Below are positions 1 to 64,000 of a stretch of DNA of 64,000 bases, in pieces (positions within the stretch are counted from its first letter, which is position 1; every line of letters begins with the position of its first letter). Origin of the DNA: Mucilaginibacter gotjawali (GTDB taxonomy: Bacteria > Bacteroidota > Bacteroidia > Sphingobacteriales > Sphingobacteriaceae); the NCBI RefSeq assembly GCF_002355435.1, contig NZ_AP017313.1:6138001-6202000 (forward strand), in the 5' to 3' direction. Under the pieces are notes generated by a model. That model saw nothing but the letters and a program-made list of their open reading frames with translations. It made no database searches and was not told the origin of the DNA. A program made the translations under genes and the position numbers.

Positions 1-1
1 T

Positions 2-508
2 CCAAGCCCTGCGGACAATAAAAATTCAGATGACCAGGAAAGTTTAGCTAAAGATTATTTATCCCAAATTATGGGTGTTGCGCTTTCTGCTACTTCAAAC
101 ATGAAGTTGTTCCATTTTGTATATGATTGGATTGGTACACCATACCGATTTGGCGGAAGCTCAAGGCGTGGTATCGATTGTTCAGCATTTACCAAAGAAT
201 TATATAGCCAGGTGTTCAATATGGACATTCAACGCAGCTCAAGGGATATTTTCAGCATGGTTAGTCCTGTAAGGAAGGACGATTTGCAGGAGGGCGACCT
301 TGTTTTCTTTAAAATACACAGTCGTCGTATCTCGCATGTAGGCATTTATCTGGGCAATAACCGTTTTGCACACGCTTCTTCAAGAGGAGTTGCAATCAGC
401 AGCCTTGATGATGCTTATTACAAGCGTTATTTTTACAGGGGAGGCCGTATGCTTGATTCGTTTAAAGCTGAGCTTCAAAAACAGGAAGACGATAACAGCA
501 AGAATTAA
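2..508 (+). CDS. NlpC/P60 family cell-wall hydrolase, 5' end outside window
   Basis: C40-type cysteine peptidase expected to cleave peptidoglycan stem peptides outside the cytoplasm. The frame is open from base 2, so the true start lies upstream; the first ATG inside the window is at 71. The catalytic Cys is in GIDCSAFTKELY and the His in ISHVGIYLGN, followed by NRFAHASS, the usual order of an NlpC/P60 domain. The C-terminus is a short charged tail ending QEDDNSKN. A CapA-like lipoprotein follows 54 bases downstream on the same strand. Family call is strong; substrate and export signal cannot be judged from the fragment. Confidence 0.85.
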   Translation, partial: PSPADNKNSDDQESLAKDYLSQIMGVALSATSNMKLFHFVYDWIGTPYRFGGSSRRGIDCSAFTKELYSQVFNMDIQRSSRDIFSMVSPVRKDDLQEGDLVFFKIHSRRISHVGIYLGNNRFAHASSRGVAISSLDDAYYKRYFYRGGRMLDSFKAELQKQEDDNSKN

Positions 509-562
509 AAATATTTTATATTTCAGAAAAAATCCTTTCATTTATGAGAGGATTTTTTTTGA

Positions 563-1687
563 ATGAGCAGACGTTTCTTACTACTAATTATTGCCGCTAC
601 TTTATATTTTTCTTCCTGCGGGGAAAAACAGGAAAACAGACAGGCTGAAAAGCATCAGCCTAAAGCTAAACCCGTGGTTGTTGCATCAAAGCCAAAGGTA
701 GTCGCCAATTCTGTTTGTATAGCCGCCGTTGGCGATATCATGCTGGGCACCTCCTATCCTGATAACCGGACCTTACCACCCGACAGTGCCAAAAGCAGTT
801 TTAAAAATGTTTTGGATGAATTGAAAAATGCCGATATTACTTTTGGTAACCTTGAAGGCACTTTACTGGACACCGGCGCACCGGCATATTTTAAGTTGCA
901 CCAGCTACAGCCTGCTTTTTTATTCAGAATGCCGGTGAGTTACGGTGCGGTAATTAAACAGGCAGGATTTAATGTACTTAGCCTTGCCAATAACCATAGT
1001 AATGATTTTGACCAAAAGGGGCGCGTAAGTACGATGAAAGTGCTCGACAGCCTCGGCATTCAATATGGCGGGCTTAACAGCAAACCTTCGGCCATCTTTA
1101 AAATTAATGGCATTACCTATGGGTTTTGCGCCTTCGCACCAAACGGACAAACATTGCCGCTCCTGAACCTGAAGAAATCGGCAGCAATTATACAGCAATT
1201 AAAACAACAATGTGATATTGTAATTGTTTCCTTTCATGGCGGTGGCGAAGGCGCCGCCTATGAGCACATCCCCTGTACTTACGAAAAGTTTATTACCGAA
1301 AACCGCGGTGATGTACATGCCTTTGCGCATAATGCTATTGATGCCGGCGCTGATATCATACTGGGAAACGGACCACATGTTTGCCGGGCTATGGAACTTT
1401 ATAAAAACCGGCTGATTGCCTATAGCCTCGGTAACTTTTGTACCTACAGGTGTGTTAGTGTAGCGGGCATTTGCGGCATGGCCCCGGTATTAAAGGTTTA
1501 TCTAAATAAAAAAGGCGAATTTTTAAACGGCCGTATCATCTCGAACATGCAATCACATAACAACGGCTTAATGCCCGATAGTCTGAACCGGGTAGCCAAC
1601 CATATTAAAATGTTAACTGCTACCGATTTCGAACAACCCGGGTTAAATATAACCGATGACGGAACGATTTTGCCTGTAAAATATTAA
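563..1687 (+). CDS. CapA family lipoprotein (poly-gamma-glutamate synthesis CapA-like)
   Basis: 374 residues. The N-terminus is a lipoprotein signal peptide ending in a lipobox-like FSSC, then a Lys/Gln/Pro-rich linker to about residue 50. The body has the calcineurin-like metallophosphoesterase signature of CapA proteins: AAVGDIMLGT, GNLEGTLL, LANNHSNDF and ILGNGPHV, all metal-ligand positions in the family. CapA of Bacillus takes part in poly-gamma-glutamate export, but most members are not linked to a capsule and no capB/capC is nearby, so the substrate is unknown. The ATG at 563 is the only start that retains the signal peptide. Confidence 0.8.
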   Translation: MSRRFLLLIIAATLYFSSCGEKQENRQAEKHQPKAKPVVVASKPKVVANSVCIAAVGDIMLGTSYPDNRTLPPDSAKSSFKNVLDELKNADITFGNLEGTLLDTGAPAYFKLHQLQPAFLFRMPVSYGAVIKQAGFNVLSLANNHSNDFDQKGRVSTMKVLDSLGIQYGGLNSKPSAIFKINGITYGFCAFAPNGQTLPLLNLKKSAAIIQQLKQQCDIVIVSFHGGGEGAAYEHIPCTYEKFITENRGDVHAFAHNAIDAGADIILGNGPHVCRAMELYKNRLIAYSLGNFCTYRCVSVAGICGMAPVLKVYLNKKGEFLNGRIISNMQSHNNGLMPDSLNRVANHIKMLTATDFEQPGLNITDDGTILPVKY

Positions 1688-1699
1688 TATTACTATAAA

Positions 1700-1888
1700 T
1701 TACTTGGCATCATCATTAGTGGTGCGGACAAGACTGATACCGGTAAAGAAAAACATAACGGCAATTACGGCTACAACAATAAGGGTGGTATAGTTGCCGC
1801 TGTGGTTAATAATTTCGATGCCGGCATAAATTAAGCCTATAATACCCAATACAGTTAGAATGGCTCCGAATGTTCGTTTTAAGTTCAT
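1700..1888 (-). CDS. small two-helix membrane protein
   Basis: 62 residues with two hydrophobic segments (about 8-26 and 35-54) separated by a short polar loop, and a charged C-terminal tail TNDDAK. It faces the CapA gene tail to tail with a 12-base gap and is divergent from the SPFH gene at 1982. I recognise no named family. The hydrophobic pattern and position in an otherwise empty gap make it a plausible real small gene, but there is no functional clue. Confidence 0.55.
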   Translation of the reverse strand: MNLKRTFGAILTVLGIIGLIYAGIEIINHSGNYTTLIVVAVIAVMFFFTGISLVRTTNDDAK

Positions 1889-1981
1889 AATGATTTCTGC
1901 ATTTTTATTTCATGCTTTTTATACAAAACAAATAGCACACCAATAATTACCATTATATTTATAGGCATAAATCTATTCGTT

Positions 1982-2920
1982 ATGACACCTGAAATAGGCA
2001 CTTTAATTTTTGTTTTTATTATCCTCGTAGTTTTATTTTCATCTTTTGTGTCTGTAAAACAGGGCACTATCGTAGTAATTACCATTTTTGGCAAGTATCG
2101 CCGCATCTTAACTCCCGGCCTTAACTTTAAATTGCCGTTTATTGAAAGCATCTATTCAAAAATATCTATCCAAAACCGTTCGGTTGAACTGGAGTTCCAG
2201 GCGGTGACCTTTGACCAGGCCAACGTTTACTTTAAAGCGATGCTGCTTTATTCGGTACTCGATCAGCAGGAGGAGACCATTAAAAACGTAGCCTTTAAGT
2301 TTGTTGACGACCGGAATCTGATGCAGGCACTTATCCGCACGGTCGAAGGTTCAATAAGGGCTTTTGTAGCCACTAAGCGCCAATCGGAAGTATTGATCCT
2401 CCGGAGGGATATTGTTGAACACGTAAAAGAACAACTGGATGTAGTGCTTGAAGGCTGGGGTTATCACTTGCAGGACCTGCAGTTAAACGATATTACTTTT
2501 GATGAAGTGATCATGAAATCAATGAGCCAGGTGGTTGCCTCCAATAACCTGAAGGCTGCCGCCGAAAATGAAGGCCAGGCCCTGTTGATCACCAAAACAA
2601 AAGCTGCCGAGGCCGAAGGTAATGCCATCAAGATATCGGCAGAAGCTGAGCGCCAGGCATCGCAGCTGCGCGGGCAGGGTGTTGCGCTGTTCCGCGAGGA
2701 AGTGGCCAAGGGGATGTCAGTAGCAGCCAAAGAAATGCAGGATGCTAATATGGACACCTCGGTTATCCTGTTTACCATGTGGACAGAATCCATCAAACAT
2801 TTTGCAGAAAACTCTACCGGCAACGTTATTTTCCTTGACGGATCAACCGATGCCATGCAGCATACCATGAAAGAATTAATGGCGTTAAACCAATTGCATG
2901 CTGATAAAGTCAAAAAGTAA
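1982..2920 (+). CDS. SPFH/Band 7 domain membrane protein
   Basis: 312 residues. One N-terminal transmembrane helix (about 7-27), then an SPFH domain recognisable by VKQGTIVVITIFGKYRRIL and LTPGLNFKLPF. An Ala/Glu-rich coiled-coil stretch follows (about 190-245, AAAENEGQALLITKTKAAEAEGNA), the oligomerising part typical of stomatin/HflK/flotillin-like proteins. Such proteins form membrane microdomain scaffolds or modulate proteases; no partner protease or NfeD gene is adjacent, so the role is open. It is followed after 19 bases by a DUF922 secreted protein on the same strand, probably the same transcript. Confidence 0.85.
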   Translation: MTPEIGTLIFVFIILVVLFSSFVSVKQGTIVVITIFGKYRRILTPGLNFKLPFIESIYSKISIQNRSVELEFQAVTFDQANVYFKAMLLYSVLDQQEETIKNVAFKFVDDRNLMQALIRTVEGSIRAFVATKRQSEVLILRRDIVEHVKEQLDVVLEGWGYHLQDLQLNDITFDEVIMKSMSQVVASNNLKAAAENEGQALLITKTKAAEAEGNAIKISAEAERQASQLRGQGVALFREEVAKGMSVAAKEMQDANMDTSVILFTMWTESIKHFAENSTGNVIFLDGSTDAMQHTMKELMALNQLHADKVKK

Positions 2921-2939
2921 AAATTTTACTTTTAAATAA

Positions 2940-3488
2940 ATGGAAATAAGGGTCAGGCGGCTAATTCTCGTAGCCGCATTAATGTTTTTTTGCTGCCAGG
3001 CGTTTGCACAGCCTTATAAGAGGTTAACGGTAAATGATTTTAAAGGCGCACCCAGTAACAATGGCGATGGCGCAATTGCCTACACCAATTGCACCATTGA
3101 ATACAGCTACACCGCCAGGCCCGAAAAGGATTATTATGTTTTAACGTTCTATATAAAACTGATAATGAACAGTGATCGTTCATGGATGAACCTGTCTAAG
3201 ATCGGCTCCAGGGAAATGCTTGAAGAAATATTAAAACATGAACAGGGCCACTACAACATCAGCTATATGGAGCAGCAGGAGCTATTAAGAACGGTTGGCC
3301 GGACCGTTTTCCGGTCCGATTATCATAGAGTGGCTGATAATATCTTCGACCGTATTGAGGCAAAGTACAAGCAACTTAACCAAAATTACGACACCGATAC
3401 CCAAAACTCAACCAATCGGGTACAGCAGCATAGCTGGGATGCCTATTTTCAGCAAAGATTGAATTATATGCCGATCGCCAAGAATTAA
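2940..3488 (+). CDS. DUF922-like secreted putative Zn-protease
   Basis: 182 residues with a cleavable signal peptide (hydrophobic 8-22, ending AFAQ). The central motif KHEQGHYNI contains an HExxH zincin-type metal site (HEQGH), which defines the DUF922 family of predicted zinc peptidases. The C-terminus, rich in Gln and Asn, ends HSWDAYFQQRLNYMPIAKN. It probably acts in the periplasm. It is likely co-transcribed with the SPFH gene 19 bases upstream. Proteolytic activity is inferred from the motif only. Confidence 0.7.
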   Translation: MEIRVRRLILVAALMFFCCQAFAQPYKRLTVNDFKGAPSNNGDGAIAYTNCTIEYSYTARPEKDYYVLTFYIKLIMNSDRSWMNLSKIGSREMLEEILKHEQGHYNISYMEQQELLRTVGRTVFRSDYHRVADNIFDRIEAKYKQLNQNYDTDTQNSTNRVQQHSWDAYFQQRLNYMPIAKN

Positions 3489-3497
3489 AATTGACTC

Positions 3498-4505
3498 TTA
3501 TTCCGCTATCCAGATCGCATCGGTAAACCATTTCCGGCTGTCAAAAAAATGGTCAACCGGTTTAAATCCGGAACTGATGGCCATTTCGTTGGTTTGGATG
3601 ACAGAAAACTTTTGAGAAATCTCCATAAAAATATATTCATCCTTCAAAAAGCTAATGGTTTCAGCGCCAATGTTTACTTCCTGATCGCAGGTGCTTACCA
3701 GGTAACTTTTGCAGGCGCCGTTTTCGGGATCATAAGTAGGATAGTGTTCAAATTTAGCTATATCAAAATGACCATCCAGTTCCCGGTTGATGCGTTCCAG
3801 TAAATTAAGGTTAAACTTTTTAGTGATGCCCTCTTTATCATTATAGGCAGCCAATATAGTTTTTGGATTTTTTTTAAGGTCGAAACCAATCAGCAGCATA
3901 TCGCCTTTTGACAGATGCGCCCGCATGTTCCGGCAAAAATCTACAGCATCATCATGCTGCATATTGCCAATGTTTGATCCTAAAAACAGCACTACTTTGC
4001 GTTTATTTGAAGCAGCAGCAGCTCTTTCAAGCATTTCAAAATATTCGCCGTTCAGGCCTTTTATTTTAATTCCGGGCAAAGTTACCGGCAGGGTGATGTT
4101 TAGGTAGGAAATCACATTATCAGAAATATCAATCGGCAGATAAGTGAAACCGGCATTGTTTTCCAAAAGATAAGCTAAAAGATAGGCTGATTTGGTAGCA
4201 TCGCCGGCGCCTAACTCAATTAAATCAAAAGCATCTCCTTCCCCCATGATGGCCCCGCATATCTCAGCTGTTTTTTCGCCGAATATCTCCAGCTCACAGT
4301 TGGTGGGGTAATACTCTTCGCAGTTCATCAGGTCCTGGAAGAGTTTATCGCCAACGACGTCATAAAAATATTTAGAGTTTAAATATTTCGGTTGTGCATT
4401 TAAACCCGTTATCACATCCAGGTAAAACTGGCTGCTTTTTATTTTTTCAGGTCGGGTTATCCCGATAGCCATCGGGACAGCCTGCATGTTTTCAATGTTT
4501 TTCAT
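3498..4505 (-). CDS. egtD: L-histidine N-alpha-methyltransferase EgtD
   Basis: 335 residues, normal length for EgtD. The enzyme trimethylates histidine with three S-adenosylmethionine to give hercynine, the first step of ergothioneine synthesis. The SAM-binding motif LIELGAGDATKSAYLL and the family motif VLFLGSNIGNM are visible; the N-terminal PKYLNSKYFYD and LMNCEEYYPTNCELEI segments match the EgtD domain (DUF2260, TIGR03438 type). It is the last gene of a four-gene minus-strand operon, 21 bases after egtB. The start gives MKNIENMQ; no better start is seen. Confidence 0.92.
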   Translation of the reverse strand: MKNIENMQAVPMAIGITRPEKIKSSQFYLDVITGLNAQPKYLNSKYFYDVVGDKLFQDLMNCEEYYPTNCELEIFGEKTAEICGAIMGEGDAFDLIELGAGDATKSAYLLAYLLENNAGFTYLPIDISDNVISYLNITLPVTLPGIKIKGLNGEYFEMLERAAAASNKRKVVLFLGSNIGNMQHDDAVDFCRNMRAHLSKGDMLLIGFDLKKNPKTILAAYNDKEGITKKFNLNLLERINRELDGHFDIAKFEHYPTYDPENGACKSYLVSTCDQEVNIGAETISFLKDEYIFMEISQKFSVIQTNEMAISSGFKPVDHFFDSRKWFTDAIWIAE

Positions 4506-4526
4506 AGGTAGTATATCATCTGGATG

Positions 4527-5705
4527 TTATTTGGCCAACCTAATGCCTGTAAACTGCCAGCGTAAATGTGTTTGAAAAAAGTTTCTATAGGTAACACGGC
4601 TATGCCCCGGAGGTGTTACTTCGGAAGCGCCGCGCAGCACCTTTTGATTTACCATAAATTTGCCATTGTATTCGCCAATGGCGCCGGGTGCTTTTACGAA
4701 ACCGGGATAAGGAAGGTAACTGCTTTCGGTCCATTCCCAGTTTTTGCCCCAGCTAAATTGGTTGGCGGCCGCTTCCCATTCAAATTCTGTTGGCAGCCTC
4801 AATGCTTTCCATGCCGCATAAGCATAGGCCTCGAAATAACTGATATGGCAAACCGGCTCTTTGGGATTCAATAGCCCCAGGCCATGATAGGAATACTGGT
4901 ACCACTCCCCGTCGATTAAATGCCAGTACATGGGCGATTCTATTTTATTGTTTTTTACCCAGTCCCAGCCTTCGGCATGCCAGTGCCTGAAATCATGATA
5001 ACCGCCTGCATTCATAAAATTCAGGTATTCGGCATTGGTTACCTGGTTCGGGCTGATCTCATAGGCCTGCAGGTAAACTTTATGGCGATTCAGTTCGTTG
5101 TCAAAACAAAAACCGTCGCCGGCAAACCCGATCTCATAGATATCTTCCTTTACGCTGATGAATTTTTCGTTCTCCACCCAATTAACCTTCGGCGAAACGT
5201 AATCCTTTGAATAGGCAGGAAAAAGCGGGTTATGGCCCAAAATGTATTTGATATCGGTGTATAATAGTTCCTGGTGCTGTTCCTCATGGTTCAGGCCAAG
5301 TATCAGCAACTCCTTTATTTCGTCACCAATACTTTCGTGCAAAAACTTTAGCATTGCCTCGTCCACATACTCCCGGTAACGGTAAATCTCCATTACTGTT
5401 GGCCGGCTCAGGTTACCCCTGTCGGTGCGGATCACCCGGTTTCCTACCGTTTCGTAGTAACTGTTGAATACATAGTTGTAATCGGGATTATATTCCCGGT
5501 AGCCCATAAAATAAGGCTTCAGGATAAAGGTTTCAAAAAACCAGGTTGTATGCCCGATATGCCATTTAGGCGGGCTGACGTCAACTACAGGCTGCACCAC
5601 ATAGTCCTCGGTCTGCAGGGGGCTGCATATCTGCTCTGTGCGTTTGCGAACCCCGATATATCGGGTTGCCAGATCACTTGAAATTATTTTTTCGGCTGTG
5701 TCCAT
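4527..5705 (-). CDS. egtB: ergothioneine biosynthesis protein EgtB (hercynine sulfoxide synthase)
   Basis: 392 residues. A non-haem iron enzyme that joins a thiol to hercynine with O2 to make the sulfoxide intermediate. The N-terminal DinB-like domain carries the three-His iron site: HIGHTTWFFETF and LNHEEQHQELLYTDI (HxxxHxE). The C-terminal formylglycine-enzyme-like fold follows, with NQVTNAEYLNFMN, LRLPTEFEWEAA, WGKNWEWTES and the end RWQFTGIRLAK. No gamma-glutamylcysteine ligase (EgtA) or amidase (EgtC) is in the cluster, so cysteine may be the sulfur donor; this is inference. Only 5 bases separate it from the upstream transporter gene. Confidence 0.92.
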   Translation of the reverse strand: MDTAEKIISSDLATRYIGVRKRTEQICSPLQTEDYVVQPVVDVSPPKWHIGHTTWFFETFILKPYFMGYREYNPDYNYVFNSYYETVGNRVIRTDRGNLSRPTVMEIYRYREYVDEAMLKFLHESIGDEIKELLILGLNHEEQHQELLYTDIKYILGHNPLFPAYSKDYVSPKVNWVENEKFISVKEDIYEIGFAGDGFCFDNELNRHKVYLQAYEISPNQVTNAEYLNFMNAGGYHDFRHWHAEGWDWVKNNKIESPMYWHLIDGEWYQYSYHGLGLLNPKEPVCHISYFEAYAYAAWKALRLPTEFEWEAAANQFSWGKNWEWTESSYLPYPGFVKAPGAIGEYNGKFMVNQKVLRGASEVTPPGHSRVTYRNFFQTHLRWQFTGIRLAK

Positions 5706-5710
5706 TGGTG

Positions 5711-7279
5711 TTACCTGTTATCCAAATATCGTTTCAGGTTAGAAATTGTTTTAATATTTAAATTTTTGGCCTGCTGCCTCCGCATCATCAAAGCATACGC
5801 ATTATTAAACCCGATTGGTTTTAGCCATTTGACATTATATTTTTTCTCAAATCCATCCTTTACATAAATATAGGTTGCCTGGCTGCCGGTGCTTACTGAA
5901 TCAATAACTTTAACCGGAGGCTGTAATATGGCCAGTAAACCTGTTCCTGTATATTCAGGGTACAGATCGATCTGGTCATTCATTAAAGCATCAAAGCATA
6001 TTTTTGTACCCCCCAGCCCTGTTTTGGTGGCAACATCGTAACGGGAATATCCTTTAATCAGCATGCTGTACATATTCGCCAGGATGTATTGTTCGCCAAA
6101 TATTTTCGACCCGATCCGTACCACACCTTCATTTCCATTTTGCGCCGGCCTCCATAATTTTTGTGAAACCAGGAAGTTTTTTGCCACTTTTTCAGGGCTT
6201 TGATGAAGGTAATCAGTTTGATAGTTCAGGGCGGTCATGGTGCTGTCGTTTATTTTCCCGGCTAACAAATTTAGTATTTTTTCTAACAATGCAAATTTTG
6301 TTAGTGAATTTTCTCTAACGATGGGTGCGGCGTAATATGGCGGAAAAATTCCTTTGTCATCTTTTAATACCACCAGGTCGTATGCCCTTAGCCTTCCATC
6401 AGTTGAATAACCGCTGATCACGTCGAGCTGTTTTTCGTAAGCGGCCTTATACATCACTGCATCACTGATCACTACGGTACGGATACGCAAGCCGTATTTG
6501 CTTTGCAGGCCCAGGTTACCATCGCGCCTGCCCATAAACTCCGGGGTGAACCCTGCCTTGAGTTTGCTGCCATAGGCAGATGGGATCCAGTAAAATGAGG
6601 ACAATAGAACAAGCAGCAGCGGCAGTATTATAGTAGCAGTTTTTAGTCTTTTTAGGTTGAGCTTTTGCAATCGCGACAGCAAAAAATCAAATAAAACAGC
6701 CAGCAATGCCGCCGGGATGGCGCCGGCCAGGATCATATTGGTATTGTTGAGCGAGATGCCACCGAAGATAAACTCACCCAGGCCGCCTGCAGCGATATAT
6801 GATGCCAGCGTCGCTACGCCTACAGTTATTACGGTGGCTGTGCGGATGCCCGCAAAGATCACCGGCATCGCCAGCGGCAGTTCCACCTTTTTTAATACCT
6901 GCCATTTGCTCATGCCCATAGCTACCGCGGCCTCTTTAACAGCAGCGTCAACCCCGGTTATCCCCGTAAAGGTGTTGCGGATGATGGGCAGTAAGGCATA
7001 AAGTAACAGGGCGGTAATAGCGGGTTTGGCCCCGATGCCCAAAACCGGGATCATAAAACCCAGCAAGGCTATGCTGGGGATGGTTTGTAATACGCCTGCA
7101 ACACCCAAAACCGGGCCGGAAAATCGTTGTCTCCGGCTGATAAATATGCCCAACGGTAAGCCAATAAGTACAGCAATGAACAGGGATATAAAAGTAAGCC
7201 CGATATGCTGAACGGTTTGTTCGGCAAGCTTGCCCGATTGCTGGCGCATAAAATCCCATAAAGATTGCTGCTCATTCAC
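5711..7279 (-). CDS. egtU: EgtU-like ABC permease fused to substrate-binding domain, binding domain apparently circularly permuted
   Basis: 522 residues. Residues 1-210 are an OpuCB/ProW-type permease with the EAA loop EAAVAMGMSKWQVLKK (117-131). After another helix (214-232) comes an extracytoplasmic quaternary-amine/ergothioneine-type binding domain. Its parts are in unusual order: the normally second half (KAGFTPEFMGRRDGNLGLQ at 241, YSTDGRLRAYDLVVL, FPPYYAAP) precedes the normally first half (GSKIFGEQYILANMY at 390, GGTKICFDAL, DLYPEYTGTGL, GFNNAYALMM at 491), and the protein ends where the halves are usually joined. Linkage to egtB/egtD and the close likeness to pneumococcal EgtU motifs, as I recall them, suggest ergothioneine or hercynine import; glycine betaine/choline remains possible. 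Confidence 0.78.
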   Translation of the reverse strand: MNEQQSLWDFMRQQSGKLAEQTVQHIGLTFISLFIAVLIGLPLGIFISRRQRFSGPVLGVAGVLQTIPSIALLGFMIPVLGIGAKPAITALLLYALLPIIRNTFTGITGVDAAVKEAAVAMGMSKWQVLKKVELPLAMPVIFAGIRTATVITVGVATLASYIAAGGLGEFIFGGISLNNTNMILAGAIPAALLAVLFDFLLSRLQKLNLKRLKTATIILPLLLVLLSSFYWIPSAYGSKLKAGFTPEFMGRRDGNLGLQSKYGLRIRTVVISDAVMYKAAYEKQLDVISGYSTDGRLRAYDLVVLKDDKGIFPPYYAAPIVRENSLTKFALLEKILNLLAGKINDSTMTALNYQTDYLHQSPEKVAKNFLVSQKLWRPAQNGNEGVVRIGSKIFGEQYILANMYSMLIKGYSRYDVATKTGLGGTKICFDALMNDQIDLYPEYTGTGLLAILQPPVKVIDSVSTGSQATYIYVKDGFEKKYNVKWLKPIGFNNAYALMMRRQQAKNLNIKTISNLKRYLDNR

Positions 7280-8243
7280 GGCTGTGCCCTTTCTGATATT
7301 GATAAAAAGCTGACATTAAAGTTTCAAAAGACACCGTCTTCATTTCCTTGTTTTCCAAATTTGCCATATTTAAGCGTTCAGCATTAAAAAATGCAGCCCG
7401 TTCGAAAACTGTCCATAAATCAGTTGTATAATTAACCAGTATGCCAGGCTGTTGCCCTTTTATCTCTTCATCTGAAAGTAAATGCCAGAGTGATTTAACC
7501 GTGATTGTTTTAAATTCCAGCAGTAGCCTTTGCTCTTTCAAAAATTCCTTTACAAAATCGTTTTTGGGCTTGAACAACAACGCTGATGGAGTGCCATTTT
7601 GGACAATTTCCCCTTTATCCATAATGCAAATGCGGTCGCCCAGTTCAAAGGCTTCCTGCACATCATGGGTAACCATAATAATGGTCTTTCTTTTCAGTTC
7701 ATCCAGCGCCTTAAACTCTGCCTGTATTTTTGAGCGGGTAACATTGTCCAGCGCGCCAAATGGTTCATCCATCAGCAATACCGGAGGGTCAGCCACCAAA
7801 GCCCTTGCCAGCCCTATGCGCTGTTGCTGGCCACCGCTTAACTCGCTGGGATAGGCGCTGAGGTGTTTTGTGGAGAGATGCAATTTTTCAAGTAATTCGC
7901 TGGTGCGTTTTTCTATCCGCTTTTTATCCCATTTTAACAGTTGCGGTACGATGGCAATATTTTCGGCAACGGTATAATGCGGAAAAAGACCGTTATTTTG
8001 CAGTACGTAGCCAATGCCGCGCCGCAATACTTCGGGCTGTTGCTCCAGGATGTTTTTTCCGTCGATAAAAATTTTACCTGATGTTGGCTCAATAAGCCTG
8101 TTGATCATTTTAAGTGTGGTGGTTTTGCCGCAGCCGCTGGTGCCCAAAAGGATAAGATTCTCCTGCTCCTCCACTTCGAACGAAATGCCGTTTACGGCTT
8201 TAACTTTGCCAAAGTGTTTGCTGAGCTGTTCAACCTTAATCAT
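7272..8243 (-). CDS. egtV: EgtV-like ABC transporter ATP-binding protein
   Basis: 323 residues, ATPase partner of the fused permease encoded next, whose start it overlaps by 8 bases. It has Walker A GTSGCGKTTTLK, signature LSGGQQQRIGLARAL, Walker B VLLMDEPFGALD and the switch His in IIMVTHD. It belongs to the OpuCA/ProV group (quaternary-amine uptake) but its C-terminal 80 residues (after about 240) do not show clear tandem CBS domains, the usual osmosensing module. That fits an importer not driven by osmotic stress. First gene of the egtV-egtU-egtB-egtD transcription unit. Confidence 0.8.
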   Translation of the reverse strand: MIKVEQLSKHFGKVKAVNGISFEVEEQENLILLGTSGCGKTTTLKMINRLIEPTSGKIFIDGKNILEQQPEVLRRGIGYVLQNNGLFPHYTVAENIAIVPQLLKWDKKRIEKRTSELLEKLHLSTKHLSAYPSELSGGQQQRIGLARALVADPPVLLMDEPFGALDNVTRSKIQAEFKALDELKRKTIIMVTHDVQEAFELGDRICIMDKGEIVQNGTPSALLFKPKNDFVKEFLKEQRLLLEFKTITVKSLWHLLSDEEIKGQQPGILVNYTTDLWTVFERAAFFNAERLNMANLENKEMKTVSFETLMSAFYQYQKGHSRE

Positions 8244-8312
8244 CTTTTCAACGGGATTGAGTAATAAAGGATACTATCCGCATAGGCAATCGCATGTACA
8301 CACCCCTCCGCC

Positions 8313-8326
8313 CCTCTCAAGAGAGG
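8313..8326. repeat. short C/T-G/A inverted repeat in the gap before egtV
   Basis: Six-base arms CCTCTC and GAGAGG around AA, set in a CCCC-rich stretch (about 8300-8340) between the oxidoreductase stop and the egtV start. A similar CCCC/AGAGGG stretch occurs near 62,796-62,823. It lacks a T-tract on either strand, so it is listed as a repeat and not as a terminator. Confidence 0.4.
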
Positions 8327-8368
8327 AATCGCACACCCCGGGCTTTTCATTAATTTCATTTCAAACAG

Positions 8369-9754
8369 TTATGTATCCATCGCCATAAAAAGGTTATTTA
8401 ACGATTCGGCAAAAAGCGGGTGGGCGAATACAAAATAGCGGATCTCATCATAAGTAATGCCGCCTGCCATGGCCATTTGCAGCACCGTCATGGTTTCGCC
8501 GCCTTCAGGGCCTAAAATAGTGGCGCCCAGAATCTGTTTGGTATCCGGATCAACAATGGCTTTCATGAAGCCGCGGGTATCGCCTGTCTCAATGGCGCGG
8601 GCAACATAAGCCATGGGCAGTTTTGCTACTTTATAATTCAGTTTACGTTTTTTGGCCTCAGTTTCATTGATGCCGATACAGCCCAGTTGCGGATCGGTAA
8701 ACATACAGTAAGGCACGGGACGGTCCTTTATGCTGAGATTCTCATTTTTTACCAGGTTACGGTAAACAATGGTATAGTCGTTATAACTGATGTGCGTAAA
8801 GGCCGGGCCGCCTTTTACATCGCCCAAAGCGTAAATGCCTTTAATATTGGTTTCCAGTTTATCATTTACCTTAACGTTGCCGCGTTCATCCATTTCAACC
8901 CCGGTTGCCGGCAGGTTTAAAGTGGCCGTTTGTGGCACGCGCCCCACGGCAACCAGTACGTGCGAGCACCTGACCTTTTTTTCCGACCCATTAATTAACA
9001 CTGTTGCGGTGATTTTTTCACCCTGTTTCTTTTTGATTTTTGATGTTGAGGCATTGCAAAGAATGGTGATATCCTCTTCCTGTAATATTTTGGTAAGCTC
9101 TTCCGAAACATCTTCGTCCTCACGGGATACGATCCGGCCTGACTTTTCGACAATAGTAACCTTGCTGCCAAAGCGGCTGAACATTTGCCCAAACTCCAGG
9201 CCGATATAATTGCCACCGATCACCAGCAAATGTTCGGGCACTTTATCCAGGTCCATAATGGTGGTTGAGGTTAGATAGTCAATGTCGTTTAAGCCTTCAA
9301 TTTCAGGAATAAAGGGTTTGGCGCCGGTATTGATAAAAAATAAGTCGGCATTAAACTCCTTTATCCTGCCGCTGTTCAGTTTTACCGAAATGGTTTTGTC
9401 ACCCGTAAAGGTAGCTTCGCCGAAGATGACATCGAGGTTTCTGGTAGCCTCCAAGCCTTTCTGGCTGCCATTCCTGAATTGGTGAACGATGGCGTCCTTT
9501 CTCTTTTTGATCTTTGCCATGTCCACCGAAAAGCCTTTTATTTTTACACCGAGCGCCTGGCTGTTATCGGCCATATAAGCCATTTTTGCCGAAGCCACCA
9601 TGGTTTTTGTGGGCGTGCAGCCATCATTTACACAGGTGCCCCCGATCCAGCGTTTTTCTATCAGCGCCGTTCTCTTGCCCGCGAGGGCCAGTTTTTTGGC
9701 CAGCGGTCCGCCTGCCTGGCCTGATCCGATAACTATTGCATCGTATTGTTTCAT
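8369..9754 (-). CDS. FAD-dependent pyridine nucleotide-disulfide oxidoreductase
   Basis: 461 residues. N-terminal FAD-binding GSGQAGGPLAKKLA, redox-active disulfide in GGTCVNDGCTPTKT, second nucleotide site VIGGNYIGLEFGQMF, and FAD motif GIYALGDVKGG. The C-terminus has FAHPLFAESLNN, the dimer-interface His region of dihydrolipoamide dehydrogenase/mercuric reductase relatives. It lacks the N-terminal metal-binding domain and the C-terminal Cys pair of true MerA, so mercury reduction is unlikely; a small-molecule disulfide is more plausible. It sits 125 bases upstream of the egt operon on the same strand and 1 base after the DUF427 gene. A role in thiol/thione recycling is only a suggestion. 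Confidence 0.8.
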   Translation of the reverse strand: MKQYDAIVIGSGQAGGPLAKKLALAGKRTALIEKRWIGGTCVNDGCTPTKTMVASAKMAYMADNSQALGVKIKGFSVDMAKIKKRKDAIVHQFRNGSQKGLEATRNLDVIFGEATFTGDKTISVKLNSGRIKEFNADLFFINTGAKPFIPEIEGLNDIDYLTSTTIMDLDKVPEHLLVIGGNYIGLEFGQMFSRFGSKVTIVEKSGRIVSREDEDVSEELTKILQEEDITILCNASTSKIKKKQGEKITATVLINGSEKKVRCSHVLVAVGRVPQTATLNLPATGVEMDERGNVKVNDKLETNIKGIYALGDVKGGPAFTHISYNDYTIVYRNLVKNENLSIKDRPVPYCMFTDPQLGCIGINETEAKKRKLNYKVAKLPMAYVARAIETGDTRGFMKAIVDPDTKQILGATILGPEGGETMTVLQMAMAGGITYDEIRYFVFAHPLFAESLNNLFMAMDT

Positions 9755-9755
9755 A

Positions 9756-10037
9756 TCAGGCTATTACTTTTACACCTTTCCAAAAGGCGATGTAATCTTT
9801 AATTTGAGCCGCCGCAGGGCTCGGATCCGGGTAAAACCACGCAGCATCCAGGTTTTCTTTTCCGTTTACTTCAAGCGTGTGGTAGGATGCCTTACCCTTC
9901 CAAATGCAGGTGGTATGTGCAGGCGAGGGCCTCAAATATTCGGTATTAACACTCTCTTTCGGGAAATAATGGTTATTCTCAACTACAATGGTGTCATCGC
10001 TTTCGGCAATCACCTGGTCGTTCCATATTGCTTTCAT
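9756..10037 (-). CDS. DUF427 domain protein
   Basis: 93 residues covering one DUF427 domain: MKAIWNDQVIAESDDTIVVE, YFPKESVN, CIWKGKASYHTL and AAWFYPDPSPAA are family hallmarks. The fold is a small beta-barrel of unknown biochemical role. It is separated from the following oxidoreductase gene by one base, so both are probably on one mRNA. No signal peptide. Confidence 0.85.
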   Translation of the reverse strand: MKAIWNDQVIAESDDTIVVENNHYFPKESVNTEYLRPSPAHTTCIWKGKASYHTLEVNGKENLDAAWFYPDPSPAAAQIKDYIAFWKGVKVIA

Positions 10038-10140
10038 ATAACGGGTAAGGTATTTTTGTATTATAAAGGTAAGCGGATATTATGATATATAAAATGCAGG
10101 GAGCTGCATTTTGTTTGAGGAATGTCAAATGTTTAGGAGT

Positions 10141-10260
10141 CGGGAAGTCGGGAAGTCCGGAAAGTCCGAAAGATAAACGCGAGTGAAAGTACTTTTCGGG
10201 GTAAAAAAACCACCCACAACCATCTTTCGGACTTTACTGACTTTCCCGACTTTCGGACTT
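10141..10260. repeat. inverted repeat of the 'agtccgaaag' word family
   Basis: The left arm (10141-10174) is a run of related words of the form GGAAGTC/GAAAGTCC; the right arm (10221-10260) is its imperfect reverse complement, starting CATCTTTCGGACTTTACTG. The reverse complement of the right arm matches 47836-47872 nearly base for base, so this is a dispersed repeat. It lies in the 330-base gap between the DUF427 gene and tRNA-Glu, which contains no gene otherwise. Confidence 0.7.
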
Positions 10261-10305
10261 TTCAAAAAAATTTCAAACTTTATTTTATTTTTCTCTTTAA
10301 AACTT

Positions 10306-10313
10306 TATCTTTG
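10306..10313 (+). promoter_or_regulatory. -7 box TATCTTTG before tRNA-Glu
   Basis: Exact match to the Bacteroidota -7 consensus TAnnTTTG, 54 bases before the tRNA. No clear TTTG -33 element at the usual spacing. Confidence 0.5.
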
Positions 10314-10367
10314 CAATCCCAAAATAAAGGGACTCATTGGGCCGAAAGGTACATGATCTCAAAAATT

Positions 10368-10439
10368 GGCCCGTTCGTCTAGGGGTTAGGACGTAAGATT
10401 TTCATTCTTGAAACAGGGGTTCGATTCCCCTACGGGCTA
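10368..10439 (+). tRNA. tRNA-Glu (anticodon TTC)
   Basis: 72 bases. Acceptor arms GGCCCGT and ACGGGCT pair over 7 bp (one G-T), with discriminator A. The anticodon stem TAAGA/TCTTG closes the loop TTTTCAT, giving anticodon TTC. The T arm contains GGTTCGATTCC. The CCA end is not fully encoded (C only). Confidence 0.95.
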
Positions 10440-10440
10440 C

Positions 10441-10472
10441 AAAGCCTCCAGCGAAAGTTGGAGGCTTTTTGG
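10441..10472 (+). terminator. rho-independent terminator of tRNA-Glu
   Basis: Perfect 10-bp arms AAAGCCTCCA (10441-10450) and TGGAGGCTTT (10459-10468), loop of 8 bases, then a T run. It starts immediately after the tRNA. Confidence 0.85.
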
Positions 10473-10520
10473 TTTTAATCTGCTTATTTTTTCGGCTTGA
10501 TCCCTAAAATAACATAAAGC

Positions 10521-10553
10521 AAAAAAGCTCCATCCTTTTGGGATGAAGCTTTT
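10521..10553 (-). terminator. rho-independent terminator of tRNA-Asp
   Basis: On the minus strand, directly after the tRNA, a stem of AAAGCTTCATCC and GGATGGAGCTTT is followed by a T run. It faces the tRNA-Glu terminator, isolating the two convergent tRNA units. Confidence 0.8.
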
Positions 10554-10554
10554 G

Positions 10555-10628
10555 CGGAATGGACGGGACTCGAACCCGCGACCCCGTGCGTGACAGGCAC
10601 GTATTCTAACCAGCTGAACTACCACTCC
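10555..10628 (-). tRNA. tRNA-Asp (anticodon GTC)
   Basis: 74 bases on the minus strand. Acceptor arms GGAGTGG and CCATTCC with discriminator G; CA follows in the genome. The anticodon stem-loop reads TGCCTGTCACGCA, anticodon GTC. The T arm is GGGTTCGAGTCCC. Confidence 0.95.
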
Positions 10629-10765
10629 GTTAGCCCGTTGGATTTCTCCGTTTGGGATGGCAAATATACGCTTCGTTTTTAATTAAGCCAAGTGTTTTTT
10701 AAAAAACATGCTTTTTAATCGCTATTCGCCTTAATTTCAGCGGGTTTTACTTTTATTAAACTTGT

Positions 10766-11401
10766 TTATCCTGCAATAAAAACCTGTTTCCGGTAATAAT
10801 AATTTATCCCTTCGGCCAAAATAAGGTTGGGTACCCAGCTTAAAAACGAAATAATGATGTAGTTATTTGCAAAGCCTACGCCACTGCCAAATACCGTAAA
10901 GGCCCAGATATAAAAACGCAGGGTAACTGCGCCAAAAGCCAGGGCATAGCTTCGGCGCATCATTTTGATGTGGTCGTCAATCCTTTTGTTTTTTACAAGC
11001 AGCCAGGCCGACAGGGTAAATATTACCCACAATGTATTTTGCAGCAGGAACGATAAGAAAACCCACTTGCCGCGGTCGATAAACAGCGTCATGATATAAG
11101 CGCCCGGGGCAGCAAAGAATAGCACTCCGAACACATAAACTTTACCCAGCGCCTTATGCAGGGGCTTATTCCTATACACCTTTTTGGAGAATTGAAAAAA
11201 GCCGGCCATCAATATAATACTGCTGCCTATGATATGGCAATAAAATGCGGGCAGGTACCAGCCTGTTTTTACAGCAGCCTCTTTTATCTGCAAAAAGTGC
11301 GAATCGTTTTTAAAATCATAGTACTGCAAAAATGTACCTGCGCACAACACCAACACCCAAAAAAAGGCAAAATACCATAGCACCTTTCCCGCTATTTTCA
11401 T
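10766..11401 (-). CDS. DUF2306-type multi-pass membrane protein
   Basis: 211 residues from the ATG at 11401, which overlaps the stop of the upstream lipoprotein gene as ATGA; an upstream in-frame ATG at 11461 would lie inside that gene and is less likely. It has about six hydrophobic segments; the sequence between them, NKPLHKALGKVYVFGV and RRSYALAFGAVTLRFYIW, resembles DUF2306 proteins, whose conserved His lie in the membrane. Function unknown. The ATGA overlap implies translational coupling to the lipoprotein, suggesting the two act together in the envelope. Confidence 0.7.
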   Translation of the reverse strand: MKIAGKVLWYFAFFWVLVLCAGTFLQYYDFKNDSHFLQIKEAAVKTGWYLPAFYCHIIGSSIILMAGFFQFSKKVYRNKPLHKALGKVYVFGVLFFAAPGAYIMTLFIDRGKWVFLSFLLQNTLWVIFTLSAWLLVKNKRIDDHIKMMRRSYALAFGAVTLRFYIWAFTVFGSGVGFANNYIIISFLSWVPNLILAEGINYYYRKQVFIAG

Positions 11402-13332
11402 TTGGCGGCAAGGGTGGTGTTGGGTTTGGTTTTTACCCCTTTTAATTTCTGGCTGATCCAATTGATGTTGTATTTATCAATGGTTGTCAATGAGTCGTCA
11501 ACATTCGCATTGCACGGTTTTTCCTGCCCGGTGTAGTTGTTATAGGATGCCATATCAGCAAATACCTCTGTCCATCTTTTATCTTTAAACTGGTAACGAT
11601 AATCGGCGTAGATCTCATTTTTCATATAACGGAGTATATCGGGGGTAATTTCATCTATCGTTTTTTCTTCCCTTTTATCAAAACGGCCCGTGCCTATAAG
11701 CATTTTATAACAAGCACTTAAATACGAGTCGTCCATTTTAACGTATTTAGTAAAACCAAAGGTCCGGTTATTTGGCAACTCCGTTAATTCATTATTTCTA
11801 ATTGCCAAATAGTGATAGAACGGCCCCCCGGAGATATACTTTGTGGTATCATAAAGTTCTATTGAGAGTATAGCCCCAGCTTTTACCTCGAAAAGAGAAT
11901 CGTTGATTACCTTAAAACTATTCACATCACATACACCGCCTAACAAACCGCTGCCATCGGGTTCAAAATCGGTGGTAATATCCTGTGTATAAATTCTGTC
12001 CTTCTTCTTATCAACAATTACTATATTCTTTTTGTCATAAAAGCCGGAACGTCCGCCTAAAAAATAATCTTCAATTGAATAAAATGATGCTTCCAGCCAG
12101 TTTTCCGGCTGCTTACCTTTACCAGTGAAGCTTATGTCATAACTTTGATGCAAACCGTCATCTTCTTCCCCGTTTTCCTCTACTGGTTTTCTTAAGGGAT
12201 TTTTAAAATCCTTTGACTTTTCGATCATATTCAGATCGGCCAAATAGGACGGCGGAATATAAACTACACCGCTTTCCTGACGCGAATTATATTCGGTAAT
12301 AATATTTAGTGCGCTTTTATATACGTCAAAATGGTTCGCAATATTTTTAATTTTCGAAAAAATATCGGCCATTTTCAGGTTAACCTTCTCAGAAATGCTC
12401 TTGTCTTTTTTAAAGTAGAAATAATCGGCCCCATTCCGCAGTACTGCTAAATTGGCGTCATCGTCAATGGGAAATACCTGGTCATAAACAACGGGAATGA
12501 CAATTTTACCTTCAAGATCATAAAAACCTCTTTTCTTATCTTTTTCAACCTCTACAAGGCCGGGGAACGTACCGCTGATATTATGGATCAAATCATAATC
12601 CGGAGGAATGATCTCTTTCAGGTCCGGATTAACCAATCCCATCTTATAAGGCACAATAACAGAATCTTTGGGGCGATTGATATCCTTTTCCATATCCCAA
12701 TGCCCCTTCACCACATAAAAAAAAGTCTTTTGATCAAGGTGGGCAAACCAAATCACACTGTCATACCTTGTTTTTAATTGGCCGGCTGTTTTAAACGCAG
12801 CAAGTGTAATGGGGCTATATATATCCTTTTCATCTACCGTTTTACTCCTTACAAAATTTTCATATACCATATAATCGGTTAAAAACTGCCGTGCGTCCAC
12901 CTGGGCTATTTTTAACTTATGCGGTGCAACTTTATGTATTTTCAAGATCAATACCGATGCTTTTGAGTCCAACGCGTCATGACTAAAAGTTGCGGGGATG
13001 CTCACCGTCACCCATTCATCATCAATAATTTTGATCCTGGCAGCGTCAACATCAAGGTTAATTCCTGCCAAAGGCTTTTCTTTACCGTTAAGGCTCTTTT
13101 TACCGGACAATAAATTAACCAGCCGCTTTAATACTTTCAGTTTTCTGTCAGCATCAAAATAAGTCATCAGCGAATCGGCATTACCCTCTTTTACCCGGTT
13201 ATTAAAGCCGTTCAAAAATTGGCTTACTTCGTCCTTGCCGGTTTTTTCGGCAGTTTTACAACGAACAAAAAGAAACAGGCCTGAAAGTAAGATAATACAG
13301 GCAAGATAAATTGGGCCAGGTTTGGATTTCAT
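11398..13332 (-). CDS. large lipoprotein with WG-like repeat, function unknown
   Basis: 644 residues. Signal peptide with hydrophobic core (about 8-22) and lipobox-like FVRC. The middle contains a WG-repeat-like segment, RGFYDLEGKIVIPVVYDQVF (about 265-284), a motif often found in Bacteroidota envelope proteins. The rest is charged and shows no domain I recognise. The C-terminus LAAK overlaps the start of the DUF2306 gene by 4 bases. No partner enzyme is recognised. Confidence 0.65.
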   Translation of the reverse strand: MKSKPGPIYLACIILLSGLFLFVRCKTAEKTGKDEVSQFLNGFNNRVKEGNADSLMTYFDADRKLKVLKRLVNLLSGKKSLNGKEKPLAGINLDVDAARIKIIDDEWVTVSIPATFSHDALDSKASVLILKIHKVAPHKLKIAQVDARQFLTDYMVYENFVRSKTVDEKDIYSPITLAAFKTAGQLKTRYDSVIWFAHLDQKTFFYVVKGHWDMEKDINRPKDSVIVPYKMGLVNPDLKEIIPPDYDLIHNISGTFPGLVEVEKDKKRGFYDLEGKIVIPVVYDQVFPIDDDANLAVLRNGADYFYFKKDKSISEKVNLKMADIFSKIKNIANHFDVYKSALNIITEYNSRQESGVVYIPPSYLADLNMIEKSKDFKNPLRKPVEENGEEDDGLHQSYDISFTGKGKQPENWLEASFYSIEDYFLGGRSGFYDKKNIVIVDKKKDRIYTQDITTDFEPDGSGLLGGVCDVNSFKVINDSLFEVKAGAILSIELYDTTKYISGGPFYHYLAIRNNELTELPNNRTFGFTKYVKMDDSYLSACYKMLIGTGRFDKREEKTIDEITPDILRYMKNEIYADYRYQFKDKRWTEVFADMASYNNYTGQEKPCNANVDDSLTTIDKYNINWISQKLKGVKTKPNTTLAAK

Positions 13333-13713
13333 AGCCCCTAATATAAATGGTTTTACATCAAATAATGAAAGAAGTTTAATATCACCTGGAAATAATCCAG
13401 TTTGTGTATCCGCGAGATTCCAGGCGTAATTCTAAACCCGAAATAAAACGAATAACGAAAAAAACCGTCTGTTTTTTAGTTAATAATTTAAAGCGTGGCA
13501 AAATTTCATCTAATATTCATAAATAATATTAAACCCTACAAATAAAATTTGCGTTTATCCTCAAAAAACTATTACATTTATACCCTAGATTAAATAAACC
13601 CTGGCGAAATAATATATTTTCTTTGAGGTAGTTAGGATACCGGGGCGGTGATAAAATTTTAATTGTAGTTTTTTGGGGAAAGCCGCCCGCCTTTGGCGGA
13701 CGGCTTTTTGCTT
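13333..13713. other. 381-base gap without a gene, with a hairpin at its left-strand gene end
   Basis: AT-rich and without a convincing reading frame. It holds the upstream region of the lipoprotein gene. At 13681-13705 an 11-bp stem (AGCCGCCCGCC/GGCGGACGGCT, one mismatch, loop TTT) sits 8 bases past the emrB stop. The T run follows on the plus side, so it is a weak terminator for emrB at best. Confidence 0.5.
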
Positions 13714-15261
13714 TTAGTGGGCATCGACCGGCAGTTTAGCCGCTTTCTTAAATGGCTGCAAATAGAGCAGCGGGATCGAAAACAGCATTACCAGGCCCGA
13801 GATCCAGTAAGCATCATCATAAGTAAGTAAGATTGACTGACGGGTTACTGCGCCTTCAATAGCCATATATGCCATATGCAATGCATCTGTTGCTGATTTG
13901 CCTTTTGCCATAAAGGCATGCTGCAGCATATTCAGCCTGTCGTTAAATGCATTGTTATATGGGTTGATGTTCGATAACAGGTCGCTCCTGTGTTTTGCTG
14001 TGCGGATATGGATTATGGTAGTTAATACCGCAATCCCGAACGAGCCGCCCAGCTGGCGCATCATATTGTTTAATCCGGTGCCCTGGCCTAATTCGGGCCC
14101 TTTCAAATCTGCAATTGCCAGCGTAGTTAACGGAACGAACAGCAGGGCCATGCCTACACCTCTTATCAACAAGGGGATCAATACATCTTTCTCTCCGGTG
14201 CCGAGGGTTGAGTTGCTTAGCATTGTAGTGAATACAAAGAACAAGAACATGCCCGCTGTGGCCATAAATTGCGCCGGTATGCCCCTGTTAAGCATCTTGC
14301 CGATAAAGGGCATCATGATGATCGTACACAATCCACCAGGGAATAGAAGCTCGCCGGTTTGCTGCGCCGAAAAGCCGAGCAGGTTTTGACAAAATACCGG
14401 GAACACGAAGACGGACCCATACAGGCCAAACCCGAGAACAAAGGAGGTGAACATACCCACCGCGAAACTTCGATGCCGCATGATCCCGAAGTTTACTATC
14501 GGGTAATCGATACTCATTTCGCGCCATATAAACAGGAACACGCCTAAAATTGCGGCAATGGTGAGCACAAGTATGTAGGTTTTTGCAAACCAGTCTTCCG
14601 ATTCACCTTTTTCCAATATGGTTTGCAAACTGCCTACCGCTATAGCCAGCAGGGCAATTCCCCACCAGTCAACCGGCTTTCCTTTTGCTTCTTTTGGCGT
14701 TTCCCTCACAAAGGTGTAAGCACAAAATGCTGCAATAGCGCCGACAGGTATATTTACATAAAAAATCCACCTCCATGTAGCGTGGTCGGTAATATAGCCA
14801 CCTATAGTTGGCCCTACAGTGGGCCCAACTACAGCTCCCAAACCAAACAACGCAGTTGCGGTTCCGATTTGTTCGCGGGGCCAGGTCTCGATTAGTATAG
14901 CTTGCGAAGTTGATATTAACCCACCGCCGGCTAGTCCCTGCAATATCCTGAAAAGCACCAGTTCATCCAGGCTGGTGGAGTTTCCGCAAAGGAAGGAGGC
15001 AATAGTAAATACAACGATAGAGGTGATGAAATAATTTTTTCGCCCGAAGCGGCTTCCAAGCCATCCGGACATGGGGAGTACAATTACATTCGCAACGGCG
15101 TATCCCGTAACCACCCAGGCAACATCTTCCAGCGTGGCACCCAGGTTGCCCTGGATGACAGGCAAGGATACGTTTACGATGGTGGTATCGATCAGCTCCA
15201 GTAACGAAGCAACGATAACCGTGATCGTAATGATCCACTTTCTAAAGCCAGTTTCAGCCAT
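13714..15261 (-). CDS. emrB: DHA2-family MFS multidrug efflux permease, EmrB type
   Basis: 515 residues, 14 predicted membrane segments. Motifs of the DHA2 family are clear: ELIDTTIVNVSLPVIQ in helix 1, GWLGSRFGRKNYF (motif A) and GPTVGPTIGGYI (motif C). Proton-driven export of lipophilic drugs or stress compounds through a periplasmic adaptor and outer-membrane channel. Last gene of the tetR-tolC-emrA-emrB unit; 113 bases holding a word-type repeat separate it from emrA. Confidence 0.9.
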   Translation of the reverse strand: MAETGFRKWIITITVIVASLLELIDTTIVNVSLPVIQGNLGATLEDVAWVVTGYAVANVIVLPMSGWLGSRFGRKNYFITSIVVFTIASFLCGNSTSLDELVLFRILQGLAGGGLISTSQAILIETWPREQIGTATALFGLGAVVGPTVGPTIGGYITDHATWRWIFYVNIPVGAIAAFCAYTFVRETPKEAKGKPVDWWGIALLAIAVGSLQTILEKGESEDWFAKTYILVLTIAAILGVFLFIWREMSIDYPIVNFGIMRHRSFAVGMFTSFVLGFGLYGSVFVFPVFCQNLLGFSAQQTGELLFPGGLCTIIMMPFIGKMLNRGIPAQFMATAGMFLFFVFTTMLSNSTLGTGEKDVLIPLLIRGVGMALLFVPLTTLAIADLKGPELGQGTGLNNMMRQLGGSFGIAVLTTIIHIRTAKHRSDLLSNINPYNNAFNDRLNMLQHAFMAKGKSATDALHMAYMAIEGAVTRQSILLTYDDAYWISGLVMLFSIPLLYLQPFKKAAKLPVDAH

Positions 15262-15287
15262 TATTTTTTATTGTAGTGTTAATTTTT

Positions 15288-15375
15288 AGTCGATAGACCA
15301 TAGTCCATGGACCATGGTTAAAAACCAATAAACTGTTATTTTCTGCCATGGACTATCGACCATGGACCATGGACT
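15288..15375. repeat. CCATGG-word inverted repeat between emrA and emrB
   Basis: Two blocks (15288-15317 and 15346-15375) built from the words CCATGGAC, CATGGACC and GACTATCGAC in both orientations. The right block runs into the first base of the emrA stop codon. It almost fills the emrA-emrB gap and could fold into a strong hairpin inside the operon mRNA. Confidence 0.6.
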
Positions 15376-16439
15376 TATTCAGCAACGATCACAGAAACAT
15401 TCACGCTCATCCCCGGGTGAAGTCTGTCCATATCTTCTTTGCTGCCGCTGATCTTAATTTTTACAGGCACACGCTGTACAACCTTTACAAAGTTGCCGGT
15501 GGCATTGTCAGGAGGCAATAAAGAAAACTTGGCGCCGGTTGCCGGTGAAAAATTGAACACTTCTCCTTTTAATTTCATTTCAGGGTAAGCATCAACTTCT
15601 ACTTCAACTTTTTGTCCGGAACGGATCTTATCCAATTGGGTTTCTTTAAAGTTAGCGGTGATATAGATGCTGCTATCGTTAACAATGGAGAATAAGGTTT
15701 GCCCGGCCTGAACCAGCTGCCCTACCTGAACGTTCTTTTTTGACACCATGCCGCTGGCCGGTGATTTTATCTGGGTGTACGATAATTGCAATTTTGCATA
15801 ATCAACATCCACTTGTTTCTGTGTTACGCCTGTATGGGTAACATTCAGTTGATTCTTTGCCGCGCCTTCAAGTTCAACGGCCGCCTTATACTGGTCCTGC
15901 GCAGCCCGGTAATTAGCCTGTGCAGTTTCCAGGTCGGCTTTGGCCTGGTCAAATTGCTGCTTGGTGATTGATCCATCCTGTACCAGGTTTGCATAACGTG
16001 CATAATCCTTGGTAATTTTATCCAGTTGAGCTGCAGCAGATGCCACTTTAGCTTTAGCGCTTGAAGAGTTGGCCGCATTTTCAAAAATTTGCGATTGCCC
16101 TACATTGATATTTTGGCTTGCACCGGTTTTCGCGGCTTCTGCCTGTTCAACTTTTATTTTATAATCATTGTCGTCAATTTTTACCAGCTCCTGGCCTTTA
16201 TTAACGTGTGTGTTTTCCTGGAAGAAGATGCTGTCCACATAACCGCCTACCCGCGCAACAACCGGGCTGATGTCGCCGTCAATTTGTGCGTCGTCGGTAT
16301 CAACGTGTTTACCGTAATATATATATTCTTTGATCCCGAAAATAATGCCGATTACAAGTATCAGCCCTAAAATAATCGGGAGTACTTTGTTTGGTTTCTT
16401 TTTAGGTTCATTTTCCATTGAGTCATTTGCCTTTGCCAT
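15375..16439 (-). CDS. emrA: HlyD/EmrA-family membrane fusion protein
   Basis: 354 residues. One N-terminal membrane helix (about 18-38), lipoyl/biotinyl-like half motifs (VGGYVDSIFFQENTHVNKGQ and LSYTQIKSPASGMVSKKNV), an alpha-helical coiled coil (about 105-200) and a C-terminal beta-barrel (LHPGMSVNVSVIV). It bridges the inner-membrane EmrB pump to the TolC channel in the periplasm. The partner genes lie on both sides in the same orientation. Confidence 0.9.
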   Translation of the reverse strand: MAKANDSMENEPKKKPNKVLPIILGLILVIGIIFGIKEYIYYGKHVDTDDAQIDGDISPVVARVGGYVDSIFFQENTHVNKGQELVKIDDNDYKIKVEQAEAAKTGASQNINVGQSQIFENAANSSSAKAKVASAAAQLDKITKDYARYANLVQDGSITKQQFDQAKADLETAQANYRAAQDQYKAAVELEGAAKNQLNVTHTGVTQKQVDVDYAKLQLSYTQIKSPASGMVSKKNVQVGQLVQAGQTLFSIVNDSSIYITANFKETQLDKIRSGQKVEVEVDAYPEMKLKGEVFNFSPATGAKFSLLPPDNATGNFVKVVQRVPVKIKISGSKEDMDRLHPGMSVNVSVIVAE

Positions 16440-16532
16440 CGTATTTTTAATTGTTGAATTAGTGATTTAGTGAATTAATGAGTAGTGTAATTGTTGATTT
16501 CTGATTATCTGCATATTTGCTCATCTGTACAG
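16440..16532. repeat. 'gaattagtg' word repeat between tolC and emrA
   Basis: Low-complexity words GAATTAGTG, ATTTAGTG and GAATTAATGAG occur in tandem at about 16452-16483. The same word type occurs at 56274-56310, before the DUF3098 gene. No full inverted repeat is seen. Confidence 0.4.
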
Positions 16533-17900
16533 CTACTTATTGAGTTTTCCGGTTGATTTTATTAAGGTATAATAGGCCAGTCCGGCATCGGCTTTCGCCA
16601 GTTCGAGGTTGATCTCCGCCTGGTAAAGCAATGTTTCTGCATCGGCCCTGTCAGTTGCTGAGGCGATATTGCTTTTGTATTTTGATTCGAGTATCTTGTT
16701 GTTTTCTCCCGCCTGTTCTATAGATGTTTGCAATAATTTTATTTTATCAAGCGCCATCATGTAGTTTTGATAATCCTCGTTCACCTCGCGCCTCACATTA
16801 TTCATGGTGATGAGCTTGTTGAGCGACACTTCATCCTGTTGGATCTTCGCCTCTGCTACTTTATTTTTATTGGTCCACAGGGTCGAGAAGTTCCATGAAA
16901 CGCCGACACCTAAGGTGAGGGGTAAAATATATTTTCCGCTCTGAGGAAAAGGATCTATCTGTGTATCGATATAGTAGGCCGCGGCCGATGCATTTACCGT
17001 TGGCAGCGCATTGGCTTTAATATTTTTAACATTTGTTTCGGCAACCTGCGAGCGGAGATCAAGCGATCTGACTTCAGTACGCAGCGTCAAGGCCGTATCA
17101 ATATAGGCGGTTACAGGTGCTACCGGCCTGTCGGCCTCAGCAATATCGTTAATAGCTAATTGTGTTCCTTCGGGTAAACCAAGCAATATATTGAGGTTAT
17201 AGTTCACAATTTTTCGGTTGGTCTCCAAATCTATGCCGTTTAACTCAATATTTGAGCGTTGCAGCTGGAACCGGAGCACATCGTTTTTGGTAACAATACC
17301 CTGGTCGAAAAAACGCTGTGCTTGTTTTATTTGCTGATCCACCGTTGCCAGGTTTTGTTCAACAACTTTTTTACTTTTTAAAACTTTGTAAAGATTATAG
17401 TATTGGTTGATGATATCGTAAGCTACGGCATCCTTATCGTTTTCTGCATCAATCCGCGAGATCTGTGCCAACAATTCTGTTGATTGTTCTGCATATTTTA
17501 AACGGTTACCTCCGTAAATTACTTCGTTAACCGAGGCAATACCCAGAAACGCGTCAGCGCTTTTTGGCAAGGTTAAGCTTGCAGGGCCAAAATCCAGCTT
17601 GTTTGCCGGGATCTCAGCCCGGTTATAAGTAAAACTCGCCTTACCGGTAGGCAGAATGTTGTCTTTCGCCTGGTTATACTGCGAAATGGCCTGGTCGATC
17701 TTTGATTTTGAAAGCTTTACTACATTGCTGTTTGCCAGGCCCATTTTCAAGGCTTCATCAAGGGTGATCACCCTGTCCTGGGCGTTAACAGCATTAAAGC
17801 CAAGCAAGATTAAAACAATTGCCGGGGCAATGAAACGTTTGAACGCAGCGGCCGCGGCATTAAAAAATTTAAGGTTGGTGTGTTTATTCAGTCTAGTCAT
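16533..17900 (-). CDS. tolC: TolC-family outer-membrane efflux channel
   Basis: 455 residues with an N-terminal signal peptide ending NAVNAQ. Two OEP repeats, each rich in long Ala/Gln/Asn helices, are seen (about 45-250 and 265-455), including ITLDEALKMGLANSN and the C-terminal ETLLYQAEINLELAKADAGL. It forms the trimeric outer-membrane exit duct for the EmrAB pump encoded downstream. The 5' end overlaps the tetR stop by 8 bases, so the regulator and pump are one operon. Confidence 0.9.
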   Translation of the reverse strand: MTRLNKHTNLKFFNAAAAAFKRFIAPAIVLILLGFNAVNAQDRVITLDEALKMGLANSNVVKLSKSKIDQAISQYNQAKDNILPTGKASFTYNRAEIPANKLDFGPASLTLPKSADAFLGIASVNEVIYGGNRLKYAEQSTELLAQISRIDAENDKDAVAYDIINQYYNLYKVLKSKKVVEQNLATVDQQIKQAQRFFDQGIVTKNDVLRFQLQRSNIELNGIDLETNRKIVNYNLNILLGLPEGTQLAINDIAEADRPVAPVTAYIDTALTLRTEVRSLDLRSQVAETNVKNIKANALPTVNASAAAYYIDTQIDPFPQSGKYILPLTLGVGVSWNFSTLWTNKNKVAEAKIQQDEVSLNKLITMNNVRREVNEDYQNYMMALDKIKLLQTSIEQAGENNKILESKYKSNIASATDRADAETLLYQAEINLELAKADAGLAYYTLIKSTGKLNK

Positions 17901-18531
17901 TGTTGTTCATTAAGTAAGATTTTAAGAGCTGTTTCATGTACGTTTTGAACCTCGGTTTGAATTTTTCTTCCAAAAATGCTTCATCCCGGATATCGTGCCC
18001 CAGCATTAAAGATGCTATATGTGGCGCGTTAATAATATAATTTTTAGTGCCAAAAATGGTCGCTATCATCAGTTCGGGATCGATATCTTTCCCGAAGCTG
18101 CCGTTTTTGATCCCTTCTTCAAATATTTTTTTAAACTCCATCACATTGATCATCAATATTTCGGTGATCTTATCTGTAAGGTCCCAACGTTTACCCATGG
18201 ACATTTCGCGGTTGATCAGTTTCTGAAAGCAATTATTGACAATCATCCTGTCAACATAATTATCAATGCATTTTTCCAGCTTGTCCCACGATGATATGCT
18301 TTCATCGTTGCCAATATTTTGAAGCAATGTTTGAAATGAAGAGATTTTCCGTTCAAAAACCGCAAGAAACAGCCCTTCCTTCGACCCAAAATAGTAATTG
18401 AGCATTGCCATGTTCACGCCAGCCTCGCCCGAGATCATCCGGGTAGAGGCCCCGTCGAAGCCAAGGTCCGAAAACACCCTTTCGGCTACATCAAGGATAT
18501 GATCCTTTTTATCAATTTTATCTTTATCCAT
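17893..18531 (-). CDS. TetR/AcrR-family transcriptional regulator of the efflux operon
   Basis: 212 residues. An N-terminal HTH domain (about 10-55) has HILDVAERVFSDLGFDGAST and the recognition helix region MAMLNYYFGSKEGLF. The C-terminal half is the ligand-binding/dimerisation domain, ending LLKSYLMNNND. It is the first gene of the efflux operon and probably represses it until a pump substrate binds. Palindromic sites lie just upstream (18552-18567 and neighbours). Confidence 0.85.
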   Translation of the reverse strand: MDKDKIDKKDHILDVAERVFSDLGFDGASTRMISGEAGVNMAMLNYYFGSKEGLFLAVFERKISSFQTLLQNIGNDESISSWDKLEKCIDNYVDRMIVNNCFQKLINREMSMGKRWDLTDKITEILMINVMEFKKIFEEGIKNGSFGKDIDPELMIATIFGTKNYIINAPHIASLMLGHDIRDEAFLEEKFKPRFKTYMKQLLKSYLMNNND

Positions 18532-18544
18532 TGTATTTCTTGAA

Positions 18545-18552
18545 CAAAATTA
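18545..18552 (-). promoter_or_regulatory. -7 box for the tetR-tolC-emrAB operon
   Basis: Minus-strand TAATTTTG matches TAnnTTTG 14 bases before the tetR ATG. It abuts the candidate operator palindrome, the arrangement expected of autorepression. Confidence 0.45.
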
Positions 18553-18567
18553 ATCAAACGATTGATT
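18552..18567. promoter_or_regulatory. candidate TetR operator palindrome
   Basis: AATCAA-ACGA-TTGATT, perfect 6-bp arms. A second perfect palindrome TTGAT-A-ATCAA lies at 18604-18614 and a further TTGATT half-site at 18633-18638. Repeated use of one half-site over 90 bases upstream of the regulator gene suggests the binding sequence. Confidence 0.5.
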
Positions 18568-18711
18568 GGCTTGGTCATTGTTTTGTCAAGTTAGATTAAG
18601 TATTTGATAATCAATGAGAAAAACTTAAGCGATTGATTAACAACCGGGAAATAAATATTGTTTTTAATTATTTTAATTACGATCAGGCAGTTAAAAATTC
18701 GACAGGGGGTG

Positions 18712-18753
18712 TTGGAAGGTTGTAATGTTGGAAAGTTGTAAGGTTGCAATGTT
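18712..18753. repeat. 'ggaaagttgtaa' word repeat upstream of the PIG-L gene
   Basis: Tandem words GGAAGGTTGTAATGTT and GGAAAGTTGTAAGGTT. The same words form the inverted repeat at 58387-58473. The 436-base gap 18532-18967 holds this, the TetR sites and a GC hairpin with arms CCTGCCTGC/GCAGGCAGG at about 18868-18886; no gene seen. Confidence 0.5.
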
Positions 18754-18953
18754 ACCAGTCAGTTCAATATAATTAGCGACCACTGCAAAAAGCGCAAAAC
18801 CAAACAAATCCGAAACGACGAAGCCATCTTGAGCACCCAAAATAAATAATTGCGAAAAATTGAACATCCCTGCCTGCGGCAGGCAGGGGAAATCCGAAAT
18901 ATCCTCGCATTGTTAAATTATGGATACACTTTAATATGCAAAATATCTTTCAA

Positions 18954-18961
18954 TATATTTG
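18954..18961 (+). promoter_or_regulatory. -7 box TATATTTG directly before the PIG-L gene
   Basis: Exact TAnnTTTG ending 6 bases before the ATG at 18968. If used, transcription would begin at or next to the start codon, giving a leaderless mRNA. Confidence 0.4.
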
Positions 18962-18967
18962 TTAGCT

Positions 18968-21487
18968 ATGAACCGCATCAAAATTATTTTTTTCTTTTTT
19001 TTTATAGCACAGTTTGGTTTTGCACAAACTGCGCCGCCTGCCGACCTGGTTTCCATCGAGCAGAATTTTAAAAAATTAGATGTTTTAGGCAGCGTGCTCT
19101 ATGTAGCCGCTCACCCTGATGATGAAAATACGCGCCTGCTGGCTTACCTTGCCCAGGAAAAGCATTACCGCACCGGGTACCTTTCCATGACACGCGGCGA
19201 TGGCGGCCAAAACCTGATCGGTAATGAGCAGGGTGAACTGTTGGGCCTGATCCGCACCCAGGAATTGCTGGCTGCCCGTAAAGTTGACGGCGCGGAACAG
19301 TTTTTTACCCGGGCCAACGATTTTGGTTTCTCAAAAGGGCCGGATGAAACTTTAAAAATATGGGATAAAGAAAAAGTGTTGAGCGATGTGGTTTGGGTGA
19401 TCCGCAAATTCAGGCCTGATGTGATCATCTGCCGGTTCCCCACTACCGGCGAAGGCGGGCACGGGCATCATACTTCATCGGCCATACTGGCGCAGGAAGC
19501 ATTTTCGGCAGCTGCCGACCCAAATCGGTTTCCTGACCAATTAAAATATGTGCAAACCTGGCAAGCTAAGCGCCTGCTATGGAACACCTTTAGTTTCGGC
19601 ACCGTTAATACCACTGCGCCCGACCAGTTTAAAATTGATGTGGGTGTTTATAACCCCATCATTGGCAAAGGCTATGGCGAAATGGCTGCAGAAAGCCGGT
19701 CCAACCATAAAACACAGGGCTTTGGCTCGGCCAGGCAACGCGGCCAGGCATTTGAGTTTTTTAAAACCATTTTAGGCGATGCCCCGAAAACCGACCTGAT
19801 GGATGGCGTAAACACCAGCTGGGGAAGGGTAAATGGAGGTGAAGCTATAGGGTCGGAGATTGAAAAGGTTCGGAAGGATTTTGATAGGGATCATCCGGAA
19901 AAATCTGTAAAGTCATTGGTTGCTTTAATTGACAAAATTGATAAAACACCGGATGAATATTGGAAGGAGCAGAAAACTGAAGAGCTGAATAATATAATAG
20001 CGGCTTGCGCAGGATTGTGGTTTGAGGCTTACACCGCCGAACCTACCTACGCCCTGGGCGACCAGATGAATATCCGTTCGCAGGTGATCAGCCGTTACGG
20101 ACTGAACATCACATTAAACGGTTTAACAGTAATACAGCACGCTGATAACACTGGCAGCACTTCAGACTTTATGGAGCCGATGGCCCATTATGATCTGCCG
20201 GTCACCGGTAAGGATAAATTTATCCCTGCAAATGAATTACAGACGTTTAGCAATGATTGCATAGCCGGTAAAATATCGCAGCCCTATTGGTTGGAATCGC
20301 CGCACCCTATAGGCACCTATGAAGTTGGCAATGCCGGCAATATTGGCAATCCGGAAAACCCGGATGCGCCGATGGTTGAATTTACTTTTCAGATTGATGG
20401 TCATTCAATTGTGTTTGACAGAAAACTGGCATATAAATATGTTGACCCTGCAAAAGGCGAAATTTACCAACCAGTTGAAATTACGCCGCCCGTCACCGCC
20501 AATATCACCGCAAAAAACTACATCTTCAATTCAAAAAAACCGCAGGACGTAGAGATTAAACTGCAAAGCTTCACCAAAACCGCCGGAAGCATCACTATAA
20601 AACCAATGGCGGGTTGGAAGGCGAGCCCAGAAAAAATTGATTTTACCGGGAAAAATAAGGGTGATGAATGGGCGGTGAATTTTGAAGTGACGCCAACCGG
20701 CAATCAACCCCAAGCCACTGAAATGGAGGCCATTGTTGAAATAGGCGGCAAAACTTTTTCAATGGGCATACAGCACATTAAATATGAGCACATCCCAAAT
20801 ATTACTTTGTTCCCACCGGCAGAGGCTAAACTGATCGACCTTAATTTAAATATTGTTGGTAAAAAGATCGGCTATATCCCCGGTGCAGGAGACCTGGTGC
20901 CGGATGCCATGAAACAGGTTGGCTATGACGTTCATATATTAACGGAAAATGAAATCCTGAACGGCGACCTGTCGGGATACGATGCCATAGTTACGGGAGT
21001 TAGGGCCTACAATGTAAATCCCCGCCTGGCGGTTGAACAGCCAAAACTGCTGGAATATGTGAAGAACGGAGGCAACCTGGTAGTACAGTATAATAACAAC
21101 AACGGGCTGGCCACCAAAAATATCGGTCCGTATCCGTTCAACGTAGTAAACAAAAGGGTTACAGATGAGGATGCCAAAATTACGGTCTTAGATCCGCAAG
21201 AGCCCTTGCTTAACTATCCAAACAAAATTACTCAGGATGATTTTAACGGCTGGGTACAGGAACGCGGCTTGTACTTTGTTGGGGACATAGACCCTAACTA
21301 CAAAGCCCCGCTGCAAATGAATGACCCTGGCGAAGCGGCAACTAATGGTGCGGTGATCGTGGGTAATTACGGGCAGGGCAGGTTTGTTTATACCTCGCTG
21401 GCCTTCTTCAGGCAATTGCCCGCCGGGGTTCCGGGAGCATACCGGCTGTTTGTGAATTTATTGAGTAAGCCGAAGAATCAACCGTGA
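18968..21487 (+). CDS. PIG-L family deacetylase, secreted, with C-terminal accessory domains
   Basis: 839 residues from the ATG at 18968; a TTG nine bases earlier is less likely because the signal peptide (core FFFFFIAQFGFAQ) starts at this ATG. The N-terminal third is an LmbE/PIG-L zinc deacetylase with AHPDDE (His49, Asp51, Asp52) and the later zinc-ligand motif GGHGHHTSS. PIG-L enzymes remove N-acetyl groups from GlcNAc-type sugars. A middle beta-rich region and a ThuA/GATase-like C-terminal part (YIPGAGDLVPDAMKQVGYDV, GGNLVVQYNNNNG) follow. Likely periplasmic; substrate unknown. Confidence 0.85.
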   Translation: MNRIKIIFFFFFIAQFGFAQTAPPADLVSIEQNFKKLDVLGSVLYVAAHPDDENTRLLAYLAQEKHYRTGYLSMTRGDGGQNLIGNEQGELLGLIRTQELLAARKVDGAEQFFTRANDFGFSKGPDETLKIWDKEKVLSDVVWVIRKFRPDVIICRFPTTGEGGHGHHTSSAILAQEAFSAAADPNRFPDQLKYVQTWQAKRLLWNTFSFGTVNTTAPDQFKIDVGVYNPIIGKGYGEMAAESRSNHKTQGFGSARQRGQAFEFFKTILGDAPKTDLMDGVNTSWGRVNGGEAIGSEIEKVRKDFDRDHPEKSVKSLVALIDKIDKTPDEYWKEQKTEELNNIIAACAGLWFEAYTAEPTYALGDQMNIRSQVISRYGLNITLNGLTVIQHADNTGSTSDFMEPMAHYDLPVTGKDKFIPANELQTFSNDCIAGKISQPYWLESPHPIGTYEVGNAGNIGNPENPDAPMVEFTFQIDGHSIVFDRKLAYKYVDPAKGEIYQPVEITPPVTANITAKNYIFNSKKPQDVEIKLQSFTKTAGSITIKPMAGWKASPEKIDFTGKNKGDEWAVNFEVTPTGNQPQATEMEAIVEIGGKTFSMGIQHIKYEHIPNITLFPPAEAKLIDLNLNIVGKKIGYIPGAGDLVPDAMKQVGYDVHILTENEILNGDLSGYDAIVTGVRAYNVNPRLAVEQPKLLEYVKNGGNLVVQYNNNNGLATKNIGPYPFNVVNKRVTDEDAKITVLDPQEPLLNYPNKITQDDFNGWVQERGLYFVGDIDPNYKAPLQMNDPGEAATNGAVIVGNYGQGRFVYTSLAFFRQLPAGVPGAYRLFVNLLSKPKNQP

Positions 21488-21526
21488 GGTTAAAAAATAT
21501 GCCAGGATATTTAAATTTGTAATTTT

Positions 21527-21534
21527 TATCTTTG
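21527..21534 (+). promoter_or_regulatory. -7 box TATCTTTG of the toxin-antitoxin operon
   Basis: Exact TAnnTTTG, 20 bases before the antitoxin ATG. Confidence 0.45.
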
Positions 21535-21554
21535 TATAAAATTCGTGAAAACAG

Positions 21555-21758
21555 ATGGAAACTTTAACAATCGAAATACCGGATAAAGAAGTTAAAATTT
21601 TTAAGGAATTATTAAAAAAATTTAATATCAAGATCGTTAAGACCGAGGTGTCAGAAACACCAAATGCTTTAACGGTTAAAACTATTAAAGACGCGCGTAC
21701 TGGAAAGGGGGTCGAAAAACCTATTGAAAACGTACGCTCTTTTATCGATTCCTTATAA
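21555..21758 (+). CDS. putative antitoxin of a YafQ-type toxin-antitoxin pair
   Basis: 67 residues, with a beta-strand start METLTIEIPDKEVKIFKELL, then a basic helix and an acidic tail ending IDSL. Small size, position immediately before a YafQ-like toxin (stop codon and toxin ATG abut, no gap) and own promoter all fit the antitoxin of a type II module. The DNA-binding fold is not certain. It would neutralise the toxin by direct binding and repress the operon. Confidence 0.65.
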   Translation: METLTIEIPDKEVKIFKELLKKFNIKIVKTEVSETPNALTVKTIKDARTGKGVEKPIENVRSFIDSL

Positions 21759-22040
21759 ATGTTCACACTAAAGCCAACTAACCAGTTTAAAAAGGATGTT
21801 AAAGCGGCAAAAAAACGGTCTGCTAAAAATGTTGAATTAATTGTTGATTTCTTAGAAAAACTTGAGGAAAATGGAGTTGCAGGGATTGATAAAAAACATA
21901 GGTCGCATAAACTGAGCGGGGAATTCGAAGACAACTGGGAGGCACATATCAAACCCGACTTATTAATCATCTGGTTTGAAATAACTGAAGAAAAAGAAAT
22001 AATACTTATGAGATTAGGCAGTCATTCGGACTTGTTTTAA
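21759..22040 (+). CDS. YafQ-family toxin (RelE/ParE superfamily mRNA interferase)
   Basis: 93 residues. Segments typical of YafQ: FKKDVKAAKKRSAKN, HKLSGEFEDNWEAHIKPDLL and LLIIWFEITEEKEIILMRLG, ending with a short SHSDLF tail whose His fits the catalytic His position. YafQ cleaves mRNA on the ribosome. Translation start directly follows the antitoxin stop. Confidence 0.82.
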   Translation: MFTLKPTNQFKKDVKAAKKRSAKNVELIVDFLEKLEENGVAGIDKKHRSHKLSGEFEDNWEAHIKPDLLIIWFEITEEKEIILMRLGSHSDLF

Positions 22041-22067
22041 AAGCACAAAAAATCAAAACTCAATTAA

Positions 22068-22075
22068 TATATTTG
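22068..22075 (+). promoter_or_regulatory. -7 box TATATTTG before the symporter operon
   Basis: Exact TAnnTTTG, 19 bases before the ATG at 22095. Confidence 0.45.
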
Positions 22076-22094
22076 CAACGATAAAACACAACTC

Positions 22095-22289
22095 ATGGCA
22101 CATCATCATAACGAAGAAGACGAAAAAAACTACAAAACTATATTTACCGTGGTTGGTACCTTAACCGGCTTGTTTATAGGGGTGGTTATCAACCAAACCT
22201 GGGAGCTGGTGGTTATTTTAGGGGTTGTAGGTTTCCTTTTTGCTGGCTTTTTCCGCCAGCTTTTGGTAAAAGGCCGTGAAAACGCCTGA
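22095..22289 (+). CDS. small two-helix membrane protein, first gene of symporter operon
   Basis: 64 residues. A His/Glu/Asp-rich N-terminus (MAHHHNEEDEKNY) precedes two hydrophobic segments (about 15-30 and 36-53) and a basic end. Family not recognised. It overlaps the next small gene by 14 bases, and that gene overlaps the symporter by 4, so the three are translated from one mRNA. The His-rich head might bind metal, but nothing else supports that. Confidence 0.6.
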   Translation: MAHHHNEEDEKNYKTIFTVVGTLTGLFIGVVINQTWELVVILGVVGFLFAGFFRQLLVKGRENA

Positions 22290-22401
22290 TCCGGACCTGC
22301 CGTCATTTATCCGTAGCTGGAACCAATTTTATGCCATAGTTATTGGCTGGCTGGTTCTGCTGATCATCCTGTTTTGGCTCATTACCATTTGTTATAAATG
22401 A
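22276..22401 (+). CDS. 41-residue single-helix membrane protein overlapping the symporter start
   Basis: Reads from a GTG at 22276 to a TGA at 22399-22401. The product has a polar head (KTPDPDLPSFIRSWNQF) and one strong transmembrane helix (IVIGWLVLLIILFWLIT). The stop overlaps the symporter ATG as ATGA, the pattern of translational coupling. It fits a tiny accessory subunit of the Na+/solute symporter, by analogy with the small subunits of other SSS systems; this is inference. The start codon choice is uncertain because no ATG is available in frame. Confidence 0.6.
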   Translation: MKTPDPDLPSFIRSWNQFYAIVIGWLVLLIILFWLITICYK

Positions 22402-24098
22402 GCTTAGCCGACTGGATAGTTTTGGGCCTTACGTTGCTCGGCATCGTTGCATACGGTGTTTGGAAAAGCGGGCAAAGCCAAAACATCGGCCAGTACCTGA
22501 TGGGCGGGCGCACCCTGCGCTGGTACCATGTGGGCCTTTCGGTTATGGCTACGCAAGCCAGCGCCATCACTTTTCTTTCTGCCCCCGGGCAAGCCTATTC
22601 GGACGGGATGCGCTTTGTTCAATTTTACTTCGGCCTGCCGCTGGCCATGATCGTGCTGTGCGTAACCTTTGTGCCTATATTCCACCGCCTTAAAGTTTAT
22701 ACCGCTTATGAGTACCTGGAGCAACGCTTCGACCTGAAAACACGGGCGCTCACTTCATTTTTATTTTTGATCCAGCGCGGACTTTCAACGGGTATAACCA
22801 TTTACGCGCCTTCCATTATCTTATCCACTATCCTGAACATCAACACCGTTTACACTACGCTGTTTATCGGCGGGCTGGTGATTTTTTATACTGTTTACGG
22901 CGGCACCAAAGCAGTGTCATACACCCAGCTGCTGCAAATGAGCATTATTTTTTTGGGGATGTTTTTTGCAGGGGTGATGGTGGTTCACCTGTTGCCCGGT
23001 GGCATAGGTTTTGGCCACGCGATTAAACTGGCAGGTAAGCTGGGAAAGATGAACGTGATCGACTGGAAATTCGACCCCAAAAATCAATATAATATATGGA
23101 GCGGCGTTATCGGCGGCTTCTTTTTGCAATTATCCTATTTCGGCACCGACCAAAGCCAGGTGGGGCGCTATTTGACAGGCAGTTCGGTAGGACAGAGCCG
23201 CATGGGCCTTATCATGAACGGCCTGGTTAAAATACCGATGCAGTTTTTGATCCTGCTGATTGGGGTTTTGGTTTTTGCCTTTTACCAGTTTAACCGCCCG
23301 CCTATGTTTTTTAATCAGTACGAGGTGAAACAGGTGAAGAAAAGTAGTTATGCGGCACAATATAACCAGCTGGAAAACCAGTATACGGCGGTGTTTGAAC
23401 AGCGTAAAAACAAAGCGGATGACCTGGTAAAAGCCTTCGACAGTAAAGATCAAGCCCAAATCAATAAAGCGCAGGCTGCTTTAAAAGCAGCCGATGGACA
23501 ATCAATGGCAATCCGCAAACAGGCCATCGCGGTAATGAAAAAGAATAATGATAAGGCGAATGAAGACGACACCAATTACGTATTCCTCACTTTTGTTACC
23601 CAATATTTGCCGCGTGGATTGATCGGTTTGCTGGTAGCTATTATTTTCCTGGCTTCCATGGGTTCAACGGCCAGTGCATTAAATTCATTGGCATCAACTA
23701 CAGTGGTAGATATTTACCGGCGGATACTGAACCCCAATGCTACCGATAAGAACTACCTTAATGCATCAAGACTGGCAACCGTCTTCTGGGGCCTGGTTTG
23801 TATCGGGATGGCCCTGTATGCAAGTAAAGTTGGTAACTTACTGGAGTACGTGAATAAATTAGGCTCCTACATTTACGGCACCATTTTAGGCGTGTTCGTA
23901 GTGGCTTTTTACCTTAAAAATATAAAAGGGAGCGCTGTATTTATTGCAGCAATTATTACAGAGATACTTATAATTATCCTGGGTAATTTTGAGCTGGTAG
24001 CTTATTTATGGCTAAATATGATCGGTTGTATCCTGGTGATCATCATTGCAGCGGCAATCAATCCCCTCGTCCGGGAGAATGCTATTACGGACATATAA
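22398..24098 (+). CDS. sodium:solute symporter (SSS family)
   Basis: 566 residues, about 13 membrane segments. SSS hallmarks: LMGGRTLRWYHVGLSVMATQASAI-type helix 1-2, GGTKAVSYTQLLQMSI and the late GSTASALNSLASTTVVDIY containing the Na+-site serines. An unusual Lys/Gln/Ala-rich soluble loop of about 90 residues (about 310-400, KKSSYAAQYNQLENQYTAVF) interrupts the membrane part and may form a coiled coil. Substrate cannot be assigned. It is preceded by two small overlapping membrane-protein genes. Confidence 0.88.
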   Translation: MSLADWIVLGLTLLGIVAYGVWKSGQSQNIGQYLMGGRTLRWYHVGLSVMATQASAITFLSAPGQAYSDGMRFVQFYFGLPLAMIVLCVTFVPIFHRLKVYTAYEYLEQRFDLKTRALTSFLFLIQRGLSTGITIYAPSIILSTILNINTVYTTLFIGGLVIFYTVYGGTKAVSYTQLLQMSIIFLGMFFAGVMVVHLLPGGIGFGHAIKLAGKLGKMNVIDWKFDPKNQYNIWSGVIGGFFLQLSYFGTDQSQVGRYLTGSSVGQSRMGLIMNGLVKIPMQFLILLIGVLVFAFYQFNRPPMFFNQYEVKQVKKSSYAAQYNQLENQYTAVFEQRKNKADDLVKAFDSKDQAQINKAQAALKAADGQSMAIRKQAIAVMKKNNDKANEDDTNYVFLTFVTQYLPRGLIGLLVAIIFLASMGSTASALNSLASTTVVDIYRRILNPNATDKNYLNASRLATVFWGLVCIGMALYASKVGNLLEYVNKLGSYIYGTILGVFVVAFYLKNIKGSAVFIAAIITEILIIILGNFELVAYLWLNMIGCILVIIIAAAINPLVRENAITDI

Positions 24099-24149
24099 GA
24101 ACGCAATTCGAAATTCCGAAATAACAGGTGTTTTAAAAATTCATTTTCG

Positions 24150-24276
24150 CTCTCTGCTGCTCGCAGGACAGCGAATGCCATGCAATGGCGCTAATGTCCT
24201 ACGGGTGGACTCTCCCCGACTGCGCTACGCCCGTCTATCGTCTCTTTTGCAAGCAAAAAAGAGGGTAGCTGCAATT
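24150..24276. repeat. dispersed repeat element, copy A
   Basis: Shares with 47985-48168 the features GCCATGCAATGGCG, TAATGTCC, CCCCGAC and then 36 identical bases at its right end (24241-24276), which include the hairpin CTCTTTT-GCAAGCA-AAAAGAG. Copy A lies in the 263-base gap between the convergent symporter and DUF2911 genes. It appears to be a decayed or shorter form of the same non-coding element. Confidence 0.7.
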
Positions 24277-24296
24277 ATCTTATAGTTTAAAATCCG

Positions 24297-24316
24297 AACC
24301 CGGTAGCTATCGGGTT
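24297..24316. terminator. palindromic hairpin between convergent genes
   Basis: AACCCG-GTAGCTAT-CGGGTT, a 20-base near-perfect palindrome, followed at 24326-24345 by a second GC-rich stem. No T run, so termination is inferred from position only. Confidence 0.4.
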
Positions 24317-24361
24317 GAATATCCCTCCCTGCTGCGGGCAGGCGGTTTCCGAAATAAAAAA

Positions 24362-25204
24362 TCACTCACCAGCCTGGTCGATCACTGCCTGGTTGAGGCG
24401 TACATATTCATCATCTTTGTTTGCCTGCGCCATCCTGATGCCTTCTTTAGCGGCAGTAATCGCCGCGGTTTTATCACCCATCCTTAACCTGATCCGGGCC
24501 TCCCATAACTGGTACCAGGCGCCAGGTTCAGCCTTTTCAGCCTCCAGGGCCCAGGCCAGGGCCTTGTTCATATCTTTGTTATTCTCGTAATAATATTGAA
24601 TGGCATTAAAGTAGGGCTTGTGTTCGCCTTTCATCAAAGCGTCAATATTAGCGGTGATCTGCGCGTCGTCGTCAGTTTGCATATGGATAGAGACTTCCGT
24701 AAGGTCCCAAACCAGGTGCAGGTCGTTTGACTGTGTGGTAGCGTTAGCAAACTGGATGGTAAAGGTTTCCCGTTTTTCCTTCAGATGGATAGGCTTTACT
24801 TTAAAACGCAGAAAATCTTCGGAATCTTTATAGCTATAGGCGCCCCATTGCTTTACCACCTTATTTAGTATGATGGTCCATTCATTCTTTTCAGGAATGG
24901 TAAACAACGAGTATGTCCCCGCTGGCACCTTATTACCCTCCATGATCACATTTTCGCTGAAATTAATGGTGGTTGCTGAATTTGCCCCGGTGCGCCATAC
25001 CTGGCCCCATGGATTAATGCCGCCAAATATTATCCTGCCTTTTACATTTGGCCGTGAATAGGTGATGGTTATTTTACCAAGCCCGAAATCCTGGATAATG
25101 GTTTGGGTTGAACTGGCTTCGGGAATGCGCGGGGCTTGTGCGAAGCAGGTAAAAGTTACTGCCGGCAACAGCAAAACGGCGAAAAATAAGTTTAACTTTC
25201 TCAT
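24362..25204 (-). CDS. DUF2911 domain secreted protein with TPR-like tail
   Basis: 280 residues with a signal peptide ending FAQA. The DUF2911 domain occupies about 25-190 with family motifs ITITYSRPNVKGR, GQVWRTGANSATTI and VPAGTYSLFTIP. The C-terminal 90 residues are helical and TPR-like (NKALAWALEAEKAEPGAWY, KEGIRMAQANKDDEYVRLN). Exported protein common in Bacteroidota; function unknown. Single gene with its own promoter region of about 500 bases. Confidence 0.85.
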   Translation of the reverse strand: MRKLNLFFAVLLLPAVTFTCFAQAPRIPEASSTQTIIQDFGLGKITITYSRPNVKGRIIFGGINPWGQVWRTGANSATTINFSENVIMEGNKVPAGTYSLFTIPEKNEWTIILNKVVKQWGAYSYKDSEDFLRFKVKPIHLKEKRETFTIQFANATTQSNDLHLVWDLTEVSIHMQTDDDAQITANIDALMKGEHKPYFNAIQYYYENNKDMNKALAWALEAEKAEPGAWYQLWEARIRLRMGDKTAAITAAKEGIRMAQANKDDEYVRLNQAVIDQAGE

Positions 25205-25722
25205 AATTAAATTTATATGTTATAGCAAAAGACTAAATATTAATTTATTGGTTTAACGGCTGAAAATTACGAAAATAAAAAAGGAAAGTTCATTAAAGAT
25301 CTTTCCCTGGTAGCCCGCAGGGCGTTTGTAATAACCGGCATAGCCGTTTATCCTGAAAAGATTAAAAATAATCAACAGTAAAGGCGCGTTGGTGTTTGAA
25401 ACCCTGGCTATGACAAAATCCCGCAATTATTTAATTTGCAGGCTTTTGCTGTGTTTTGTCGTCAAAATTGCGGAGAGACGGGGACTCCAATCGAACACCT
25501 TATACCATTTTTGACCTTTTTCGATGGTTTAAAATAGTTCCAAATCAATGTTACAAAGTCCGAATATTGCCAACACGACGCACCAAGCAAAACCGACTTT
25601 TTCATCAATTGAAAGAATCTCCAAAGCTAATCAAATCAGCAAGATAAAAGCTACAACTTGACTCTTCACCATTTTTTGGTAAACTACTTTAATACCTTTG
25701 ACACATTAATAAAGGACAAAAA
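25205..25722. other. gap of 518 bases with a tRNA 3'-end remnant
   Basis: Minus-strand reading at about 25488-25470 gives GAGTCCCCGTCTCTCCGCA, the exact form of a tRNA T-arm end, acceptor 3' half, discriminator and CA; the preceding TTCGA is present but misplaced and no body of a tRNA exists. It looks like an integration scar. A short frame over it (25456-25647) is a by-product. Rest of the gap: a small palindrome near 25334-25350 and nothing else. Confidence 0.45.
25693..25700 (+). promoter_or_regulatory. -7 box TACCTTTG before the AraC gene
   Basis: Exact TAnnTTTG, 22 bases before the ATG at 25723; AAAGGA lies between and could act as a ribosome binding site. Confidence 0.4.
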
Positions 25723-26109
25723 ATGATAGATAGTATCCCTGATGCTTATATTTCCCGGAAAGCTGAGATTTTGGCCCAATTCAAGCAGATCTTAGACAGC
25801 CATCTTGATGACTTCATTGCTGGACGAATAGAAAAAATGTACGAACTAAAACAGATTGCCTCTATCATCGGCCTGCATCCTGTTCATCTGAGTAAAGTTA
25901 TCAAACTAGAAACGGGTCATCATGCCTGCTACTTTTACGAGCAACGGATCTTATTGGAAGCAAAAAAACTTTTAGCTGATAAGACTTTAGCTATCGGGGC
26001 GATCGCTCACAGGCTAGATTATGACATTTCAAATTTTACCAAATTCTTTAAAAGATTCATGGGGATAACACCAACATTATACAGGAAAACATTAGAAACT
26101 ACGATTTAA
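25723..26109 (+). CDS. AraC-type helix-turn-helix regulator, DNA-binding domain only
   Basis: 128 residues. The AraC/XylS double HTH spans about 30-125: KQIASIIGLHPVHLSKVIK forms the first HTH and IGAIAHRLDYDISNFTKFFK the second, ending with the usual GITPTLYRK. It lacks a ligand-binding domain. It is followed after 9 bases by an aldo/keto reductase gene, its likely target and partner. The pair looks AT-richer than neighbours and sits between a tRNA scar and tRNA-Ser. Confidence 0.8.
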   Translation: MIDSIPDAYISRKAEILAQFKQILDSHLDDFIAGRIEKMYELKQIASIIGLHPVHLSKVIKLETGHHACYFYEQRILLEAKKLLADKTLAIGAIAHRLDYDISNFTKFFKRFMGITPTLYRKTLETTI

Positions 26110-26118
26110 ATTAAAAAA

Positions 26119-26994
26119 ATGAGAAACGAAGAAATTATTATTGGAGCGGACACGACAAGTCCGCTAGCCGCTCGTAGACCAGGTTATGGAACTATGCGTT
26201 TGACTGGTGAAGGTTTCTATGGAGAACCACAAGATCGCGATGGCGCCATTGCACTTTTGAGAAAAGCCGTAGAACTTGGTGTTAACTTTTTCGACACCGC
26301 AGATTTTTACGGGCCGGGGGTAACCAATAGATTATTAGCAGAGGCCTTATATCCATATCCTGCTGACCTTATTATTGCTACAAAGGTTGGAGCAAAACGG
26401 GGAACTGACAAAAGCTGGCTGCCTTACGGCGAGCCTGAGGAATTGAGAACGAGTGTCGAAAACAACCTAAAACAACTAAAAATAGAACAACTACCTTTAG
26501 TGCATTATGGTAAAGCAGCGACTAGTCCGGGAGACTATGAAGAAGGCTTAGCAACCATGATGGCGTTGCAAAAAGAGGGTAAAATACTGCATTTAGGACT
26601 CAGTAACGCAACCATTGATCAGTTTAATACCGCGATCAAAATGGGTAAAGTTGCCAGTGTAGAGAATATGTATAGTTATACGCAGCGGGTTACTGATCAG
26701 GCGAGTCCTTACGGATTTCAGGGTGGTGAGCTGCTGCCTTTGTGCGAGGAACATCAGATTCCCTTTATTCCTTTCTTTTCACTACAAACGTCATTACCAA
26801 CCGGGCAGGACAAGATGAAAGAGTTAGCAGATACAAAAGGTGTTACGATTGCGCAACTCAACATCGCGTGGCTGCTTCAACAGTCTGCGTGGATATTACC
26901 AATTCCCGGCACTACATCCATCGGGCATCTGAAAGAAAACATAAAGGCATCTGACATTTCGCTTTCAAAAGAGGAATTGGAGTTTTTAGGTTGA
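26119..26994 (+). CDS. aldo/keto reductase
   Basis: 291 residues. NADPH-dependent reductase of the AKR superfamily: tetrad residues Asp and Tyr in FFDTADFYGPG, Lys in IIATKVG and His in LVHYG are present, with the cofactor motif WILPIPGTTSIGHLKENI near the C-terminus. The segment before the catalytic His reads LPLVHYG rather than the common DLYQLH, and the protein ends soon after LEFLG, so it is on the short side. Substrate unknown. Co-transcribed with the AraC regulator. Confidence 0.85.
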   Translation: MRNEEIIIGADTTSPLAARRPGYGTMRLTGEGFYGEPQDRDGAIALLRKAVELGVNFFDTADFYGPGVTNRLLAEALYPYPADLIIATKVGAKRGTDKSWLPYGEPEELRTSVENNLKQLKIEQLPLVHYGKAATSPGDYEEGLATMMALQKEGKILHLGLSNATIDQFNTAIKMGKVASVENMYSYTQRVTDQASPYGFQGGELLPLCEEHQIPFIPFFSLQTSLPTGQDKMKELADTKGVTIAQLNIAWLLQQSAWILPIPGTTSIGHLKENIKASDISLSKEELEFLG

Positions 26995-27085
26995 CGTAGT
27001 GAACTAATCAAGGCTATCTTCGTCGGTAGTTTCCAAGCCTCCGTGGTATTTGTTGATAATCTTCGGACTACCAAACGAAAAAAGA

Positions 27086-27121
27086 GGCTGTTTGAAAGTA
27101 ATATTTCAGACAGCTTTTTTA
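27086..27121 (+). terminator. rho-independent terminator after aldo/keto reductase
   Basis: Stem of GGCTGTTTGAAA with ATTTCAGACAGCT (imperfect), then TTTTTT. Confidence 0.75.
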
Positions 27122-27420
27122 TTATTGAAATGAACTTTGTTAGTTAATTGTTTTGTCTTCTGCTTTATAATATTCCTTCAATAATTAGCTTCGCAATAAG
27201 ATAGAGTAAAACTTTTGCTATTTCCACCTCATTTTGGGCATGGAAAAGCATTGATTTTTAGATCTAAATTTTCTTGGTTTTTTACGTTGTGATTTCCCTG
27301 CCATAAAACTGATTTACCGTAAAAGAGAAAGGGATTCGAATACACAAAACACCAAAAATAGCTCATTTTCAGCTAATTGTACTGATGCTTGTTTAAACTA
27401 TTAATGAAAGGTAATAACTC

Positions 27421-27464
27421 AAAAGAAAATAGCCTGCTAAAAATCAATGATTTAGCAGCTATTT
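27421..27464 (-). terminator. rho-independent terminator of tRNA-Ser
   Basis: On the minus strand AATAGCTGCTAAA pairs with TTTTAGCAGGCTATT, followed by TTCTTTT. It starts about 12 bases after the tRNA 3' end. Confidence 0.75.
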
Positions 27465-27475
27465 GTATCATAATG

Positions 27476-27562
27476 CGGAGAGGGAGGGATTCGAACCCCC
27501 GGTACCTTTGACAGTACACCTGATTTCGAATCAGGCACATTGAACCGCTCTGACACCTCTCC
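27476..27562 (-). tRNA. tRNA-Ser (anticodon CGA)
   Basis: 87 bases on the minus strand. Acceptor arms GGAGAGG and CCTCTCC, discriminator G with CA following. Anticodon stem CCTGA/TCAGG closes the loop TTCGAAA, anticodon CGA. A long variable arm (class II) precedes the T arm GGGGGTTCGAATCCCTC. Confidence 0.95.
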
Positions 27563-27688
27563 ATTGGATGTTGGGTAATTGGGGCTGCAAATATATCAAG
27601 TCTTTCAACAAAAAAATCATAGTTTATCATCATTTGACAAAACTGTTTAAAACCGTACGGCATTTTTTACTAATCTTGAACAATAGAA

Positions 27689-28060
27689 ATGAATAAAAAA
27701 ATAAAAACCATTTTAAAGGAAGATGCAAGGGTAAAAGTGAGCGGCAGTTTATGGCTGGAATCGGACGGGAAGCATTTTTTCGGCCCCGGGCCTGTGGAGT
27801 TGCTCGAACGGATCGCCGAAACAGGCTCCATCAGCGAAGCCGCAAAACAAATGCAAATGTCATACAAAAAAGCATGGGAGCTGGTAAACGCGCTAAACTC
27901 CCAAACACAAAACCCGGTTGTAATCCCCCGCACCGGCGGCGAAAAGGGAGGCGGCTCAACCATCACTGAAGAAGCAAAAGTTTTAATTGAATATCATCGG
28001 GAGCTGCGAAAAAGGTTCGCAGCCTTTTTGGAAGATGAAACCCAAAGACTAAAAGGCTGA
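27689..28060 (+). CDS. ModE-like winged-helix regulator, DNA-binding domain only
   Basis: 123 residues matching the N-terminal domain of the molybdate regulator ModE: GPVELLERIAETGSISEAAK then MQMSYKKAWELVNALN (winged HTH) and the wing PRTGGEKGGGSTITEEAK. The TOBE/Mop molybdate-binding domains of E. coli ModE are missing, so ligand sensing is unclear. No molybdate transporter or cofactor genes are nearby, but a near-consensus ModE site lies 16 bases past the stop codon, in front of the next gene. This strengthens the family call. Confidence 0.8.
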   Translation: MNKKIKTILKEDARVKVSGSLWLESDGKHFFGPGPVELLERIAETGSISEAAKQMQMSYKKAWELVNALNSQTQNPVVIPRTGGEKGGGSTITEEAKVLIEYHRELRKRFAAFLEDETQRLKG

Positions 28061-28076
28061 CCTGTTTTTTTTAAAC

Positions 28077-28104
28077 ATCGTTATATATTTAAAAATATAA
28101 CGAT
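28077..28104. promoter_or_regulatory. ModE-box palindrome overlapping the promoter of the next gene
   Basis: ATCGTTATAT and ATATAACGAT, perfect 10-base arms around 8 bases. This closely matches the ModE operator as I know it (ATCGnTATATA, six-base spacer, TATATAACGAT). A -7-like GATATTTG at 28102-28109 overlaps the right arm, so binding would block transcription of the gene at 28153. Confidence 0.6.
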
Positions 28105-28152
28105 ATTTGACTTAAAGCACAACCTTAAAGCCTATTTTAATTTTAAACTTTT

Positions 28153-28749
28153 ATGGCCACATTCATACCTTCAAAGAAAACTTATGCATTTAATTTCAAA
28201 TTCCTTTTCCTCTTTTTTTTACTCGCTGCGTGTTCGTGCAAACTGTTGGCCCAGGCCCAACTGCCCGATTCTGCAATTAACCAGGCTAAAATAACGGCCC
28301 AAACAGGTGTAAAGCCGTCTTACCCAAAAGTGGTTGGCTACCTCAGCTTTATTTTCCCGCTGGTTACTGTATCAACTTCTACCACGCATAACTTCAATGG
28401 CACTACAAGTGTCGGTTTTCCTGTCGGAATTAACGTTCTTTATAGCGATAAATTCGGCTTCAGTTATGAAATTACGCCTACTATAAAAGCGGGCGGCGGC
28501 ACCAGTAAAACCAGCAATATTTTGTTCGATCCAGGTACTATGTTTCGCTTTCAACATGGGTTTACTATTATTACCCGCCTGGCTTTTGAGACGCAGGGCC
28601 GGTATGGATTTACCCCGGTATTTAACCAGGTTTACCTGCGTTCAAAAGATGTAAATTACTTTGTTGCGCTTTCAACACCGGTAAGGTTTGGCAACAGCCT
28701 TGCTGCTTCGGTTGGCCTAAACCTGCAGATAGGTTTCATTTTTAACTAA
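28153..28749 (+). CDS. secreted beta-rich envelope protein, putatively ModE-controlled
   Basis: 198 residues with a signal peptide (hydrophobic 14-31, then LLAQAQ). The rest alternates short amphipathic beta strands and ends NLQIGFIFN with a terminal aromatic/Asn pattern, as in small outer-membrane barrels. Family not recognised. The ModE-type palindrome 49 bases upstream suggests control by molybdate status; a role in oxyanion passage through the outer membrane is speculation. Confidence 0.6.
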   Translation: MATFIPSKKTYAFNFKFLFLFFLLAACSCKLLAQAQLPDSAINQAKITAQTGVKPSYPKVVGYLSFIFPLVTVSTSTTHNFNGTTSVGFPVGINVLYSDKFGFSYEITPTIKAGGGTSKTSNILFDPGTMFRFQHGFTIITRLAFETQGRYGFTPVFNQVYLRSKDVNYFVALSTPVRFGNSLAASVGLNLQIGFIFN

Positions 28750-28884
28750 TGTATTTTATTGGTCATTTAAAAAATGATTAGTATAAATAACAACCAAAAA
28801 CTGACGAGGATCACTTTTTACGCTGATAGTTATCAATAGAATTTTATTGGAAATCCGGGAATTTTGGATATTATTTTAACGACC

Positions 28885-29286
28885 ATGACAACAGCAATTG
28901 AAGACGGCGAATTGAATACCGAGCTGCAGGAACTTTACCTGGAAGCAAAACAATGGATAGCAGACCTTGATTTTTTAGACAGCGAACTAGCTTTTTTAAA
29001 TAAGTTGACCGCCAACATGGCTGCAAAGGCCGAAAAAAAGGGAGAAATTGAAAAGCTTACCGGCATCGAAAAAACCTATCTCAGTTTAAAAGAGGAAATG
29101 AACGCTTACCTGCGCCAACTGGAACCGCTGATTACGCAAAAGAAAGAAGACTTTGACCTGGGCCTTATTGAAACTTATACACATTTAAAGTGGAGGCTCG
29201 ATGAGGTGTTGCATAGTTGTCAAACTGTAAAAAATTCGGTATTTGACCACAGCAAACACGGTTTAGCTGAAGGAAACGCCTCTTAA
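28885..29286 (+). CDS. hypothetical helical protein
   Basis: 133 residues from the ATG at 28885. Highly charged and almost wholly helical (EKKGEIEKLTGIEKTYLSLK), compatible with a coiled coil; no signal peptide or domain recognised. It lies 44 bases before pta on the same strand and may share its transcript. Confidence 0.6.
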   Translation: MTTAIEDGELNTELQELYLEAKQWIADLDFLDSELAFLNKLTANMAAKAEKKGEIEKLTGIEKTYLSLKEEMNAYLRQLEPLITQKKEDFDLGLIETYTHLKWRLDEVLHSCQTVKNSVFDHSKHGLAEGNAS

Positions 29287-29330
29287 AAGAATTTTTAACC
29301 CGATATTTACACAAAATCTTTTTAAAAAAA

Positions 29331-31450
29331 ATGGCTAAAACTATTTTTATAGCTTCTGCCGAGCCCGGCAGTGGAAAGTCCGTAGTTACTATTGGGCTGG
29401 TGAATATGCTCCTGTGCAAAACTCAAAAAATAGGTTTCTTTAAACCGGTGATCAACTTTGATCCGAAGGAAAAAAAGATACACACATCCAAACGATACTT
29501 GAATATTTTAAACTGCCTATAAAGTACGAAGATGCATACGCTTTTACCAGGCAGGAAGCACTTGAATATATTGAGCGGGAGAGCCGGGGAGAGATGATTG
29601 ATACGATCATCAACAAGTTTAAAAAAATTGAAGAAAGCTATGATTTCACAGTTTTGGAGGGTAGCGATTTTACCAGCGAAGGCGTAGCCTTTGAGTTTGA
29701 ACTTAATGTGCTGATCGCTAAAAACCTTGGTAGCCCGGCATTACTGGTGGTTTCAGGCGAAAATAAAACCACTGCGCAAATAACAAACGAAAGTTTAAAT
29801 TTCTTTCATAATTTTAAGGATCATGAAGTACAGGTTTTAGGTGTTATTGTTAACAAGGCCCAACTGGGCCAGGTGGATAGTATTAAAGAAGTGCTTTCTG
29901 CGCAATTACCTGAAGATACTATTATTTCCGTGATCACTTGCGCACCCGGCCTTCAAAACCCAACCATTAAAGATATCTGTGAAAGTCTGCATGGTAAACT
30001 TCTTTTTGGTGGCGATTATTTGAGTAACCGTGTGGACAACTTCGTGACGGGAGCAATGCAATTGCCTAACTTTTTAAGTTTTATTAAAGAAAATGTGCTG
30101 ATTGTAACACCCGGCGACCGGGGCGATATTATTATAGGCTCATTACAGGCCAACCTGTCATCAAGTTATCCAAAAGTTGCAGGCATTGTGTTAACCGCGG
30201 GAATTATGCCCGAAGAGCCGGTTATGCGGCTGGTTAAAGGCTTGCATAATATAGTGCCAATTATTTCTGTTGAAATGGGAACCTTCCAGACCAGCGCGGA
30301 AATTGGCGCAATTAAGCCCAGAATAACGCCTGATGACCCTAAAAAAGTGCAGCTTGCCATTGACATGTTCAATAAATATGTTGACGTAACCGCATTGGAT
30401 AAAAGTATTATCACCTACAAATCTGATGCTATTACCAGTCATATGTTTCAATACCAGTTGGTTAAATGGGCAAAGCGCCAAACCAAAACCATTGTATTGC
30501 CTGAAGGTAATGATGACCGTGTGTTAAAAGCAGCGGCACGCCTGGTGAGCCAGCACGTTGTTCATCTTATTTTATTGGGCAACATTACTGACATCAACGA
30601 TTCGATTAAGCGGCTGGGATTAGTAATAGCTCCCGACAGAACAAAAATTATAGATCCTACGGTTTCTGAAAAACTGGAGGATTACGCCAATACCTTGTTC
30701 GAGCTGCGTAAAAGCAAAGGCGTGACCCTTGAAATGGCCCGCGACCTGATGACCGATGTATCGTACTTTGGCACCATGATGGTTTATAAAGGCGAAGCAG
30801 ACGGAATGGTTTCCGGCGCGGTACATACCACCCAGCATACAATAAGGCCCGCCCTTCAGTTCATCAAAACCAAGCCGGGCATCCAAACAGTATCTTCAGT
30901 GTTTTTTATGTGCCTTGAAGACAGGGTTTGTTTGTTTGGCGACTGTGCAGTAAACCCTAATCCTACCGCCGAACAGCTGGCTGAAATTGCCATTTCATCT
31001 GCTGATACGGCGAAACGTTTTGGCATTGAACCCAGGGTGGCGATGCTTTCGTATTCATCAGGAACCTCGGGCGTCGGCGAAGATGTTGACAAGGTGCGTA
31101 ATGCTACCAACATTGTAAGGAGTAAACGCCCGGACATAAAAGTTGAAGGCCCGATACAATACGACGCAGCTGTTGATCCGGTTGTAGGCAAACAAAAAAT
31201 GCCGGATTCAAAAGTAGCCGGGCAGGCAAGTGTATTGATCTTCCCCGATTTGAATACCGGCAACAATACCTATAAAGCCGTGCAACGCGAAACGGGAGCT
31301 TTGGCAATCGGCCCGATGTTGCAGGGATTAAATAAACCAGTTAACGATCTCAGTCGTGGATGCACTGCCGATGATATTTTCAATACCATTGTTATTACCG
31401 CAATCCAGGGCCAGGAAGTTAACCAACCCAAACCAGAATTAGTAGCCTGA
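29331..31450 (+). pseudogene. pta: phosphate acetyltransferase Pta, frame broken by one base
   Basis: Converts acetyl-CoA and phosphate to acetyl phosphate. The reading frame starts MAKTIFIASAEPGSGKS (BioD-like P-loop domain), shifts by -1 at the seven-A run 29470-29476 and continues KDTHIQTILEYF through a DRTGG-like domain to the catalytic PTA domain (KTIVLPEGNDDRVLKAA, SYSSGTSGVGEDVDKV). With one extra A the gene is 706 residues, normal for long Bacteroidota Pta. In the initial frame the protein would stop at 29522. Likely a homopolymer undercall, though A-AAA-AAG is also the classic -1 slippery heptamer. ackA follows after 1 base. Confidence 0.88.
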
Positions 31451-31451
31451 T

Positions 31452-32672
31452 ATGAATATTCTTGTAATCAATAGTGGTAGCAGTTCTATCAAATACCAAC
31501 TGTTTAAAATGCCATCTGTAAAACCGGTATGTTTTGGACTGATCGAACGGATCGGGCTGCCAAACTCAGGTATTGTACACAAAGTTTATACGGATGGCCA
31601 GGAAAAAGTGATCAGCTTAACCCTTGATATACCCAATCATGATGTTGGCATGCACGAAGCTGCAAAACTTTTAACCGAACCGGGAATAGGTGTAATACAA
31701 AACCCTGATGATATTAACGTAGTAGGGCACCGCATCGTTCATGGCGGCGAAACTTTAACAAAAACCACCATTGTTACCGAAGAGGTTAAAGAGGAAATAA
31801 AAAAAATATTTGCCCTGGCTCCTCTGCATAATCCCGGCAGTTACCAGGGCATACAGGTGGCCCAAAAATTATTTGACAAAGCAACCCATATTTGTGTTTT
31901 CGATACCGCTTTCCACCAGACACTGCCCGAGAAAGCTTTCAGGTATGCCATCCCTCAAACTTTCTATCACGACCATGGAATCCGCGTATACGGGTTTCAC
32001 GGTATAAGCCATAAATTCGTAACTGATAAAGCGTTAAATTACCTCAATAACCCTAAGGCAAAACTTATTACCATACACCTGGGTAACGGCTGCAGCATGG
32101 CCGCTGTAAATGCAGGCAGGTGCATTGATACCAGCATGGGGCTTACTCCACTGGAAGGTTTAATTATGGGAACCCGCAGTGGCAGTATAGATCCATCTGT
32201 ATTAATTTATATGATGACGCAACTGGGGTATGATATCAAACAGGTGAGCAGTATCCTGAACAAGGAAAGTGGCATGTTTGGCCTTACCGGTTACAGTGAT
32301 ATGCGTGATATAAAAAGGCTGATTGAAGAAGGTGATCCTAATGCCCTGCTGGCTTTTGAAATGTTTGCCTATCGTATAAAAAAATATATCGGTTCATACA
32401 CCGCGGCACTCAATGGCCTTGATGCAATCGTGTTTACGGCCGGTATTGGTGAAAATGATGTCTTGATCAGGCAAATGATCTGCCAGGAAATGGATGTTTT
32501 CGGCATCCGGATAGATGAACAAAAAAACAGTTTACGAATAAATGACACGCACGAAATAAACGCCGGCAGCTCTCCCGTTAAAATTTTGGTGATCCCTACC
32601 AACGAGGAATTGGAGATTGCAACAGAATGCATGGAGTTATTAAACGAGCAAAAAGCGCTGCAATTTAGTTAA
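31452..32672 (+). CDS. ackA: acetate kinase
   Basis: 406 residues. Makes acetate and ATP from acetyl phosphate and ADP. Signatures: NILVINSGSSSIKYQLF at the N-terminus, ICVFDTAFHQTLP, IHLGNGCSMAAV and TAGIGENDVLIRQMI. Only one base separates it from the pta stop, so the pair forms the acetate overflow/ATP-yielding operon. Complete and undamaged. Confidence 0.96.
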   Translation: MNILVINSGSSSIKYQLFKMPSVKPVCFGLIERIGLPNSGIVHKVYTDGQEKVISLTLDIPNHDVGMHEAAKLLTEPGIGVIQNPDDINVVGHRIVHGGETLTKTTIVTEEVKEEIKKIFALAPLHNPGSYQGIQVAQKLFDKATHICVFDTAFHQTLPEKAFRYAIPQTFYHDHGIRVYGFHGISHKFVTDKALNYLNNPKAKLITIHLGNGCSMAAVNAGRCIDTSMGLTPLEGLIMGTRSGSIDPSVLIYMMTQLGYDIKQVSSILNKESGMFGLTGYSDMRDIKRLIEEGDPNALLAFEMFAYRIKKYIGSYTAALNGLDAIVFTAGIGENDVLIRQMICQEMDVFGIRIDEQKNSLRINDTHEINAGSSPVKILVIPTNEELEIATECMELLNEQKALQFS

Positions 32673-32674
32673 TA

Positions 32675-33097
32675 CTATACTTCCAGGTCATTGATGTCGT
32701 CAAGCATAAAACAATACTCATGGCGTTTCATGCCAATTTTTGGATAATAATTTACGGCAGCCGGAGCCGAAAGCAGGATTAATTTTGCTTGTATGCTATG
32801 CTTTTTTGTTTCCCGGATTAACCGCACCCCTATACCTTGTTTTTGGAGCGAACTGTCAACCGCCAGGTCGGACAGGTAAGTACAATACACAAAATCAGTT
32901 ATCGAACGGGCAACGCCGACGAGTAAGCCATTTTGCCGCGCGGTTATAATTAAATTGGCATTCCGGCACATTAGTTTTATCCTTTCAGGGTCGTCAACCG
33001 GGCGGCGTTCGGCCAGTGTGCTTCTTCTCAATACATCAATAAATTCATCAGGATTTAGTGCAGATTCCCTTGCATAAATAATTTTACTATCAGCCAT
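32675..33097 (-). CDS. GNAT family N-acetyltransferase
   Basis: 140 residues from the ATG at 33097 (MADSKIIYARES); an upstream in-frame ATG at 33172 adds an atypical leader and is less likely. Acetyl-CoA-binding motif A is seen as YLSDLAVDSSLQKQGIGVRL and the C-terminal PAAVNYYPKIGMKRHEY is typical of small-molecule GNATs. It is convergent with ackA, separated by 2 bases. Substrate unknown. Confidence 0.82.
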   Translation of the reverse strand: MADSKIIYARESALNPDEFIDVLRRSTLAERRPVDDPERIKLMCRNANLIITARQNGLLVGVARSITDFVYCTYLSDLAVDSSLQKQGIGVRLIRETKKHSIQAKLILLSAPAAVNYYPKIGMKRHEYCFMLDDINDLEV

Positions 33098-33239
33098 TGC
33101 TTCGTTATTTTTTCGATGTGTAATATTACAATTATTGCCCGTGCTGCCCAAGCAGTAAATACCATTTTGCAAGCCGCTTTATTAATAATTTTAACTAAAT
33201 TGTGGCTTCCAATTATTCCGTTACTACAATTTATTGCGT

Positions 33240-35861
33240 ATGAAAAATAAGTCTGACCGGAGGGACTTTCTAAAAAATATTGGCGTAGGCAGTGCAGCGG
33301 CCATTTTACCGTTGCGGAAGTTAGGTATTGCAGATCCCCCAAAATTAAACCGCGAGGAGGCAGCTTCATCCGGTGAACAAGCTGCGAAACATTCCTATAA
33401 CTCAGCCTATACCGGGCAACATTTAAGCCGCGTTGCTTTTCCGATCGGGGGTTTGGGGGCGGGCATGTTTTGTTTGGAGGGATCAGGCGCTATCTCGCAC
33501 GTATCCGTTAAAAATACGCCCGATATATTTAATGAACCGGGCCTTTTTGCTGCGGTATCAGTTAAAGGCATTACAAACGGGGCTAAACTATTGGAGGGCC
33601 CGGTGCCCGACTGGAAAAAATTCGGTTTAAAGGAGGCGGCCAACGGATTGGGTGGCGCTACAACCGGATTACCCCATTTTCATCATGCCAGTTTCAAAGC
33701 CAGGTTCCCGTTTGCTTATATAAATATTACAGATAATGATCTTCCGTTAAAAGTGCAGCTAACCGGCTGGAGTCCGTTTATTCCAACCGATGAAGACAAT
33801 TCGGGTTTACCGGTTGGCGCAATTGAATATAAGTTTTCCAATACAGGTAAAAATCCCCTTGAAGCCATTTTTTCATTTAATACCAAGAACTTTTTGACCG
33901 TCGACAGCGGAAAAAACGCCATTCGCCCTATCCAAAATGGTTTTATTTTAACGGAAGCCGGAACTAATGAAAAGCCTTTTAGAACCGATTTTGCAATTTT
34001 TACGGATGAAGGGGACACTTTGGTTGACCATTGCTGGTTCCGCGGCGGTTGGTGGGATCCGATTACTATGGCCTGGAACGAGATAAAAAGCGGCAAGTAC
34101 AAGTCAAACCCGCCGGTTGAAAAAGATGCACCGGGCGCAAGTTTGTATGTGCCTTTTAAACTTTTACCCGGAAAGGAAAAAACAATAAAAGTAATGTTTG
34201 CCTGGTACACGCCAGACTCGGAACAAACCTACGGGCAAATGGGAACGCGTAAAGAAAACTGCGACCCGGCGACAGGTTGCTGTAATACGCCCGAAGATTT
34301 GGCTATTGACAAATACGATAAGGGCTTTAGCGGCAAATTCTACAAACCCTGGTACAGCAGCAAGTTTGCCAATATTGAAGAAGTGAGCGCTTACTGGTTA
34401 AAAAGCTATACTGAACTAAGGGAAAAATCAACGCTTTTTAAAGATGCGTTCTTTTCATCGACCTTACCGCCCGAAGTTATGGAGGCGGTGGCATCAAATC
34501 TGTCCATATTAAAATCACCAACGGTAATGCGGCAGTTTGACGGCCGGTTATGGAGTTTTGAAGGTTGCGGCGATAACTGGGGTTGCTGCCACGGCTCCTG
34601 CACCCATGTTTGGAACTATGCGCAGGCGGTTCCGCATTTGTTTCCGGCGCTTGAAAGAAGTTTAAGACATACCGAATTTTGCGAAAACCAGGACGCCAAC
34701 GGACATCAGACTTTCAGGGCCAACCTGCCGATTCAGCCCACTAAACACGATTTTCACGCAGCGGCCGATGGCCAGTTAGGCGGTATTATGAAAGTTTACC
34801 GCGAATGGCGTATTTGTGGCGATCATACCTGGCTCAAAAAAATGTACCCCATGGTAAAAACCAGCATGGATTATTGCATCAGCACCTGGGACCCAAGGCA
34901 CCGTGGCGCTATCGAAGAGCCGCATCACAATACCTATGATATTGAGTTTTGGGGCGGCGATGGGATGCATACCAGCTTTTACTGCGGTGCATTAAACGCT
35001 ATGATCGCTATGGGGAAAACCTTAAACAAGGACATCCGGGAATATGAGCAACTATCCGCCAAAGCAAAAAAACTGCTTGAAACAGAACTGTACGATGGCG
35101 AATATTTTATCCAGGAAATAGCATATAAAGGATTAAACGCAAAGGACCCGGCTAAGGCGCAATCATTTGGTGGCGAATATTCAAAAGAAGCACAGGAACT
35201 GCTTCAAAAAGAAGGCCCCAAATACCAATATGGCAAAGGCTGCTTATCGGATGGCATTTTGGGTGCCTGGATAGGGCGGATGTGCGGGGTTGAAGAAACC
35301 ATCGATCCCCAAAAAATAAAAAGCCACCTGCTGGCTGTTTATAAATATAACCTGAAGAAAAACCTGAGCGAGCACGCCAACCCGCAGCGCCCCACTTACG
35401 CATTAGGCGATGAAGGTGGCCTGTTGTTATGCACCTGGCCCAAAGGCGGTAAACTGTCGTTGCCTTTTGTTTACAGCGATGAGGTATGGACAGGCATTGA
35501 GCACCAGGTAGCGTCGCACCTGATGCTGATGGGGTATGTAAAAGAGGGGCTGGAGATTGTGCGCGCATCGCGAGACAGGTACGACGGACGCATCCGCAAC
35601 CCTTTTAATGAATATGAATGTGGCAGCTGGTATGCCCGCGCACTTTCAAGCTACGGTTATTTACAGGCCTTAACAGGCGTGCGGTATGATGCGGTAGATA
35701 AAACCCTGCATGTGGATTCAAAAATCGGCGATTTTACAAGCTTCCTCTCTACTGAAACGGGTTTCGGAACGGTAAGCCTGCACCGGGGGAAGGCATCCTA
35801 TAAAATTGTTTATGGTCATATAGATATTCAAAAAACAATGGTTTCGGGGAGGCTGGTTTAG
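33240..35861 (+). CDS. GH116 family glycoside hydrolase (GBA2-like), Tat-type leader
   Basis: 873 residues from the ATG at 33240. The leader RRDFLKNIGVGSAAAIL is a twin-arginine signal. The N-terminal beta domain has FPIGGLGAGMFCLEG (GBA2_N type); the catalytic (alpha/alpha)6 domain of GH116/DUF608 includes AAADGQLGGIMKVYREWRI, EEPHHNTYDIEFWGGDG and the late GDEGGLLLCTWPKGG. GH116 enzymes are beta-glucosidases/beta-xylosidases; exact substrate unknown. Folded export by Tat is inferred. It starts a run of exported carbohydrate-active genes. Confidence 0.88.
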   Translation: MKNKSDRRDFLKNIGVGSAAAILPLRKLGIADPPKLNREEAASSGEQAAKHSYNSAYTGQHLSRVAFPIGGLGAGMFCLEGSGAISHVSVKNTPDIFNEPGLFAAVSVKGITNGAKLLEGPVPDWKKFGLKEAANGLGGATTGLPHFHHASFKARFPFAYINITDNDLPLKVQLTGWSPFIPTDEDNSGLPVGAIEYKFSNTGKNPLEAIFSFNTKNFLTVDSGKNAIRPIQNGFILTEAGTNEKPFRTDFAIFTDEGDTLVDHCWFRGGWWDPITMAWNEIKSGKYKSNPPVEKDAPGASLYVPFKLLPGKEKTIKVMFAWYTPDSEQTYGQMGTRKENCDPATGCCNTPEDLAIDKYDKGFSGKFYKPWYSSKFANIEEVSAYWLKSYTELREKSTLFKDAFFSSTLPPEVMEAVASNLSILKSPTVMRQFDGRLWSFEGCGDNWGCCHGSCTHVWNYAQAVPHLFPALERSLRHTEFCENQDANGHQTFRANLPIQPTKHDFHAAADGQLGGIMKVYREWRICGDHTWLKKMYPMVKTSMDYCISTWDPRHRGAIEEPHHNTYDIEFWGGDGMHTSFYCGALNAMIAMGKTLNKDIREYEQLSAKAKKLLETELYDGEYFIQEIAYKGLNAKDPAKAQSFGGEYSKEAQELLQKEGPKYQYGKGCLSDGILGAWIGRMCGVEETIDPQKIKSHLLAVYKYNLKKNLSEHANPQRPTYALGDEGGLLLCTWPKGGKLSLPFVYSDEVWTGIEHQVASHLMLMGYVKEGLEIVRASRDRYDGRIRNPFNEYECGSWYARALSSYGYLQALTGVRYDAVDKTLHVDSKIGDFTSFLSTETGFGTVSLHRGKASYKIVYGHIDIQKTMVSGRLV

Positions 35862-35884
35862 GTGCCTCAAATTAAATTTAAAAG

Positions 35885-36214
35885 ATGGAAGTTGCGGCAA
35901 ATACTGTAGTTGCTATAAGATACGTAATGAAAAACGGGCAGGGCGAGGTTTTGGAAGATATAATGGATAAACCTCCTGTTGAATATTTGCATGGATCTGG
36001 CGATATATTGCCGGGGCTTGAAAAAGGATTGGACGGCCTGCCTGCGGGGTTTTCCAAACTGATCAAATTTACCATTGACGATAATTCACAGGAAACCTAT
36101 TTCATCAACGTTAAAATTGACAGTATCAGGGCGGCAACACCTGCCGAAATTGAACGGGGTAAACCTGAGCCAAAACATGCTGATAATAGCTGCGGGCCTG
36201 GTTGTCGCTGCTGA
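35885..36214 (+). CDS. short FKBP-type peptidyl-prolyl isomerase with Cys-rich tail
   Basis: 109 residues. FKBP fold of the SlyD type: VVAIRYVMKNGQGEVLED, PVEYLHGSGDILPGLEKGL and LPAGFSKLIKFTI. The insert-in-flap chaperone domain of SlyD is reduced to a few residues (about 65-70). The C-terminus CGPGCRC resembles the metal-binding tail of SlyD. Cytoplasmic, no signal peptide. Probable prolyl isomerase with weak or no chaperone function and possible metal binding. Confidence 0.8.
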   Translation: MEVAANTVVAIRYVMKNGQGEVLEDIMDKPPVEYLHGSGDILPGLEKGLDGLPAGFSKLIKFTIDDNSQETYFINVKIDSIRAATPAEIERGKPEPKHADNSCGPGCRC

Positions 36215-36246
36215 TAGAATTCAGGGAAAAACATTTACCTTGCCTT

Positions 36247-36942
36247 ATGACGTTTGCCGATAAAGTAATCTTGTTCAATAGAAACCTGGAGTATACCGGG
36301 CCGGCGCTTCCGGAGGGGATCCGGATTATGAATCCTTTTAAGGAATTTGCGCAAACCATGCAAATTGCGGACGCTTTTTACCATAAATATTACAACGACT
36401 ATAATACCCGCCATTTGATATTGGGTATTAACCCTGGCAGGTTTGGCGGTGGGCTAACGGGTATCCCTTTTACTGATCCAAAAAGATTAGTCTCGGAATG
36501 TCATATCGATTATAAAGGCAAACCAACGCACGAGCCCTCTTCGGTTTTTGTGTATGACATGATCAACGCTTTTGGCGGCCCTGAAGCGTTTTATAAAAAA
36601 TTCTACATCAACTCACTGTTTCCACTTGGTTTTACAAAGGTTGAAGCAAACGGGAAAGAAAAGAATTACAATTATTACGATAGTAAGGAACTGAGCAAAG
36701 CTGTGACGGAACCCATTGTGGACAATATCAGAAAGCAGATTGCCTTAGATGTAAAAACAGATGTTTGCTTTTGTTTTGGCACCGGAAAAAACGAACAATT
36801 TTTAAGCAGGATTAACCAGGAAAATCATTTCTTTAAAAAGATCGTCGCATTGGAGCACCCCAGGTTTATCATGCAATATAAAACGTTAAGTAAACAATTT
36901 TACATCCACAAATACCTGGAAGCTTTTAACAACTGCGAATGA
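36247..36942 (+). CDS. DUF4918/SMUG2-like uracil-DNA glycosylase
   Basis: 231 residues from the ATG at 36247; a TTG at 36202 overlapping the FKBP gene would add 15 residues. The UDG-superfamily site I motif is ILGINPGRFGGGLTGIPFTDP-like, as in single-strand-selective SMUG enzymes, and the C-terminal EHPRFIMQY holds the motif II His. It should remove uracil or related damaged bases from DNA in base-excision repair. Separated from the FKBP gene by 32 bases. Confidence 0.8.
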   Translation: MTFADKVILFNRNLEYTGPALPEGIRIMNPFKEFAQTMQIADAFYHKYYNDYNTRHLILGINPGRFGGGLTGIPFTDPKRLVSECHIDYKGKPTHEPSSVFVYDMINAFGGPEAFYKKFYINSLFPLGFTKVEANGKEKNYNYYDSKELSKAVTEPIVDNIRKQIALDVKTDVCFCFGTGKNEQFLSRINQENHFFKKIVALEHPRFIMQYKTLSKQFYIHKYLEAFNNCE

Positions 36943-37157
36943 TGAGCCATTCATTTTCTTGATCATGTTCAGCGGCTAGCGTCGTGTCAACCATAAATTG
37001 ACCAACCGTAAATCTACAAGTTCATTGAACACAAAAAGCACAAAAAAGGGTTTACAAAAGGTTTACATATTCAAAAGCAGTAGTTCTGTAAATATTTAAT
37101 AATCAGTTGTTTATATGCTTACGTATTAAAATAGGGTTTACACTATTTTAAATAACC

Positions 37158-38585
37158 TCACTTTGGTAAAACCGTTACAATCACCCGTTTATATCTTGTC
37201 AATGCGGGTGTCCCCTTATCGGTAACTTTCAAAATAAAATGGATGGTTACTGCGCTATCAACAACCGGCGCGGTTACAGGCACATCGTAGATGTTTGCTG
37301 AATAGGGCGCAAAGCTAATGTGGCCGTTGTAAGTGCCAGCCTCAGCATATTGCAGCCACAGGTAACTTAGCGAGTCGCCATCAGGATCGCTGGTCCCGGC
37401 TGCGCTGAGGTGGAACTGTTGCCCGGATTTTACTGTCATCCTATCGCCGGATGCGAGGTGTGGAACCGGGGGGTGATTGCATTCTTTATAGCTTTTGGTT
37501 GTCCATTGCATACGGGCTGCAAAATCGTTCTGATACTCCAAACGCCAGCGCCAGATCGTAGCCTGGTTGTTGTTATAGCCCTTTTTGTCAACGGGAGATA
37601 TCAACGAGTCATTAGCGTTCGTCCATATCGGACGCGTTTCCGGCTCGTCTTTCGGCCAATTGTCCCGGTGGAAGCGGCCTGTGTTGGAATCTTCAAACTT
37701 TGGCAGGTAATATTCATATCGCCCGCCCCAGCCACCATAATCAGGATGTTCAGGGTCACTGAGCCCATTGTCAACCAGGTTTAAAAAACTGGGCGTATCG
37801 CCTTCCATGCCATAAGCAACATCAGGGTAAGCAGCGCCAAGCGGGCCATGGCCCTGTTGTATGTTTTTTGCCAGCCAATCTGCTGATACCACTTCTGTGT
37901 TCGACCCCGGCATACCAAATGACATACCCAGCCAAGTTGCCCTCGTATAGTTATATCCAGGTGTTACAATAAAAAATATTGAAGGGAAAGACTTTCTGAT
38001 CCATGGGCCGCTGTCATCCTGGTCGGAAATGGTATAAATTCTTACCTTTTTATAGATCTTCTCTGCATCGGCAGCCGGAAGCGTGTTTTTAATTTTCCAA
38101 AGCGCCTGTGCAAGTGCATTGGTGCCACCCCAAACCGTAAACCATACGGGTCGGGCATCGGGCTTTTTTAACACATTAACAATCAATTCAGCGCCTGGCG
38201 AATCGTGCCCCTGCCCTACACCTTCCATGCCGTAAACGGCGGGTCCATAGCTTACTTTTCCCTTCAATGTCAATGCCGCAGGGTAGCCCTGCTCGTGTTT
38301 AAGTAAATTGGGTTGTGCCTTATCATAAGCATCCAGTATTCTTAAAATGCTTTCCGGGGCAACCCTCGTCTTTTGGTGGATAGAGGTGGTAGCAATCAAA
38401 CCTTCTACATCCCATTCATTGCAATAAGTTAAAAAACGCACCAATGATTCAGCGTCGTCCGGGTCGGCCTCGATATCTGTCATCACTACTACCCTCGGTT
38501 TTTTTTCAGGCTGAGCCGTCAGTTTACAGGGCGCCATCAATAAATACACGCCGGCAATTAGCAGTAAAAATTTAATCCTGTTCAT
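37158..38585 (-). CDS. DUF1593 secreted nucleoside hydrolase-like protein
   Basis: 475 residues from the ATG at 38585, which starts the signal peptide MNRIKFLLLIAGVYLL (lipobox-like MAPC or cleavage at LTAQ). The mature part starts RVVVMTDIEADPDDAESLVR, the Asp cluster of the nucleoside-hydrolase fold that binds calcium, followed by DUF1593 motifs WFTVWGGTNALAQALW and ISDQDDSGPWIR. A beta-sandwich domain (SDPDGDSLSYLW) ends it. Probably cleaves a glycosidic bond in extracellular polysaccharide; in-window neighbours fit this. Confidence 0.85.
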   Translation of the reverse strand: MNRIKFLLLIAGVYLLMAPCKLTAQPEKKPRVVVMTDIEADPDDAESLVRFLTYCNEWDVEGLIATTSIHQKTRVAPESILRILDAYDKAQPNLLKHEQGYPAALTLKGKVSYGPAVYGMEGVGQGHDSPGAELIVNVLKKPDARPVWFTVWGGTNALAQALWKIKNTLPAADAEKIYKKVRIYTISDQDDSGPWIRKSFPSIFFIVTPGYNYTRATWLGMSFGMPGSNTEVVSADWLAKNIQQGHGPLGAAYPDVAYGMEGDTPSFLNLVDNGLSDPEHPDYGGWGGRYEYYLPKFEDSNTGRFHRDNWPKDEPETRPIWTNANDSLISPVDKKGYNNNQATIWRWRLEYQNDFAARMQWTTKSYKECNHPPVPHLASGDRMTVKSGQQFHLSAAGTSDPDGDSLSYLWLQYAEAGTYNGHISFAPYSANIYDVPVTAPVVDSAVTIHFILKVTDKGTPALTRYKRVIVTVLPK

Positions 38586-38870
38586 GTTTCTGGGTGGATT
38601 AAAGCTGGTTATAAATGAGATGACGCTTTTAGCTGTCATCGGGATTTTAAAATTGGTTTGCGTTTGTTTGTTAACCGGTCAGTCTCCAATGGGTTCACAA
38701 CTTTCAGCATGGCTTGCCTCAATCCATTGTAAAGCCATGCCGCCTGCATAGTTGTTGTTTATTTTGCAGTATTTGCCTCATAAAACGCCCGCGGAGCATA
38801 TTTTATCTGGCATGCAAAATGCAAATAAAACGGTATGAATCAAGTAATTTAATTTTAATAGTTTTACGGC
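38586..38870. other. divergent promoter region, no gene seen
   Basis: 285 bases between the DUF1593 gene (minus) and the esterase gene (plus). It contains a loose inverted repeat at about 38707-38745 (CATGGCTTGC and AAGCCATG). No exact -7 box stands out. Confidence 0.4.
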
Positions 38871-40864
38871 ATGATTGCTAAAACGTTTTATAAGCTTGTT
38901 AACGGCAGGATATTATTGCCCGGTTTGTTTTTTTTTATTTTTAATACAGGCGCTGCGCAAATTGTGCTGCCCGCCTGTTTTACCGATAACATGGTTTTGC
39001 AACAGCAAACAAAAGTGAACCTTTGGGGAACTGAAACTGCAGGTAAACCTTTTACCATTGTAACCTCATGGAATAGCAAAACCTATAAAGTTAGCGGCGA
39101 TGCAAATGGTAACTGGCAACTTAAAATAAATACACCTGTTTACGGGGGCCCTATACCATTACATTTGATGATGGCAAAATATCGACGCTGAAAAATATTT
39201 TGATTGGTGAGGTTTGGGTATGCTCGGGGCAATCAAATATGGAAATGCCTTTAACCGGTTTTTATGGCGATGTACTTAACCTGGAAAAAGAGTTGATGGA
39301 TGCGGCTAATTACCCCGAAATAAGGATGCTGAAGATTGATAATAAAACCAGCTTTACTCCACAACCCCACGTGCAGACCAAAGGCGGCTGGGCCATATGC
39401 GATCCTCAAGCCGTACGCAATTTCTCGGCAGTAGCTTATTTTTTTGCAAAGAATTTATTTGCTGACAAACATATACCTGTAGGTATTATCAATAGTACCT
39501 GGGGCGGCACGGTTGCCGAGGCCTGGACAAGCGGCAGCGCCTTAAAAACAATGCCCGCCTTTGCACCATTTGTAAAAGCTATTGAAGGTGGCCTCACACA
39601 GCAAAAAATTGATGCGCAGTATCAAACGCAGGTAAGGGAGTGGATAGATGCTGTCAATGATAAGGATCCGGGTTTTCGGCAAAGTAAGCCAATTTGGGCC
39701 GAGCCGGCTTTTGACGATTCTGCCTGGCAAAAAATGACACTGCCGGCCTATTGGGAACAAGCAGGCGTCCCCGCCTATGATGGTACTATCTGGTTCAGGA
39801 AAAAGGTGATCATTCCGGCATCCTGGGCCGGCAAGGACTTAAAACTAAACATGGGCGGGATTGATGACTACGATGTTTCTTATTTTAACGGGACCGAAAT
39901 AGGTCATACCGAATCGTTTTTTTATAAACGAAGCTATACCATTCCCGGGACCCTGGTAAAAACCGGCGAAAACACCGTTGCCATCCGTGTTTTTGATAAC
40001 GGCGGCCTTGGCGGTATTGACAAGGGCCCATTGCAATTGACGCCGGCTGCCGATACTACTGGTCAGATTGATTTGGCGGGGGAATGGGTTTATCACGAAG
40101 CCAACGTGCTTACGTTATTGCCACAGCCGCCGGTACAATCAAACAGCCCTAATCGGCCAATGCTTATTTATAACGCCATGATCAACCCCATTTTACCCTA
40201 CACAATAAAAGGTGTAATATGGTACCAGGGTGAAAGTAATGCAGATAGGGCCAGTCAATACCGCCAGCTGTTCCCCCTGTTAATAAAGGATTGGAGGCGG
40301 CATTGGGGCGAAGGCGATTTTCCTTTTTATTTTGTGCAGATCGCTAATTATGCTGCAACAGACCAACCGCCCGCAGCTGATTGGCCCGCACTGCGCGACG
40401 CCCAGTTAAGCGCGCTCAGCCTGCCTAATACAGGTATGGCCGTTACCATTGATATAGGCGATGCGTACCGGATACACCCCCAAAACAAACAGGAAGCAGG
40501 GCGCCGCCTGGCATTAATAGCACGTTCAAAAACTTATAACGAAAATATACCCTATTCGGGACCTGTTTATAAATCACAGGTAATTAGGGGCAATAAAATT
40601 GAACTGAAATTTACCCATACCGATAATGGCCTGCTTGTGAAGGGCGACACGTTGAAAGGATTTACCATAGCGGGTGCTGATAAAAAATTCTACCCCGCCC
40701 TGGCTTATATATCCGGAAATAAAGTAACAGTAATGAGTAACAGGGTTGCCATACCTGTTGCTGTGCGTTATGCCTGGGCAAATAACCCGGCCTGCAATTT
40801 ATATAATGGGGCAAATTTACCTGCTTCACCATTCAGGACAGATGATTGGTACGATATCAGGTAG
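38871..40864 (+). pseudogene. sialate O-acetylesterase, frame broken by one base
   Basis: The first 94 residues (signal peptide ending GAAQ, then a beta domain) read on to a stop at 39189-39191, while the rest of the protein continues in the -1 frame. Adding one G to the five-G run 39144-39148 restores TPVYGGPYTITFDDGKISTL and a 664-residue protein of normal length. The catalytic Ser motif WVCSGQSNMEMPL, block GVIWYQGESN and the late His in RIHPQNKQE are intact, with a galactose-binding-like insertion (about 285-390). It deacetylates O-acetylated sugars in the periplasm. Probably a sequencing error and not decay. Confidence 0.85.
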
Positions 40865-41028
40865 CTAAAAGTAGCAGGATTGTGCTGGTAGTGGAATAAA
40901 AACGGGTTGGGAATATGATCGGCGCGTCCTTATTTAAAAGCTGTTTTAAATTTCAAAGAAACCAGTAACCATCATGCAGCAATGATTCTAAAAAATGGTT
41001 TCGTCCTGTGCTCCCGGATATTAAAAAT

Positions 41029-42189
41029 TCATTTATCCTTAACACATCTGAAGCCACCGTTTTCGGTGCTGCTATCTTCGGTGTTTTTCATCCTTGCGGC
41101 AACCTGGAAGCCCGAGCAATAACTATCGTTACATAAAAATGAGCCTCCCCGCAGTACCCTTTTCTGCGCATAGGGCGCCATGGGGTCGTAACTTTTAGCT
41201 GGCCCTTCCGGATTGCGAACGCCATTAATCGTATTGATCGTGCTATAATATTTAGAACTATAGAGGTCGCTGCACCATTCCCATACATTCCCAGCCATGT
41301 CATACAGTCCATAACCGTTCGGGGGGAATGACTTTACCGGAGAGGTATAGTAAAATTTATCAACCAATGTGTTTTGATCGGGAAAATGCCCCTGCCATAT
41401 ATTAGCTTTGGGTTTTCCGACATTGACTGGCTCATTTCCCCAGGCATATTCTTTGTCAATCAAACCTCCCCTGGCGGCCCATTCCCATTCAGCTTCTGTT
41501 GGTAAACGTTTATGTGCCCATTTACAATAGGCCTGGGCATCATACCACGATACTTGTACAACCGGGCAATTTCCTTTTCCATTTATATCACTACCCGGCC
41601 CATGAGGGTGTTTCCAGTTGGCGCCATTTTTCCACGACCACCATTGGCTCACGTCGGTAAGGCTGATCGGGTGATCCGGCGGCGTAAACACCAATGAAGC
41701 AGGCACAAGCAATTTATCATCGGGTTTTGGTGTGCCTGGAGGGGCCTGTTTTTTCAATTCATTCCAATCGGGTTTTCTTTCGGCCGTGGTAATATACCCG
41801 GTGGCCTTTACAAAGGCATCAAATTCATTATTGGTAACCAGCGTTTTATCCATCCAAAAACCATCAAGGATTACTTTATGCCTTGGAAATTCATCGGGAA
41901 AAGCCTGTTTAACGGCTGATCCCATCATAAACGAACCGGCGGGGATCCAGGTCATCCCATTTTTTGAGATGGCAGTTCCATTATCATTGTGCAGTATTTC
42001 TGTTTTGGCGGGTTTCGCCAGCACTGCAAACCTGGCTGGTGTATTTGATGAACAGCAAACTGCCACTTTTACATTTTTTACCGGCGACTCTTTTAGGCCT
42101 GAAATATGAATATCAGGCTTGTGTTTGTTTTCGCACGCATAAAGCAATGCAAATAATACTAATGATCCGATAGTGTTGCTTAACCTCAT
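41029..42189 (-). CDS. formylglycine-generating enzyme, lipoprotein
   Basis: 386 residues. Signal peptide with lipobox LLYAC (Cys19), then the FGE-sulfatase fold: WIPAGSFMMGS, LPTEAEWEWAARGG, NGYGLYDMAGNVWEWCSD. The copper-site cysteines of true FGE are present (Cys353 and Cys358 in SFLCNDSYCSGF), followed by NTEDSSTENGGFRC as in active enzymes. It oxidises a sulfatase Cys to formylglycine using O2. Its likely client, a sulfatase with CSPSR, is encoded 27 bases upstream in the same operon. The lipobox implies periplasmic action. Confidence 0.88.
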   Translation of the reverse strand: MRLSNTIGSLVLFALLYACENKHKPDIHISGLKESPVKNVKVAVCCSSNTPARFAVLAKPAKTEILHNDNGTAISKNGMTWIPAGSFMMGSAVKQAFPDEFPRHKVILDGFWMDKTLVTNNEFDAFVKATGYITTAERKPDWNELKKQAPPGTPKPDDKLLVPASLVFTPPDHPISLTDVSQWWSWKNGANWKHPHGPGSDINGKGNCPVVQVSWYDAQAYCKWAHKRLPTEAEWEWAARGGLIDKEYAWGNEPVNVGKPKANIWQGHFPDQNTLVDKFYYTSPVKSFPPNGYGLYDMAGNVWEWCSDLYSSKYYSTINTINGVRNPEGPAKSYDPMAPYAQKRVLRGGSFLCNDSYCSGFQVAARMKNTEDSSTENGGFRCVKDK

Positions 42190-42216
42190 CTTTATGTAAT
42201 AGCTCTTAAAACCGGC

Positions 42217-43590
42217 TCATGGCAATTGCTCCTGGCTCAACGCTTTTTGAAGTTTTTGTTTTATAACAAGCTCTGCCGGTGTTGGCTGCTTAATTGGGTA
42301 TCTTTCATCAAGATCTGTTGTAAAATGATAAAACAACCCCTTACGATTACCAAGGTTATAGAGCTTATATTCAGTATCCTGGGCATAGCTAATCGGCTTA
42401 GTCGTCGTGAACACATTTGGCACCAGGAACGGGTAGGGGTCGAAATAGCAATACGTCCAATTACGTGCGTTCCCATTGTTGCCAAATAACTGGGGATAAA
42501 ATGAAACTCCGTCACCGGGTGGCCTGCTTTTTACTTTTGCCATATCCAAAAAAGTAGGGGCAAAATCGGTGAAATCTATCAGGTTGTTATTAACCCCGGG
42601 TGTAATATAACCTGGCCAATACACAAAAAGCGGCACATGTGTTCCAAACTCCGTAGTTTGCCCCTTTTCGCCAGCAACCATTTTGCCCTTATAAAGGGAA
42701 TGATAAGTCACTTCGCTGCCATTATCACCGGTAAAAACGATAATTGTATTTTTATCTAAACCGTCAGCCTTTAATTTGTTTATTAAAACGCCAACTTTTA
42801 AATCTAAATAATGGGTCATTGAACCTATATACGTTGTATCGTCAATTCGATCATCAAACGACTGAAATGATGCATCTAATGGCGTAGGTTGATGGGGCTG
42901 GTGCACCAGCATAAATGAATAGTAGATAAAAAACGGCTTATCCTTATTTTGATCTATAAAACTCAATGCATAATCGCTGGTAATGTCTTCGCTGTATTTA
43001 CCGATAGTTACATTCATTGGCAAAACGCCCATTGGATCATACAGAGTGGGATCTTTATACATATAACCGACCCTGGAAAGGGTGCTTGCGTCCCAAACAC
43101 AATAATCATCAAAACCCACATCCTCAATTGCGGTATTACCGCCATCCAACTGCCATTTTCCTACCACGCAGGTTTTGTACCCGTTATTTTGAAGCGTCTT
43201 GGCGTACGAAATATATTGACGGTTATATGCTCCCCAGCCCAATTGAAGGTAATTCCGGTAATTATAAACGCCTGACAGCAATTCGACGCGTGATGGTGAA
43301 CAAAGGGGGGTGCCCCTGCATTGATTGAATACCATTGCATTTGCCGCAAGGCTATCTAAATGAGAAGTATTATAAGATTCCCCGCCGTCGAACGTAGGCA
43401 TTTCATAACCCATATCGTCAGCAAGTATAAATATAATATTGGGTTGGCCCGGAGGCGGAGCGGTGCCACCACCGCCAGGTTTTGTGGTGGTATCGCGGGT
43501 TGGGGGAGTAACAGGTATTTTATTTTTTTTACAACTACAGGTAAAAAAAACCAGAACAATCCCCAGAAGGAGTATTCGTTTGGCGATCAT
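42217..43590 (-). CDS. sulfatase, lipoprotein, formylglycine type
   Basis: 457 residues. Lipoprotein signal (Cys18 or Cys20), then a flexible Thr/Pro/Gly linker (24-50). The sulfatase domain starts NIIFILADDMGYEMP with metal ligands Asp58/Asp59; the modification motif CSPSR (97-101) within the sulfatase signature gives the catalytic formylglycine. Later ligands are in FTGDNGSEVTYHS. Removes sulfate from a sugar or other ester in the periplasm. First gene of a two-gene operon with its maturase. Confidence 0.9.
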   Translation of the reverse strand: MIAKRILLLGIVLVFFTCSCKKNKIPVTPPTRDTTTKPGGGGTAPPPGQPNIIFILADDMGYEMPTFDGGESYNTSHLDSLAANAMVFNQCRGTPLCSPSRVELLSGVYNYRNYLQLGWGAYNRQYISYAKTLQNNGYKTCVVGKWQLDGGNTAIEDVGFDDYCVWDASTLSRVGYMYKDPTLYDPMGVLPMNVTIGKYSEDITSDYALSFIDQNKDKPFFIYYSFMLVHQPHQPTPLDASFQSFDDRIDDTTYIGSMTHYLDLKVGVLINKLKADGLDKNTIIVFTGDNGSEVTYHSLYKGKMVAGEKGQTTEFGTHVPLFVYWPGYITPGVNNNLIDFTDFAPTFLDMAKVKSRPPGDGVSFYPQLFGNNGNARNWTYCYFDPYPFLVPNVFTTTKPISYAQDTEYKLYNLGNRKGLFYHFTTDLDERYPIKQPTPAELVIKQKLQKALSQEQLP

Positions 43591-44217
43591 GTAATAGGGG
43601 TGTTAATGTAATAAGTTGGTACTAATTGTAATGTTATTAAGTTGCCACTAAATATAAATAATTTTTGTGTTAAAAAAAATGACTTATAGCATAAAAAAAG
43701 AACGATTGTGCCGGCAATTCTTTTCCGTTTAACGGAATCCCTTTCTATTAAACAGAATTCTTTATCCGTTAAGCGGTTGGTTATTACTAAAATAGTAATA
43801 CGTAACATCCTGTAGTTTCGATACAAATGTTAAAAAAAAAGCTACCGCGGTGATTTTGCCATCACTTTTAATTGCTTACGCCTGGCTAAAAAAATTCAGG
43901 TATTCGTTATTAAAAAAGGCTGCAGTAAGACAATGCAGTTTTAATCGCAAAACTTTAAAAACACGATAGTGGAATGAGAGGACTTGCAGGGGCATAAAAA
44001 ATAAAAGCCCCCCACTTTGCGCGGGGGACTTTCAACCTAAACCTTATCACAATTAACTGGCGAGTGCCAGTCAGTTTACCATATTACAATTATTGTACCA
44101 ACCGCAAAACACAACCCTGATAATGAACATCCCTTCAAAATCATCTTTTTTTGATGTTCCAAATTGCCAGAAAACTGAACATTTTTGCAGAATTTGTCGG
44201 TTTTGCCATACAACGTA
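43591..44217. other. 627-base gap without a gene
   Basis: Upstream region of the sulfatase on the left; on the right the 3' side of the anti-sigma gene. At 44006-44035 there is a hairpin of AAAGCCCCCC and CGGGGGACTTT, and at 44058-44072 a small stem CTGGC/GCCAG. The frame 43587-43826 is low-complexity and is not believed to be a gene. Confidence 0.5.
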
Positions 44218-44715
44218 TTAACCCTGCGTTGCTGACGCCTTTTTACGCAGGTAGCTGTCCAGTAAATATAATGCCAGTATTACATCAAAAAACACAAAGC
44301 CTTCTACTGCAATTTTGGTTTTTCCAGGGTCAATGCTCGGCATTTTAACGCTATATGTCAAATTGACAGGCGCGCCTACCGCCGACCAGTTGACGCTTGC
44401 AAAAACCATCACCAGCATAGCCACAAGGGTAACCGCAAAGAATATGGTTATGCCGATAATTATCTTTTTATTGATCCTGGCTTTAAGGGGCACCATCGCG
44501 TTTTCGGTACGGATGGTTTCCAATACATTATAAGTAAAAGCCATTGATGGCTCATCCAGTTCAATTGCCGAAAACTCCTTATCCAGGCTCAATAACTCCT
44601 GGTACTTCATCCTGTATGCTTCATCCCCGGCAATAAGCGCTTTAATGATTTTTTGCTCCTCGGGCGTGCAATTACCATCAATATAGTTCCAAAGTATTTC
44701 CTCTATGCTATTCAT
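44218..44715 (-). CDS. putative anti-sigma factor, membrane protein
   Basis: 165 residues. The N-terminal cytoplasmic part (1-80), starting SIEEILWNYIDGNCTPEEQ, resembles the anti-sigma domain of Bacteroidota but lacks the zinc HxxxCxxC motif. Transmembrane helix at about 84-108 and a second hydrophobic segment at 142-157. Its ATG overlaps the sigma-factor stop by 4 bases, the standard arrangement of an ECF sigma and its regulator. Confidence 0.7.
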   Translation of the reverse strand: MNSIEEILWNYIDGNCTPEEQKIIKALIAGDEAYRMKYQELLSLDKEFSAIELDEPSMAFTYNVLETIRTENAMVPLKARINKKIIIGITIFFAVTLVAMLVMVFASVNWSAVGAPVNLTYSVKMPSIDPGKTKIAVEGFVFFDVILALYLLDSYLRKKASATQG

Positions 44716-45293
44716 ATCAGTTCTTTAGCTTCGTATTTTAAATTGCGTTCCAGCTTTTCCTTTAAACGCTGGCGCGCTCTGAATAATTTTACCTTAACCG
44801 TATTTGCCTCCATCCCCAATGCCTGCGCTATCTCTTCCAGCGATTGCTCGCCTTTGTAAAACATCGTTATAATAGCCGCATCATCGGGCAAAAGCTGGTC
44901 AATCGCCTGGTTAAGGTAAAAGGACCTCGATTTATTTTCTACATTGTTAACATCATAACCTGATGGACGGTTTTCCAGTTGAATGATGGTATTTTCGTCA
45001 TCAATTGAATCTGTATCCACCCGCTTCTTACGTAAAAACGTCATCGCCGTAGTATAAACAATGCTGTACAACCACGTACTGAACTTTGATTGCCCCTGGA
45101 AAGATGCCAGCGAACGATATGCTTTGATGAAACAATCCTGCGCTATTTCTTCCGCATCTTCCCTCACCTTAGCAAAACGCATCGCCAAAGTAAACACAAA
45201 ACGCTGGTGCCGCTTCACCAGGTCGGCGTAAGCCGCCTGGTTTCCTGCCAGTGTCTGTTCAATCAACTCGGTATCTGAAAGCTTGCTTTGCAT
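44712..45293 (-). CDS. ECF-family RNA polymerase sigma factor
   Basis: 193 residues. Region 2 has FTLAMRFAKVREDAEEIAQDCFIKAYRSL and TWLYSIVYTTAMTFLRKKR (-10 recognition); region 4 has SLEEIAQALGMEANTVKVKLFRAR. Redirects RNA polymerase to an envelope or stress regulon; targets unknown. Translationally coupled to the anti-sigma gene. Confidence 0.92.
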   Translation of the reverse strand: MQSKLSDTELIEQTLAGNQAAYADLVKRHQRFVFTLAMRFAKVREDAEEIAQDCFIKAYRSLASFQGQSKFSTWLYSIVYTTAMTFLRKKRVDTDSIDDENTIIQLENRPSGYDVNNVENKSRSFYLNQAIDQLLPDDAAIITMFYKGEQSLEEIAQALGMEANTVKVKLFRARQRLKEKLERNLKYEAKELI

Positions 45294-45632
45294 TTGTTAT
45301 AGCTCTCTGACGTGCGTTTGCTTGTTGAGGTTACACCATTTGTAAATATACTTATTTAGTTTGCAGTTTGGAGTGAGCAGTTTGCAGCAGGAGCAATGCG
45401 CTTGTCGCCCTCATGCCAGGCGCCCCTTTGTTTAAGAAAACGGTCGGCGCCAACGCGAGCATTTGAATCGCGCCCATTTGCAAGTTAAGCCTGCCAACTG
45501 CAAATTACTAACTGCAAACTTTTTTTCTAAAGAGTGTAACCTCCTTAAAAACAAGGTCGTCATAGCTTGCAAATACACCGGAAGGGGTGTTTAAAACAAA
45601 AAACATTTATAAACTTTTAAAAAATAAATATT
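45294..45632. repeat. gap with 'cagtttgca' inverted repeat
   Basis: Arms at 45358-45387 and 45491-45520 contain the words AGTTTGCAGTTTGG and CCAACTGCAAATTACTAACT in opposite orientation, the loop being about 100 bases with GGCGCC-rich stems. No gene seen in this 339-base gap. Confidence 0.55.
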
Positions 45633-46016
45633 ATGGATCGCGCAGCAGAATTAGGCGTAATGGCCGGAATCATAGTTCCTTTAGCATTATTCGCCATGAT
45701 CTTTGGCATTGTATACCTGGCAAAACGGGAAAGACTGGCCATGATTGAACGTGGGATGGACCCACGCAGGTATAAACCCCAATCAGCACCTTTTCAAACC
45801 CTTAAATGGGGATTGTTACTGATAGGTGCCGGTACCGGCTTGTTTTTAGCCTATGTATTGGATCACACCTTATTCAGTAAAATCAGCGATATGGAAGATG
45901 GCGGAAATGTAGCTATCTACTTTGCCTTAATCGCCATATTTGGCGGATCAGGTTTATTCCTTTCCTACAGGATCGAAAAAAAGGAAGCTGATAAGAATGG
46001 TGAGAAGGTTGATTGA
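45633..46016 (+). CDS. DUF6249-like membrane protein
   Basis: 127 residues with three hydrophobic segments (about 10-29, 56-75, 90-107) and a conserved amphipathic link RERLAMIERGMDPRRY after the first helix, typical of DUF6249. Function unknown. Together with the sigma/anti-sigma genes it may form part of a membrane-stress response, but it is divergent from them. The stop codon lies inside a 43-bp inverted repeat. Confidence 0.75.
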   Translation: MDRAAELGVMAGIIVPLALFAMIFGIVYLAKRERLAMIERGMDPRRYKPQSAPFQTLKWGLLLIGAGTGLFLAYVLDHTLFSKISDMEDGGNVAIYFALIAIFGGSGLFLSYRIEKKEADKNGEKVD

Positions 46017-46113
46017 GTTGGATTAAGTTGATTAAGTTAGATTAAGTTGATTAGGTGAGTGGTTGTTTTCCAACTTAATCTAACTTAATCAACTTAATCC
46101 AACCCAATCAACC
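46007..46113. repeat. 43-bp near-perfect inverted repeat of 'gattaagtt' words
   Basis: Left arm 46008-46050 and right arm 46071-46113 match with a single mismatch; loop 20 bases. The arms are themselves tandem words GGATTAAGTTGATTAAGTTA. It covers the stop codon of the DUF6249 gene and ends 3 bases before the stop of the convergent DinB gene, so it probably ends both transcripts. Confidence 0.85.
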
Positions 46114-46115
46114 AA

Positions 46116-46625
46116 TTACAAATACCGTTCTTTCAAAATCTTAATATGATGCATCTCATGGCCTGCAATCATATAGGCCAAAGCCCTGACGGAAACCGGA
46201 TTGCCGCTTGCAATCCCTTTCTGCAAGGTTTGCTCTTCGGTAAATGATTTAAATAAATAAAGGGTTGATTCACGCACTGTATTAAACTCATTGGCCAGGT
46301 CTTCCAGTGAGCGGCTGTTAAAAGTAGCTTTTTCCATATAAACATCCTGGTCAAAACCCGGCAACGCTATCGCTTCGCGCGAGAAAACAAGCGCACGGTA
46401 AGCAAATACCCTTTCGGTGTCGGTAATGTGGCCTACTACCTGCTTCACTGTCCATTTACCGTCTGCATAGGCATATGCCGCCTTATCCGGATCTATCCTT
46501 AAAAATAGGTTGTAGGTCATTTGCTGCAGGTACTCCAGTATTTCAATAATCGGGCCATTGCCCACCAGGTCTACGTACCGGGCGGCAAATGCAGAATATT
46601 CATCAGGCTGCGGTCTGTTTATCAT
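46116..46625 (-). CDS. DinB family protein
   Basis: 169 residues, four-helix bundle with three metal-ligand His: VGHITDTERVFAYRAL and AGHEMHHIKILKERYL. DinB/YfiT-like proteins are metal-dependent transferases or hydrolases, often thiol-linked (bacillithiol), but substrate cannot be told. Start overlaps the histidine kinase gene by 23 bases. Confidence 0.85.
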   Translation of the reverse strand: MINRPQPDEYSAFAARYVDLVGNGPIIEILEYLQQMTYNLFLRIDPDKAAYAYADGKWTVKQVVGHITDTERVFAYRALVFSREAIALPGFDQDVYMEKATFNSRSLEDLANEFNTVRESTLYLFKSFTEEQTLQKGIASGNPVSVRALAYMIAGHEMHHIKILKERYL

Positions 46626-47829
46626 GTCGTATGTTTTTTAATATAATCCTGAAAGTTGTTCCTTTGCCCATTTCCGAATCGCGCACAAAAATCTGCCCGT
46701 CGTGGTAGTTCTCCACCATTCGTTTGGTTAAGCTGAGGCCAAGCCCCCAGCCACGTTTGCGGGTGGTGTAACCCGGCTGAAACACCGTATCGAATTTCGA
46801 ACGGGGAATACCTTTGCCAGTATCCGAAATATCAATAAACACCTGTTTTTTGATCTTATTCCCGGAGATGTCCACCTTTATTTTACCCTTGCCTTCAATT
46901 GCGTTTACAGCATTTTTCATCAGGTTTTCCAGCACCCAGTCAAACAGGGGTACATTGATGCCGGCCAGCAGGTGCGGGTTACCGGTTAACTCGAAGCTGA
47001 TGTTTTTACTTACACGTATTTTAAAATAATCAACAAAATCCTTCACCACATCATAAACTTTATGCTCTTCCAGTTGCGGTTTCGAGCCGATCTTTGAAAA
47101 ACGGTCGGCCACAATTTCCAGCCGTTTCACATCGTTTTCCATTTCGCCGATCAATGGATCATCTTCTGCGTTGAATTTCTCCTTCATCAGCTCAATCCAG
47201 GCCATTAACGACGAGATGGGCGTACCCAGCTGGTGGGCCGTTTCTTTGGCAAGGCCCACCCAAACCTGGTCCTGTTCCGACTTGCGCGACGAACTGAAAG
47301 CCGTATAAGCCAGTAATAAAAATATCGCGATAACAGAAAGCTGGATGTAAGGGAAGTATTTTAGCTGGGTAAGCAAATCCGAATCCTTATAATATACCAG
47401 CCATTCGGTATCCAAAACCTTCAATTTAATTGGCGTATGCTGCTTCTTCATGTTAGCCAGCTCGGCTTTAAAATACGCTATATCGTATTTTTTGTGAATT
47501 TTGCCCGGTGTATTATCCTCGGCCTCCAGTTTGATAAAGGTTTTGGTTGGATCAAGGCCCCTTGAAAGTTGGATGTCTCCCCTGTTATTGGTAACGATTG
47601 CCGGCACTATCGAACTATCGCGTACAGCAAAAACATAACTTAAAAAGTCATTATCGTCTGACGCCAGCACCTGTTTCATGCTCATGGCCCATACCTGCGC
47701 GCGGGTTCGCTCTGATTTGGCTATATTCCTCACCAAATAACTGGTGTATAGCAATGAGCCACTGGCGATAACCACCGCGAAGGTGAGCAGCGAGTATTTC
47801 CAGCGTTTTTTTTGTTGGTACGGGTTCAT
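46603..47829 (-). CDS. membrane sensor histidine kinase
   Basis: 408 residues. Helix at about 14-33, periplasmic sensor region about 35-165, helix about 168-186, then phosphoacceptor box LAKETAHQLGTPISSLMAW and ATPase boxes NLMKNAVNAIEG (N), DTGKGIPRSKFDTVFQPGY (G1/F) and GWGLGLSLTKRMVE (G2). No response regulator is adjacent, so an orphan kinase. The 3' end overlaps the DinB gene, suggesting co-expression. Confidence 0.9.
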   Translation of the reverse strand: MNPYQQKKRWKYSLLTFAVVIASGSLLYTSYLVRNIAKSERTRAQVWAMSMKQVLASDDNDFLSYVFAVRDSSIVPAIVTNNRGDIQLSRGLDPTKTFIKLEAEDNTPGKIHKKYDIAYFKAELANMKKQHTPIKLKVLDTEWLVYYKDSDLLTQLKYFPYIQLSVIAIFLLLAYTAFSSSRKSEQDQVWVGLAKETAHQLGTPISSLMAWIELMKEKFNAEDDPLIGEMENDVKRLEIVADRFSKIGSKPQLEEHKVYDVVKDFVDYFKIRVSKNISFELTGNPHLLAGINVPLFDWVLENLMKNAVNAIEGKGKIKVDISGNKIKKQVFIDISDTGKGIPRSKFDTVFQPGYTTRKRGWGLGLSLTKRMVENYHDGQIFVRDSEMGKGTTFRIILKNIRHDKQTAA

Positions 47830-48298
47830 GGGTATAGTCCGAAAGTCCGGAAAGTCAGTAAAGTCCGAAAGATAATTTTGCCCAAAATACGGAAAAAGTG
47901 GGGAAAGTGCGAAATTGGGTTTGTATGCCGGCCTTTTCCATAGCGATGGGTTTAAAATCTAGAGTGTTCGAAACTTTTTTTTTCACCCTCTTTACGGCGT
48001 GCCGTAGAGAGGGTCGGAGAGCCTGCCGGCAGGCAGGCGAAGCGAATCCGGGGTGAGTAAACTCGCCGCCATGCATTGGCGGTAATGTCCGCCGGGGTTG
48101 ACTCACCCCGACTACGCTCCGCTGGTCGACCCTCTCTTTTGCAAGCAAAAAAGAGGGTAGCTGCAATTGTTTTTGTTTCGAACACTCAAGGTTTAAAATT
48201 CATCGCTATGAGGGAATTGCGGTGTAACCCAACACGCACAGCATTACAACAATTTTCGTCTTTCGGACTTTCGGACTTCCCGACTTCCGGACTTTCCC
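47830..48298. repeat. composite repeat: outer 'agtccgaaag' arms around dispersed element copy B
   Basis: Outer arms 47836-47872 and 48259-48295 are inverted copies of the same words as 10141-10260. Between them, 47985-48168 is copy B of the element also seen at 24150-24276, with paired parts GGGGTGAGT/ACTCACCCC, CCTGCCGGCAGG and ACCCTCT/AGAGGGT. The whole gap between the kinase and gltX is therefore repeat sequence; no gene seen. Confidence 0.75.
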
Positions 48299-48306
48299 TA
48301 TCTTTG
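48299..48306 (+). promoter_or_regulatory. -7 box TATCTTTG directly before gltX
   Basis: Exact TAnnTTTG ending 7 bases before the gltX ATG, predicting a leaderless or nearly leaderless mRNA. Confidence 0.5.
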
Positions 48307-48313
48307 TCCCACT

Positions 48314-49836
48314 ATGTCCGATAAAAAAGTTAGAGTAAGGTTTGCGCCAAGCCCTACAGGCGGTTTACACCTGGGTGGCGTGCGTACGGTATTGTTCAAT
48401 TATCTTTTTGCCAAACAGCATGAAGGCGATTTTATTTTAAGGATTGAAGATACCGACCAGAACCGTTACGTTGAAGGCGCCGAGGATTATATTTTGGATT
48501 GTTTAAAATGGTGCGGTTTAACACCGGATGAAAGCCCGGTGGCCGGCGGCCCTTATGCTCCCTATCGCCAGAGCGAACGCAAAGCCATTTACCGCGAGTA
48601 TGCCGAAAAACTGGTGCGCCAGGGCCATGCTTACTACGCTTTTGATACCCCCGAAGAACTGGACAAAAACCGTAAAGAGATCCCCAACTTTCAATACGGG
48701 CAGGTGTACCGTGATGGTTTGCGCAATTCACTCTCGTTAACCGAACATGAGGTTGATGAACTGTTAGATGCCCATACCCCGCATGTTATCCGTATAAAAA
48801 TGCCGGCTGATGAAAGGGTGAGTTTTACCGATATGATTCGCGGCAATGTGAGTTTTGAAACCAACCAGGTGGATGATAAAGTATTATTAAAAGCCGATGG
48901 GATGCCAACCTATCATTTGGCTGTAGTGGTGGATGATTATCTGATGAAGATCACGCACGCCTTCCGCGGGGAGGAGTGGTTGCCATCGGCCCCGGTGCAT
49001 TTATTGCTCTGGGAGTATTTGGGCTGGAAAGCCGATATGCCTGAATGGGCGCATTTGCCGCTGATATTAAAACCCGATGGCCATGGCAAATTAAGCAAAC
49101 GCGATGGTGCGCGCCTGGGTTTCCCGGTATATGCCATGAATTGGTTTGACGCAAAAACAGGAGAACTTACCCCGGGGTTCCGCGAACTGGGCTTTTTGCC
49201 CGAAGCCTTTTTAAACCTGTTGGCTACCCTCGGCTGGAACGATGGGACCGATCAGGAACTCTTTTCGCTGGATGAACTGATCGAAAAATTCTCTATCGAT
49301 CGCGTAAGCAAAGCCGGCGCGAAATTTGATTTCGAAAAAGCCAAATGGTTCAATGCAGAATGGATTAAGAAGTCTGAAGCCTTGAGTCTGAAGTCTGAAG
49401 TCAAAAAGATTTTGGAGGACAAAGGCGTTGTGGTTTCAGATGAGGCCTATTTGCTGAAAGTTATTGATAAAATAAAGGACCGCGTTGTTTTACTGCCTGA
49501 TTTTTACCAGCAGGCGGCTTATTTTTTGAGCAGCCGAAGGAATATGATGCCAATTCCGTAAAGCCCAAATGGACAGATGCCAAAACTCAGTTTTTCATCA
49601 GCCTGATAACACTGTTTGGTGCAACAGAGGCATGGGATGAGGCCAGCCTGGAAGCGGCATTCAAAGCGCACGCCGAAGAAAAAGCCATCAAAGTAGGCGA
49701 GCTGATGTTGCCTTTCCGCATTATGCTGGTAGGTGGTAAATTTGGCCCGCATGTATTTGACATTGCCGCGCTGCTTGGAAAGGTGGAAACCATCAGGCGG
49801 ATTGAAAAAGCGCTGGAGGTGTTTACGGCTGAATAA
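48314..49836 (+). pseudogene. gltX: glutamyl-tRNA synthetase, frame broken by one base
   Basis: Charges tRNA-Glu. Class I signatures are present: RFAPSPTGGLHLGGVRT (HIGH region) and KLSKRDGA (KMSKS equivalent). The frame runs to a stop at 49561, but the conserved C-terminus (FEQPKEYDANSVKPKW to EKALEVFTAE) continues in the -1 frame to 49836. One extra T in the six-T run 49522-49527 restores 507 residues, the normal length. A cell cannot live without this enzyme and no second copy is seen here, so a sequencing error is the best explanation. Confidence 0.93.
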
Positions 49837-50110
49837 AACCAATTCAAGTTGTATGGTACAGACGTTTGCAGGCGATAGTTGGGCGCCTTGTTAACTGACG
49901 CCCCCCCCCGGGCCCCCTGAACCACCCGATACAGATGAATAAGCCTGGGACACCTGGTACGCCAATAAATTCTGTGTTTTGCTTGTATTTTTAAAGAAAA
50001 ATCCGTATAAACACAGCGTCCAGTTAATTTATAGGCCATTCTTTCCGTTTTTATATGCCATGGTGCTTAGGATTACGGCGCCTTCTTTTTATCTTAGTGA
50101 AAAATCACAG

Positions 50111-51412
50111 ATGAAAAAACTTTGCCTGCTGCTCCTTTGTGCCCTATCAAGCGCTGCTTATGCTCAAACCGCTCTGCTAAAAAAAGAAGTGATACGGAAG
50201 GCCGATTCCCTGGAAAAACAGGTGATCGCCTGGCGCAGAGATTTTCATGAGCACCCCGAACTGGGTAACCACGAGGTCCGCACGGCGGACATCATCGCCA
50301 AATATCTGCAATCGCTCGGGCTCGAGGTAAAAACAGGAATAGCCACAACCGGCGTGGTTGGTATACTGCGCGGCGGCAAACCCGGCCCGGTGGTTGCCCT
50401 CCGTTCCGAAATGGACGCTTTGCCGGTTACCGAACGTACACCCGTTGCATTCGCATCAACTGCTAAAACGACCTATATGGGCCAAACAGTGGGCGCAATG
50501 CATGCCTGCGGGCACGACTCACACATGGCGATGCTGATGGCGGTTGCCGAGATACTCACTTCTATGAAAAGCGGGCTGCATGGCTCCGTAAAGTTTATTT
50601 TTCAGCCTGCCGAGGAAGGCCTGGCGCCGGGAGAAGTTGGCGGCGCCGAAGAAATGGTTAAGGAAGGCGTACTTGAAAATCCCAAAGTGGACGTGATCTT
50701 CGGGCAACATATTATTTCTTACATCCCAACGGGCACTATTGTGTACCGGCCCGGCGGCGAGATGGCTGGTGTAAACGGTTTCCATATAGTAGTAAAGGGC
50801 AAATCGTCGCACGGCGCAATGCCCTGGATGGGTACCGACCAGATCGTGATCTCGGCCCAGATCATCAATAACCTGCAAACCATCGTAAGCCGTAATATAA
50901 ACCTTACTGAAAACCCGGCTGTTGTTACCGTTGGGGCCATCAAAGGCGGCAACCGTGGCAATATCATCCCTGATTCCGTGGAGATGGACGGCACCTTACG
51001 GTCGTTTACCGATGCGGATAAAAAATTGCTGTGGGATAAAGTAAATGAAATTGCCACAAAAACGGCCGAAATGCAGGGGGCAACTGCAAAAGTAACCATG
51101 GGCAATAATTACCCGGTGACTTATAACGACCCGGCACTGACCGCTAAAATGGGTGCTACATTGCAGCAAACTGCCGGCGCGGCAAACGTAAGTATTGGTC
51201 CCGCGGTTACAGGCGCCGAGGACTTTAGTTTTTACCAGCAAAAAGTACCGGGTTTGTTTTTCTTTTTAGGCGGCATGCCCAAAGGCGGCGACCCAAAAAC
51301 TACTCCCGCAAACCATTCGCCCGATTTTTTTATTGATGAAAGCGGATTTGCATTGGGTGTAAAAGCTTTGTGTAATTTGACTTTGGACTATATGAGTGCT
51401 AATAGTAAATAG
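50111..51412 (+). CDS. M20 family metallohydrolase (amidohydrolase), secreted
   Basis: 433 residues from the ATG at 50111, which begins the signal peptide (MKKLCLLLLCALSSAAYAQ); an in-frame ATG at 49979 would bury it. M20D/IAA-amino acid hydrolase pattern: RRDFHEHPELGNHEVRTA, RSEMDALPVTE, HACGHDSHMAMLM with metal Cys/His, FIFQPAEEG and late TGAEDFSFY. Hydrolyses an N-acyl amino acid or small peptide amide in the periplasm. Single gene. Confidence 0.88.
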   Translation: MKKLCLLLLCALSSAAYAQTALLKKEVIRKADSLEKQVIAWRRDFHEHPELGNHEVRTADIIAKYLQSLGLEVKTGIATTGVVGILRGGKPGPVVALRSEMDALPVTERTPVAFASTAKTTYMGQTVGAMHACGHDSHMAMLMAVAEILTSMKSGLHGSVKFIFQPAEEGLAPGEVGGAEEMVKEGVLENPKVDVIFGQHIISYIPTGTIVYRPGGEMAGVNGFHIVVKGKSSHGAMPWMGTDQIVISAQIINNLQTIVSRNINLTENPAVVTVGAIKGGNRGNIIPDSVEMDGTLRSFTDADKKLLWDKVNEIATKTAEMQGATAKVTMGNNYPVTYNDPALTAKMGATLQQTAGAANVSIGPAVTGAEDFSFYQQKVPGLFFFLGGMPKGGDPKTTPANHSPDFFIDESGFALGVKALCNLTLDYMSANSK

Positions 51413-51463
51413 ATTTTTAGCAATAGTAATATTCAGACTAAAAGGGTGGTAACAGTTGCCCTT

Positions 51464-52258
51464 TTATTGGCTTCTCGTTTTATAATTTTCTAATTCTTCT
51501 GTTGTCAGCTCACCGTGGGCAACCAAACGATAATGTTTTTCAGTTGTTATTACTATTTCATTATTATACATCTCAAATTCAAAAAGAGCAATTGCTTTAT
51601 TATTCATGAACTGAGCTGCAATCGGCTTACATATCAGAGACGGAAATTTTGATGCGCCAATTGCAAAATCTTGCTCAATTTGCACGACGCCCAATTTATC
51701 AGTGCCGCCCTTGGCTTGTACAGGAATGATATAATGAACGCCTCTTTTGTCAATACCAATGTAAATTTCATCAGTTTCTACCTGCCCTATTTCAGGAACC
51801 GTTGTTCGCAAATGGCTTTGTAATGAATAGCAAGTCAAACCCGTGAATATATCAATAAGGCGATTATATCTGATACCTGCTAAAAGTGCTTGTTCATCAT
51901 TCATCGCATAACTGCTAATAATACCTGGCGTAGAATCTGGAATTTTTGTTTCTGCTAAATGCTCTGTTGGTTTAAAATAGGTTTGTTTGGTTATAACGAG
52001 TTTATATAAGGCGCGGCCTGTTGACCGGATAATCCACTCAAACCCTTCTGGTGCCGTATCAATTATTGTTTTAGGCAATGCAATACGATACCGAAAAGAA
52101 TAAAGAACATCACCCAAATTCTTTGGCAGTTTAATTTCCAATTTAGCCGCTGTGTGTTCAATTTCTTCCCTGGTAAAAGGTATTTCAGTTGCGCCGGCTT
52201 GATAAGAATTAAAGAAAATGGATTCTATTATTTGCGAATAACGATTTATTTTTGCCAT
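51464..52258 (-). CDS. putative type II restriction endonuclease
   Basis: 264 residues. A PD-(D/E)xK-like core is suggested by ETDEIYIGID (161-170) and PVQAK (179-183), spaced as in nuclease active sites. The gene follows a DNA methyltransferase gene by 15 bases on the same strand, the order of many type II R-M systems. Recognition site unknown. The gene pair reads AT-richer than flanking housekeeping genes, as common for mobile defence genes. Confidence 0.7.
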   Translation of the reverse strand: MAKINRYSQIIESIFFNSYQAGATEIPFTREEIEHTAAKLEIKLPKNLGDVLYSFRYRIALPKTIIDTAPEGFEWIIRSTGRALYKLVITKQTYFKPTEHLAETKIPDSTPGIISSYAMNDEQALLAGIRYNRLIDIFTGLTCYSLQSHLRTTVPEIGQVETDEIYIGIDKRGVHYIIPVQAKGGTDKLGVVQIEQDFAIGASKFPSLICKPIAAQFMNNKAIALFEFEMYNNEIVITTEKHYRLVAHGELTTEELENYKTRSQ

Positions 52259-52273
52259 ATTATTTTCAGTAAT

Positions 52274-53599
52274 TTAACCACGCCATCTTAAGATCACGAC
52301 TTCTTCATTTAAATTCGTTTTCGTTATTGTCGAATACCTTGTTCTAAATAAATCAATCCGTTCAAGTTCATACCCTAATGATTCTGCAATCTCACCTATG
52401 AGTCTGCCGGTAGGAATCATTACACGTAGATAAGATGCTTGATCTCCTACAACGTAAGCCAATTGGGCATTAGGTTTTAAAACAGACTGCAATTCAATAA
52501 GATGCTTCGCTATCCCACCAAAATAAAGTTTTGTTACTCTATGGTAAAGTCTTTCAAAGCCTGACGTTTTTCCCAATTCGATTCTTTTATTTTCAATTTC
52601 ATCGGCTATTCTTTGAATTTCTGGAAAGCCTTTTACATAATCGTCATCACTGTCCCCCTTATAAACTCCTCTTGTATTTGAGCGCAATAAAGATTTTTTT
52701 AATACTCTTAATTCTTCTTTACTATTTATAAACCCCAATAATACAGATTCAAGCCTGGTTGTACGGGTATAATCTTTTTCATTAGGGTATGGCGGAGATG
52801 TGATAACCGCAGATATTTTTCTCCCATTAAGTAGGTTTTTTAAATTTCTGGAATCGGAAAAAATGGACTCAGATTTGGCAAAATACTTTCCTTTAGATGA
52901 TTGAATGTCGTCACAAATCATTTGCATCTGTTTGAACCACGTTGACACTACGTTAACATCCTTTTTTATTTTCCCAATTCCCACTTCTGGACCAAAACGA
53001 AGGTTGCTCACTTGGTATACCAGCGAATTACCAAAGGCCACTGCAAAGTATTTATAATAGGACGTTTCCTTATATTTATTTATTTGATCGAGTAGAACAA
53101 GAGATTTATGAAGAGGTAAGGCGCTAATTGAATTTTTCAAAATTAATTTCCCCTGTTCGTCACTTAATTTCCTTAAACAACGGGCTTCCCCAGAATTTAG
53201 CAGGGGATCGTCGAAAATTCCCTGTTCACCAAATTCTTTGAGGGCATTGTCGCTAATTACATTTGCGTGTTTCAATAAAGCGATTGGATCTATTTCCCAA
53301 TTTATTTTTACAGCACTAGCTAAATGGACAAAATTGTTTGCTTCAATACCAATCGAAGGAATGTTTTGCAGTTTAGCCTCTATGAGCGTTGTGCCCGTGC
53401 CACAAAAAGGATCAAGAAGCAGGTCTTCCGATGTTAAGCGAAATTCATTTATATACTTTCTGACGAGATGTGGAGGATATGAAAGAACAAATCTGTACCA
53501 GTCGTGAAATTCTCTATCTGACTTGCCAAGTTTGTTTTTTTCCGAATTTTTAATTTCGTAATCTGTTGCTACTGCTTGCACCCTTTGTTTTTTATTCAA
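52274..53599 (-). CDS. site-specific DNA methyltransferase (amino-methyl type)
   Basis: 441 residues. SAM motif I is DPFCGTGTT (63-71), catalytic motif IV is SPPY (268-271). The SPPY form is usual in N4-cytosine enzymes. About 200 residues lie between I and IV, an order like the alpha class, while N-terminal HDWYRFVLSYPPHL is a further conserved block. It should protect host DNA from the endonuclease encoded next. Transcribed first, allowing methylation before cutting. Confidence 0.85.
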   Translation of the reverse strand: MNKKQRVQAVATDYEIKNSEKNKLGKSDREFHDWYRFVLSYPPHLVRKYINEFRLTSEDLLLDPFCGTGTTLIEAKLQNIPSIGIEANNFVHLASAVKINWEIDPIALLKHANVISDNALKEFGEQGIFDDPLLNSGEARCLRKLSDEQGKLILKNSISALPLHKSLVLLDQINKYKETSYYKYFAVAFGNSLVYQVSNLRFGPEVGIGKIKKDVNVVSTWFKQMQMICDDIQSSKGKYFAKSESIFSDSRNLKNLLNGRKISAVITSPPYPNEKDYTRTTRLESVLLGFINSKEELRVLKKSLLRSNTRGVYKGDSDDDYVKGFPEIQRIADEIENKRIELGKTSGFERLYHRVTKLYFGGIAKHLIELQSVLKPNAQLAYVVGDQASYLRVMIPTGRLIGEIAESLGYELERIDLFRTRYSTITKTNLNEEVVILRWRG

Positions 53600-53773
53600 A
53601 ATAACAATTTATCTGGTTCATTTTATGTTAAGCAAACTTTAAAGCAAGTACAAAAAATAACAAATTGGATTTATTTTTAAGTATTATCAACAGTTCATTC
53701 GATTTACTTTCCTTATAGTTCTTGATATCAAATCTAAAACATTGGTTATGTCACGTAATCCTTTCCATTTCAC

Positions 53774-53781
53774 TAAATTTG
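53774..53781 (+). promoter_or_regulatory. -7 box TAAATTTG before hflX
   Basis: Exact TAnnTTTG, 27 bases before the hflX ATG. Confidence 0.45.
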
Positions 53782-53808
53782 TACCCTGATTGTTAAATCA
53801 TTTACTTA

Positions 53809-54993
53809 ATGAAACAAAAATTTTATGATACTGCTGTGAAGCAGGAACGTGCTGTTTTGGTTGGGGTGATCATCCAGGGTGAAACAGATGAACAAGCGAA
53901 AGAATACCTGGAGGAGCTGCAATTTTTAGTGGCTACCGCAGGCGCGGAAACCGTTAAAAGTTTTACGCAGAAATTGACGCGGCCTGACAGGGCCACCTTT
54001 GTCGGCTCGGGCAGGCTGGAAGATATCAAAGCATTTGTTACTGCTGAAGAGATAGATATGGTGGTTTTTGATGACGAGCTCACCCCCTCGCAGTTGCGCA
54101 ATATTGAAAATGAGTTACAGGTAAAAATCCTCGACCGCAATAACCTGATCCTGGATATTTTTGCGGGCCGGGCACAAACGGCCCAGGCAAAATCGCAGGT
54201 GGAACTGGCGCAGTTACAATATTTACTGCCCCGTTTGACCCGTTTATGGACCCACCTTGAACGCCAGAAAGGCGGTATCGGGATGCGTGGCCCGGGCGAG
54301 TCGCAAATTGAGACTGACCGCCGGTTGATCCTGAACAAAATAGATCTGCTGAAGGATAAACTAAAACTTATTGATAAGCAGAACGCCACACAGCGTAAAA
54401 ACCGGAGCCAGCAGATCCGGGTGGCTTTGGTAGGTTATACCAACGTTGGCAAATCCACCATTATGAATATGATCTCCAAATCGGAGGTTTTTGCAGAGAA
54501 CAAGCTCTTTGCAACGCTCGATACTACCGTAAGGAAGGTGGTGATTGAAAATGTACCCTTCCTGTTATCGGATACTGTTGGGTTTATCCGCAAACTGCCT
54601 CACCATTTGGTAGAGTGTTTTAAGTCGACGCTTGATGAGGTGCGTGAGGCGGATATATTGGTTCATGTGGTAGATATTTCGCACCCTAATTTTGAGGACC
54701 AGATCCGCACGGTAAGCGAAACGTTAAAGGACATCGGCGCAATAGATAAAAAAACCATCACCGTATTCAATAAAATAGATGCCTTTAAGCCGCTTCAGCA
54801 CGGAATGGAAGAACAGGCAGAACCTATTACCCTGCACGACTTTAAAAATAGCTGGATGGCTAAAAATAACAGCCCCGCCATTTTTATATCGGCCACTAAA
54901 AAGGAAAACATAGAGGAATTCAGGTCGCTTTTATACGAAGAAGTAAAAGCCATGCATGTGGAAAGGTATCCTTACGACCAGCTGCTATATTGA
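53809..54993 (+). CDS. hflX: GTPase HflX
   Basis: 394 residues, ribosome-splitting GTPase. N-terminal HflX domain (FVGSGRLEDIKAFV, DDELTPSQLRNIE), Gly-rich link GGIGMRGPGESQIETDRR, then G domain: G1 VALVGYTNVGKSTIMN, G3 DTVGFIRKLPHHL, G4 NKID and G5 ISATK. Length is normal. Its 3' end faces uppP with a 24-bp inverted repeat between them. Confidence 0.95.
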   Translation: MKQKFYDTAVKQERAVLVGVIIQGETDEQAKEYLEELQFLVATAGAETVKSFTQKLTRPDRATFVGSGRLEDIKAFVTAEEIDMVVFDDELTPSQLRNIENELQVKILDRNNLILDIFAGRAQTAQAKSQVELAQLQYLLPRLTRLWTHLERQKGGIGMRGPGESQIETDRRLILNKIDLLKDKLKLIDKQNATQRKNRSQQIRVALVGYTNVGKSTIMNMISKSEVFAENKLFATLDTTVRKVVIENVPFLLSDTVGFIRKLPHHLVECFKSTLDEVREADILVHVVDISHPNFEDQIRTVSETLKDIGAIDKKTITVFNKIDAFKPLQHGMEEQAEPITLHDFKNSWMAKNNSPAIFISATKKENIEEFRSLLYEEVKAMHVERYPYDQLLY

Positions 54994-54998
54994 AATTG

Positions 54999-55089
54999 GT
55001 AGAGACGCAATACTTTGCGTCTCCGGATTACATTAAATGTTGCATCTGCGCAGCATAAAAATCAAAGACGCAAAGTATTGCGTCTCTAC
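54999..55089. repeat. 24-bp perfect inverted repeat between hflX and uppP
   Basis: Arms 54999-55022 and 55066-55089 match exactly (GTAGAGACGCAATACTTTGC and on). Each arm holds an inner palindrome AGACGCAA/TTGCGTCT, and the 43-base loop contains TGC-rich pairing. The right arm covers the uppP stop codon. Probably a bidirectional terminator; the sequence type looks like a mobile REP-like repeat. Confidence 0.85.
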
Positions 55090-55880
55090 ACCACCTGTAA
55101 ATTGTAGCCGCTCAGGATTAAACCAATAATAACAGCCCCAACTACAATTCGGTACCAGCCAAAAAGTTTAAATCCTTTTTTCTCTAAAAAAGTGATGAAT
55201 GATTTGATAGCGATCATCGCGATGACAAAGGCGATCACGTTGCCGATAACCAATAGTTTAATCTCGTCGCCCGTAAAGGTATACCCGTCTTTATGAAAGT
55301 CCCATAGCTTTTTAGCTGTAGCCGCAAACATAGTCGGCACTGCCAGGAAGAATGAAAATTCAGCGGCGGCCGTACGGGTTAGTTTTTGTGACATACCACC
55401 CACGATAGAAGCGGCCGAACGCGATGTGCCGGGGATCATAGCCAGGCATTGAAAAAAGCCGATCTTAAGTGCGGTTAAACGGCTAATATCTTTTTCAGCA
55501 GTTACCGTTGGCTTGTTGAACCATTTATCAACAAACAAAAGAATGATACCGCCAACAAACATGGTAATACCCACAGTCAGCGCGCTTTCAAGCATTGCAT
55601 CTATTTTTTTGCTGAACAATAGGCCAAAAACGGCTGCCGGTATAAAAGCAATTAAAAGTTTAATATAAAAATTAAATGACTGTAAAAACCTTTTATAGTA
55701 CAAAACCACTACAGATAAAATAGCGCCCAATTGAACGGCAACGGTAAAAAGTTTTACAAACGGATCGGAAGCTATACCCATTACCGAAGAGGCAATGATC
55801 ATGTGGCCCGTTGAAGATATTGGCAAAAACTCCGTAATTCCTTCAATTATAGCGAGGACTATTACATGTATAATATTCAT
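55086..55880 (-). CDS. uppP: undecaprenyl-diphosphatase UppP (BacA)
   Basis: 264 residues from the ATG at 55880 ([12 protein letters not shown]); an upstream ATG at 55964 adds an unlikely leader through a repeat. Recycles undecaprenyl pyrophosphate for wall synthesis. Motifs [15 protein letters not shown] and [10 protein letters not shown], with eight hydrophobic segments. Likely in one unit with DUF3098 and ftsX genes upstream, an order common in Bacteroidota. Confidence 0.94.
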
Positions 55881-55985
55881 GTGAATGGATTGAATAAGTT
55901 GATCGTGGTGGATTGAGTTAGGATGACAAGATATATGGCAGTTGAGTTCGATTAACTCAATCAACCGCGCTCTTAATCAACGTAA
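55881..55985. repeat. degenerate 'gttgatt' word inverted repeat between DUF3098 and uppP
   Basis: Words GGATTGAGTT and AACTCAATCAACC occur in opposite orientation across the gap, a decayed relative of the 46007-46113 repeat. Confidence 0.4.
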
Positions 55986-56267
55986 TCAACCATTACCCGG
56001 TTTCTTAAATATGGCAAAAAAACCTATTGTAAAACCGCCGAGCACCACTAATGGGGCGATCACAATTTTAGTAGTGCTGTAAATATCGGTATTGCCTGAC
56101 ATGAGGATAAAACCGAAAGCCACCACCGCGATACTAATGATCAGCAGACGGTAATTGCCTTTATCAAATATAAAATGCAATGAATTGGTATCAGGTGATT
56201 TGACTGCGGGCTTTACCGGCGCAGTTATTTTAACCGGAATTACTTGTTTTGCAGGTTGTTGTGCCAT
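55986..56267 (-). CDS. DUF3098 membrane protein
   Basis: 93 residues. Pro/Lys-rich N-terminal tail, then two transmembrane helices (about 40-58 and 68-87) joined by MSGNTDIYS, the layout of DUF3098. Conserved between ftsX and uppP in this phylum; role unknown, envelope or division related by context. Confidence 0.85.
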   Translation of the reverse strand: MAQQPAKQVIPVKITAPVKPAVKSPDTNSLHFIFDKGNYRLLIISIAVVAFGFILMSGNTDIYSTTKIVIAPLVVLGGFTIGFFAIFKKPGNG

Positions 56268-56349
56268 ATCTTTTAATTAGTGAATTGTTGAATTAATGAA
56301 TTAGCGATTTACTGCCGAAATAAACCTTTCAGCTTTAACCTTTCGCTTT

Positions 56350-57227
56350 TTACCTGTATAAATTATATATTTTTAAGCGTAAAAATTTGTTGACTGCCAA
56401 AAACGTGCTGAAGCCCGAAATGAAAATTCCCAGGCCAATTATCACGAAAAAGATAAGGCCGAATTCGGTGTAATTGCGCAATATCACCAGGTCGGGTATT
56501 TCTTTATAAGCGAGGCTGAGGGTACCCACCAAAATGAGGATAGCGATTAACGCACCTAATATCCCGTGCCAGATACCATAAAGCAAAAACGGTTTCCGGA
56601 TAAAGCCCTTTGTAGCGCCTACCAACTGCATCGATTTGATGAGGAAACGCTGGGAGTAAATGGCAAGGCGGATAGTATTGTTGATCAACGCCACCGACAG
56701 CACCACAAAGATCCCTGCAAAAACCAAAATAACCAGGCTGATGGTTGTGATATTCTCATTCATCTGGTCAACCAGCGATTTTTGGTACTTTACTTCTTTG
56801 ATCACCGGGTTTTTCAGCAGTTCAGTTTTAAACTTCCCGATATCTGTGTTATTGGCATATTCGGCCTTTAAATAAACGTCTATTGATTGCGAAAGGGGGT
56901 TATAGCCTAAAAACTTTACAAAATCTTCGCCCAGGTCTTTTTGCAGGTTACGGGCCGCAAGCTCTTTGCTCACATATTGCGCCTGTTTTACCATTGGGTT
57001 GGTTTCAATCTGTTTCTGCAACTGCATAACATCCGATTCATGTGCGGCGTCATCCACGTACACATTCAATACGATGTTTTCCTTTACGTAGTTCGAAAGG
57101 TTGTTGGCTTCAACCAAAATAAGGCCCAGTAAGCCAACCATTGATAATACCATGGCAATGCCAAAAACGGTAGATATGTATATCGTTTTTGTTTTTTTGC
57201 CGATGCGCTTTCTTCGAACTCTTCCAT
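56350..57227 (-). pseudogene. ftsX: cell division protein FtsX, frame broken by one base near the start
   Basis: ABC-type permease partner of FtsE. Body is clear: KTIYISTVFGIAMVLSMVG first helix, periplasmic loop, then three helices with SQRFLIKSMQLVGATKGFIR. The natural start MEEFEESASAKK at 57227 is in a different frame from the body; one extra base in the seven-base run 57192-57198 joins them into 292 residues. The alternative upstream start at 57294 translates an inverted repeat and is not credible. Most likely a homopolymer undercall, not decay. Confidence 0.85.
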
Positions 57228-57241
57228 GTTGTTTTGAGTGA

Positions 57242-57308
57242 ATGGTGAGTAGTGAATGGTGAGTAACAAGTGCTTTTAACTCACTACTCACCATTCACTA
57301 CTCACCAT
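57242..57308. repeat. 24-bp perfect inverted repeat upstream of ftsX
   Basis: Arms 57242-57265 and 57285-57308 are exact reverse complements, built of the doubled word GTGAATGGTGAGTA. It begins 15 bases before the ftsX start codon, so it lies in the leader or promoter of ftsX. Confidence 0.85.
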
Positions 57309-57722
57309 CTTATTTTGCGAAAATAAGAAACCTTGGCCTAAAGGTAAAAGTTTATCTGTTATTATTATTGTTAAAGGCGATAAACCGGCCGCGTTTAACA
57401 AAATTTAACGAAGCTACCCCTGTAGTTTATTGGTTATATTGAATCCGGAATTATTTTTCAAACTGATTAAAACACTATTTTTTGAGGCAGGAAGAGAAAG
57501 GCCATTGCAAAGGGTGGTAAATTATGACTACTTTTAAATAGGTGATTAAAGATCGCCCTGGTTATATCTTGCAGGAATCAACATAAACGTACCTCTCCAA
57601 TAATAAACCCGGTTAGCCGTTGTTTTTTCTATAAAGCACGTCAATGAAGAAGTTATATCCAACTTTATCGATAGGATAAGTAGAATTTTAAATATATTTG
57701 TCGGCCTTTAAAATATTTTAAC
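57309..57722. other. 414-base gap without a gene
   Basis: AT-rich; contains the TATATTTG -7 box (57693-57700) of the thioredoxin-like gene. No further structure or coding frame seen. Confidence 0.5.
57693..57700 (+). promoter_or_regulatory. -7 box TATATTTG before the thioredoxin-like gene
   Basis: Exact TAnnTTTG, 22 bases before the ATG. Confidence 0.45.
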
Positions 57723-58241
57723 ATGAAAAACCTAATAATAGCCCTTTTAATTACAGCCTCAGGTACCGGTGTATTGGCCCAGGCTTCGCCCCCTGTTAAG
57801 CTTACGGATACGGCGAAATTATATCATCCCGGCGCTGATGCCAAAGCCGAAATTGCACAGGCAGTTAAAAAAGCCACCCTTGAACACAAAAATATTTTGC
57901 TGCAGATTGGCGGAAACTGGTGCGTCTGGTGTATCCGCTTTAACGACCTGGTAACCAAAGATTCTGTTTTAAACAAATATGTGCGCGACAACTACGTAGT
58001 GCTGCATGTAAATTACAGCAAAGAAAATACGAATGATGAATTGCTGGCTAAACTTGGTTACCCGCAACGATTCGGGTTCCCGGTATTTGTAATACTGGAT
58101 AATAAAGGAACACGGCTGCATACCCAAAATTCAGAGTACCTGGAAGAGGGAAAAGGACACAGCAAAGAAAAAGTACTGGCGTTTTTTAAAGACTGGTCGC
58201 CGGCCGCTATTGACCCCAAAAATTACCAAAAAACAAAATAA
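57723..58241 (+). CDS. secreted thioredoxin-family protein
   Basis: 172 residues. Signal peptide ends GVLAQ. Thioredoxin-like fold with active-site pair in GGNWCVWCIRF (CxxC with Val-Trp) and the cis-Pro in RFGFPVFVILD. Family resembles thioredoxin_7/DUF255-type periplasmic proteins. Predicted disulfide reductase or thiol-oxidation helper in the periplasm. No partner DsbD-like gene nearby. Confidence 0.82.
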   Translation: MKNLIIALLITASGTGVLAQASPPVKLTDTAKLYHPGADAKAEIAQAVKKATLEHKNILLQIGGNWCVWCIRFNDLVTKDSVLNKYVRDNYVVLHVNYSKENTNDELLAKLGYPQRFGFPVFVILDNKGTRLHTQNSEYLEEGKGHSKEKVLAFFKDWSPAAIDPKNYQKTK

Positions 58242-58386
58242 CCGGTTAAACCATCGCCCTGCCAGGTAAGTCCTACAAAAAAATTAATAAGGAGCGCTAT
58301 GAAAACGATCGGGATATTGTGGAATTATTATTTTGCCAACACTGACAGGCTTTTTTTAAAAGTATGTGAGGCCGGGGTGTTTTAGG

Positions 58387-58473
58387 TTGTTGTAAGGTTG
58401 AAAAGTTGGAAAGTTGTAATGTTTTTAAAGGCTGTTAACCTTTCAACATTACAACTTTCCAACCTTACAACAA
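58387..58473. repeat. 'ggaaagttgtaa' inverted repeat at the pyk 3' end
   Basis: Left 58387-58430 and right 58439-58473: TTGTTGTAAGGTTG in one orientation and CAACCTTACAACAA in the other, the left arm having one extra word. It ends at the pyk stop codon, between convergent genes. Shares words with 18712-18753. Confidence 0.75.
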
Positions 58474-59910
58474 TTACTCAATAATCGCCACCTTAAGCAT
58501 ATTTGTTTTTCCCTGTTTTCTGATAGGGATAGCGGCGGTATTGATCACCACATCACCTTCCTGTACCAGGTTAGCTTCTTTAAGGATATTGTTTACATCG
58601 CTTATGGTTTGATCGGTACTTTCTAATTTATCGTAATAAAATGTTTTTACGCCCCAAAGCAGGCTTAAGGCATTTAACAGGTGTTTGTTGGCGGTAAAAA
58701 TATAAGTGCCTGCTTTAGGCCTGTAGCTTGATATTTCAAAGGCGGTATAGCCTGACGATGTCATGGAAACTATGCCGGCGGCATTTGTGTGTTCAGCTAA
58801 ATAAACTGCCGAACCGCAAACGGCGTCGATGAGGTAATCAGGTGACGACGGATCTTTTTTGCTTGATTTATCCATATTAAACGGATAGCCCAGTTCCTCT
58901 ACATTTCGCACAATTTTAGCCATGGTTTCAATAACGATCACCGGGAACTCGCCAACAGATGTTTCACCGCTCAGCATCACGGCGTCAGCGCCATCAAGAA
59001 CCGAATTGGCTACGTCGTTTACTTCTGCACGGGTTGGGCGCGGGGTAGTGATCATTGATTCCAGCATCTGGGTGGCAACAATTACCGGTTTTGAGGCCTC
59101 GCGGCATTTGCGCGCAATCATTTTTTGAAGTAACGGTACTTCTTCCAAAGGCATTTCAACGCCAAGGTCGCCACGGGCAACCATTACGCCGTCAGTAGCT
59201 GCAATAATATCATCGATATTATCAATTGCCTCGGGCTTTTCAACCTTGGCAATTACTTTTGCTGATTTACCGCTGTTGCTGATGATGCGTTTCAGGTCTA
59301 AAATATCCTGGCCGGTACGTACAAATGAAAGGCCGATCCAATCCACATCCCATTCAAGGGCATATTTTAAATTTTCAAGATCTTCTTCGGTTAAACTTGG
59401 GATAGATACTTTGGTATTGGGAAGGTTAACACCTTTACGGCTTGTTAATATGCCGCCATGTACCACTTCGCAAACAACGGTATCATTCCTGTTGGTCTCA
59501 ATTACCCTCATCTGGATCTTTCCGTCATCCAGCAAAATAATTTCGTCCGGCTGCACATCCTGCGGAAAGGTTTCATAAGTGATATATATACCATCTTCAC
59601 TTCCTATGCATTCGTGTGTAGTAATATTAATACGTGTACCGTTAACCAGGTGTATACCGCCATCTTTTACCAACCCGATGCGGATTTTAGGACCCTGCAG
59701 GTCGGCAAGGATGCCTACATTGGTCTTATACTGGTCATTAATTTCGCGAATGGTATCAATTACTGCCTTGTGGTCCTGGGCTTTTCCGTGGGAAAAATTA
59801 AGGCGGCAAATATTAACGCCGGCTCTGATCATGGCAAGTAAAACTTCCTTTTTGGCCGAGGCAGGGCCCATTGTGGCAACAATTTTAGTTCTGTTATGTT
59901 GTAATTTCAT
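58474..59910 (-). CDS. pyk: pyruvate kinase
   Basis: 478 residues from the ATG at 59910 (MKLQHNRTKIVATMGPAS). Last glycolysis step. Motifs ICRLNFSHG, GILADLQGPKIRIG, catalytic Lys in IIAKVEKPEAIDNI-like VIAKVEKPE, and MVARGDLGVEMPLEEVP. Normal length. Follows the IPExxxVDY gene by 69 bases on the same strand, a conserved pair. Confidence 0.96.
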   Translation of the reverse strand: MKLQHNRTKIVATMGPASAKKEVLLAMIRAGVNICRLNFSHGKAQDHKAVIDTIREINDQYKTNVGILADLQGPKIRIGLVKDGGIHLVNGTRINITTHECIGSEDGIYITYETFPQDVQPDEIILLDDGKIQMRVIETNRNDTVVCEVVHGGILTSRKGVNLPNTKVSIPSLTEEDLENLKYALEWDVDWIGLSFVRTGQDILDLKRIISNSGKSAKVIAKVEKPEAIDNIDDIIAATDGVMVARGDLGVEMPLEEVPLLQKMIARKCREASKPVIVATQMLESMITTPRPTRAEVNDVANSVLDGADAVMLSGETSVGEFPVIVIETMAKIVRNVEELGYPFNMDKSSKKDPSSPDYLIDAVCGSAVYLAEHTNAAGIVSMTSSGYTAFEISSYRPKAGTYIFTANKHLLNALSLLWGVKTFYYDKLESTDQTISDVNNILKEANLVQEGDVVINTAAIPIRKQGKTNMLKVAIIE

Positions 59911-59979
59911 ATTTTTTTTGATTAAAACAGGCTTATTTGGCTGTATATAAGTGTAACGACTACACTTCAAAAATTTGCG

Positions 59980-60405
59980 CTAAAATAAGAGATTTTCGCG
60001 TGATTTTATTTTTTTCGGATCAATCTTTACTGCGGCAACAATTTCAGGTATTTTATTGAGGCTTGTTAACAGGTTATCTAGGTCATTTTCATCAATATAA
60101 TTTTTTATCATTAAAAAATAATCTGCCTTTCTGAATTCAGGAATTAAATAGCCATCCGAGCCTTTATTTCCCATAAAATAAAAATCGGTCTCGGTAGTTT
60201 CCCAATTATAGTGGTATAAGGAGAATAAAACAGGCGCTGAACCCGGATTTATGTCCACAGAAAGGTCTTTAATTTTTGCAAAATTAAATGCTAAGTGCTT
60301 ATTAATCAGATAGCAAATGCGGTAATCTTTTAACGAAGTGGTAACAGCGATCAAAACAAAATCAAGATCGATCTCAAACTTTAAAAATTTCCTGTTCAAA
60401 ATCAT
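59980..60405 (-). CDS. IPExxxVDY family protein
   Basis: 141 residues from the ATG at 60405 (MILNRKFLKFEI). The naming motif appears as LIPEFRKADYFLMI, with Ala in place of Val. Short cytoplasmic protein found next to pyk in Bacteroidota; function unknown. Divergent from acpP. Confidence 0.85.
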   Translation of the reverse strand: MILNRKFLKFEIDLDFVLIAVTTSLKDYRICYLINKHLAFNFAKIKDLSVDINPGSAPVLFSLYHYNWETTETDFYFMGNKGSDGYLIPEFRKADYFLMIKNYIDENDLDNLLTSLNKIPEIVAAVKIDPKKIKSRENLLF

Positions 60406-60482
60406 TACTTTTGCGGCGGTAAAAATACAAATCGAAACTCTTGCAATAAAATTTTGTTGCAGATTATACAAAAGTTTTTAGA

Positions 60483-60514
60483 TTTGATATTTATCAGAAT
60501 TTATTTTTCCTTTG
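60483..60514 (+). promoter_or_regulatory. acpP promoter
   Basis: TTTG (60483-60486), 20-base spacer, TTCCTTTG (60507-60514): both elements of the Bacteroidota promoter with one mismatch in the -7 box; 35 bases before acpP. Confidence 0.55.
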
Positions 60515-60549
60515 CACAAATTTTTTATTAATCATTAAACTATAAGACT

Positions 60550-60786
60550 ATGTCTGATATCGCTTCAAGAGTAAAAGCTATTATCGTAGAAAAATTAGGT
60601 GTTGACGAAAGTGAAGTAACACCCGAAGCTAGCTTCACCAATGATCTTGGTGCTGACTCGTTGGACACCGTGGAATTAATCATGGAGTTTGAAAAAGAAT
60701 TTAACGTAGCTATTCCTGATGACCAGGCAGAAACTATTGGTACTGTAGGGCAAGCGGTTGCTTACCTCGAAAAAAACGTTAAATAA
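60550..60786 (+). CDS. acpP: acyl carrier protein
   Basis: 78 residues, acidic. The phosphopantetheine Ser lies in [13 protein letters not shown]. Carries acyl chains in fatty-acid synthesis. fabF follows after 20 bases and rnc after that, a conserved operon. Confidence 0.97.
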
Positions 60787-60806
60787 GAACTCCCCAATAG
60801 TATTAA

Positions 60807-62060
60807 ATGGAGTTTAAAAGAGTTGTTGTAACCGGGCTTGGAGCACTTACTCCGATTGGCAATACTGTTCCTGAATACTGGGAATCGTTGATCAATGGAG
60901 TGAGTGGCGCTGCCTTAATTAAAAGTTTTGATACCGAAAAGTTCAAAACCAAATTCGCCTGCGAAGTTAAGAACTTTGACGCGGATGGATTTTTAGGCAG
61001 AAAAGATGCCAGGAAACTTGATCCTTTTGTTCAATACGCCCTATTCTCAACAGAAGAAGCCGTAAAAGACGCAGGGGTTGATTTTGCGGCACTGGATACC
61101 AGCCGTATAGGTGTTATCTGGGGCTCCGGTATCGGAGGTTTAAAAACATTTTTAGACGAGGTAACCAACTTTGCCAGAGGTGATGGTTCTCCCCGTTTTA
61201 ATCCTTTCTTTATTCCAAAAATGATAGCGGATATCGCCCCGGGGCATATTTCTATCAAGTATGGTTTACGCGGGCCAAATTTTTCAACGGTTTCTGCCTG
61301 TGCTTCCTCAAATAATTCGCTGATCGATTCATTTAACTATATCCGTTTGGGTAAAGCTAATATGTTTATCAGCGGCGGTTCTGAAGCGATCATTAACGAA
61401 GCCGGTATAGGCGGGTTTAATGCCATGCATGCACTTTCCACCCGGAATGATGATCCTGCAACGGCTTCGAGGCCGTTTGACCTTGACCGCGACGGCTTTG
61501 TCGCAGGTGAAGGCGCCGGAACCATTATTTTAGAAGAGTTGGAGCATGCCAAAGCAAGGGGCGCAAAAATTTATGCTGAAATGATTGGCGGCGGTATGAG
61601 TGCCGATGCTTACCACATGACTGCTCCCCACCCGGAAGGACTTGGCGCGGCACTGGTAATGAGGCATGCTTTGCAGGATGCCGGTATTACCCCAGCCGAC
61701 ATTGACTATGTGAACGTTCACGGTACGTCGACCCCAATCGGCGATCCGCAGGAAGTTAAAGCGATCCAGGATGTATATGGTGATGAAGTTTACAGGATCA
61801 ATATCAGCTCCACCAAATCAATGACAGGGCACTTATTGGGCGCTGCAGGTGCGGTTGAAGCCATTGCCGCTATATTGGCAATCAAAAATGATATGATCCC
61901 GCCAACCATCAATCACTTTACTGATGATCCGGCTTTCGACCCTAAAATTAATTTTACCTTTAACAAGGCACAACAAAGAGTAGTAAACATTGCTCAAAGC
62001 AACGGTTTCGGGTTCGGCGGTCACAATGCTTCCGTGATATTTAAAAAGTACGAAGAATAA
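60807..62060 (+). CDS. fabF: beta-ketoacyl-ACP synthase II
   Basis: 417 residues. Elongates acyl-ACP with malonyl-ACP. Catalytic Cys in STVSACASSNNSLID, His in NVHGTSTPIGDPQE and STKSMTGHLLGAAGA, ending NGFGFGGHNAS. Full length. Between acpP and rnc. Confidence 0.97.
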   Translation: MEFKRVVVTGLGALTPIGNTVPEYWESLINGVSGAALIKSFDTEKFKTKFACEVKNFDADGFLGRKDARKLDPFVQYALFSTEEAVKDAGVDFAALDTSRIGVIWGSGIGGLKTFLDEVTNFARGDGSPRFNPFFIPKMIADIAPGHISIKYGLRGPNFSTVSACASSNNSLIDSFNYIRLGKANMFISGGSEAIINEAGIGGFNAMHALSTRNDDPATASRPFDLDRDGFVAGEGAGTIILEELEHAKARGAKIYAEMIGGGMSADAYHMTAPHPEGLGAALVMRHALQDAGITPADIDYVNVHGTSTPIGDPQEVKAIQDVYGDEVYRINISSTKSMTGHLLGAAGAVEAIAAILAIKNDMIPPTINHFTDDPAFDPKINFTFNKAQQRVVNIAQSNGFGFGGHNASVIFKKYEE

Positions 62061-62069
62061 AATAACCGG

Positions 62070-62795
62070 ATGCCTATAAGTCGTTTTTACAAACTCTACA
62101 TATCTCCCAATAGAAAATACGTAAAGGTTTTAAAAAACTTGCTGGGTTTTGTGCCCGGCAATTTGTCGCTTTACAAGATGGCGTTCCGCCATAAATCGGT
62201 AGCGCAAAACGTAAAAAAGGGCGTAAAAAACAGTAATGAACGACTTGAATTTTTAGGTGATGCGGTTTTGGGCAGCGTTGTTGCCGAGGTGCTTTTTAAA
62301 TTATACCCTTATGAAGATGAGGGATTTTTAACCGAATTACGTTCAAAAATAGTTAGCCGTGTTAACCTTAACCAGCTGGCCCGCAAACTTGGTTTTGATA
62401 AACTGATTGAATATGATAGCCGGATGCTTAACTCATCAAGGCAGGGATCATTACTTGGCGACGCTTTTGAAGCCCTGGTAGGCGCTATTTACCTGGATAA
62501 AGGTTACGACTTTACCCGAAGCTTCCTGGTGAACCATATTATCAAATCACACATCGATATCCACACGCTGGAGCAGACGGAAACTAATTTCAAAAGCAAA
62601 CTGATAGAGTGGTGCCAGCGCCACAGCAAGGACATAGCGTTTGACCTGATCAGCAATGAGGAAGGTGAAAATGTGAAACTATTTACCGTACAGGCGGTTA
62701 TTGACGGCGAGGTAATGGGCCTTGGCAAGGAATTCAATAAAAAGAACGCCGAAAAACTGGCTGCCGAAAAAGCCTGCGAAACGCTGGGGATATAG
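62070..62795 (+). CDS. rnc: ribonuclease III
   Basis: 241 residues. Cuts double-stranded RNA in rRNA and mRNA processing. Catalytic signature NERLEFLGDAVLGSVVAE, second site LLGDAFEALVGAIYLDKG, and C-terminal dsRBD (TNFKSKLIEWCQ to AEKLAAEKACETL). Nine bases after fabF. Confidence 0.96.
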   Translation: MPISRFYKLYISPNRKYVKVLKNLLGFVPGNLSLYKMAFRHKSVAQNVKKGVKNSNERLEFLGDAVLGSVVAEVLFKLYPYEDEGFLTELRSKIVSRVNLNQLARKLGFDKLIEYDSRMLNSSRQGSLLGDAFEALVGAIYLDKGYDFTRSFLVNHIIKSHIDIHTLEQTETNFKSKLIEWCQRHSKDIAFDLISNEEGENVKLFTVQAVIDGEVMGLGKEFNKKNAEKLAAEKACETLGI

Positions 62796-62846
62796 CCCCG
62801 GCCCCCTAACCCCCTAAAGAGGGAATATCATCGGCTTAAAAGTTTA

Positions 62847-62927
62847 ATATCGAACAGCGAATTTCGAATTTTGAATTACGAAGTGAAACTTCGGCGTTCG
62901 TTATTCAAAATTCATTATTCGATATTT
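62847..62927. repeat. 'gaattttgaat' inverted repeat after rnc
   Basis: AATATCGAA and TTCGATATT bound a structure with AATTTTGAATTACGAA/TTCGTTATTCAAAATT and an inner stem CGAAGT-GAA-ACTTCG. Lies between the convergent rnc and the next minus-strand gene. Confidence 0.65.
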
Positions 62928-62954
62928 TTGCTTTTTATTTTGACTTAATCCCTG

Positions 62955-63734
62955 CTATTTTATTGTACCGTCATCCAGCGACACCGGCGCTAAGGATTTA
63001 TCAGTAGTTTTAAAGACCGGCTTCGGCTGCGTTAGCCTTGATTTATTGAGCACGTAAAAATCGTAGTTCTTTTTTACTTTTTTCATCAGGTCGTAATCAT
63101 TCCAGGCTTTAATATCTTCGTACGAGGGACGGTAGTACTCCATAAATTTCTTTACGGTGGTGTCTGGGGCGTTGGTTACTTTTTTTACAAGGGCAACAGT
63201 ATACCTTCTGTCAACTGCCGATGCTTCCAATTCACCCCTGGTGTAGTTTTTAAACCGGCGCAGATTGGCCGCATCTTTGCCAAACCACGTGTGCAGGTCG
63301 TTCAGCGGGTTCAATAAAACAGACAATAACGGCGGGTCGCCGTTATAATAAACCCCTTTACGGTTATAATCCTTTAAAACATCATTTAATTCCTGCTTTT
63401 TTGATTCACCCTGTACAGTAACGGTGTTCAGTTTAATTACCGGCTGCATATAAACCGGCATATCACTTCCGTTAAGTACAACAATTTTTTGTTCGGTAAA
63501 ATCATCCTTTGTAAACCGCAGGGTATCGCCGGCGGCAGCTTTAATGGTGAACCATCCCAGTTCATCACTCATTATGCGCTCCCCTGTTTTTAAATTATGG
63601 ATCACTACCTGCGGAACCCTTTCTCCGCTTAATTTTTTAGAGGTTACGCCACGTATGGTAAATACCTGTTGCCCCGCAGCGTTTAAAAAAGCGAAAATGC
63701 ATAAAACAAACAGGGTTAAACAGGCGATGCGCAT
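62955..63734 (-). CDS. secreted carboxypeptidase-regulatory-like domain protein
   Basis: 259 residues from the ATG at 63734 (signal peptide to NAAGQQ). Residues about 22-95 form a beta-sandwich of the CarboxypepD_reg type (VPQVVIHNLKTGERIMSDEL, GWFTIKAAAGDTLRFT), followed by a helical, basic part with repeated Tyr and Lys. Widespread envelope protein type in Bacteroidota; function unknown. Confidence 0.75.
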   Translation of the reverse strand: MRIACLTLFVLCIFAFLNAAGQQVFTIRGVTSKKLSGERVPQVVIHNLKTGERIMSDELGWFTIKAAAGDTLRFTKDDFTEQKIVVLNGSDMPVYMQPVIKLNTVTVQGESKKQELNDVLKDYNRKGVYYNGDPPLLSVLLNPLNDLHTWFGKDAANLRRFKNYTRGELEASAVDRRYTVALVKKVTNAPDTTVKKFMEYYRPSYEDIKAWNDYDLMKKVKKNYDFYVLNKSRLTQPKPVFKTTDKSLAPVSLDDGTIK

Positions 63735-63937
63735 GCTAATAAATTGAGGTACAAACTTAAAGATAGTATTTGAGAGCAAATGTGAAAAAATGTTAATTAC
63801 GGGTTATTACATTTTTTAGCTTTTTGTGTGTAAATTATTTTGCACTTTTTGTTGAATGTGCTTAACTTTGAGTTAAACCTGGTAGCCTTATTACAAATAC
63901 CCGGAATTCGTTTTTTTATCAACCTAAACGTATAATC

Positions 63938-64000
63938 ATGAGTTTTAAAGCAAACCTTAAAACACTTGGCCAGCAGCCTGATATTATCCTGATCATTACT
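63938..64000 (+). CDS. start of a gene running past the window
   Basis: ATG at 63938 opens a frame MSFKANLKTLGQQPD, then a hydrophobic strand IILIIT, without a stop to the window end. Too short to assign a family. Confidence 0.5.
   Translation, partial: MSFKANLKTLGQQPDIILIIT

Follow-up and report, generated by a model that had tools for sequence, protein, structure and literature searches.

The window (the whole 64,000-nt stretch of Mucilaginibacter gotjawali DNA that was analysed) carries a run of six genes on the minus strand, encoding a DUF427 protein, an FAD oxidoreductase, an ATPase, a fusion of a permease with a substrate-binding domain (SBD), EgtB and EgtD. The fusion gene (5711..7279, minus strand) starts with GTG at 7279, stops at 5711-5713 and encodes 522 amino acids. 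It is preceded by the gene of a ProV-type importer ATPase (7272..8243, minus strand; TIGR01186, 308.5 bits against a cut-off of 326.6), the end of which overlaps the start of the permease-SBD gene by 8 nt, and followed by the genes of the ergothioneine biosynthesis protein EgtB (4527..5705, minus strand; TIGR03440, 527.5 bits, cut-off 360) and of the histidine N-methyltransferase EgtD (3498..4505, minus strand), which scores far over the cut-off of PF10017 (320.9 bits) and slightly under that of TIGR03438 (282.8 bits, cut-off 290.9). The same gene run includes a small DUF427 protein (9756..10037, minus strand; Pfam) and an FAD/pyridine-nucleotide oxidoreductase (8369..9754, minus strand; Pfam and NCBIfam), a MerA/lipoamide-dehydrogenase-like product whose best model, NF004992, scores under its cut-off. 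A search of the M. gotjawali genome revealed a single match to the permease-SBD protein and no OpuAC-family match outside its frame; the closest named relatives are proteins of Mucilaginibacter MAGs (93-94% identity).

The domains of the 522-residue protein follow each other in the order permease, SBD second half, SBD first half. The permease part (about residues 1-208; 6656..7279, minus strand) was assigned to BPD_transp_1 (PF00528), with the ProW/ChoW permease models of NCBIfam scoring under their cut-offs, and leads into a predicted last membrane helix (about residues 209-231; 6587..6655, minus strand) that would form the tether into lobe D2 of the SBD, as called from a hydrophobic stretch and a full-length model of low confidence there. 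When the protein was compared with PDB chains using phmmer, the best matches were Streptococcus pneumoniae EgtUC entries, aligned in two swapped pieces: residues 239-375 (6155..6565, minus strand) correspond to EgtUC chain residues 138-274, and residues 389-517 to chain residues 10-134, with 5 residues beyond the last match (5714..6115, minus strand). The two pieces together make up a nearly complete EgtUC domain, without duplication, and a new linker of about 13 residues (about residues 376-388; 6116..6154, minus strand) joins the old C- and N-termini. These boundaries agree to within 5 residues with the first-pass annotation, which had placed the second half first (241-378) and the first half last (385-522). 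Similarly, the Pfam OpuAC profile (PF04069) matches in two stretches, above its curated cut-off (177.5 bits against 21.2); the best stretch aligns protein residues 235-369 with profile positions 111-255, and profile positions 3-113 are found downstream in the same frame.

Undoing the swap in a permutation-aware alignment, a check proposed with the first-pass annotation, raised the local alignment score against pneumococcal EgtUC from 330 in native order to 525 at the best rotation, which may start anywhere in residues 378-389 and yields 115 identical residues in an alignment of 262 (44%). Chance is excluded as the origin of this gain: the maximum score over 100 shuffles with 10 rotations each was 52, and a control EgtU-type SBD from Niallia scored best unrotated (765). 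A frame or assembly artefact was ruled out because 113 distinct permuted SBD sequences, in 113 loci, have the same order. Taken together, a true circular permutation fits these data best. We hereafter denote the permuted architecture permease/C-half/N-half as P-C-N, and the others as N-C-P (N-half/C-half/permease) and P-N-C (permease/N-half/C-half).

Lobe D1 of EgtUC comprises residues 233-331 and 445-506 and lobe D2 residues 341-432 (PMC9732360). With the numbering anchored at chain residue 13 (K242), alignment places the entry of the permuted chain at EgtUC residue 367 and its end at about 363, both in D2. The SBD is permuted inside this lobe at a point that separates the 'ISxLK' helix from the 'LKAGFT' strand, with the old termini bridged by a linker whose gap is 11-22 residues in the 113 permuted sequences. 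The first-pass annotation had spoken of swapped halves and of related lobe swaps; the swap stands, but halves and lobes do not coincide, the cut sitting inside D2. Its suggestion that the membrane tether attaches at a different lobe agrees with the EgtUC numbering, according to which the tether is predicted to shift from D1 to D2, leaving D1 continuous and D2 split. The gap between permease and SBD spans 27-42 residues in P-C-N compared with 30-55 residues in three P-N-C proteins.

The architectures were surveyed in a set of distinct SBD sequences comprising 113 P-C-N (frames of 472-568 amino acids), 23 N-C-P, 3 P-N-C and 4 unfused N-C proteins; the set is biased, the window protein having served as the main bait, and most of the 113 come from one relative scan, mainly from Mucilaginibacter. 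A full-length in-line match was found in 22 of 395 genomes evenly sampled from the phylum, and a second set of 395 genomes, drawn evenly from the class, gave further matches and one more family, so that P-C-N proteins are present in seven numbered families (f1, f3, f9, f10, f24, f34 and f56) across the two samples. Another 31 genomes of the phylum sample encode a frame of 484-601 amino acids with a permease match (E<1e-39) and an SBD that is not in line. All 23 of the loci taken from these for inspection are N-C-P and five more read as N-C-P from match coordinates; in the match list, which stops short of weak scores, two have the C-half immediately before the permease and no entry for the N-half, and one (G360) has an entry for the permease alone. 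Since this second Bacteroidota lineage (L160-L182) carries a normally ordered SBD in front of the permease, the permuted order is not common to all egt-linked importers of Bacteroidota, a point on which the first-pass annotation had called for a check. Outside Bacteroidota, the three fused relatives that were found, from Niallia, Levilactobacillus and a Fusobacteria plasmid (phyla Bacillota and Fusobacteriota), have the normal half order as P-N-C.

Both genome samples were of Bacteroidota, and the permuted order could occur in other phyla. A junction-crossing query (residues 300-450) was compared with plasmid records, and in the best 25 rows and a spread of 60, from 306 records, none passes from half to half: rows with two pieces cover about 780-870 nt, compared with the roughly 450 expected of a permuted protein, and rows with a single piece stop at query residue 89 or before, or begin at 79 or later. 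A scan of viral contigs for relatives found none. One permuted gene, in L145 (G080), has a TAA inside the frame that was matched and may therefore be broken or misassembled.

To compare the ligand pockets, 14 EgtUC positions were read from 26 P-C-N, 23 N-C-P and 4 unfused proteins. Twelve positions are invariant in 26 of 26 P-C-N sequences (K242, G274, T275, Y293, T296, F337, N339, Y341, E375, R379, Y419 and Y443), among them the cage positions 293, 339, 341, 419 and 443 and the contacts 242, 275, 296, 375 and 379; position 243 varies, and position 244 is F in 22 sequences and Q in 4. The pocket is complete by these residues. The four proteins with Gln at 244 are f24 members (L155 and L157-L159), in which a shift of ligand is possible. 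The N-C-P proteins (n=23) agree with the P-C-N pocket and have F at 244, with exceptions at 243 and, in four of them, S at 275.

The window protein possesses the aromatic cage of EgtU (position 293 together with N339, Y341, Y419 and Y443), with Tyr at 293, and the contacts K242, T275, T296, E375 and R379. EgtU specificity for ergothioneine has been attributed to G244 and a Y-to-F switch (PMC9732360); these determinants, G244 and F293 with Y337, are missing from the window protein because it has Phe/Tyr/Phe at 244/293/337. The first-pass label 'EgtU-like' accordingly holds for fold and sequence family, but not for the published specificity residues. The same F/Y/F combination is found in the glycine-betaine binder AfProX, and ergothioneine may therefore be bound weakly or not at all. 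At residue 339, where P-C-N proteins have Asn, AfProX has D109 (PMC10087775). The contacts shared with EgtUC do not single out a ligand, since N339, K242, T296, R379 and Y443 are present in four of four unfused relatives too and E375 in two of four.

As in EgtU, a single chain holds both permease and SBD, and a ProV-type ATPase is encoded next to it; the importer is well supported as being tied to genomes with ergothioneine genes. EgtD, called by a PF10017 match at E<1e-80 in the 395-genome phylum sample, is encoded in 22 of 22 P-C-N genomes compared with 106 of 373 others, and in 30 of 31 genomes with other single-chain (N-C-P-type) proteins compared with 76 of the 342 remaining genomes (Fisher P=5e-12 for P-C-N and 4e-15 for N-C-P-type genomes, with relatedness ignored). 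Within neighbourhoods of 9-14 kb, which cover 17 of the 22 P-C-N genomes, EgtD was found at 11 of 17 P-C-N and 6 of 23 N-C-P loci; the six P-C-N loci that lack it belong to a set of neighbourhoods 12-14 kb in size.

A reading that concerns the ligand alone and leaves the permutation untouched is that of a general osmoprotectant (glycine betaine/choline) importer merely adjoining egt genes. The AfProX-type residues at 244, 293 and 337, the Pfam and NCBIfam matches of the SBD to betaine-type families and the presence of the EgtUC-shared contacts in unfused relatives speak for this reading; we nevertheless regard it as unlikely in view of the EgtD counts and of a link to EgtD that holds also where the genes are apart, and Asn at position 339 as in EgtUC, rather than Asp as in AfProX, is a weak further argument, unfused relatives also having Asn. 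Most likely, the transporter is functional and imports ergothioneine or a related betaine; we consider it probable that the system belongs to the type I ABC importers of the EgtU/OpuC kind, with a fused SBD permuted inside D2 and with ergothioneine, hercynine or a close betaine as its ligand. In such an importer, the permuted SBD would still fold as a two-lobe clamp and bind a ligand with a quaternary amine inside the usual aromatic cage, the last permease helix would anchor D2 instead of D1, and the closed clamp would dock on the permease dimer to which it is fused, with import powered by the adjacent ATPase. In this way, cells that make ergothioneine may take up or recapture it, the hercynine from which it is made, or a close betaine.

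The fold of the SBD was predicted with AlphaFold2 from 81 SBDs (the window and loci L004-L083), giving a model with a pLDDT of 85.2 and a pTM of 0.85, to be read with the caveat that OpuAC may be in the training data of the program. In a Foldseek search of the PDB, the top five of 1065 matches all aligned the model end to end with Bacillus subtilis OpuAC (best E=2.6e-12; 266-298 columns, 14-15% identity, TM-score by model length 0.58-0.63), whereas the highest TM-score by model length in the remaining 45 of the best 50 was 0.42. Six EgtUC chains matched at 48-49% identity over only 136-140 columns, that is, one half, and the EgtUC chains 9egi_B and 9egj_B over 326-327 columns at 11-12% identity and an rmsd of 6.8-8.2, apparently out of register. 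Likewise, VIA-align matched model residues 6-285 to OpuAC residues 12-272 (Z=19.7, 242 residues, rmsd 3.5, 15% identity); the next family among the matches listed reached a Z of 9.5, and EgtUC was absent from the best 50 entries. The predicted structure is consistent with the expectation of the first-pass annotation that the fold is kept. A full-length model had a pLDDT of 60.4 overall with a poor membrane part, in which the lobes could not be placed on the membrane.

B. subtilis OpuAC (2b4l) belongs to a set of glycine-betaine binding proteins for which circular permutation has been reported (PMC2395249). Its half order equals that of the window protein, C-half then N-half with the same cut, and the precedent among OpuAC proteins named in the first-pass annotation is right; in the literature searches, the accompanying term 'domain dislocation' returned nothing with OpuAC and, with glycine betaine, nothing on these transporters by title. 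By sequence, the window SBD lies outside the OpuAC group (14-15% identity), scoring 53 against Lactobacillus plantarum OpuAC (57 rotated), which is the level of shuffled sequences. L. plantarum OpuAC itself is collinear with 2b4l, but its alignments to 3l6g and 7ahc each fall into two swapped pieces; this swapped match to Lactococcus lactis OpuAC (3l6g), which thus keeps the EgtUC-type order, indicates that B. subtilis OpuAC has unpermuted relatives of its own.

The shared order, the shared cut site and the end-to-end fold match would also be expected if the permuted order were ancestral, or inherited in common with B. subtilis OpuAC, and no separate event had taken place. We judge this very improbable, given the 14-15% identity to OpuAC, compared with 44% over 262 residues to EgtUC, which is unpermuted, the unpermuted relatives of OpuAC and the shuffle-level score against L. 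plantarum OpuAC. The same cut in two SBD groups that differ in sequence is most simply explained by two events, and an end-to-end fit to OpuAC at 15% identity together with a 48% match to EgtUC over one half suggests that the fold was probably permuted twice, the swap probably falling at the same loop each time.

The main tree was built from the permease and both halves (52 rows, unfused proteins left out). The 26 sampled P-C-N sequences lie on one side of a branch (91/86), as do the N-C-P sequences (100/98), and the nearest row outside P-C-N is the P-N-C protein of the Fusobacteria plasmid (94/88), whose placement is unsure because of its long branch. The single-half trees agree on N-C-P; for P-C-N, the N-half tree has a single branch (90) that sets the group apart, but the C-half tree requires two changes. 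A permease-only tree that includes unfused proteins does not unite P-C-N (three changes) and is unreliable, with long branches. The two changes in the C-half tree are what a chimera, with halves from two different binding domains, could account for, but such an origin is scarcely credible in the face of the N-half tree, of halves that are complementary with no large part missing or doubled, of identities of the N- and C-halves to 51 relatives of the window protein that correlate at 0.96, and of pocket residues from both halves that fit one pocket. The halves score 38 against each other (shuffled mean 30) and are not evident copies of one another. The circular permutation of one SBD proposed in the first-pass annotation is upheld by halves with the same relatives that jointly complete one pocket, by the normal order of the three fused relatives outside Bacteroidota and by the gain on rotation.

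The simplest reading of the trees is a single permutation from a P-N-C ancestor, with N-C-P as a separate rearrangement; the support for the branch of this one origin (91/86) is modest. Circular permutants classically arise through tandem duplication of a domain, here the SBD, followed by loss of the outer halves, and we infer this route for P-C-N. No doubled-SBD intermediate was present among the loci examined, in which no ORF had one half matched twice above 15 bits; apparent double half matches in L140-L142 were the same matches counted in two result tables. Overall, it is likely that two independent permutations struck the same loop of this fold, one in B. subtilis-type OpuAC and the other at the root of the Bacteroidota EgtU-like clade, and that this clade fixed the permutation in a membrane-fused SBD with a tether on the opposite lobe, keeping the pocket and the tie to ergothioneine synthesis. 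The SBD family and the type of permutation are known; the permutation is seen here in a membrane-fused form and is probably independent. Among the titles and abstract openings listed for EgtU, permuted OpuAC/ProX, permuted binding proteins and egt in Bacteroidetes or with transporters, none describes a permuted EgtU-type SBD.

The window importer resembles EgtU (EgtUBC) of S. pneumoniae in its permease-SBD fusion, neighbouring ATPase, aromatic cage positions and 44% SBD identity after rotation, but differs in its swapped half order, its predicted tether on D2 and the change of G244/F293/Y337 to F/Y/F; it also adjoins egtB and egtD, unlike EgtU, which was studied in cells that do not synthesize ergothioneine (PMC9732360). 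B. subtilis OpuAC shares the half order, the cut site and the end-to-end fold, yet is a separate, lipid-anchored protein with a Trp cage (PMC2861598, PMC9732360) and 14-15% identity. The Bacteroidota SBD-permease fusions (L160-L182) have the same residues at 12 of 14 pocket positions (275 in 19 of 23; 243 varies) and the same tie to EgtD, but a normal half order, the SBD ahead of the permease and a position on a separate side of a branch (100/98). OpuA of L. lactis is likewise a fused permease-SBD, and the two permeases match each other; in contrast to the window protein, it has a normal half order, a Trp cage and activation by ionic strength (PMC2861598).

According to a 2022 survey, close EgtU homologues occur nearly only in Firmicutes (PMC9732360); the present family extends EgtU-like importers to Bacteroidota with ergothioneine genes. 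With three architectures in one transporter family, it also provides a natural experiment on whether the choice of the membrane-tied lobe in a fused SBD matters, and it points to a loop at which permutation of the SBD fold is repeatable, which is useful for biosensor design.

Two further genes recur at these loci. The FAD oxidoreductase gene also adjoins the ATPase gene in the close relatives L143-L146. A DUF427 (PF04248) gene is repeatedly located near these importers or egt genes (the window, L143, L152, L155, L157, L159, L176 and L186), some of the matches being weak (35-54 bits); in Rhizobium (L202), a DUF427 gene at 6768-7397 adjoins a betaine-type importer.
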